Shown piece by piece: positions 1-24,945 of a DNA stretch of 24,945 nucleotides. The number at the start of each line of letters is the position of its first letter. Position 1 is the stretch's first letter. Source of the DNA: a virus; the IMG/VR virus record IMGVR_UViG_3300028364_000136, positions 1-24,945 of that record; one strand, 5' to 3'. The notes under the pieces are model-generated. The model made no database searches and was not told the DNA's origin. It saw only the letters and a list, made by a program, of their open reading frames with translations. The position numbers and the translations under genes were made by a program.

Positions 1-52
1 AAATCTTAGGCTAATCAAAACCACTAGGCGGAAGGTCCGACCCCTTTCGTCT

Positions 53-69
53 GGTCAATTAATTTGACA
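53..69. promoter_or_regulatory. Palindromic motif copy 1 (GTCAA-N5-TTGAC)
   Basis: An inverted repeat with arms GTCAA and TTGAC and a 5-base spacer ends five bases before the ATG at 75. Two closely related copies lie at 2090-2106 and 3037-3053. A TTGACA in the right arm looks like a -35 box, but a -10 box would fall inside the gene, so an operator or an mRNA hairpin next to the start codon is more likely. Confidence 0.45.
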
Positions 70-74
70 GAACG

Positions 75-566
75 ATGCTTCCAGCACACAAATCACTAAC
101 TCAGCAGCAGCGATATCTTGCGCTTATACGCTACGCTATGGCTTCGAGTCCTGCTACTGTTTCCTTCAAGCCACCGAAAGGCGTTAAGGAAGTGACAGCC
201 ATAGCACGTTGTCGTGACGCTATATCGGCCTTAGCCACCTATGACGAAGCCGATGCACTCATACCAACAGAGGAAAGATTACACCTCAACGAGTTAAGGT
301 CTGCCGGAATGCTTCAAGTCTTTTCGCGAAACGGCCGTTGTTACATCGGCCAGCCGGAAAAAATACCACGAGTCACCAACACACTAATACCGGCAGTCTT
401 AGACAGACCGTCAGAGAAAGCCGTGGCAGCTATAGCAATACTAGTAGCGGAAGGCTTTATAGAATCGTACGAACTTAAAGGTTATGACCTAACCGACGCA
501 GAGAAAATAATTAACGGAGAATGTTCAATCCATCAACTATCAGATAACCTATACCTAACACTATGA
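75..566 (+). CDS. Hypothetical phage protein, 163 aa
   Basis: Function not recognised. The ATG at 75 follows a palindromic motif at 53-69 and has no clear Shine-Dalgarno sequence. The protein is mostly soluble-looking, with no signal peptide or membrane segment. Its last 60 residues loosely resemble the C-terminal half of the next gene: a helix-rich stretch followed by IINGECSIHQL here and IIKGRCTFARL there, so the two may be distant paralogues. It overlaps the next gene by four bases (ATGA), which suggests translational coupling in one operon with the downstream recombination nuclease. Confidence 0.6.
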   Translation: MLPAHKSLTQQQRYLALIRYAMASSPATVSFKPPKGVKEVTAIARCRDAISALATYDEADALIPTEERLHLNELRSAGMLQVFSRNGRCYIGQPEKIPRVTNTLIPAVLDRPSEKAVAAIAILVAEGFIESYELKGYDLTDAEKIINGECSIHQLSDNLYLTL

Positions 567-889
567 CAGATCAAGAATTTATTACTATAATTAACGACCC
601 GCGAAGTGGTCTCTTTAGTCCTTATGTCGTGAGCGACGATGACGACACGGCACTTAAGATAGCTGCGCGTATATCTAAGGAAGACGGAGCCATACTACGT
701 GGCCTTTATCCGGTCCGCGGAATGACACAGTATCTCTTCGCCATGATTGTCCGTGACATAATGGCTCAACTAAAATCAGAAAACATACAATACTATACAC
801 CGCAAAATGAACAAAGACTTATTGAAATCATTAAAGGCCGATGCACCTTTGCTCGCCTTGCTGGACGCGCCGACGGAGAAAATGTCTAA
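563..889 (+). CDS. Hypothetical phage protein, 108 aa
   Basis: Function not recognised. It starts at the ATGA overlapping the stop of the preceding gene. The N-terminal part is acidic (a run of four Asp near residues 25-28) and the C-terminal part is helical. Its end, IIKGRCTFARLAG, resembles the end of the upstream protein, which supports this frame up to the stop at 889. The following gene begins inside this one in another frame, so the region 807-889 may be read in two frames. Confidence 0.5.
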   Translation: MTDQEFITIINDPRSGLFSPYVVSDDDDTALKIAARISKEDGAILRGLYPVRGMTQYLFAMIVRDIMAQLKSENIQYYTPQNEQRLIEIIKGRCTFARLAGRADGENV

Positions 890-1046
890 CGAGGCTTTAT
901 TAGCTCACGTCGAGGATCTTCAAAGCGCGTCACGAAACTCACTCGCCACTAAAGCCTTGATAACCACAAAAACTGGCAGTAAACGCAAGGCTAAGAAAGA
1001 CGCTGCTGCCGATATAGATCAAACACTAAAGGAACTAGGCATATGA
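807..1046 (+). CDS. Small lysine-rich hypothetical protein
   Basis: Function not recognised. The frame runs from ATG 807 to TGA 1046 and the stop overlaps the ATG of the nuclease gene (ATATGA arrangement), which supports it as an operon member. An N-terminal amphipathic helix is followed by a basic stretch (KTGSKRKAKKDAAAD). Two starts are possible: ATG 807, giving 79 residues and an 83-base overlap with the upstream gene, or ATG 882, giving 54 residues and an 8-base overlap, with GGAG three bases upstream. The longer form reads as coherent protein, but the start is undecided. Confidence 0.5.
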   Translation: MNKDLLKSLKADAPLLALLDAPTEKMSNEALLAHVEDLQSASRNSLATKALITTKTGSKRKAKKDAAADIDQTLKELGI

Positions 1047-2053
1047 TATACCCACTTCAACTTACTGACGGAATACTGTTCATCGATAACTCATCCTTAT
1101 CAGTCATCAACGATTGCTTACGCAAGAGTTCATACAAGCTGGCGCTAAAAAAGAAACAAGCTCGTGATGAAACCGCGTTAAAATTTGGTGGCATTATGCA
1201 CAAAGTTCTTGAGCAACGCTACGGCTTTGACGACTATGCTATGGTCACAGACGCAGCAACAAAACGTATGTTCGATAGGGCCGTGGCAGAGTTTTCACAA
1301 TGGTCTCCTCCAGGTGACGACTTTCGCAATATCGAATGTGCCGTTAACTGTATCCAAAAATACAACCTTCACTACCTAGTTGAGCCTTTTGATATCATCC
1401 AAGTCAACGACAAGAAAGGCATGGAAACGCCATTCGCTGTGCCGCTGACAGAGCTTGAGATCAACGACACCGTATGGGTCAAAGACACCACCGAAGAAGA
1501 GATCAAGCAAGTCTACATAAAGACTCTTCCAGTTATCTTCACCGGTAAGATTGACCTAGTTGTCAAAGACGCCACTGGCCTTTGGGTCATGGACCATAAG
1601 ACATCTAGCATCGGCGGCGGTAATTTCTTCGCTGACTTCTACACTTCAATGCAATTCAAAGGTTACATTTGGGCCTTGCGTAGCATCCTCGATACTAAAG
1701 CTTATGCTTCGGGCGTAATAATCAACGGCATCATAAACCGCAGACCTACCAGAACAGGCAAATCCTGCGAGTTCTTACGTGACAAAATCGGCCTTGACCC
1801 TGCACATATTGACGAGTGGAAGGAATCGTTCATCAGAACAATCGACCTTTACATCTCCTGCATAATTGCTCAAGACTTTCCGATGCAAACCAGTATGTGC
1901 ATTCACAAATATGGCCGTTGCGAGTTCTACGACGTATGCATCTTACCACCTCAGCAACGCGCTATGATGTTATCCACCGGACAATACGTCGAAGACAAAT
2001 GGTCACCGCTGCTCGACGAATCGGAACCGACAGTCACCGAATTCCAACCATGA
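1043..2053 (+). CDS. Cas4/RecB-like PD-(D/E)XK nuclease with four-cysteine cluster
   Basis: A 336-residue probable exonuclease acting on DNA ends in phage recombination or replication. The N-terminus has the family motif around residues 46-57 (LKFGGIMHKVLE). The catalytic core is GKIDLVV at 168-174 with Asp171, then MDHKTSS with Asp184 and Lys186, and the Q-motif SMQFKGYIWAL with Gln204. One early cysteine (Cys25) and three late ones (Cys286, Cys293, Cys299 in a CX6CX5C pattern) match the iron-sulphur cluster layout of Cas4 and AddB nucleases. The gene is coupled to its upstream neighbour and lies before the Sak4-like recombinase, a common phage pairing. Domain assignment is by motif reading; the FeS cluster is inferred. 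Confidence 0.85.
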   Translation: MIYPLQLTDGILFIDNSSLSVINDCLRKSSYKLALKKKQARDETALKFGGIMHKVLEQRYGFDDYAMVTDAATKRMFDRAVAEFSQWSPPGDDFRNIECAVNCIQKYNLHYLVEPFDIIQVNDKKGMETPFAVPLTELEINDTVWVKDTTEEEIKQVYIKTLPVIFTGKIDLVVKDATGLWVMDHKTSSIGGGNFFADFYTSMQFKGYIWALRSILDTKAYASGVIINGIINRRPTRTGKSCEFLRDKIGLDPAHIDEWKESFIRTIDLYISCIIAQDFPMQTSMCIHKYGRCEFYDVCILPPQQRAMMLSTGQYVEDKWSPLLDESEPTVTEFQP

Positions 2054-2084
2054 ACCGTCGAACCATGACCAAGCAGAAGAAAAA

Positions 2085-2106
2085 AGTCCTGTCAAATAAA
2101 TTGACA
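2085..2106. promoter_or_regulatory. Palindromic motif copy 2 (TGTCAA-N5-TTGACA)
   Basis: A perfect 6-base inverted repeat with a 5-base spacer at 2090-2106. Together with five preceding bases (AGTCC), the 22-base stretch is identical to that at 3032-3053. It ends 12 bases before ATG 2119, in the gap after the nuclease gene. It may be a repressor operator or a leader hairpin. Confidence 0.5.
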
Positions 2107-2118
2107 CCACAAAAGCCA

Positions 2119-2412
2119 ATGGCCATTCAGCGATTCATAACCTTTGGGCCGAAAGATTTGCCTAAGATGGTTCACGAATACGCCACCCGCCACGGCATTA
2201 TAGACCCTAAGACACCTCTATCGGCAGTCAGTATCCACGGAATTGGGATCATTGCTGCCGTCGATACATTCTACAACAAAACACTATCAGAACACTATGA
2301 AGAGATCAACAGACTACAAGCCAGCCGGAAACTTCGCACTACTACTCCTCGGTCCACCGAAGCACGGCAAGACAAACCTAGCTCTGGCTTTTCCGAAACC
2401 AGCGGTACTTGA
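2119..2412 (+). CDS. Small hypothetical protein overlapping the Sak4 gene
   Basis: Function not recognised. From ATG 2119 the protein has 97 residues; an alternative ATG at 2050 overlaps the nuclease stop (ATGA) and would add 23 lysine-rich residues. ATG 2119 is preferred because a palindromic motif lies just upstream, as for the gene at 75. Residues 1 to about 70 read as ordinary protein with a helical hydrophobic segment (SIHGIGIIAAVDTFY). The last 25 residues are Thr/Ser-rich and low in hydrophobics, and are encoded by DNA that also encodes the start of the Sak4-like protein in another frame. The 116-base overlap is unusual. Confidence 0.5.
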   Translation: MAIQRFITFGPKDLPKMVHEYATRHGIIDPKTPLSAVSIHGIGIIAAVDTFYNKTLSEHYEEINRLQASRKLRTTTPRSTEARQDKPSSGFSETSGT

Positions 2413-3046
2413 CTGCGACGGCAACCTAAGCCGTGTCGTAGGCCAGGGCGTTGAGTTCTTATTCGAGAACCCCAACACTGACAGCTCCGGCAAACACCAA
2501 AGTGGAGACAAAAGTTGGGCCGCTAGTTGTAACTTCTTACGCGAAGCTATCGCCTTACCTGACGAAGAATGTCAGACAATCATCATCGACGGCTTTAGCA
2601 TCATGTGCAACTACCTAGTCGACGCGCTTGTCGTAAACAGTAAGCTAACCGTCGGCGGCGAGAAAGTCATGGATCAAAGCTTATGGCAACCATTCCGCAA
2701 CAAGCTCCAACAATTCGTCATGCAAGGCCGGTCCTCAAACAAACGCTTCGTGGTAACCTGCCACGAAACCATCATCCAAGACGAAAAGACTGGCGCCATC
2801 ATTGCCTACCGACCACTGATCAGCGGCCAGCTCAAAGACAACCTAGCCGGTCTATTCACTGACTGCTGGCGCGTTGAGGCCAAAGACATAGCCGGTAAGC
2901 CTAAGTACTCCATACGTTTCGCGCCAAAAAACTTCATGCAGATAGGTAACTCAATAGGCATTGATGTTCCAGAGCTAGACGTAACCGGCAAAGGGCCAAA
3001 GGAACTATGGTCCACGCTATCAACCTATATGAGTCCTGTCAAATAA
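2297..3046 (+). CDS. sak4: Sak4-like RecA-fold ATPase (recombinase)
   Basis: A 249-residue P-loop ATPase of the size of phage Sak4 recombination proteins, which share the RecA fold core and promote strand annealing or exchange. Walker A is GPPKHGKT at about residues 19-26 and Walker B is TIIIDG at 94-99. A further conserved strand, FVVTCHE, is at 151-157. ATG 2297 is chosen over an upstream in-frame ATG at 2243 because it gives the usual short lead into the P-loop. The neighbours fit: a Cas4-like nuclease upstream and a DUF669-like putative ssDNA-binding protein downstream. The annealing role is inferred from the family. Confidence 0.8.
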   Translation: MKRSTDYKPAGNFALLLLGPPKHGKTNLALAFPKPAVLDCDGNLSRVVGQGVEFLFENPNTDSSGKHQSGDKSWAASCNFLREAIALPDEECQTIIIDGFSIMCNYLVDALVVNSKLTVGGEKVMDQSLWQPFRNKLQQFVMQGRSSNKRFVVTCHETIIQDEKTGAIIAYRPLISGQLKDNLAGLFTDCWRVEAKDIAGKPKYSIRFAPKNFMQIGNSIGIDVPELDVTGKGPKELWSTLSTYMSPVK

Positions 3047-3053
3047 ATTGACA
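3032..3053. promoter_or_regulatory. Palindromic motif copy 3 (TGTCAA-N5-TTGACA)
   Basis: Identical over 22 bases to 2085-2106. The palindrome itself is 3037-3053 and contains the TAA stop of the Sak4-like gene. It lies in the leader of the next gene. Because the upstream copy sits in a different reading frame, the identity is a DNA or RNA signal and not a conserved peptide. Confidence 0.5.
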
Positions 3054-3064
3054 AGACGAATTTC

Positions 3065-3089
3065 GAAACGGACATTCAATCGCCGTTTC
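3065..3089 (+). promoter_or_regulatory. Leader hairpin GAAACGG-N11-CCGTTTC
   Basis: A perfect 7-base stem (3065-3071 with 3083-3089) and an 11-base loop lie between the third palindromic motif and the ATG at 3126. No T-run follows, so it is not a typical terminator. It may be an operator or mRNA structure. Confidence 0.35.
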
Positions 3090-3125
3090 AGAATAAACAA
3101 CAATAACAAAAATAAGATAAAACCA

Positions 3126-3587
3126 ATGAGTGACAATACAGGCATCGACATATTCGACGAACTAGCAGCAACTGACTTCTCTGAAGTAGAAACAACACGG
3201 CCCGTTTTGGCTGCTGGACTTTATGAGTTCAGCATTACCAACATGGAACGCACCATATGGAAGAGCGGACAAGGTTCTAGCCTAGTAATTCAACTAGCGT
3301 TGCAAAGTGAAGGTGTTGACCAGAGCGGTGAGCGGCACATTAGTGCAGGCTATGTTGTGACAGATCGTATCTCGCTGGTTAAGAAAGGCGAATACGAACC
3401 GGCTAAGCAAGTGGCTAAGTTCTTAGAGTCTATCGGCATGAAAGATCAACCATTCGATCCTTCATTCGAGAGCTACCGTGGCGCTGGGCTTCTTGCTCGC
3501 ACTAAGGTAGTCGGCGAAAGCACTTCGGACGATGGTGTGTTATACCCCGCCAAACCAGAGATTGCTTCGTATGTAAAAGCTAGCTGA
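3126..3587 (+). CDS. DUF669-like putative ssDNA-binding protein
   Basis: A 153-residue protein from ATG 3126 (an in-frame TTG at 3048 lies inside the palindromic motif and is less likely). The pattern of beta strands, with a P/A-G-x-Y-E-F opening at about residues 30-36, then KSGQGSSLVIQLAL at 47-60 and a late helical segment ending the core, resembles DUF669-type phage proteins found beside Sak4 or similar recombinases and thought to bind single-stranded DNA. The leader carries a palindrome and a hairpin. The family call rests on pattern and position only. A terminator follows at 3626. Confidence 0.5.
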   Translation: MSDNTGIDIFDELAATDFSEVETTRPVLAAGLYEFSITNMERTIWKSGQGSSLVIQLALQSEGVDQSGERHISAGYVVTDRISLVKKGEYEPAKQVAKFLESIGMKDQPFDPSFESYRGAGLLARTKVVGESTSDDGVLYPAKPEIASYVKAS

Positions 3588-3625
3588 CTAATAGACAGCA
3601 AGTGATTAGAGACTTAGGTCTCCGA

Positions 3626-3648
3626 GCGGGTGAAAGGCCCGCATTTTT
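3626..3648 (+). terminator. Rho-independent terminator
   Basis: Stem GCGGG (3626-3630) pairs with CCCGC (3638-3642), plus one T-G pair, followed by A and five T. It lies after the DUF669-like gene. A small GAGAC/GTCTC hairpin at 3609-3622 precedes it. Confidence 0.6.
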
Positions 3649-3673
3649 CAGTGTAACATTAACGAATAAAACC

Positions 3674-3946
3674 ATGTCAGATAAATCACCTCATCCAGTG
3701 TTCTGTGGTCTTAGTCCATGCGATTACATAACCCAGATTGCCGTGCCGCTTTGTTTAGTAATAGATAAGCGCTACGTTGTAATAGCTTTGCTTCCGCGAG
3801 TAACGGAGCCAGATCTTTATGACGTAGCTTTGGAAGATTTAGAGGCCGGTAAGATAATAGCTAAGCCCTTGTCAGAAGTTACGTCTATGCTTATGTTGGC
3901 CGAAACAGCAAAGTCATGGAGAGCATCCGCGCCGTTAAAGATTTAA
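3674..3946 (+). CDS. Hypothetical protein, 90 aa
   Basis: Function not recognised. ATG 3674 is chosen because the in-frame sequence before it is the terminator hairpin. The sequence opens with MSDKSPHP, has a hydrophobic core (ITQIAVPLCLVIDKRYVVIALLP) that looks like buried beta strands more than a membrane helix, and ends with an amphipathic helix. It sits between the recombination cluster and the subtilase-like gene and may be transcribed by read-through past the terminator. Confidence 0.55.
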   Translation: MSDKSPHPVFCGLSPCDYITQIAVPLCLVIDKRYVVIALLPRVTEPDLYDVALEDLEAGKIIAKPLSEVTSMLMLAETAKSWRASAPLKI

Positions 3947-3973
3947 TCACCAATAAACGAGAGAAAAAATAAC

Positions 3974-5491
3974 ATGAAACCACAGATACAAATGAAATCA
4001 ATTGATAGGAGTAATGCAGCACTAAATGCGCACGGAGTGATCGCAGTACATGACAGGTATGAGCGAATCATAAGGGATGCAGAGCCTGTCGTAGTTGGGG
4101 GTGTGGCGTCGTGGCTACCTATCGACTACGCCAACCACCTGAATGTCATTAGCCTAGATGACCTGCGGCTGGAAATACGGGATGGGTTGCCTTATACAGG
4201 AAAGCGAGATATGCATGATTTTAATGCCCTCAAGCTGGCTCAACTATTCGCCCCTGAAAAGATCGGGCTCCACGTCACATTAACGGGCATGAGCCTATTT
4301 GGCTTGATGGACGGATTTGGACCCCCGCTTCGGAGTCCTGATAAGGTTGCGGCGGTATTTTTGTCATACATGTCATCCAGTAGATCGCACTGGCCGACGT
4401 ACGTGCAAGCGGCGGATAGAAATGGCACGATGTTTATTGCGCATACGGCAAGCGCGAATGCATACCCAGGAGTGGAAAACTTGTATGGAGACGCGCCTGG
4501 GTTGATGGTAGCGATTCCGGTTAATGAGGTGAGCGGCAAATCTCGTGGATTTTACAACCCAGAGACAAAGGGCTGCGTAGGGGTGATAGCTACAGCGGAA
4601 TCATGGGCCACGCCGATGCTGGCCAGTGCGGTTGCACTGATGCGTATTTTGCGTCCTAATTTAAGCAATGAAGAGATTAGGTATATTTTAGTAAAGACGT
4701 CTAAGTTGGTGGGATCAAGTAACGGCCCAGGGATATTAGACATGAAAGCGGCGGCAGATTTCGTTATGCAAACGAAGGGGCAAGAGACGGTGGAAGAGGA
4801 AGAGATGCCGGAAGTGGAAGAAAATGAAGTACCAGTAATTGATGAAGAAGTAGTACCAGCAGTGCCAGCAGTGCCAGTAATTGAAGATAAAGAAATGATA
4901 GGCGAAGAAACCCAACGTGGATTTGACATTACCGAGAATGAGTTATTGAGCATTCGGGTATTAAGCGACGCAGTGAACGGGCCGAACCAGAGTCGCGGCA
5001 ATAAAACCGAGGGAATTGACCTGGCTTTGGTGGGTGCGGGGAAGACACTTTTCTGGGACAAGAGTGCGACTTTCGAGGTAACACCAAAAGTCGATTTACA
5101 TTTTCTAGGTTTCGTAACGGCGAATGATGCGCCGCGCCGGAATGTGAGTGTGGTATTGATCGACGGAGTTGAATATGGATTCACTGAAATAACAGCTGAA
5201 GCACCTCCATTTAGTTTTATTGAATTAGCGAGTTCCCAGGGTGTATTTATCGAGGCTGGGAGGCGTTATATTTTCGAGATAAGAAATTCTGGCGATTGGT
5301 TCACGCAATTTTCGGAGATGCGGTTTAAAGTACATGTGCCTGAACCTGAACCTGAGCCTGATCCTGATCCGAAGCCTAAAGAAATCTACGTAAGATTTAG
5401 GATAATCTCTGGCAATTGGGAGATTCACACAATCAGCCTAATTCCATCTGATGGACATGAGCGATTTGTATTAGCTACGCTCCTGGAATAA
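3974..5491 (+). CDS. Degenerate subtilase-like multidomain protein, 505 aa
   Basis: Residues 120-265 follow the order of the C-terminal half of a subtilisin (S8-like) fold: a strand AAVFLSYMSSS, then NGTMFIAHTASANAYPG at 150-166 in the place of the oxyanion region, then AESWATPMLASAVALMRILRP at 208-228, where Ser210 lines up with the catalytic Ser of GTSMATP, then NEEIRYILVKTS. The usual GT before Ser is AE, and no clear catalytic Asp or HGTHVAG motif is visible (HDFNAL at 81-86 is the best His candidate), so the enzyme may be inactive or divergent. An acidic Pro/Glu/Val linker (272-312) leads to a beta-rich domain (318-455), a PEPEPEPDPDP linker and a last beta segment. No signal peptide is seen. 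The family call is by eye. Confidence 0.55.
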   Translation: MKPQIQMKSIDRSNAALNAHGVIAVHDRYERIIRDAEPVVVGGVASWLPIDYANHLNVISLDDLRLEIRDGLPYTGKRDMHDFNALKLAQLFAPEKIGLHVTLTGMSLFGLMDGFGPPLRSPDKVAAVFLSYMSSSRSHWPTYVQAADRNGTMFIAHTASANAYPGVENLYGDAPGLMVAIPVNEVSGKSRGFYNPETKGCVGVIATAESWATPMLASAVALMRILRPNLSNEEIRYILVKTSKLVGSSNGPGILDMKAAADFVMQTKGQETVEEEEMPEVEENEVPVIDEEVVPAVPAVPVIEDKEMIGEETQRGFDITENELLSIRVLSDAVNGPNQSRGNKTEGIDLALVGAGKTLFWDKSATFEVTPKVDLHFLGFVTANDAPRRNVSVVLIDGVEYGFTEITAEAPPFSFIELASSQGVFIEAGRRYIFEIRNSGDWFTQFSEMRFKVHVPEPEPEPDPDPKPKEIYVRFRIISGNWEIHTISLIPSDGHERFVLATLLE

Positions 5492-5586
5492 TAACCTTTC
5501 CGAGTCTGCCCGCCGCTCCGTATGCTCCTAAGCGCGGGATTCGTTCCACTCAAGTGGGAATGCTGGTTCCCAAGATATAGACCCGC

Positions 5587-5617
5587 GCCGCAGGGGTTAA
5601 TCTGCGGCACAATTTTT
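5587..5617 (+). terminator. Strong rho-independent terminator
   Basis: A perfect 7-base stem, GCCGCAG (5587-5593) with CTGCGGC (5602-5608), has an 8-base loop and is followed by ACAA and five T. It ends transcription after the subtilase-like gene and lies directly before the helicase remnant. Confidence 0.75.
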
Positions 5618-5620
5618 AAC

Positions 5621-5791
5621 GCACCAAACGCATACCAGACACAACTGATGAACGACATCGGCTCCAAGTGGGACAGTGGGTGGGGGGACGTGCTGGCCGT
5701 CATGCCGACCGGTGCGGGAAAAACCGTTGCCTTCAGTAAATTGAACTCTGACTGGCGGGGGTGGAATGGAGCCGTGTTTCAATCAAGATAG
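5621..5791 (+). pseudogene. Remnant of an SF2 (DEAD/DEAH-type) helicase
   Basis: The open frame reads NAYQTQLMNDIGSKW, then a strand DVLAVMPTGAGKTVAFSKL, then WNGAVFQSR and a stop. This is the start of a superfamily 2 helicase: the YQ motif near the N-terminus and motif I (PTGAGKT), with the stop at about the place of motif Ia. Everything beyond, including the DEAD-box motif, is absent from the window. The only ATG in the conserved part is at 5648. The piece follows a terminator and has no obvious promoter, so it is probably a deletion remnant. The region 5492-5839 holds only the terminator, this remnant and a short AT-rich stretch. Confidence 0.6.
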
Positions 5792-5839
5792 TTTAAATTT
5801 GCTATTTACATCTACGTGTAAAGCGTACAACTAAGGAGA

Positions 5840-6343
5840 ATTAAAACTGAAAAGAATGAATGCTACGATTTAATCCACGCCGATTCTGGGATTAAGCTGG
5901 AATGGCAGGATAAATACAAGCGCCTCACAGTTAGCGGTTCAGGCCGGTGCGAACTGGGCGATGTGCGCGGGAATCTGTACGTAATAGACTCTGCGGAGGT
6001 GACGGTGCGGACAGTTGTCGGCTGGGCGGCGAGCGGAAACCTGCAAGTTAGGGACTCTGCGGATGTGACGGTGCAGAGCGTCGGAAGCTATGCGTGGAGC
6101 CGGGACAACAGCACCCTTACCGCTGATACAATTAGCTTCGATGTGTGGAGCCATAACGCCAGCACCTTGACCGTGCAGAGCGTCAAAGGCAATGCGTGGA
6201 GCTGTAACGCCAGCACCTTGAACGCTAGCAGCGTCAGCGGCGATGCGGTGAGCTTTCACAACAGCACCCTGACCGCGCAGACCGTCGGCGGAGAAGTCTA
6301 TTCCAAGGGAACAATCCCGATCCAAGTCGGCGAGAATCTTTAA
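5840..6343 (+). CDS. 17-residue repeat (beta-solenoid-like) protein, no standard start codon
   Basis: The frame is a paralogue of the gene at 6364, with 60 identical bases near the 5' end. Where the paralogue has ATG AAG ACT, this copy has ATT AAA ACT (5840), and no ATG, GTG or TTG precedes the homologous region; the first in-frame alternative is GTG 5963. An AAGGAG lies at 5833-5838, one base from ATT. Either a rare ATT start, a shortened GTG product or a silenced gene is possible. The C-terminal two thirds consist of about five or six 17-residue units of the type GxxxSxxNSTLTAxxV, suggesting a right-handed beta-solenoid. Function unknown; surface or adhesin-like structures are one option. 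Confidence 0.5.
   Translation: MKTEKNECYDLIHADSGIKLEWQDKYKRLTVSGSGRCELGDVRGNLYVIDSAEVTVRTVVGWAASGNLQVRDSADVTVQSVGSYAWSRDNSTLTADTISFDVWSHNASTLTVQSVKGNAWSCNASTLNASSVSGDAVSFHNSTLTAQTVGGEVYSKGTIPIQVGENL
5846..5905 (+). repeat. 60-bp direct repeat, copy 1
   Basis: Sixty bases are identical to 6370-6429, at an offset of 524 bases. It encodes the conserved N-terminal cap of both repeat proteins and marks a recent tandem duplication. Confidence 0.85.
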
Positions 6344-6363
6344 CAACCTTAGAAAGAGCAAAG

Positions 6364-6735
6364 ATGAAGACTGAAAAGAATGAATGCTACGATTTAATCC
6401 ACGCCGATTCTGGGATTAAGCTGGAATGGGATGAGGAAAAAGAACACCTGACAGTTAGCGGCTCAGGCCGGTGCGAACTGGGCGCGGTGCGCGGGGATCT
6501 GGACGTAATAGACTCTGCGGAGGTGACGGTGCAGAGCGTCGGCGGATATGTGCAGAGCAGTGGCACCAGCAGCCTGACCGCTGGCAGCATCGGCGGCAAT
6601 GTGCGGAGCTGGGATAATAGCACCATTAACGCCGGCACCGTCGGGGGCTTTGCGACGAGCTATGACAACAGCATTATTAGAGTCGCGGCGTGTCTCAGAA
6701 GCAATATTAGCGACTGCGATAAACATGAAGCATAA
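6364..6735 (+). CDS. 17-residue repeat (beta-solenoid-like) protein, 123 aa
   Basis: Intact paralogue of the preceding gene, starting at ATG 6364. Residues 1-45 form a conserved cap (MKTEKNECYDLIHADSG onward), followed by three to four 17-residue units: RGDLDVIDSAEVTVQSV, GGYVQSSGTSSLTAGSI, GGNVRSWDNSTINAGTV, GGFATSYDNSIIRVA. The fixed period and the repeated Gly, Ser, Asn and small hydrophobic positions suggest a beta-solenoid. It is shorter than the first copy by two or three units, so unit number has changed since duplication. Its end overlaps the convergent RuvC-like gene by 29 bases, and its last residues (CLRSNISDCDKHEA) no longer follow the repeat. Function unknown. Confidence 0.65.
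   Translation: MKTEKNECYDLIHADSGIKLEWDEEKEHLTVSGSGRCELGAVRGDLDVIDSAEVTVQSVGGYVQSSGTSSLTAGSIGGNVRSWDNSTINAGTVGGFATSYDNSIIRVAACLRSNISDCDKHEA
6370..6429 (+). repeat. 60-bp direct repeat, copy 2
   Basis: Identical to 5846-5905; encodes the N-terminal cap of the second repeat protein. Confidence 0.85.
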
Positions 6736-7156
6736 GCAGTGCGTCAGCGTTGGAAAGGGTGACTTTTATGTAGGGGAACAATTCAGCTGCCTTTTGTTTC
6801 ATCCATTTTTTGCGAGCAGACTGGTTATCTTTTCCCTTGAGCGTAACAGGAATTGACAAGTCTTTTTGCCATTTCTGTGGTCGGACCATATCGAAAGGTA
6901 TATCAAGTGCTTGAAGTACGCCTCGGTAGAATCCAAAGTTTGCGCCGAAAGAGAACATAGATGTGACTCCTTGACCTGGCATGGATGATACTTGCTCTAA
7001 GTAGGCGAAATTCCGCGTTAATTTATTGGGATCGTTGGCGTGAAACTTAATAAATTCTATTGTGCCGGATTCATCCTTGAATGAGTGAGTTACTACGTGA
7101 CCATCTTTAATTATGGCAACTGCGCCTGAAGCACCCGGATCAATTGTGATAATCAT
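6707..7156 (-). CDS. ruvC: RuvC-like Holliday junction resolvase
   Basis: A 149-residue RNase H-fold endonuclease expected to cut four-way junctions or branched DNA made during recombination, before packaging. The opening IITIDPGASGAVAI carries the first catalytic Asp (Asp6). YLEQV supplies Glu54, and NADALLM near the end supplies Asp138. The segment SMFSFGANFGFYRGVL, at 66-81, and RPQKWQK fit phage and bacterial RuvC-like proteins. It is the last gene of the minus-strand operon, four bases after the clamp gene, and converges on the repeat-protein gene with a 29-base overlap. A second C-terminal Asp is not visible, and the protein stops soon after Asp138. Confidence 0.8.
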   Translation of the reverse strand: MIITIDPGASGAVAIIKDGHVVTHSFKDESGTIEFIKFHANDPNKLTRNFAYLEQVSSMPGQGVTSMFSFGANFGFYRGVLQALDIPFDMVRPQKWQKDLSIPVTLKGKDNQSARKKWMKQKAAELFPYIKVTLSNADALLMLHVYRSR

Positions 7157-7160
7157 TTTC

Positions 7161-8240
7161 TTAATTACGAAGTGGCATAATCATTGAGTTAAGATTTCCA
7201 GAATTAATATATACTGGTTCAATATTATCTTTGATTAATAGCGTTATTTCATCTTTGCATTGAGACAGAATATCAATGAGATAAACTGGATTTATTGATA
7301 CAGATACTTCTGGTCCTTGGTATTTACAGTCCATTGAAGTTACTACAGCACCAAAACTGACATCCTCTGAATTCAATGTCAGTTTATTATTTGAAGCAGT
7401 TATTGTAACTGACAAGTTTCTATCAGAAGTCATAATTGCGGCGCGAGACACTTGGCGCTTTAGTTGATCTGCGTTAAGACTAATAGGATCAACATCAGAT
7501 GGTTTATAGACATCCTGCCATTTAGGGTATGTTCCTTCAACCAGCTTAGACCATAAAATATCATCTGAATCGAACTCAAACATAATCATGCGTTTGCTCT
7601 TTTTAATGATTACTTCTAGTTGGTCGGTATAAGACATTAGCATCCCAACGGTTTTTTCGGGGAGTACACATGTAGATTCTGGAAACTTATGGTCTAGCTG
7701 GCAAAACGCTAAGCGCCTACCATCTGTTGCGACTGCTTTAAGGTTATCACCAAAGTCTAAAAAAGTGGCATTAAAGATATAACGTGTTGCGTCTGACGAT
7801 TGAGCATGAGACACAGAGCGCAGCGTGTTAATCAATTCTTTAACCGTTGTAGAGCCTTCAAAGTCAAAGTCATTACAAGGTATTCTAGGTACTGGCGGAA
7901 ATTCATCTGCGGAAATAATGGGCATATTGAATTTAGAACCACTGCAAGATAATGATAGGCTTAACTTATTCAGTTTAAAGTCCACAAATTTATCTTTCGG
8001 CAATGATTTGGCGATATTTAGAAGTTTATGGGCATTAACAGCTATTGAGAACTCATTCTCAACTGTGCAGTTGCAGCTAGTTATAATAGCTGTTTCTATG
8101 TTTGTTCCGCTGATCTTCAGCTTATCGCCTGAAAATTCCATGAGTACACATGTCAAAATTGGAACTTGTTGCCGTGGTGAAACAGCAATTGATGCGCGTT
8201 GTACTGTGTCAATTAAATTAACTACTGATACTATGTTCAT
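7161..8240 (-). CDS. dnaN: DNA polymerase III beta subunit (sliding clamp)
   Basis: A 359-residue homologue of the bacterial ring-shaped processivity clamp. It has the family opening (VNLIDTVQRASIAVSPRQQVPILTCV is read in residues 8-33), the middle-domain ATDGRRLAFC segment, the TYPKWQDVYKP segment and the closing IMPLRN that corresponds to the usual MPMR end. Length is close to the bacterial protein (about 366). The ATG at 8240 follows an A-rich leader. As a phage-borne clamp it would tether a polymerase to DNA; no DNA polymerase gene is in this window, so it may serve the host polymerase or one encoded elsewhere. It is followed directly by ruvC. Confidence 0.92.
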   Translation of the reverse strand: MNIVSVVNLIDTVQRASIAVSPRQQVPILTCVLMEFSGDKLKISGTNIETAIITSCNCTVENEFSIAVNAHKLLNIAKSLPKDKFVDFKLNKLSLSLSCSGSKFNMPIISADEFPPVPRIPCNDFDFEGSTTVKELINTLRSVSHAQSSDATRYIFNATFLDFGDNLKAVATDGRRLAFCQLDHKFPESTCVLPEKTVGMLMSYTDQLEVIIKKSKRMIMFEFDSDDILWSKLVEGTYPKWQDVYKPSDVDPISLNADQLKRQVSRAAIMTSDRNLSVTITASNNKLTLNSEDVSFGAVVTSMDCKYQGPEVSVSINPVYLIDILSQCKDEITLLIKDNIEPVYINSGNLNSMIMPLRN

Positions 8241-8283
8241 TTTTCTTTCTTCTATTTAACTACTGGATTTAAGTTAGGGATAT

Positions 8284-8475
8284 TTATCGTTCTAATCTAG
8301 TGGCTTGCCATGCCACAATATTACCTGAGTGATGGATGTCAAGTTGGTGGTCCTTGCCCATGTCTGGAAGCTTGGCGCGAATTCGCTGTTCAATCATTTT
8401 TTCAGTTTCTCCGTGGTACTTTTGAATATTACCTGAGGTTGTCTGTTTTTGTACTCTGGATATACGATCAAACAT
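8284..8475 (-). CDS. Small hypothetical protein, 63 aa
   Basis: Function not recognised. ATG 8475 is chosen because it overlaps the stop of the upstream gene by eight bases (ATGTTTGA), giving coupling; a longer in-frame start at 8517 would overlap it by 50 bases. The protein is basic, with a probable helical middle (KMIEQRIRAKL) and a beta-like end (GNIVAWQATRLER). Confidence 0.5.
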   Translation of the reverse strand: MFDRISRVQKQTTSGNIQKYHGETEKMIEQRIRAKLPDMGKDHQLDIHHSGNIVAWQATRLER

Positions 8476-8734
8476 AAGTTTCGTTTTCTTCTCTGTCCCA
8501 ATCATTGAGGTCTTCAAATGATCCGAACCGTTTTTCTAATTGGCGCATTGTTGATACGGCGATATTAACGGCCTTATCAATGTCATCTTCTGTCATATCA
8601 ATTCCTGAAGCAATCATTGCCTGGACATTCTGCATGGCTGCATCTTCAACTTTTCGCTTTCCGGGAATATTACCCGGTCCGGTTGGAGTTGGTGATACGA
8701 ATTGATATGCTAGTGGTAATTTAAAGCTTCTCAT
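8468..8734 (-). CDS. Small hypothetical protein, 88 aa
   Basis: Function not recognised. The N-terminal third is Pro/Gly-rich and basic (PTPTGPGNIPGKRK) and the rest is an acidic helical region ending in many Glu and Asp. The ATG at 8734 overlaps the end of the upstream gene by 14 bases. Part of the tightly packed minus-strand operon between terminase and clamp. Confidence 0.6.
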   Translation of the reverse strand: MRSFKLPLAYQFVSPTPTGPGNIPGKRKVEDAAMQNVQAMIASGIDMTEDDIDKAVNIAVSTMRQLEKRFGSFEDLNDWDREENETYV

Positions 8735-8948
8735 ACTGTGGTATTTGTGGGTTTTGTTCGCAAACTGAATGCTCTATTTCAGCATAAAGTTCTTCAAAAT
8801 TCTTTGGTTGTTTTATGTCTATAAGGTAATTTTGTACTGCTTCAACCAGTTTTTCCAGAGAATTTCTCATGAACTCATATCCTTCTACTTTGTATCGGTA
8901 TATGCCTCCTGTTGGCATCTTATTAATTGGTCTTTTTAACTTTTTCAT
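8721..8948 (-). CDS. Small hypothetical phage protein, 75 aa
   Basis: ATG 8948 (MKKLKRPINK) is chosen over the start at 9074 because the upstream gene ends at 8923 and the coding sequence before 8948 in this frame looks unlike protein. The core GGIYRYKVEGYEF, then a helix LEKLVEAVQNYL, then IEHSVCEQNPQIP resembles a small phage protein type seen with a final C-x-x-x-P segment, often near structural or packaging genes; the function of that type is not known to me. It overlaps its neighbours by 26 and 14 bases. Confidence 0.55.
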   Translation of the reverse strand: MKKLKRPINKMPTGGIYRYKVEGYEFMRNSLEKLVEAVQNYLIDIKQPKNFEELYAEIEHSVCEQNPQIPQYEKL

Positions 8949-9117
8949 TTCCGTTCTGAATTTCGATGCAAGAGATTGTGAAATGATCAGGGTTTTTTGA
9001 GCACTCGGTAAACAGGGCTGAAAGTGTACCAAGTATCTCGTAGACAGACGTATCTTCTTCAATGTGGTTATCACCTATGGCTATTTGAATGGAGCGATAT
9101 AAGCTCATCTTTGTCAT
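8923..9117 (-). CDS. Small hypothetical protein, 64 aa
   Basis: Function not recognised. ATG 9117 (MTKMSLYRSIQ) is chosen because the longer start at 9177 would overlap the small gene upstream, which ends at 9158. ATG 9108 is also possible. The protein has a helical core (VYEILGTLSALFTEC) and a lysine-rich end. Confidence 0.5.
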   Translation of the reverse strand: MTKMSLYRSIQIAIGDNHIEEDTSVYEILGTLSALFTECSKNPDHFTISCIEIQNGNEKVKKTN

Positions 9118-9157
9118 TGTTTTTCTATTAAATGATTTGCTTGTAAATCCAGTGTCA

Positions 9158-9334
9158 CTACTGAAGATGTTGATCAATTTTCAGATTTTGGTATGCCCAT
9201 TTGTTTTTCTTGTAGTGTCCGGTTGTTTTCCAGTATTCAGATTCTTCCCATTTATTGTCATCACGTGGACGTAGATCGTCACCCTTTCCTTGTACAGGCG
9301 GTAGTTTAGGGAATAAGTTCTTCTTGTTTTTCAT
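9158..9334 (-). CDS. Small hypothetical protein, 58 aa
   Basis: A short gene found by reading the minus strand: it begins MKNKKNLFPKLPPVQG and ends KIDQHLQ. The ATG (9334-9332) overlaps the TGA stop of the terminase gene (ATGA), the same coupling used elsewhere in this operon, which is the main support. It is rich in Lys, Asp, Trp and Tyr (DDNKWEESEYWKTTGHYKK) and has no membrane segment. Function unknown. Confidence 0.6.
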   Translation of the reverse strand: MKNKKNLFPKLPPVQGKGDDLRPRDDNKWEESEYWKTTGHYKKNKWAYQNLKIDQHLQ

Positions 9335-11247
9335 ATTGTTCTTGATGGTTTCATTAATTCTCGCACATCAAAAGGTCTATTCTTATTTCTGTCAACTGCT
9401 AAAGAGTTGTACCGAAGTGAGTCTATGCTTTCAATGGAGTTAGTTTTGAACTTGATTCCTTCGCGAACTGCTTCACCCTCCTTGTTCATAGAGGGAATAA
9501 ACCCAGATCGTGCGCGAATTATCTGTGGGATCATAATTGCCGAGTCAGCATAATCAGGTGACACGCCTCGGTTTCTCATCCTGTACTCATCCTTACTTTC
9601 TACTTTCCGCTTACCTGAAATATTCTTAGCAATGCGCCTACTTGTCATTTCATCAAAAAAGAAAGACTGCTGACAAGCGCGGGATATAAGAAGCGAACCA
9701 AATGATAACCAAGTCTGATAAGCAAACCACATTTCATCTCCAATTTTGTAGTATTTCTGCTGTGGGATTTCTGCATCTTCCTTCATGATCTTATTTTCAG
9801 AAGCCGGATGAGTCCAGTTGATTGAATATACTTCACCCCAATAGTTTTTCAGATAGGAGTAAACGCCTTCACCCATTCCTGTTGAGTCAACGGCTAAGAA
9901 CTTTGGATCTATGTTGAGCTCTTGGGCAACTTCGATTATGCGCCGAGAAAGTTTAATTGCGTCTGAATCAAACCCGCTTATTTCAATGAATCCTTCTTGT
10001 TGAAATAAGAAACGTGACTGTAAGTGCGTTCCGGTGTTTGTGGAGTAATTCTTCTCTTGATTGAATGAGTCCACCCATCCGGTTGCCATACCAAATCTGC
10101 CGTAAGCAAATATGACTTTGTCGTGTCTCAGAGCAATGTCAACTGCGCCGCATCGTGTGGAACCTTCGTGAAAAGAAGCATCTCCTACGCAGGAAAGGAT
10201 CTGCTGTTTATTTATGACGGTTGAGTATGCGCCCTTGAGCGGGAACATTCCTCGCGCAAAGCAGTAGTAGTCTGGATGCTCCGGCCCTTTGAGCAAGTGG
10301 TCCTGAAACCCTTGCCATGATAGAATGCCGGGATAGACTTCTTTTTGAGCAATAACATTTTCTGACTTTGCCCCATCCAGGCGTAGTACATTCCATCCGC
10401 GCTTTGACTTCCAATGAAAATCTTCTTCCAAATCTAAAGTCAACCATCCATCTGGCGGTTCAGATAGTTGTCCGAATACATGGGCAGCATCTTCTGGATT
10501 TCCTGATAGGATAATCTTCACTCGATCTGGGCCTTCTGCTGAAGACAATGGCGAGGCGAAGTCCTTCTCCATACCTTCAGCTACGTTTTGGAACTCATCG
10601 ACAAATATACGAAGCCTAGAGTGCCGGCCTAAAGTTGGGTGAGCCTTTTGTCGCGGTTTAGATTTGATGCCCTTCACGCGCCCCGTGGAGGCTTGTCCTT
10701 GCGGTGTGGTGATACCTTCAAAGCCTGAATCAAGGTTAGTTGGATCATCACCTAGAAACATATCCTTCTTTGCGGATCCTGACACTTCCATAACCGATGA
10801 TTCATGCATATCATAGAGGTGAGTAAATATGTTTCTCTTTAATTGAGATTCATTAACAGCCAAACATTTGACAGCGGTGTATTGAGGATCGCGCTGGTAG
10901 TCCAAATAAAGCCATATTACTATGCCGTAGGTTTTGCTTCCAGATGAACAAGCCATTACTAACGACTTGGATGATTCAGGCAAGTGTTTGAATATCTTAT
11001 CAACAAACCAAGGCATAGCGTTGAATTTCTCTAACCCCCAATTCATTACGCCAGCTTCTAGATACATATCATTATCCAGTAGTCCATGCCAGTAAGTATT
11101 TAGAAACTTCCACGCATCTTCACTGCTTTTGATAGTTATTTCGCCACCATTGTAAACTTGGATAAGTGCAGCGGCTTGAATGCGCGATGATTTAGTATCT
11201 TCGCGCAATAATGAATTCACTTGATCTAATATTTTATAAATCTCCAT
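9331..11247 (-). CDS. terL: Terminase large subunit
   Basis: A 638-residue DNA-packaging motor and nuclease. The ATPase domain has a deviant Walker A, ACSSGSKT at 99-106, a Walker B strand RIFVDE at 213-218 and a coupling motif IILSGNPED near 245-253. The RNase H-like nuclease domain shows Asp370 (CGAVDIALRHD), Asp454 (LAVDSTGMGEG) and Asp568 (SPDYADSA). Unusually it is transcribed opposite to the portal and capsid genes and lies some 5 kb from the portal, with the replication genes between. It overlaps the putative small subunit gene by 14 bases and has a GAGG upstream of its ATG. Confidence 0.9.
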   Translation of the reverse strand: MEIYKILDQVNSLLREDTKSSRIQAAALIQVYNGGEITIKSSEDAWKFLNTYWHGLLDNDMYLEAGVMNWGLEKFNAMPWFVDKIFKHLPESSKSLVMACSSGSKTYGIVIWLYLDYQRDPQYTAVKCLAVNESQLKRNIFTHLYDMHESSVMEVSGSAKKDMFLGDDPTNLDSGFEGITTPQGQASTGRVKGIKSKPRQKAHPTLGRHSRLRIFVDEFQNVAEGMEKDFASPLSSAEGPDRVKIILSGNPEDAAHVFGQLSEPPDGWLTLDLEEDFHWKSKRGWNVLRLDGAKSENVIAQKEVYPGILSWQGFQDHLLKGPEHPDYYCFARGMFPLKGAYSTVINKQQILSCVGDASFHEGSTRCGAVDIALRHDKVIFAYGRFGMATGWVDSFNQEKNYSTNTGTHLQSRFLFQQEGFIEISGFDSDAIKLSRRIIEVAQELNIDPKFLAVDSTGMGEGVYSYLKNYWGEVYSINWTHPASENKIMKEDAEIPQQKYYKIGDEMWFAYQTWLSFGSLLISRACQQSFFFDEMTSRRIAKNISGKRKVESKDEYRMRNRGVSPDYADSAIMIPQIIRARSGFIPSMNKEGEAVREGIKFKTNSIESIDSLRYNSLAVDRNKNRPFDVRELMKPSRTI

Positions 11248-11665
11248 CTACGTCCTCGGCTTCAATTTCAATAGCGCCTTTCTTTTGTTCATCTTTGTTT
11301 GCATTTTCTAGCATCCACTGAATGGCCTTGGCAGCTTGTGCTGCAACATCGTCGCTGTTGCCCTTTCCTTCTGGCGCATCGGATTTGCCGTATGCTTTTT
11401 CAGCGATTTCCTGCTTAGTCTTGATGGCCATAGCCAAGTCTTTCAACTGCTGCGGTTTCAATTCTTCAATGTTATTGCGATTGGATTTCATCCAGTCGTT
11501 AATAAACGCTCCTAGCTTAGCTGCTTCGACCTGAGCTTGGCGCTTATTATCTTCTGCTGAAGTTGGCAGGAGTATGCTCTTACCATCACCTACTAGCGTA
11601 ACTGAACCGACAAAGTCTTTTAACCGGGCTTTGCGGCGGTTTGTTATGGCAATGGTAGTAGACAT
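11234..11665 (-). CDS. Putative terminase small subunit
   Basis: A 143-residue protein directly upstream of the large terminase gene and overlapping it by 14 bases, the usual place for the DNA-recognition subunit. The N-terminus is basic (ITNRRKARLKDF), the middle is helical (EELKPQQLKDLAMAIKTKQEIAEKAYG), and the end is acidic (EIEAEDVDGD), as in many small terminases. No clear helix-turn-helix is visible, so the call rests mainly on position. ATG 11665 overlaps the upstream stop by one base (TGATG); the TTG at 11668 is less likely. Confidence 0.5.
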   Translation of the reverse strand: MSTTIAITNRRKARLKDFVGSVTLVGDGKSILLPTSAEDNKRQAQVEAAKLGAFINDWMKSNRNNIEELKPQQLKDLAMAIKTKQEIAEKAYGKSDAPEGKGNSDDVAAQAAKAIQWMLENANKDEQKKGAIEIEAEDVDGDL

Positions 11666-12036
11666 CAAAACTTTTTTCCGCCTTCTTTAGCGCGATTCTC
11701 TGGCTGGTGGTCTGGGCGTAGGCTGTTGTACCTGATCTTGTCTATTATCGCTCCGCCAATATCATAACCAAAACCTCCAGCGTAGTCCATAATCCGAATG
11801 ACAGCATCTGCTAGTTCCACTTCGGCCATTGGTCTGTTGGGTAGGTGGTCATCCATCAGATTTTTGCGCTCACCTTCCATTGCTTCGGAGATTTCAGAAA
11901 CAACAAGCATCAGTAGTTCGCCTTTGTTGCGTTCTTTGCGCTCGCAAGTTTCCAATTCATGCCACCATCCTGACTTTACTGCGTTTTGGTGGATCTGATC
12001 GCGTATAGAGTTTATTATAGGTATGAGATAATCCAT
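11665..12036 (-). CDS. MazG-like nucleotide pyrophosphohydrolase
   Basis: A 123-residue all-alpha NTP pyrophosphatase-like protein. The metal-binding pattern is visible: VSEISEAMEGE with Glu48 and Glu51 (helix 1), and VELADAVIRIMDYA with Glu74 and Asp77 (helix 2), followed by KIRYNSLRPDH, similar to the K.x.Y.N..R..H end of phage MazG-like proteins. Such enzymes hydrolyse (d)NTPs or alarmone-related nucleotides and can alter host metabolism; the substrate here is not known. Coupled to the putative small terminase gene by TGATG. Confidence 0.75.
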   Translation of the reverse strand: MDYLIPIINSIRDQIHQNAVKSGWWHELETCERKERNKGELLMLVVSEISEAMEGERKNLMDDHLPNRPMAEVELADAVIRIMDYAGGFGYDIGGAIIDKIRYNSLRPDHQPENRAKEGGKKF

Positions 12037-12038
12037 TC

Positions 12039-12251
12039 TTAATGTCCTATTGATATTAGTTTTTTGATTTTTTTAATGCCAACTTCGGCTGAAATGCAAT
12101 GGCATATTGGGCATATTGCTTTTAAACGTTTATTCCCCCAGAAGAAAGCCGACAAAAACCACTTGTGAGTTCCTTTTTCTGCATTATCGTAGCACAAAAC
12201 AAACTCGCAAGTTTTACCTTTTTCAATTATAATATCTTGATCATCTGTCAT
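12039..12251 (-). CDS. Small cysteine-rich protein (possible zinc ribbon)
   Basis: A protein of 70 residues from ATG 12251 (or 72 from ATG 12257). It has CEFVLC in the N-terminal third and CPICHC in the C-terminal third, arranged like two metal-binding knuckles, with a basic tail (GIKKIKKL). A zinc-binding fold is plausible, but no family was recognised. It overlaps the end of the upstream gene by about 11 bases and ends two bases before the MazG-like gene. Confidence 0.5.
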   Translation of the reverse strand: MTDDQDIIIEKGKTCEFVLCYDNAEKGTHKWFLSAFFWGNKRLKAICPICHCISAEVGIKKIKKLISIGH

Positions 12252-12525
12252 TAGCATTGTCAGTTATCAATTCAAAGCTTGAACCTTGTGGAAGCTCTTT
12301 AGGCTCCGAGAACTTAATACTTGTTATTGTTACTTCGGTCTCAATGTCGGTGTCTACTAGCTTAGGACCAGTGAAAACTCCACTAGTCCCATCCGACAAC
12401 ACGAGATAAATAGACTGCATGTACTGCTTATTGATGTTTTTCTTAATTTTGTCTGATGCTTTGTTTTTCTTAATTTTGTCTGATGCTTTGTTTTTCATAA
12501 CTTTGTCTGATGCTTTGTTTTTCAT
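12241..12525 (-). CDS. Hypothetical protein with triplicated N-terminal repeat, 94 aa
   Basis: The N-terminus consists of three 9-residue units (MKNKASDKV, MKNKASDKI, KKNKASDKI) followed by KKNINKQ, encoded by a 27-base tandem repeat. The rest (YMQSIYLVLSDGTSGVFTGP onward) looks like a small beta-rich domain of about 55 residues. Because the first two units both start with Met, translation may begin at 12525 or 12498. The lysine-rich tail might bind nucleic acid or be a by-product of repeat growth. The gene starts one base after the stop of the upstream gene. Confidence 0.6.
   Translation of the reverse strand: MKNKASDKVMKNKASDKIKKNKASDKIKKNINKQYMQSIYLVLSDGTSGVFTGPKLVDTDIETEVTITSIKFSEPKELPQGSSFELITDNANDR
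12442..12522 (-). repeat. 27-bp tandem repeat, three copies
   Basis: Units are 12442-12468, 12469-12495 and 12496-12522. The first two are identical; the third differs at a few bases at its left end. The period is nine codons, so copy-number change keeps the frame of the gene. Confidence 0.85.
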
Positions 12526-12526
12526 T

Positions 12527-13018
12527 TTAGTATTTATTGAATATTGCGATTGCGATTGCCACTTGATTTTTATCGTCTATTAGCTTGGCGGCTTCAAGAC
12601 ATTCTGAGAATATCCCGCGCAAATTGGCTATACGATTATCTTTCTCAAAAATCTCGTTAGATGGCATTGTGAGATTGCTAGTGTCTTCCAATACATTCGG
12701 ATCAATAATCCAATCATCATCTGCGACTAGGCTTTCATTTTTCATAACTCCTAAGAATTGCCCGTATGATGACAAAAAGGGAGTACCGTCTTTCTCTTGC
12801 GGCCCCTTCACGATGACACTGATTGTTTCCTGCCCTTCTACTGATAGCTTGGCGTATGGTCCCGCTTTGGGGTGGGTAAGGTATTCAACCTTGGTGATTA
12901 GTCCTTCGATGTTGATTTTTTCGTTCATGACACTTTCAACGGTTAGCACATGCAAAGACAGGTCAAGCACATTTTTATTGACTTGGATGCTGTGGGGAAG
13001 AAATTTGAACTCAGACAA
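12527..13018 (-). CDS. Hypothetical protein, OB-fold-like, 163 aa
   Basis: First gene of the minus-strand operon. Its start appears to be TTG 13018; the next ATG in frame is 12928. The region INIEGLITKVEYLTHPKAGPYAKLSVEG with ISVIVKG after it (residues 35-71) has the strand pattern of an OB-fold nucleic-acid binding domain, but this is a pattern reading only. The C-terminal part is helical. Lying just across the divergent control region from the replication initiator, it may act early in replication. The role is unknown. Confidence 0.55.
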   Translation of the reverse strand: MSEFKFLPHSIQVNKNVLDLSLHVLTVESVMNEKINIEGLITKVEYLTHPKAGPYAKLSVEGQETISVIVKGPQEKDGTPFLSSYGQFLGVMKNESLVADDDWIIDPNVLEDTSNLTMPSNEIFEKDNRIANLRGIFSECLEAAKLIDDKNQVAIAIAIFNKY

Positions 13019-13034
13019 ACGTTCTTTTTGGATT

Positions 13035-13132
13035 CTGTACTGCCACCTTTGGCCGATTAGACATGCACCCGCTTGTCACGGGTTTCTCTTCATCGTGTTT
13101 TTGCTTTGTTGGTCGGCAAGGTGGCAGTACAG
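13035..13132. repeat. Inverted repeat A of the divergent control region
   Basis: A perfect 15-base arm CTGTACTGCCACCTT (13035-13049) faces AAGGTGGCAGTACAG (13118-13132). Adjacent bases GCCGA and TCGGC add five pairs after a small bulge. The outer ends lie 17 and 30 bases from the start codons of the two divergent genes, so the arms are candidate operators, a two-sided promoter element or part of an origin control site. A small ACCCG/CGGGT hairpin lies between (13067-13083). Confidence 0.7.
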
Positions 13133-13165
13133 ATTTCAAAAAAATAAACACAAAAAAACACGATG
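13091..13165 (+). promoter_or_regulatory. Inverted repeat B covering the initiator start codon
   Basis: CATCGTGTTTTT (13091-13102) is the perfect complement of AAAAACACGATG (13154-13165), whose last three bases are the initiator ATG. One more A-T pair and a G-T pair extend it. In a transcript that begins before 13091 the start codon would be paired. Repeat B interlocks with repeat A in the order A1-B1-A2-B2, so the two stems would compete or form a pseudoknot. Confidence 0.6.
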
Positions 13166-14362
13166 AGAAAACAGCTGGAAAATACATGCCCTGAAGTAGA
13201 AAACATCAGGACTTTCAAGAATAGAAATAGCTTTATGGGTATTTTCGTGCCCGGCCCAGTGCTTGATTTAGAAGGCATAGGAGATGGTGAAAGAATCCTA
13301 ATGGGCCTTATCCTTTCTCTTGATGGAGAAGACGGCTGTTTTGCTTCTAATCAGTATTTTGTAAACAGGCTTCATAAGGATTGCCGATCTATTCAGAGAT
13401 ACCTTTCACGCCTGGAAGAGAAAGGTCTGATTTGCAAAACCATTGATGAGGAAAGCGGAAGGCGGAAAATACGTGCATCTTCTGCTGTGTTTGGCTCGCA
13501 TGAAATGACCAAAAAAGAACCACATAACGGCATGGTAAATTCATCGCCCACCCATGACAGATTTGTCGCGAAACCAATGACAGAATTGTCACCCACCCAT
13601 GACAGATTTGTCGCAAAACCCATGACAGATTTGCCACCCATAGATATAAGGTTAGTAGAAAGAGTAGAAGAAAGAGTAGAAGAGAGACCCCCAAACCCCC
13701 ATCCCTCCGCTTCGCTACGGGCGGGGGCTACTGCTAGTGATAAAGAATCCCAATTGGAAGAAAAGACGGATAGCGCGGCAGACCCAAAGGTAGATCCGGG
13801 CAAAGTAACTCCACAACAAAACCACTTAGCATTCTTATCTCCCAAACAACATAACACTGTTGTTGGCCGCGCCGGCGTTTTGCCTAAGCTACTGGAACGC
13901 ATACTAAGGATTAGGCTGGAGAAGCCACCATCAACTCGCAATATCAGACCAAACAGACCAAGGGCTCAAGTCACGGCATGGAACAAGATCAAGCATTTGG
14001 TTACGGAGGAAGAAGTCACGCTGATGGAAAAGTTCTACCAATCGCCTAAGAACAAAAAGACATGCGATGCTACTTGGAGGCGCAGTTTAAATCCTGACAC
14101 GATCATGAACAACTGGACTTCGCAGGTTGAAATGGCGGAAGAATACATGGAGTCACAAGTAACCGATGTACCTGGTCCGATCCAAAGGAAAATCGACTTA
14201 CCGGATGATTGGCGTCAAAGGTTATGGAAATATGCCACCAATGGGAGTTTCCCAGAAAAAGGTATTGCTCGTTTCAAGTCTATCATTGACACAGCGGATA
14301 AGGACCAGTTTCAAGCAGACATTGAAATCGTGAAAGAATTAATTACAAAGAATGAAATATGA
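13163..14362 (+). CDS. Winged-helix replication initiator with internal iterons
   Basis: A 399-residue probable phage replication initiation protein. Residues 27-105 form a winged-helix domain of the phage initiator type: GIFVPGPVLDL, then a recognition segment around NQYFVNRLHKDCRSIQRYLSRLEEKGLI (split over 63-90). A flexible linker (about 115-240) is encoded by DNA that carries the iteron array, a purine-rich tract and a GC-rich palindrome. The C-terminal domain (250-399) is helical and basic and may load the helicase. The gene lies directly upstream of dnaB with an ATGA overlap, as for lambda O/P and DnaD-like systems. Start ATG 13163 is buried in inverted repeat B. No exact family name is claimed. 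Confidence 0.7.
   Translation: MRKQLENTCPEVENIRTFKNRNSFMGIFVPGPVLDLEGIGDGERILMGLILSLDGEDGCFASNQYFVNRLHKDCRSIQRYLSRLEEKGLICKTIDEESGRRKIRASSAVFGSHEMTKKEPHNGMVNSSPTHDRFVAKPMTELSPTHDRFVAKPMTDLPPIDIRLVERVEERVEERPPNPHPSASLRAGATASDKESQLEEKTDSAADPKVDPGKVTPQQNHLAFLSPKQHNTVVGRAGVLPKLLERILRIRLEKPPSTRNIRPNRPRAQVTAWNKIKHLVTEEEVTLMEKFYQSPKNKKTCDATWRRSLNPDTIMNNWTSQVEMAEEYMESQVTDVPGPIQRKIDLPDDWRQRLWKYATNGSFPEKGIARFKSIIDTADKDQFQADIEIVKELITKNEI
13532..13641. repeat. Iteron array, putative replication origin
   Basis: Four repeats of about 22 bases with core ATGACAGA(T/A)TTG begin at 13554, 13577, 13599 and 13622; a fifth, degenerate one begins at 13532. Spacings are 22, 23, 22 and 23 bases, about two helical turns. 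The core holds GACA-N4-TGTC dyad symmetry in copies 1-3. Because the spacing is not a multiple of three, neighbouring copies are read in different frames (THDRFVAK and PMTELSP), so the conservation is at DNA level. Confidence 0.7.
13643..13690. other. Purine-rich tract next to the iterons
   Basis: Just after the iterons comes a stretch made largely of AGTAGAAAG-like units on the plus strand, almost free of pyrimidines apart from single T and C bases. A strand-asymmetric, easily opened region beside iterons is what an unwinding element would look like; this is an inference. Confidence 0.4.
13696..13727. repeat. GC-rich imperfect palindrome in the initiator linker
   Basis: CCCCC at 13696 pairs with GGGGG near 13722-13726, around a CTCCGCTTCGCTACGGG centre. 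It differs sharply in composition from its surroundings and encodes PHPSASLRAGA in frame. Short palindromes encoding SASLRAG-like peptides are reminiscent of small dispersed palindromic elements of bacterial chromosomes; that origin is inferred. Confidence 0.4.
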
Positions 14363-15741
14363 GCGATCAGGACATTTTATACGCTGAGATAACGCTTCTA
14401 GGCTCGGTGATAAATTTTCCTGAATGTTATATGCAGGTTATGGAAGAGGGGATAACGGAAGCTTCGTTTTCAGATCCACGTCATCTGTTGATCTGGCGCT
14501 TGATAACTGAGAGGGTTATGAGCAATCGTGACTTTGACTCAGTGTCTATCTCGATGGACGTAATTGGAAACTACCCGAATTTCAAGTCATCGTATGTCGG
14601 CGAGATAGCATCCACCATTGAAACTGGCAGCAGTTGCATTGAAGCAGCCAGGTGTATTGTTAGTCATCGTAACAGGTCGTCAGTCATCCATCTTTCCTCA
14701 ATGCTATGCCATGAGCTAAGAGACGGAAATATCACGGCAGATGAGTTTCTGTTTAAAATCGAGGCAATGATTGTATCTCAGCAGAAGTTAGCATCGGATG
14801 ATTCGGTGACTGAAGTTGTTCGAGATTTGCTTACGAAAAAAGAAGACAGCGTGATTTTCAAATCAGGCATTGCAACATTGGACGATAGGTTTGTTGTGGC
14901 AGCAGGAGACTTCACTTGCATAGCGGCCAGGTCTTCTATGGGGAAATCTTCATTGTACCTGAGTTACTGTGATACTGCTATTCGCGCTGATCATGGAGTC
15001 TGCATTATCAGCCTAGAAATGTCCCGATCAGACGTTATGAGACGTTGGGCGGCAATGAGAGCTGGGATTGATATTAAGAGGATTAATGACGGTATAGCCA
15101 GTGCATCGGATATATCTGCACTTAAGAAAGATATTTACCAAATTGAAAAATCAGGCGGCTCGATTTTCGTCAGGTCAAAATCAATAAACATAAGCGAACT
15201 GAGAGTTTACGTAAAAGGGATAAAGTTAAAAAACCCAAAACTTGGCATTCTTGTTGTTGATTACATTCAGCTGATGACCGAAACAACTGGATCTGGGAAC
15301 AGGGAGAGTAAAGTTGCGGAGATGTCTCGCGGCTTAAAGGGGATAGCAATGGACTTCGGCATAACTGTTATTGGATTATCGCAACTCAATGATAATAACC
15401 TCCAAGAAAATCCTTTTCCAACTCAGTCAAACATGCGGGAGTCTAAGGCCATTTATCAGGACTCTGATAATGTCTTGTTCCTTGTGCCTACGAATAAGGG
15501 AGAAGACGGCAACTATAAGGCTGGCGGCAAGATGTGGTTCAGTATATCCAAGCAGCGAGAAGGCGATGCCGGATTCCTTGTGCCTACCAATTTCAGGAAA
15601 CAGTGTACTAGATTTGAACCATACGAAGAAGGCGATGAGGACTTGTACTCAGGACCAATATCAATGTGGCAGTCTGCAAAAAAATGGCAGATCCCAAGGA
15701 ATAATATTGTTGACATATCTGCTGATGAATCCCTTTTCTGA
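14359..15741 (+). CDS. dnaB: DnaB-type replicative helicase
   Basis: A 460-residue hexameric 5'-3' replicative helicase. The N-terminal domain (about 1-140) is followed by a RecA-like motor with Walker A ARSSMGKSS at 190-198 (usual form ARPSMGKT), H1a SLEMS at 218-222, Walker B ILVVDYIQLM at 297-306, SQLN at 341-344, and MRESKAIYQDSD at 359-370, matching the family LRESGxIEQDAD. KQREGDAG follows as the KQRNGPxG arginine-finger motif. It starts at the ATGA overlapping the initiator gene, so the two are coupled. The last residues, DESLF, slightly recall a clamp-binding peptide. Confidence 0.93.
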   Translation: MSDQDILYAEITLLGSVINFPECYMQVMEEGITEASFSDPRHLLIWRLITERVMSNRDFDSVSISMDVIGNYPNFKSSYVGEIASTIETGSSCIEAARCIVSHRNRSSVIHLSSMLCHELRDGNITADEFLFKIEAMIVSQQKLASDDSVTEVVRDLLTKKEDSVIFKSGIATLDDRFVVAAGDFTCIAARSSMGKSSLYLSYCDTAIRADHGVCIISLEMSRSDVMRRWAAMRAGIDIKRINDGIASASDISALKKDIYQIEKSGGSIFVRSKSINISELRVYVKGIKLKNPKLGILVVDYIQLMTETTGSGNRESKVAEMSRGLKGIAMDFGITVIGLSQLNDNNLQENPFPTQSNMRESKAIYQDSDNVLFLVPTNKGEDGNYKAGGKMWFSISKQREGDAGFLVPTNFRKQCTRFEPYEEGDEDLYSGPISMWQSAKKWQIPRNNIVDISADESLF

Positions 15742-15781
15742 AATCTCAAACAAGCCAATACTGGCATAACAAACAAAAACC

Positions 15782-16429
15782 ATGGGACTATACAAAGAAG
15801 ACACGAATACATACGCGGATAGCATCCGAGTCGTTAATGGAAAACTCGCTCAAAGAGTAGAAGAAGGAACTGAAGGAGCTGTTAAGCGGATCTTCACGAT
15901 CAAGCGTACAGGCGAGGAAAGGACGGTATGGGAGCGTTACTATCCTGGTCTTGAAGGTAAAATCGTCAAAGGGGAAATTAAGACTCTTGAGTTTGGACAA
16001 ATCCTTGAGCTTCTTTTTGAGAATGGGGAAGAGCGAGCGCGAGTTGAGGTTCCGTTCCCCGGTCGCCTCGCTGAGCAAATCATTCAGCGGATTGTTAATG
16101 CTGACTTATCTAAGCCGATATCAATTTATGCTGGTTGGGATAAGATAAAAGATCGCAATTTTGTCTGGCTTAAGCAAGACGGAAACAAGATCAAATCTTC
16201 TTACTTGAAGGATGATCCCGGCGATGCACCTCCTGTTGAGCAGAAAGTAATTTTCGGCATAACAAAGTGGAACAGTGAAAAGCGGGACACGTTCCTCTAC
16301 GATAAGTTTGTCAAAATTTTCGGTGAATCAGAAACTAAATGCGAAACTAAATCCGATTCTCAGCCCGTTTCCGATGCCAAGCCTACAGTTAATAATGTTG
16401 TTGACGAAGATGACGATCTTCCATTTTGA
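15782..16429 (+). CDS. ssb: Single-stranded DNA-binding protein with DDDLPF tail
   Basis: A 215-residue protein following the helicase by 40 bases. A beta-rich core (about 15-170, including GKIVKGEIKTLEFGQILELLF) is followed by a polar linker and an acidic tail ending DEDDDLPF. That ending is nearly the same as the DDDIPF tip of bacterial SSB, which binds replication partners, and similar to gp2.5-type tails. The core does not look like the classic 110-residue bacterial SSB domain, so it is probably a phage SSB family. It would coat single strands at the fork opened by the helicase. A strong terminator ends this unit. Confidence 0.75.
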   Translation: MGLYKEDTNTYADSIRVVNGKLAQRVEEGTEGAVKRIFTIKRTGEERTVWERYYPGLEGKIVKGEIKTLEFGQILELLFENGEERARVEVPFPGRLAEQIIQRIVNADLSKPISIYAGWDKIKDRNFVWLKQDGNKIKSSYLKDDPGDAPPVEQKVIFGITKWNSEKRDTFLYDKFVKIFGESETKCETKSDSQPVSDAKPTVNNVVDEDDDLPF

Positions 16430-16468
16430 TTTTAGTGATTTTGATGTGTGAAGTGTAGTTGTATATTG

Positions 16469-16505
16469 TATCCCGGCAGGTAAAAATCCTGTCGGGATAT
16501 TTTTT
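16469..16505 (+). terminator. Strong rho-independent terminator
   Basis: A 12-base stem (16469-16480 with 16488-16499) with one G-T pair, a 7-base loop TAAAAAT and a run of six T. It separates the replication unit from the portal and capsid unit. Confidence 0.92.
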
Positions 16506-16552
16506 CTTGCAAAAGTAAACAACTTTACACATGCAAACAGAAAACAACAACT

Positions 16553-18613
16553 ATGTCAGAACCATACCACGAAGAAGTACCTCAATTAGAACTTTCTGAT
16601 AGAGCAGAGCAGATCCGTCCATCTGTTGAATCAGCAGAACAAGCAATTGCTATTTGTCGGCGCATATCCAATGACAACGACGAGCGCGTACAAGAGGCTG
16701 CTAGAATCCGCGCAAAGTTTGACGGAGTTGAACCGCCGTTTTCTCCGCATAAGTTAAAAGAAGAAGGCAAGGAATATAAGTCAAATATTCCAACTGGGTT
16801 TTTATCAACGATTGCTAACATGGTCATAAACCGTATTGTAATGCGCTTGAAGCGCACGCAATACCTGAGTGGATCATCTTTGCCGCACAACGTGGAAAAC
16901 TCCGTAGAGAAGAGCGAAGCATTCAAGAGGCACTTCACACAATTAATGCGAAGCTGGCGAGGTTTTCCATTCTTTGTTTCCAAGCTGGCACTAGAGACAG
17001 TTTTATTCGGCAAAACATTCGTTGGATTTGACGGCCCCGGCCAATGGAAGCCAAGAGTTTATCGGCTAGACGATTGCTCAATTCCCAATGGAGTTGAACA
17101 GGGAGACTTGCCTCCATTCGTTCGCTTGAGGAAAGTATATCAAGTCAATGATCTTTTTGATTTCATTAGAGACAAAGACGCAGCAGAAGCAGCTGGATGG
17201 GATATTGACAATGTGATTGAAGCTATAAATCAGGCGCAACCTGTACGGGATGATGACCATCGGGACGCGCAAACGCGCTCATTGACGTATGAAGACATGG
17301 AGCGCCAGCTTATATCATCCTATGCATATACTCATGGAAGTAATTCTGTCGTAATTGAAACTCTTTATGTCGAAGAGTCTGACGGTACGGTATCGGTTTG
17401 GATGGTATCCGACAAAACTGAAGATGAATTATTCCATGCTACCAATGTTTTCAATTCTATGGATGATGCATTGCAGTATATGTGCTATGAAATTGGAGAT
17501 GGTACAGTTTACGGTTCCAATGGTGTCGGGCAGAAGGTCTACGATTTAGCTGTGAATGTTGAGAAGTCTCGGAACTATTCAGTGGATCAGTTGCGAGCGG
17601 CGGGTAAGTTCAACATTCAAGTTCCTGATTCGGCCAATGCAAATGCTGAAATCCTGCATATTACAGATGAAGCGAACTTCTTAACTGGAGCAATCTTTTC
17701 AGGTAATACAGCTGCATTGCCGTCAAATGCTGATGCTTATATTGTTCAGGATCGTTACTTCAAAGGCTTAGCTGAAGAGAAGATCGGCGCTTTTGCACCT
17801 GAGAATCAATCAACAGATAAGACTGCAACTCAGTCTCAGATTGACGCATTAAAGGAACAGGAAACTCGCGATTCGTTGATTGATACATTTTTGACTTTCT
17901 TTGGTCATTCAATAGCGATGGTGCAGCGACGTGTTGCGAGTTTTGAATTAACAGATCCGCTTGTTGTAAAGTTCCAAGAATTATGCCTTGCTGAAATGAG
18001 CGTGGAAGAGTTTGTCATGCTGGCAAATATGCCACCAGCGCAAACAACGATTGACTTTACTGATATGATTCAGGCGAAGCAATCTAATTATCTGCAAACA
18101 AAAATTGGAAATCCTCAATGGAACCAGTATCTTTTGGAAAAAACGGTAAGTTCAATGATCATTGGGCCGGAGTTGACGCAACAGTTGATTCTTCCAGAAG
18201 GGATGAGCGTAGACGCTATCGAGTCTACAAGGGCGCAGATTCAGGAAGTCTCCGACTTAAGTAATGGAGTTTCACTCCCGGTATCTCCGAGAGACGGTCA
18301 TCTGTACCACATGCAAGTTCTCAGTGGTGATTATGATCCGGTGAACCAGACATGGTCTGGCGCTATCATGGGTATGCTTTCAGAGCAAAACCTTGAGGGA
18401 GCGCAAACTTCGCTGCAACATTACCAAGAGCATTTCCAACAAGCCGTAAATCTTAACGTCCTTGGCGAGTCTCAGAACATGGCCAAGAAGTTCGTTGGCG
18501 ATGCCGGCAATGAGATGCAGCGCATGATACAGCAGCTCCAGCAGCTCCAGCAGGAACAGCAGGAACAGCAGGGGCAGCAACAACAACAACAACAACAACA
18601 ACCAGTCGTTTGA
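16553..18613 (+). CDS. Portal protein
   Basis: A 686-residue probable head-tail portal, the ring through which DNA enters the capsid. The N-terminal half has the usual features of phage portals: SNIPTGFLSTIANMVINRIV near 78-97, ETVLFGKTFVGFDGPG near 148-163 and RLDDCSIPNG. The later half has a stem and wing region, with PENQSTDKTATQSQIDALKEQ near 422. It is the first gene after the terminator and is followed by scaffold and capsid genes, which supports the call. The last 25 residues are almost all Gln, encoded by CAG and CAA runs. Confidence 0.8.
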   Translation: MSEPYHEEVPQLELSDRAEQIRPSVESAEQAIAICRRISNDNDERVQEAARIRAKFDGVEPPFSPHKLKEEGKEYKSNIPTGFLSTIANMVINRIVMRLKRTQYLSGSSLPHNVENSVEKSEAFKRHFTQLMRSWRGFPFFVSKLALETVLFGKTFVGFDGPGQWKPRVYRLDDCSIPNGVEQGDLPPFVRLRKVYQVNDLFDFIRDKDAAEAAGWDIDNVIEAINQAQPVRDDDHRDAQTRSLTYEDMERQLISSYAYTHGSNSVVIETLYVEESDGTVSVWMVSDKTEDELFHATNVFNSMDDALQYMCYEIGDGTVYGSNGVGQKVYDLAVNVEKSRNYSVDQLRAAGKFNIQVPDSANANAEILHITDEANFLTGAIFSGNTAALPSNADAYIVQDRYFKGLAEEKIGAFAPENQSTDKTATQSQIDALKEQETRDSLIDTFLTFFGHSIAMVQRRVASFELTDPLVVKFQELCLAEMSVEEFVMLANMPPAQTTIDFTDMIQAKQSNYLQTKIGNPQWNQYLLEKTVSSMIIGPELTQQLILPEGMSVDAIESTRAQIQEVSDLSNGVSLPVSPRDGHLYHMQVLSGDYDPVNQTWSGAIMGMLSEQNLEGAQTSLQHYQEHFQQAVNLNVLGESQNMAKKFVGDAGNEMQRMIQQLQQLQQEQQEQQGQQQQQQQQQPVV
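18526..18604 (+). repeat. CAG/CAA-rich tract encoding poly-Gln
   Basis: CAGCAGCTC and CAGGAACAG units lead into eight CAA triplets (18578-18601). The tract encodes the Gln-rich tail of the portal. Triplet slippage would change tail length without shifting the frame. Confidence 0.85.
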
Positions 18614-18828
18614 AAATAGAACTCCTTGACGGTGCAGTGGCGTCACATAGGCGCTTTACCAATGATACTACATTTGCTAATATCCTTCAGAAGTGGGAAA
18701 GTTTCGCTCCATCCATTCAGGTTATTCGGCCAGATGGATCAGCAGACATTAACGCAACCGCATTGACTGGAGCGCGTGCCGAAGGGTATAGGCTCGCAAT
18801 GAAGAATTTCATAGAACTTAGTCGCTAA
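18610..18828 (+). CDS. Small hypothetical protein with TTG start, 72 aa
   Basis: Function not recognised. The start is TTG at 18610, overlapping the portal stop as TTGA; the first ATG in frame is near the C-terminus, so TTG with translational coupling is the best reading. The protein begins KIELLDGAVASHRRFTNDTTF and ends with a helix (GARAEGYRLAMKNFIELSR). It lies between portal and scaffold genes and could be a small head protein. Confidence 0.6.
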   Translation: MKIELLDGAVASHRRFTNDTTFANILQKWESFAPSIQVIRPDGSADINATALTGARAEGYRLAMKNFIELSR

Positions 18829-18841
18829 TAATTAAATAATC

Positions 18842-20236
18842 ATGTCAGAACAAATTACACGAAAAATTCCCGTAGAAGGTGATCCAAATGCACGCAATAT
18901 CAAAGAAGAATTCGGAACATCTTTTAATGAACTCCTAGATGGCATTGAATTTAAACCTAAGGACGATGAGGATGAAGTTATTGATGATTTAGTTCTGGAA
19001 GAAAAACCAAAAGAAGAAAAACCAAAAGAAGAAAAACCAAAAGAAGATAAGCCAAATGATAAGCCAAATGATAAGCCAAAAGAGTCAAAAGAGCCTGAAG
19101 TCGAAAAAGATAAAGTACGGAAAAAAGAAGAGCTAGAAGATTTAAGTCTCGAAATTGATCTTCCTTCATTGGACTTGGATACTGAAGAAGTTGAAGAAGT
19201 TAAAGAAACTCCTGATCCTGAAAATGAAGACAACCATACTCGCGCCGATGATGAAGACTCAAAGAATGAGTTGGAAGAATTGCGCAAAGATCCTCATACT
19301 CATGTACGAGTCAAAAAGAACATTGACCGATTATTGGGCAAGATTCAAAACCTCAACAAGCAGCTAAGGGACAAAGACTCCGAGATTGAAAAGGTTAAGA
19401 CAGCAGCCCCGAAAGAAGTTGCGAAGGATCCAGTATTAGAAGAAGAGAAGAATGAACTTATCATGCTGCGCCGTCGATACTCCATCGACAAGGACCAGAC
19501 TCTCAAGGAATATGATGTTCGCGTGAAGTCTGCCGAAGAAACTTTGATGGAGGTAGTGAAGGCTAACCTGCGCGAAGATGATGCTAAGCAGATTGAGAAG
19601 ATGGGATTTGAGGCTTTTGCTAAGCTTCCTCAATCTTTCAAGCAGTTCCTGGAGATCCTTGACGATAATGATCCAGCGCAAGGTGCCCTTGTTCGCTCTA
19701 AGTATTCCGAGATGGTATCCGCAAATGCTGAAAAAGGTAAGAAGCAAAAGGAGCTACTTCAAGATGCTGACAAGTGGTGGGCCGAACAAGAAGATTTGCT
19801 TAAAAAGCATCAGGAAGAAAACTCTCAGTACAGTGAGCAGATTGAGAAGATCAAAGATGATTTTTTCAATGCTACTGTTTCAAGCGATCCTTACTTCAAG
19901 GCAATTGAAGTTAAAGGATTGAAAGGTGAGGAATTGGCTCGCGCTCAAACTGACAACGCTAAGCGTGCAATTTATCAGCGTGATCTTAAAGGAATCTTAA
20001 ACGCCAACACTGTAGACGACCAGAAGAAGGTAGTTTACCGCGCTGCCCTAGCTAGACCACTATCTGACCAAGTTAAGAGCTTACAGGCGCAATTAAAGTC
20101 TGCTCAGGACAAGCTAAAGAAGATAGACAATGCAAGGAATATGCGTCCACCGAAACATGATGTATCTGCTCCGCCTAAAGACGATGCTCCACAGGACTTT
20201 GTGAGTCAGCTTGAGCGTATGTACGGGGGACAATAA
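18842..20236 (+). CDS. Capsid scaffolding protein
   Basis: A 464-residue, highly charged, low-complexity and coiled-coil protein, which with its place between portal and capsid genes marks it as the internal scaffold that guides prohead assembly. Residues 50-85 hold KPKEE and KPND repeats from 15- and 12-base DNA repeats. Residues 145-180, 215-235 and 280-330 look like coiled coils. The C-terminus (QDFVSQLERMYGGQ) probably contacts the capsid protein, as in other scaffolds; that is inferred. ATG 18842 follows an A/T-rich leader without a clear Shine-Dalgarno sequence. Confidence 0.75.
   Translation: MSEQITRKIPVEGDPNARNIKEEFGTSFNELLDGIEFKPKDDEDEVIDDLVLEEKPKEEKPKEEKPKEDKPNDKPNDKPKESKEPEVEKDKVRKKEELEDLSLEIDLPSLDLDTEEVEEVKETPDPENEDNHTRADDEDSKNELEELRKDPHTHVRVKKNIDRLLGKIQNLNKQLRDKDSEIEKVKTAAPKEVAKDPVLEEEKNELIMLRRRYSIDKDQTLKEYDVRVKSAEETLMEVVKANLREDDAKQIEKMGFEAFAKLPQSFKQFLEILDDNDPAQGALVRSKYSEMVSANAEKGKKQKELLQDADKWWAEQEDLLKKHQEENSQYSEQIEKIKDDFFNATVSSDPYFKAIEVKGLKGEELARAQTDNAKRAIYQRDLKGILNANTVDDQKKVVYRAALARPLSDQVKSLQAQLKSAQDKLKKIDNARNMRPPKHDVSAPPKDDAPQDFVSQLERMYGGQ
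18998..19081 (+). repeat. 15-bp and 12-bp tandem repeats in the scaffold gene
   Basis: Three copies of GAAGAAAAACCAAAA (18998-19042) are followed by about three copies of GATAAGCCAAAT (19046-19081). They encode EEKPK and DKPN repeats in the disordered N-terminal region. Confidence 0.85.
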
Positions 20237-21129
20237 TGGACCTTCGACAGATACTTGTCGATTATATTACTCAAGTAGGGACAACTGAATCTTCTAGGCA
20301 ATTCATTGATCCGCGCAAGGGTAAGGCTGTAACGCGCATCACAGTTGACAACTGGAAGCATGGCCGAGCTGCCCCCCCAGTGTGGGCAATTCAGCAAGTG
20401 ATAGATTTAAGTAATAAGAGAATTGATGATTTTGACGGCGTGCTGCCGTGGGAAGGTGAGAAGTTGAGGATATGCGTTCCTTGCGTGCGCGGCGTTAATG
20501 CCAAGCTTGTTAAGATTTTGAACTATCTTCAGTACCGCCATAAGGGTAAGGTCGCAATCGACTTTGAAGAAAACACCCTAGTTGATATTGCGCGTGATAG
20601 GTTAGCTCATAGATTCTTGACCTCTAAAGCTGAATGGTTGCTATTTATTGATGATGATATGGTGCCACCTATAGGGGATTATGCCCAGATGAGAAATTGG
20701 GGAATAACCGTTCCTTCACAATTTGGCAGCTTTGACATTATTCAACGGCTTGTCACACGGAAAAAAACGCTGGTTTCAGGTCTGTATTTTGATAGGTTCG
20801 GCAAGGGGATCGCTCATTACTACGAAGCGATCAACAATGAGCGCGAAGCATTATGGGCAAAAGGCGCACCTTATGATAAGGTAAAGCCTACTAAGGCTTG
20901 CGGAGCTGGATGCTTACTAATCAATCGTGTCGTTTTCGAGGCGATTAAAACCGAAGTAGAAGATCTGAAGATGTTGCCGGGTGGGATTTACAGGTACTTT
21001 GAAAGAATGCCTGGAGTTAGCGAAGACTTTTCATTTTGCGCCAGGGCAGAAGTTGCTGGTCATCCTGCTCAAGTTGATTTCGGATGCTTAGTTGGCCATG
21101 AAGGTACAAAAGTTTACTGGAATTCTTGA
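20236..21129 (+). CDS. HTH-like domain fused to a GT-A glycosyltransferase
   Basis: A 297-residue protein. Residues 5-60 (QILVDYITQVG, then RITVDNWKHGRAAPP) look like a Cro/C1-type helix-turn-helix. Residues 76-295 look like a family 2-type glycosyltransferase: LRICVPCVRG, the metal-binding EWLLFIDDDMVPP (Asp139-141), an acceptor-side loop KACGAGCLLINR, SEDFSFCARAEVAG with the Glu-Asp pair 263-264, and VGHEG with His288. Such enzymes transfer sugars to proteins, sugars or modified bases. Placed between scaffold and capsid genes, starting one base inside the scaffold stop (TAATG), it may modify capsid or fibre. The fusion with an HTH-like segment is unusual. Confidence 0.65.
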   Translation: MDLRQILVDYITQVGTTESSRQFIDPRKGKAVTRITVDNWKHGRAAPPVWAIQQVIDLSNKRIDDFDGVLPWEGEKLRICVPCVRGVNAKLVKILNYLQYRHKGKVAIDFEENTLVDIARDRLAHRFLTSKAEWLLFIDDDMVPPIGDYAQMRNWGITVPSQFGSFDIIQRLVTRKKTLVSGLYFDRFGKGIAHYYEAINNEREALWAKGAPYDKVKPTKACGAGCLLINRVVFEAIKTEVEDLKMLPGGIYRYFERMPGVSEDFSFCARAEVAGHPAQVDFGCLVGHEGTKVYWNS

Positions 21130-21137
21130 GAAATGCT

Positions 21138-21166
21138 TGACAATATAGTGAACAGACAAATATGGG
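21138..21166 (+). promoter_or_regulatory. Candidate promoter for the capsid gene
   Basis: A perfect TTGACA (21138-21143) is followed at 17-18 bases by ATATGG or TATGGG, a poor -10 box. It precedes the structured leader of the capsid gene and could give the extra transcription that a capsid gene needs. Confidence 0.3.
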
Positions 21167-21173
21167 TTAATCA

Positions 21174-21280
21174 TCGGAGTAAAGCAATGTCAGTAAATCC
21201 GAGCTGACATCGGCGTATTCTGCCCAATCGGGCTAGGTCTTGAAGCCGGAAGACAACTGAAACACCCATGACGGGTATTT
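21174..21280 (+). ncRNA. Structured 5' leader of the capsid gene
   Basis: Four consecutive stems lie in this leader: ATGTCAG/CTGACAT (21187-21210, 10-base loop), GCCC/GGGC (21222-21233), GTCTT/AAGAC (21237-21254) and ACCC/GGGT (21264-21276) followed by ATTTTA. TCGGA at 21174-21178 can pair with TCCGA in the first loop (21198-21202) as a pseudoknot, while TCGG at 21210-21213 offers a competing partner. No coding frame explains it. No known riboswitch class was recognised. Confidence 0.45.
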
Positions 21281-21308
21281 TAATTGAACTTCATCCAAAG
21301 GTTTTACA

Positions 21309-22541
21309 ATGCCAGCTCCCGACACTTGCGTAAATGCTACTGATATTTCCAGCTTAGTACACGCGCAGATTCCTCAGTTTAGCGATAAAATCAATTATTA
21401 CATCACGGTTAATTCGCCATTCGCGAATGCAATCGAAGGTGATACTTTTGACTCAAATCAAGGTGACGACATCTTGAATATTGTCACTAATCGTGTTGTT
21501 CCCGGTCACTCGTTGACATCTCCTGCCTTTATTAACCGAAGTGCTGCTTGTGGTTTGAAGCCTGAGCAAGACGAGATTGGACAGACTTCATTCACTACGA
21601 AGATTCAAATCCTGCGTGGTCGCGGTCCTGACGTTTGCGTGCATCAATCTGTTGCGGCGGTCAAGAACTCATATCTCAGTGCAGAACGCGCTCTCAGCCA
21701 AAACGTAAACAACCTGGTTAACGTGGACATTCGCAATCAGCTCCAAAATCTTTCTGGAGTAAAGTTTGTTGCGCTATCCACAGCACCATTTGAGGATCTG
21801 TTATCCGGTGGATTGAATAATATCAGTGCGGACTACCCTGCTACTGCGGGAACGGCGCTTTTACCTGATTCTCCTATGAGTCTTTCCGCTGTTGAGCGCC
21901 TTGTCCAGCACATGGATGATGAACTCAAGCTGGCTAAGTACGGTGCAGGAGCTAATGCTCACTATCGTGTCATCACTGGTCGGACGCAAAACACATATTT
22001 CCGTAATGAACTGAGCGGCACAACCGGATCCCCGATCCTACTTGCTACACTTCAAGGCGGTTTCAAAGTTGGTCTTGATACTCTATGGGGATATAGCTGG
22101 CAAGATGTCACTTATCGCGGATTCTCCCTTGGTATCGACGATGAGCCATTGCGCTTTAACGTCATGAACGGAGATGACCGCCCGGTATTCATCGAACCTA
22201 TTATCAGTATTGCTAGTGATTCTGGGGTGAATGGAGTTCGTAATCCAGCCTGGTCTGATGCGCTGTATGAAGTTGGGTTTATTATGGCCCCTAACAGCTT
22301 CTACCGTGTTGTACCAAAGAGCTACACTGGCGAAGGTAGCTTTAAGTTCCTTCCGCAGATGGTTGCTGGCAAGTTGGATTGGTTTTACAGCCGAGACTGT
22401 AATAACCCTTATGGTGATTATGGTTATCACCTTTACGAAATCCAACGGGCATTCCGCGCCGAACAACCGCATGGTGTAATTCCGTTTACATACAAGCGTT
22501 GCGCTACAAGTCACGGGCTTACCCCTTGTGAAGTCCTGTAA
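21309..22541 (+). CDS. Major capsid protein (probable)
   Basis: A 410-residue protein after the portal, scaffold and glycosyltransferase genes, the normal place for the main head protein. The length fits an HK97-type shell protein. Features: a first stretch of Asp- and Asn-rich strands and helices (NYYITVNSPFANAIEGDTF), a long helix around SAVERLVQHMDDELKLAKYG and a C-terminal beta region with RFNVMNGDDRPVFIEP. It has several Cys residues. No precise family motif is recognised, so the call is mainly by position and size. Its leader is unusually structured, and a large hairpin follows its stop. Confidence 0.65.
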   Translation: MPAPDTCVNATDISSLVHAQIPQFSDKINYYITVNSPFANAIEGDTFDSNQGDDILNIVTNRVVPGHSLTSPAFINRSAACGLKPEQDEIGQTSFTTKIQILRGRGPDVCVHQSVAAVKNSYLSAERALSQNVNNLVNVDIRNQLQNLSGVKFVALSTAPFEDLLSGGLNNISADYPATAGTALLPDSPMSLSAVERLVQHMDDELKLAKYGAGANAHYRVITGRTQNTYFRNELSGTTGSPILLATLQGGFKVGLDTLWGYSWQDVTYRGFSLGIDDEPLRFNVMNGDDRPVFIEPIISIASDSGVNGVRNPAWSDALYEVGFIMAPNSFYRVVPKSYTGEGSFKFLPQMVAGKLDWFYSRDCNNPYGDYGYHLYEIQRAFRAEQPHGVIPFTYKRCATSHGLTPCEVL

Positions 22542-22546
22542 GGTAT

Positions 22547-22593
22547 AATTCATCAAGGGCATCGGGTTAAACCCTGGTGCCCTTCATTGAATT
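22547..22593 (+). promoter_or_regulatory. Long imperfect hairpin after the capsid gene
   Basis: Three stacked stems fold together: AATTCA/TGAATT (22547-22552 with 22588-22593), AAGGGCA/TGCCCTT (22555-22561 with 22578-22584) and GGGT/ACCC with a TAA loop (22564-22574). There is no T-run, and the hairpin ends on the base before the next ATG (22594). It may stabilise the capsid mRNA end, be a processing site or limit translation of the next gene. Confidence 0.6.
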
Positions 22594-22890
22594 ATGACGA
22601 AAGGACCATACCAGATTCTCTTTGAAATCGCTAGGTTGAGCGGAATAGGTAATGCTGCCATGACTGAGTATGCTCTATGGAAAGAGATACTCATTGATCT
22701 TGGTGGAACCTTTAAAGCATCTATGCTTAAAACAGACGTCATGAATGCTATCCTTATTATTAAAGGTGGAGTTAGGGCCGATAAAGAGATAACGATTCTA
22801 CGGGAAATTGTGAAGGTTATTGGTGGTTCTTGGGGGCTACTTGATACTAAGCCGCGTTTACTTAAAAAAATCTATGATAATTGGACTTAG
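22594..22890 (+). CDS. Small hypothetical head or neck protein, 98 aa
   Basis: Function not recognised. The protein is helical, with a loosely repeated unit: LWKEILIDLGGTFKAS and ILREIVKVIGGSWGLL, with MNAILIIKGG between. Its position after the capsid gene and before fibre genes suggests a small structural or connector protein. Its ATG directly follows the hairpin at 22547-22593. Confidence 0.55.
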   Translation: MTKGPYQILFEIARLSGIGNAAMTEYALWKEILIDLGGTFKASMLKTDVMNAILIIKGGVRADKEITILREIVKVIGGSWGLLDTKPRLLKKIYDNWT

Positions 22891-22899
22891 AAAGCAACA

Positions 22900-24474
22900 A
22901 TGCCAATAATTGACATATCCAATCCTTACGTTTCTTCCCATTACGGTCCTGAAATTGACGCAGCAATTTCGCGTGTCATTGACGGCCTGGTGATGGAAAA
23001 TGTAGGAAACGGTTTGGTGTTGCTCCGCCATCTTGAGCAATCCATCCGTGATTACCTCGATGGAGGTACACTTTTACCGTCCCAATATCAAGGCACATGG
23101 ACTCCTGACACGCTGCCTAATCCAGTTGAGGCGCCGGGTAATTGGTACGTTTCAGATTCATCTGTGGGGATTTACCAAGAGGGCGCACGTATTGTTTCAG
23201 ACGGGACTGTATGGAGAGCATTACCTGCGGCCCCGTATCAGCTTCCGGGTGCTGGAGAAGTGACGCAGATAATGCTTGAGCCAGGGGCTGTTGGCACAGC
23301 TGCCATAGAGGATCGCTCTGTCACAATGGATAAGATTGCGTTCGGTGCAGTTAATTCGGGCGAGCTTGCCGACTTTGCTGTTGGAACAGAACACCTACAG
23401 GATAACGTTGTAACCGAAGACAAGCTATCAAATTTGGTTACAGAAAAGTTACTGCGTTCCCGTGCTCATGGACTTCAGTTAGCCGACCTTGACATGATAG
23501 TCTCTAACAACCTTAGTTGGAGTCAATTCGCTTCCATAAAGGACGGCCAACTTGTCTTTGTCCATAATGATAATGGACAAACAATGCCCAAAGAAGATTG
23601 GAAAGTCTTCTTTATCTTTGACTCAAGCAAGATTTATTCAGCAAGCGGCAACCCTTACGCCAGTGGATATATTGATTTGTCGCCTACGCCGGCATCATCT
23701 ACTGCGATATCTTTTAACGGCAACCGAGTAATCACTGGAGACCTTGGAGTTAAAGGAGATAATCTTGGAGGGGCTACGTTAAACGAATTTATTGAAAGAG
23801 TATTCTTCCCAGCTGTTAGTCCTAATGTAACTTTCAATTTCAGCCCGACTAATCCTAGCGAATTTGGTATTGATAGAACATTCACATTTGTATTAGGTGG
23901 CAATACAAATGATGGTGAAGTAGAAGGTGGAATTGTTTTTCTTAATGGCACTGGAACAACGCTTGGAACTATAAATCCAGTAGGCGTTAATACAGCTATC
24001 AACCAATCATTTGCCTATACTCATGATGGCTATCCAGATGATGAAGGTATTAGATCTGAAGTTGAATTAATACTTAACGGTGATACTTCTGTTATTTTCC
24101 CGGAGGCCACACTCACGTGGGTAAATCCTTACTTCTATGGTTCTATTCCTACTAATGATCTAGGTGCAAACCACTTGGATAATAACGGTGCAGATTCTAT
24201 TGGTGGTACTGATTTCACTAAAGCATTATGGACTAAGAGTACTAGGACAATTTCTTACAGTCCTTCCAGCGAGAGGATGATCTTTGCTTATCCAGCTTCT
24301 TACGGTAATCTAACTGGCATTAAGGACGCGAACGGGTTCGACATTATGACTTTGTTCATTAAGCACCCAACTTACATCTACACTAATGCTGCAAACGAAG
24401 GTGTCCCATACAACTTCTACTATAGCGCATCAGAAACAACCCAAACCAACTTCAATATCACATTTGAAGTTTAA
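22900..24474 (+). CDS. Tail fibre or structural protein, 524 aa
   Basis: A probable virion surface protein. Residues 1-60 may be an attachment helix region. Residues 110-185 contain fibre-like short repeats of the form AIEDRSVTMDKIAFGAV, SGELADFAVG and VVTEDKLSNL, as in phage tail-fibre shaft proteins. From about 290 the protein is beta-rich with a FFPAVSPNVTFNFSP segment and immunoglobulin-like strands, and the C-terminus (NFNITFEV) is beta. It follows the small gene by nine bases. Whether it is fibre, spike or decoration protein cannot be decided from the sequence. Confidence 0.6.
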   Translation: MPIIDISNPYVSSHYGPEIDAAISRVIDGLVMENVGNGLVLLRHLEQSIRDYLDGGTLLPSQYQGTWTPDTLPNPVEAPGNWYVSDSSVGIYQEGARIVSDGTVWRALPAAPYQLPGAGEVTQIMLEPGAVGTAAIEDRSVTMDKIAFGAVNSGELADFAVGTEHLQDNVVTEDKLSNLVTEKLLRSRAHGLQLADLDMIVSNNLSWSQFASIKDGQLVFVHNDNGQTMPKEDWKVFFIFDSSKIYSASGNPYASGYIDLSPTPASSTAISFNGNRVITGDLGVKGDNLGGATLNEFIERVFFPAVSPNVTFNFSPTNPSEFGIDRTFTFVLGGNTNDGEVEGGIVFLNGTGTTLGTINPVGVNTAINQSFAYTHDGYPDDEGIRSEVELILNGDTSVIFPEATLTWVNPYFYGSIPTNDLGANHLDNNGADSIGGTDFTKALWTKSTRTISYSPSSERMIFAYPASYGNLTGIKDANGFDIMTLFIKHPTYIYTNAANEGVPYNFYYSASETTQTNFNITFEV

Positions 24475-24476
24475 TC

Positions 24477-24945
24477 ATGAGTGGAATACCATTAGTAATA
24501 GGCTTTGACCCAGTAACTAATCAACCTCTTGATAACAGAAGTGTAGTTGACAATTTACCTGCGAGAAATGCCATCCCACCTGTGTCTCGATATGAAGGCA
24601 TGAATGTATTCGTTGAGGATACTGGGGTAAACTATCAACTAATAGGCGGGATTCTTGATGCTAATTGGCGTGACGTAGAATCAGATCACTCCACTCAGCT
24701 ATTAGCTAAAGCTCCCGCTGGCGGTATTCACTTTCGAGGCACCGATAACCGTATCTACCTGCCTGATTTGCCTGAATCTATTGATACTGGTGCCAGCGTA
24801 GCGTTTTACCTGCGCGAGCCGACTACTGCGCAGGGGGGCACGCAACTTGGAGGTGTATATTTTGCGTTCAGTGGTGATGGCAGCGCACCTTTGGTGTTGT
24901 TTACCCGCACTGCCGGAACGCAAAACGATTACCGGTTCGAAGTCA
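24477..24945 (+). CDS. Tail fibre-type protein, 5' part (runs off the window)
   Basis: The frame is open from ATG 24477 to the window end (156 complete codons). It begins MSGIPLVIGFDPVTNQPLD and has a segment ARNAIPPVSRYEGMNVFVED with YQLIGGI and ANW after it (residues 30-62), a motif often seen near the N-terminus of phage fibre and baseplate proteins. From about residue 85 it has a beta pattern (VAFYLREP, VYFAFSGDG, LVLFTRTAGT) resembling the start of a jelly-roll or lectin-like domain. The stop is not in the window. It starts two bases after the upstream stop. Confidence 0.6.
   Translation, partial: MSGIPLVIGFDPVTNQPLDNRSVVDNLPARNAIPPVSRYEGMNVFVEDTGVNYQLIGGILDANWRDVESDHSTQLLAKAPAGGIHFRGTDNRIYLPDLPESIDTGASVAFYLREPTTAQGGTQLGGVYFAFSGDGSAPLVLFTRTAGTQNDYRFEV

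Follow-up and report, generated by a model that had tools for sequence, protein, structure and literature searches.

The locus considered here raises the question of whether a short array of repeats, situated in the middle of a phage gene for a winged-helix replication protein, represents an origin of replication carried within the gene of its own initiator. The array lies in a viral stretch of 24,945 bp, referred to here as the window, and an earlier note on this DNA had read it as a lambda-like origin. That reading is well supported by comparison with the anatomy of lambda O and with relatives of the initiator, and we infer that the array is very probably the theta-type replication origin of the phage, located inside its own initiator gene.

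The initiator gene and its repeat array

Table 1. Coordinates of the initiator gene, the repeat array, and neighboring features in the window
Feature	Position	Strand	Basis or remark
Replication initiator gene, 399 aa	13163..14362	+	HTH_36, phrog_270/phrog_2880, predicted fold
Region encoding winged-helix DNA-binding domain	13229..13474	+	Profile match to relatives
Recognition helix, residues 74-86, R75-S-I-Q-R79	13382..13420	+	Predicted model
Region encoding linker predicted to be disordered, contains the iterons	13496..13873	+	Residues 112-207 and 209-237, pLDDT <50
Proposed fifth, degenerate unit	13532..13553	+	Weak, possibly chance; 5/13 core mismatches
Iteron 1, ATGACAGATTTGTC	13554..13567	+	Read as (H)DRFV
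Iteron 2, ATGACAGAATTGTC	13577..13590	+	Read as MTELS
Iteron 3, ATGACAGATTTGTC	13599..13612	+	Read as (H)DRFV
Iteron 4, ATGACAGATTTGCC	13622..13635	+	One mismatch; read as MTDLP
Candidate DNA-unwinding element	13639..13688	+	Nearest-neighbor profile; same position in lambda O; A/T-rich in relatives
C-terminal helical domain	13877..14347	+	Helices at residues 239-395, moderate confidence
dnaB replicative helicase	14359..15741	+	DnaB_C, E = 2.7e-48; phrog_19, E = 3e-59

The initiator is composed of an N-terminal winged helix, a linker, and a C-terminal helical domain (Table 1). It matches HTH_36 (PF13730) with an E value of 1.3e-8 and 34.9 bits, above the gathering cut-off of 25, as well as phrog_270 (E = 5e-9) and phrog_2880, both designated "replication initiation protein" (E about 1e-8); by these profile matches it is a member of HTH_36/phrog_270, a widespread and previously named group of phage replication initiation proteins. 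The start of dnaB overlaps the stop codon of the initiator by 4 bp, in agreement with the earlier note, which placed dnaB just downstream of a winged-helix initiator gene. The winged helix is confidently predicted for residues about 22-110 (pLDDT about 80-96 over residues 30-100), and its top matches among PDB folds, which are weak, are the N-domains of RepA-type plasmid initiators 4pql and 4pt7 (E = 0.026-0.05, target-normalized TM-score about 0.47). The C-terminal helical domain has no family match and is a candidate partner of a helicase or primase. Searches with the initiator, DnaB, the terminase, and the array itself found no close relatives of the phage.

The array consists of four units of the form ATGACAGA(T/A)TTGTC, starting at 13554, 13577, 13599, and 13622, which differ from ATGACAGANTTGTC at 0, 0, 0, and 1 positions, respectively; no further match to ATGACAGANTTGTC in the 24,945-bp window has fewer than 3 mismatches. 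The measured spacings of 23, 22, and 23 bp agree with the 22-23 bases originally proposed. The four units are real, but their description as near-identical 22-base repeats is overstated, since adjacent units share a 14-bp core and the 8-9-bp spacers between them alternate, so that a 45-bp dimer, repeated in frame at 91% identity, provides a cleaner description. The degenerate fifth repeat suggested at 13532 matches at only 8 of 13 core positions, with more than 3 mismatches, and is too weak to be counted. The dyad GACA-N4-TGTC, attributed to copies 1-3, was confirmed: it occurs three times in the whole window, each time as one of these units, and because the motif is its own reverse complement a single search covers both strands. 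No DnaA boxes are present near the array, and there is a single TTATGCACA in the window, at 1194.

Within the initiator gene, stability is lowest over the 50 bp that begin 4 bp after iteron 4, and these constitute the candidate DNA-unwinding element of Table 1. When the same stability calculation is applied to lambda O, the least stable 50 bp begin at gene position 438, 5 bp after the annotated iteron 4. A purine-rich tract had been reported to follow the repeats, and 39 of the 49 bases in 13641-13689 are indeed purines on the top strand, a level reached by 71 of 24,897 windows of this length. The tract is notable for this purine bias; its A/T content is only 60-64%, less extreme than in most relatives. 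In 42 relatives, the 60 bp following the last repeat are 75% A/T, against 63% elsewhere in the gene, with a higher value in 39 (p = 6e-11), and their coding strand is also enriched in A. GC skew, proposed as a check around the origin, is uninformative because its change near 13-14 kb coincides with, and is confounded by, a switch of gene strand.

In the mechanism that we propose, the N-terminal winged helix would bind to the GACA-N4-TGTC dyads, which are 22-23 bp, or about two helical turns, apart. Once filled, the iterons would assemble into a nucleoprotein complex, melting the A/T- and purine-rich DNA immediately 3' of iteron 4, and the C-terminal domain, either by itself or together with a loader, would recruit the DnaB of the phage, the product of the next gene.

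DNA-level constraint on the repeats

Adjacent units in the array alternate between two reading frames, encoding (H)DRFV and MTELS. When codons were shuffled synonymously, keeping the protein sequence, none of 60 shuffles reproduced the frame-shifted 14/14 match (shuffle mean 10.95) and none of 300 reproduced the 13/13 match in the linker. The use of different frames had been taken as a sign that selection acts on the DNA; the frames are as described, but frames alone do not lead to that conclusion, since a recent duplication would give the same pattern, and it is the comparative data that carry the argument. The third frame is barred because the TGA of ATGACA would become an in-frame stop codon, and the alternation of 22- and 23-bp spacing keeps this from occurring: the steps of 23, 22, and 23 use the two frames that are allowed, and with a constant step of 22 a TGA would come into frame within three units. 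Among 20 initiators with repeats of the GACA-N4-TGTC class, 12 read the same unit in two or more frames, most spacings are 22, 23, or 24 bp, and the stop frame is used once, in a unit that reads GGACA. A single stretch of DNA would thus serve for both coding and binding, with a spacing that alternates between 22 and 23 bp or stays at 24 bp and leaves the TGA out of frame. Under this reading, iterons can be accommodated at this location because the linker, predicted to be disordered, would be flexible and tolerate almost any peptide.

A scan of viral contigs for paired ATGACA-N4-TGTC units identified 46 loci, of which 20 are located inside ORFs that match the initiator profile or begin where such an ORF ends; these ORFs account for 1.6% of the strand-bases searched. 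For a non-circular comparison, initiators were gathered by protein similarity only, from named phages and plasmids, genomes, and viral contigs; merging at 75% identity in the winged helix, with ten pattern-chosen initiators left out, gave a set of 63 (62 relatives and the window). The synonymous-codon shuffle test was applied to a 180-bp segment spanning the point where the winged helix ends, with a C-terminal segment as control. Repeats in the linker exceed the synonymous expectation in 30 of the 63 at p ≤ 0.05, where about 3 are expected, and in 15 at p ≤ 0.01 (combined p about 1e-27), whereas the C-terminal segment does so in 3 of 59 at p ≤ 0.05. Not every relative passes this test; in some, the reason is a 24-bp spacing that keeps the repeats in frame. 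Lambda O, used as a positive control, behaves in the same way, its iterons being detected at p = 0.008 and its C-terminal segment not being detected. These comparisons, which are of sequences, show a constraint at the DNA level on the mid-gene repeats across the initiator family.

The position and spacing of the repeats are retained more strictly than their sequence. In the set that was not pattern-chosen, 40 of 43 strong repeat pairs are spaced by 22-24 bp, and the initiator of the window likewise has 22-24-bp repeats immediately after its winged helix. The repeats themselves read GACAAAAATGTC in LLC-1 and Cormatin, TTAACAAAAATGTTA in c5, TATACCGAAAA in PL-1, and CACGAAAAAT in Funu2. The earlier note had suggested aligning related phages to see whether the repeats keep sequence and spacing while the encoded peptide drifts; in the relatives compared here, which are not close to this phage, position and spacing are kept, the peptides differ, and the letters of the repeat vary. 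Constant position and spacing combined with changing letters are the pattern anticipated if binding sites and protein evolve together. A helicase or helicase-loader gene downstream of the initiator, as in the window, is common although not universal in the relatives. Papers treating HTH_36 in-gene origins as a class were not found in the open literature, which omits most subscription papers.

Known origins and alternative readings

A close parallel is the lambda origin in gene O, including that of lambdoid Stx phages, with which the window shares about four dyad-bearing, mid-gene iterons in mixed frames (PMC7466680), an N-terminal DNA-binding domain in the initiator, a low-stability, purine-rich tract directly 3' of the iterons, and a helicase-related gene in the next position. 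The two systems differ in the iteron, which is GACA-N4-TGTC in the window and of the CCCTC-N4-GAGGG type in lambda, and in the gene following the initiator, which encodes a DnaB helicase in the window but the P loader in lambda. The initiator of the window has no meaningful similarity to the lambda O protein and no match to Phage_rep_O (PF04492) at E ≤ 1, a profile against which lambda O scores 5.7e-36; O-like PHROGs match it weakly (E = 0.01 and 0.045). The best-supported reading is that the array works like the lambda origin but does not belong to the lambda O system. The note had argued that the initiator is not an obvious O homologue and that the origin may thus be new; the lack of a PF04492 match agrees with the former statement, but novelty is unsupported since the initiator belongs to a large, named family in which mid-gene repeats are usual. 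The in-gene arrangement itself is already known, and the window is a further example of it rather than a new kind. Origins within replication genes have also reportedly been described in the lactococcal phage TP901-1 and the Lactobacillus phage A2.

The oriL of SPP1, in gene 38, similarly has direct repeats and an A/T-rich unwinding element within an initiator gene, and SPP1 resembles the window in encoding a DnaB-type helicase but differs in that it has a distinct loader protein, gp39, and an additional origin (PMC6316719). In the RepA_N plasmid pSK41, four Rep boxes in the center of rep are bound by the N-domain, and the origin-encoded middle of Rep is a dispensable linker (PMC5703833). The window resembles it in its mid-gene boxes, and RepA N-domains rank first, though weakly, among the fold matches of the model; the initiator has no match to the RepA_N Pfam domain at E ≤ 1, and pSK41 is a plasmid, for which the passages cited here do not mention a neighboring dnaB (PMC5703833). 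Among HTH_36/phrog_270 phages, Leuconostoc phage LLC-1, Flavonifractor phage Cormatin, and Cellulophaga phage phi39:1 share with the window a winged helix, a downstream dnaB, and 21-24-bp repeats right after the winged helix, including GACA-N4-TGTC. The window initiator is divergent from these relatives (≤38% identity in the winged helix) and longer, and its tract is less A/T-rich. No origin is marked in the annotations of these three phages.

Among the alternatives, it seems quite unlikely that the repeats are binding sites through which the initiator exerts regulation, either as an operator or roadblock limiting the expression of the initiator or DnaB, or in copy control (handcuffing). A winged-helix protein bound within its own gene could block transcription, and in one group of relatives, which includes L014 and L027, two such sites begin at the stop codon of a short winged-helix ORF; for L027, the listed ORFs show no evident helicase gene next to it. 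Nevertheless, the A/T-rich tract that immediately follows the array and the frequent presence of a downstream helicase or loader gene fit an origin, and the same layout is an origin in both lambda and SPP1 (PMC7466680, PMC6316719). More doubtful still is the possibility that the array is replicative without being the main origin of the phage, which would then lie outside the fragment. The absence of a second array of the repeat from the 24.9 kb speaks against this, although the window is a linear fragment and SPP1 has two origins, one in gene 38 and the other about 13 kb away (PMC6316719).

It is very improbable that the repeats are a feature of the protein, a 15-residue repeat (SPTHDRFVAKPMTEL), or a neutral tandem duplication without function in the DNA. 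Taken by itself, the 45-bp dimer, which is duplicated in frame with 91% identity, could be explained by a recent duplication; however, the units inside the dimer are read in different frames, and the segment that they encode is predicted to be disordered. Relatives retain the DNA unit although their peptides differ (for example, HDKNV, MTKMS, HDTHV, and YDNFV), and their linkers, as opposed to the C-terminal control, carry a signal in excess of the synonymous expectation. An origin within the initiator gene thus remains the preferred reading.

The recognition helix and other observations

The recognition helix of the window initiator reads CRSIQR, in which Arg75 and Arg79 form a basic-x3-Arg pattern. 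R-x-[IV]-x-R is present in all 14 pattern-chosen initiators, and among initiators that were not pattern-chosen the strict form R-x3-R goes with GACA-N4-TGTC repeats (p = 0.024). With the broader form [RK]-x3-R, in which Lys was added post hoc, GACA-N4-TGTC is found in 8 of 14 carriers and in 0 of 48 others (p = 9e-7). A tree for the helix-repeat relationship, built from 81 columns, has one well-supported branch, a resolution too low to demonstrate that the gains were independent. It is possible, if somewhat short of probable, that HTH_36 initiators constitute a large phage class of in-gene iteron origins in which the iteron is predictable from the recognition helix (basic-x3-Arg indicating GACA-N4-TGTC), and that this class extends to short winged-helix genes with a stop codon inside the first site. 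The correspondence between recognition helix and repeat is testable, and a simple rule for uncultured phages would be that the replication origin is to be sought immediately 3' of the region encoding the initiator's winged helix.

In seven of the relatives (L014, L020, L024, L027, L028, L031, and L034), a short winged-helix ORF ends in the first of two ATGACA-N4-TGTCAT sites spaced by 24 bp; the TGA of that site is also the stop codon of the ORF. The recognition helix in this group contains RHVAR, and the spacer CCCACC resembles the spacer of the window. In another relative, L080 (the same region as L086 and L088), three tandem winged-helix segments of the initiator family are found within about 0.8 kb.

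Upstream of the initiator gene in the window, between divergent genes, there is an inverted repeat at 13025-13142 with 25-nt arms (-55.6 kcal/mol, z = -6.4), and the start codon of the initiator falls within another inverted repeat (13090-13102 / 13154-13166). The former has no Rfam match, its exact arms are unmatched in viral contigs, and Rfam, tRNA, and intergenic hairpin searches returned nothing related. On the minus strand, a probable large terminase (9331-11247) has no tblastn match in 50,697 phage records, which indicates a divergent phage. The phage also encodes its own DnaN-like DNA polymerase sliding clamp (7161-8240, minus strand; phrog_947, E = 1e-63), and two ORFs at 5963-6735 are composed of short repeats (VTVQSV.. 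and STLTA..) that, by eye, have the look of a beta-solenoid.
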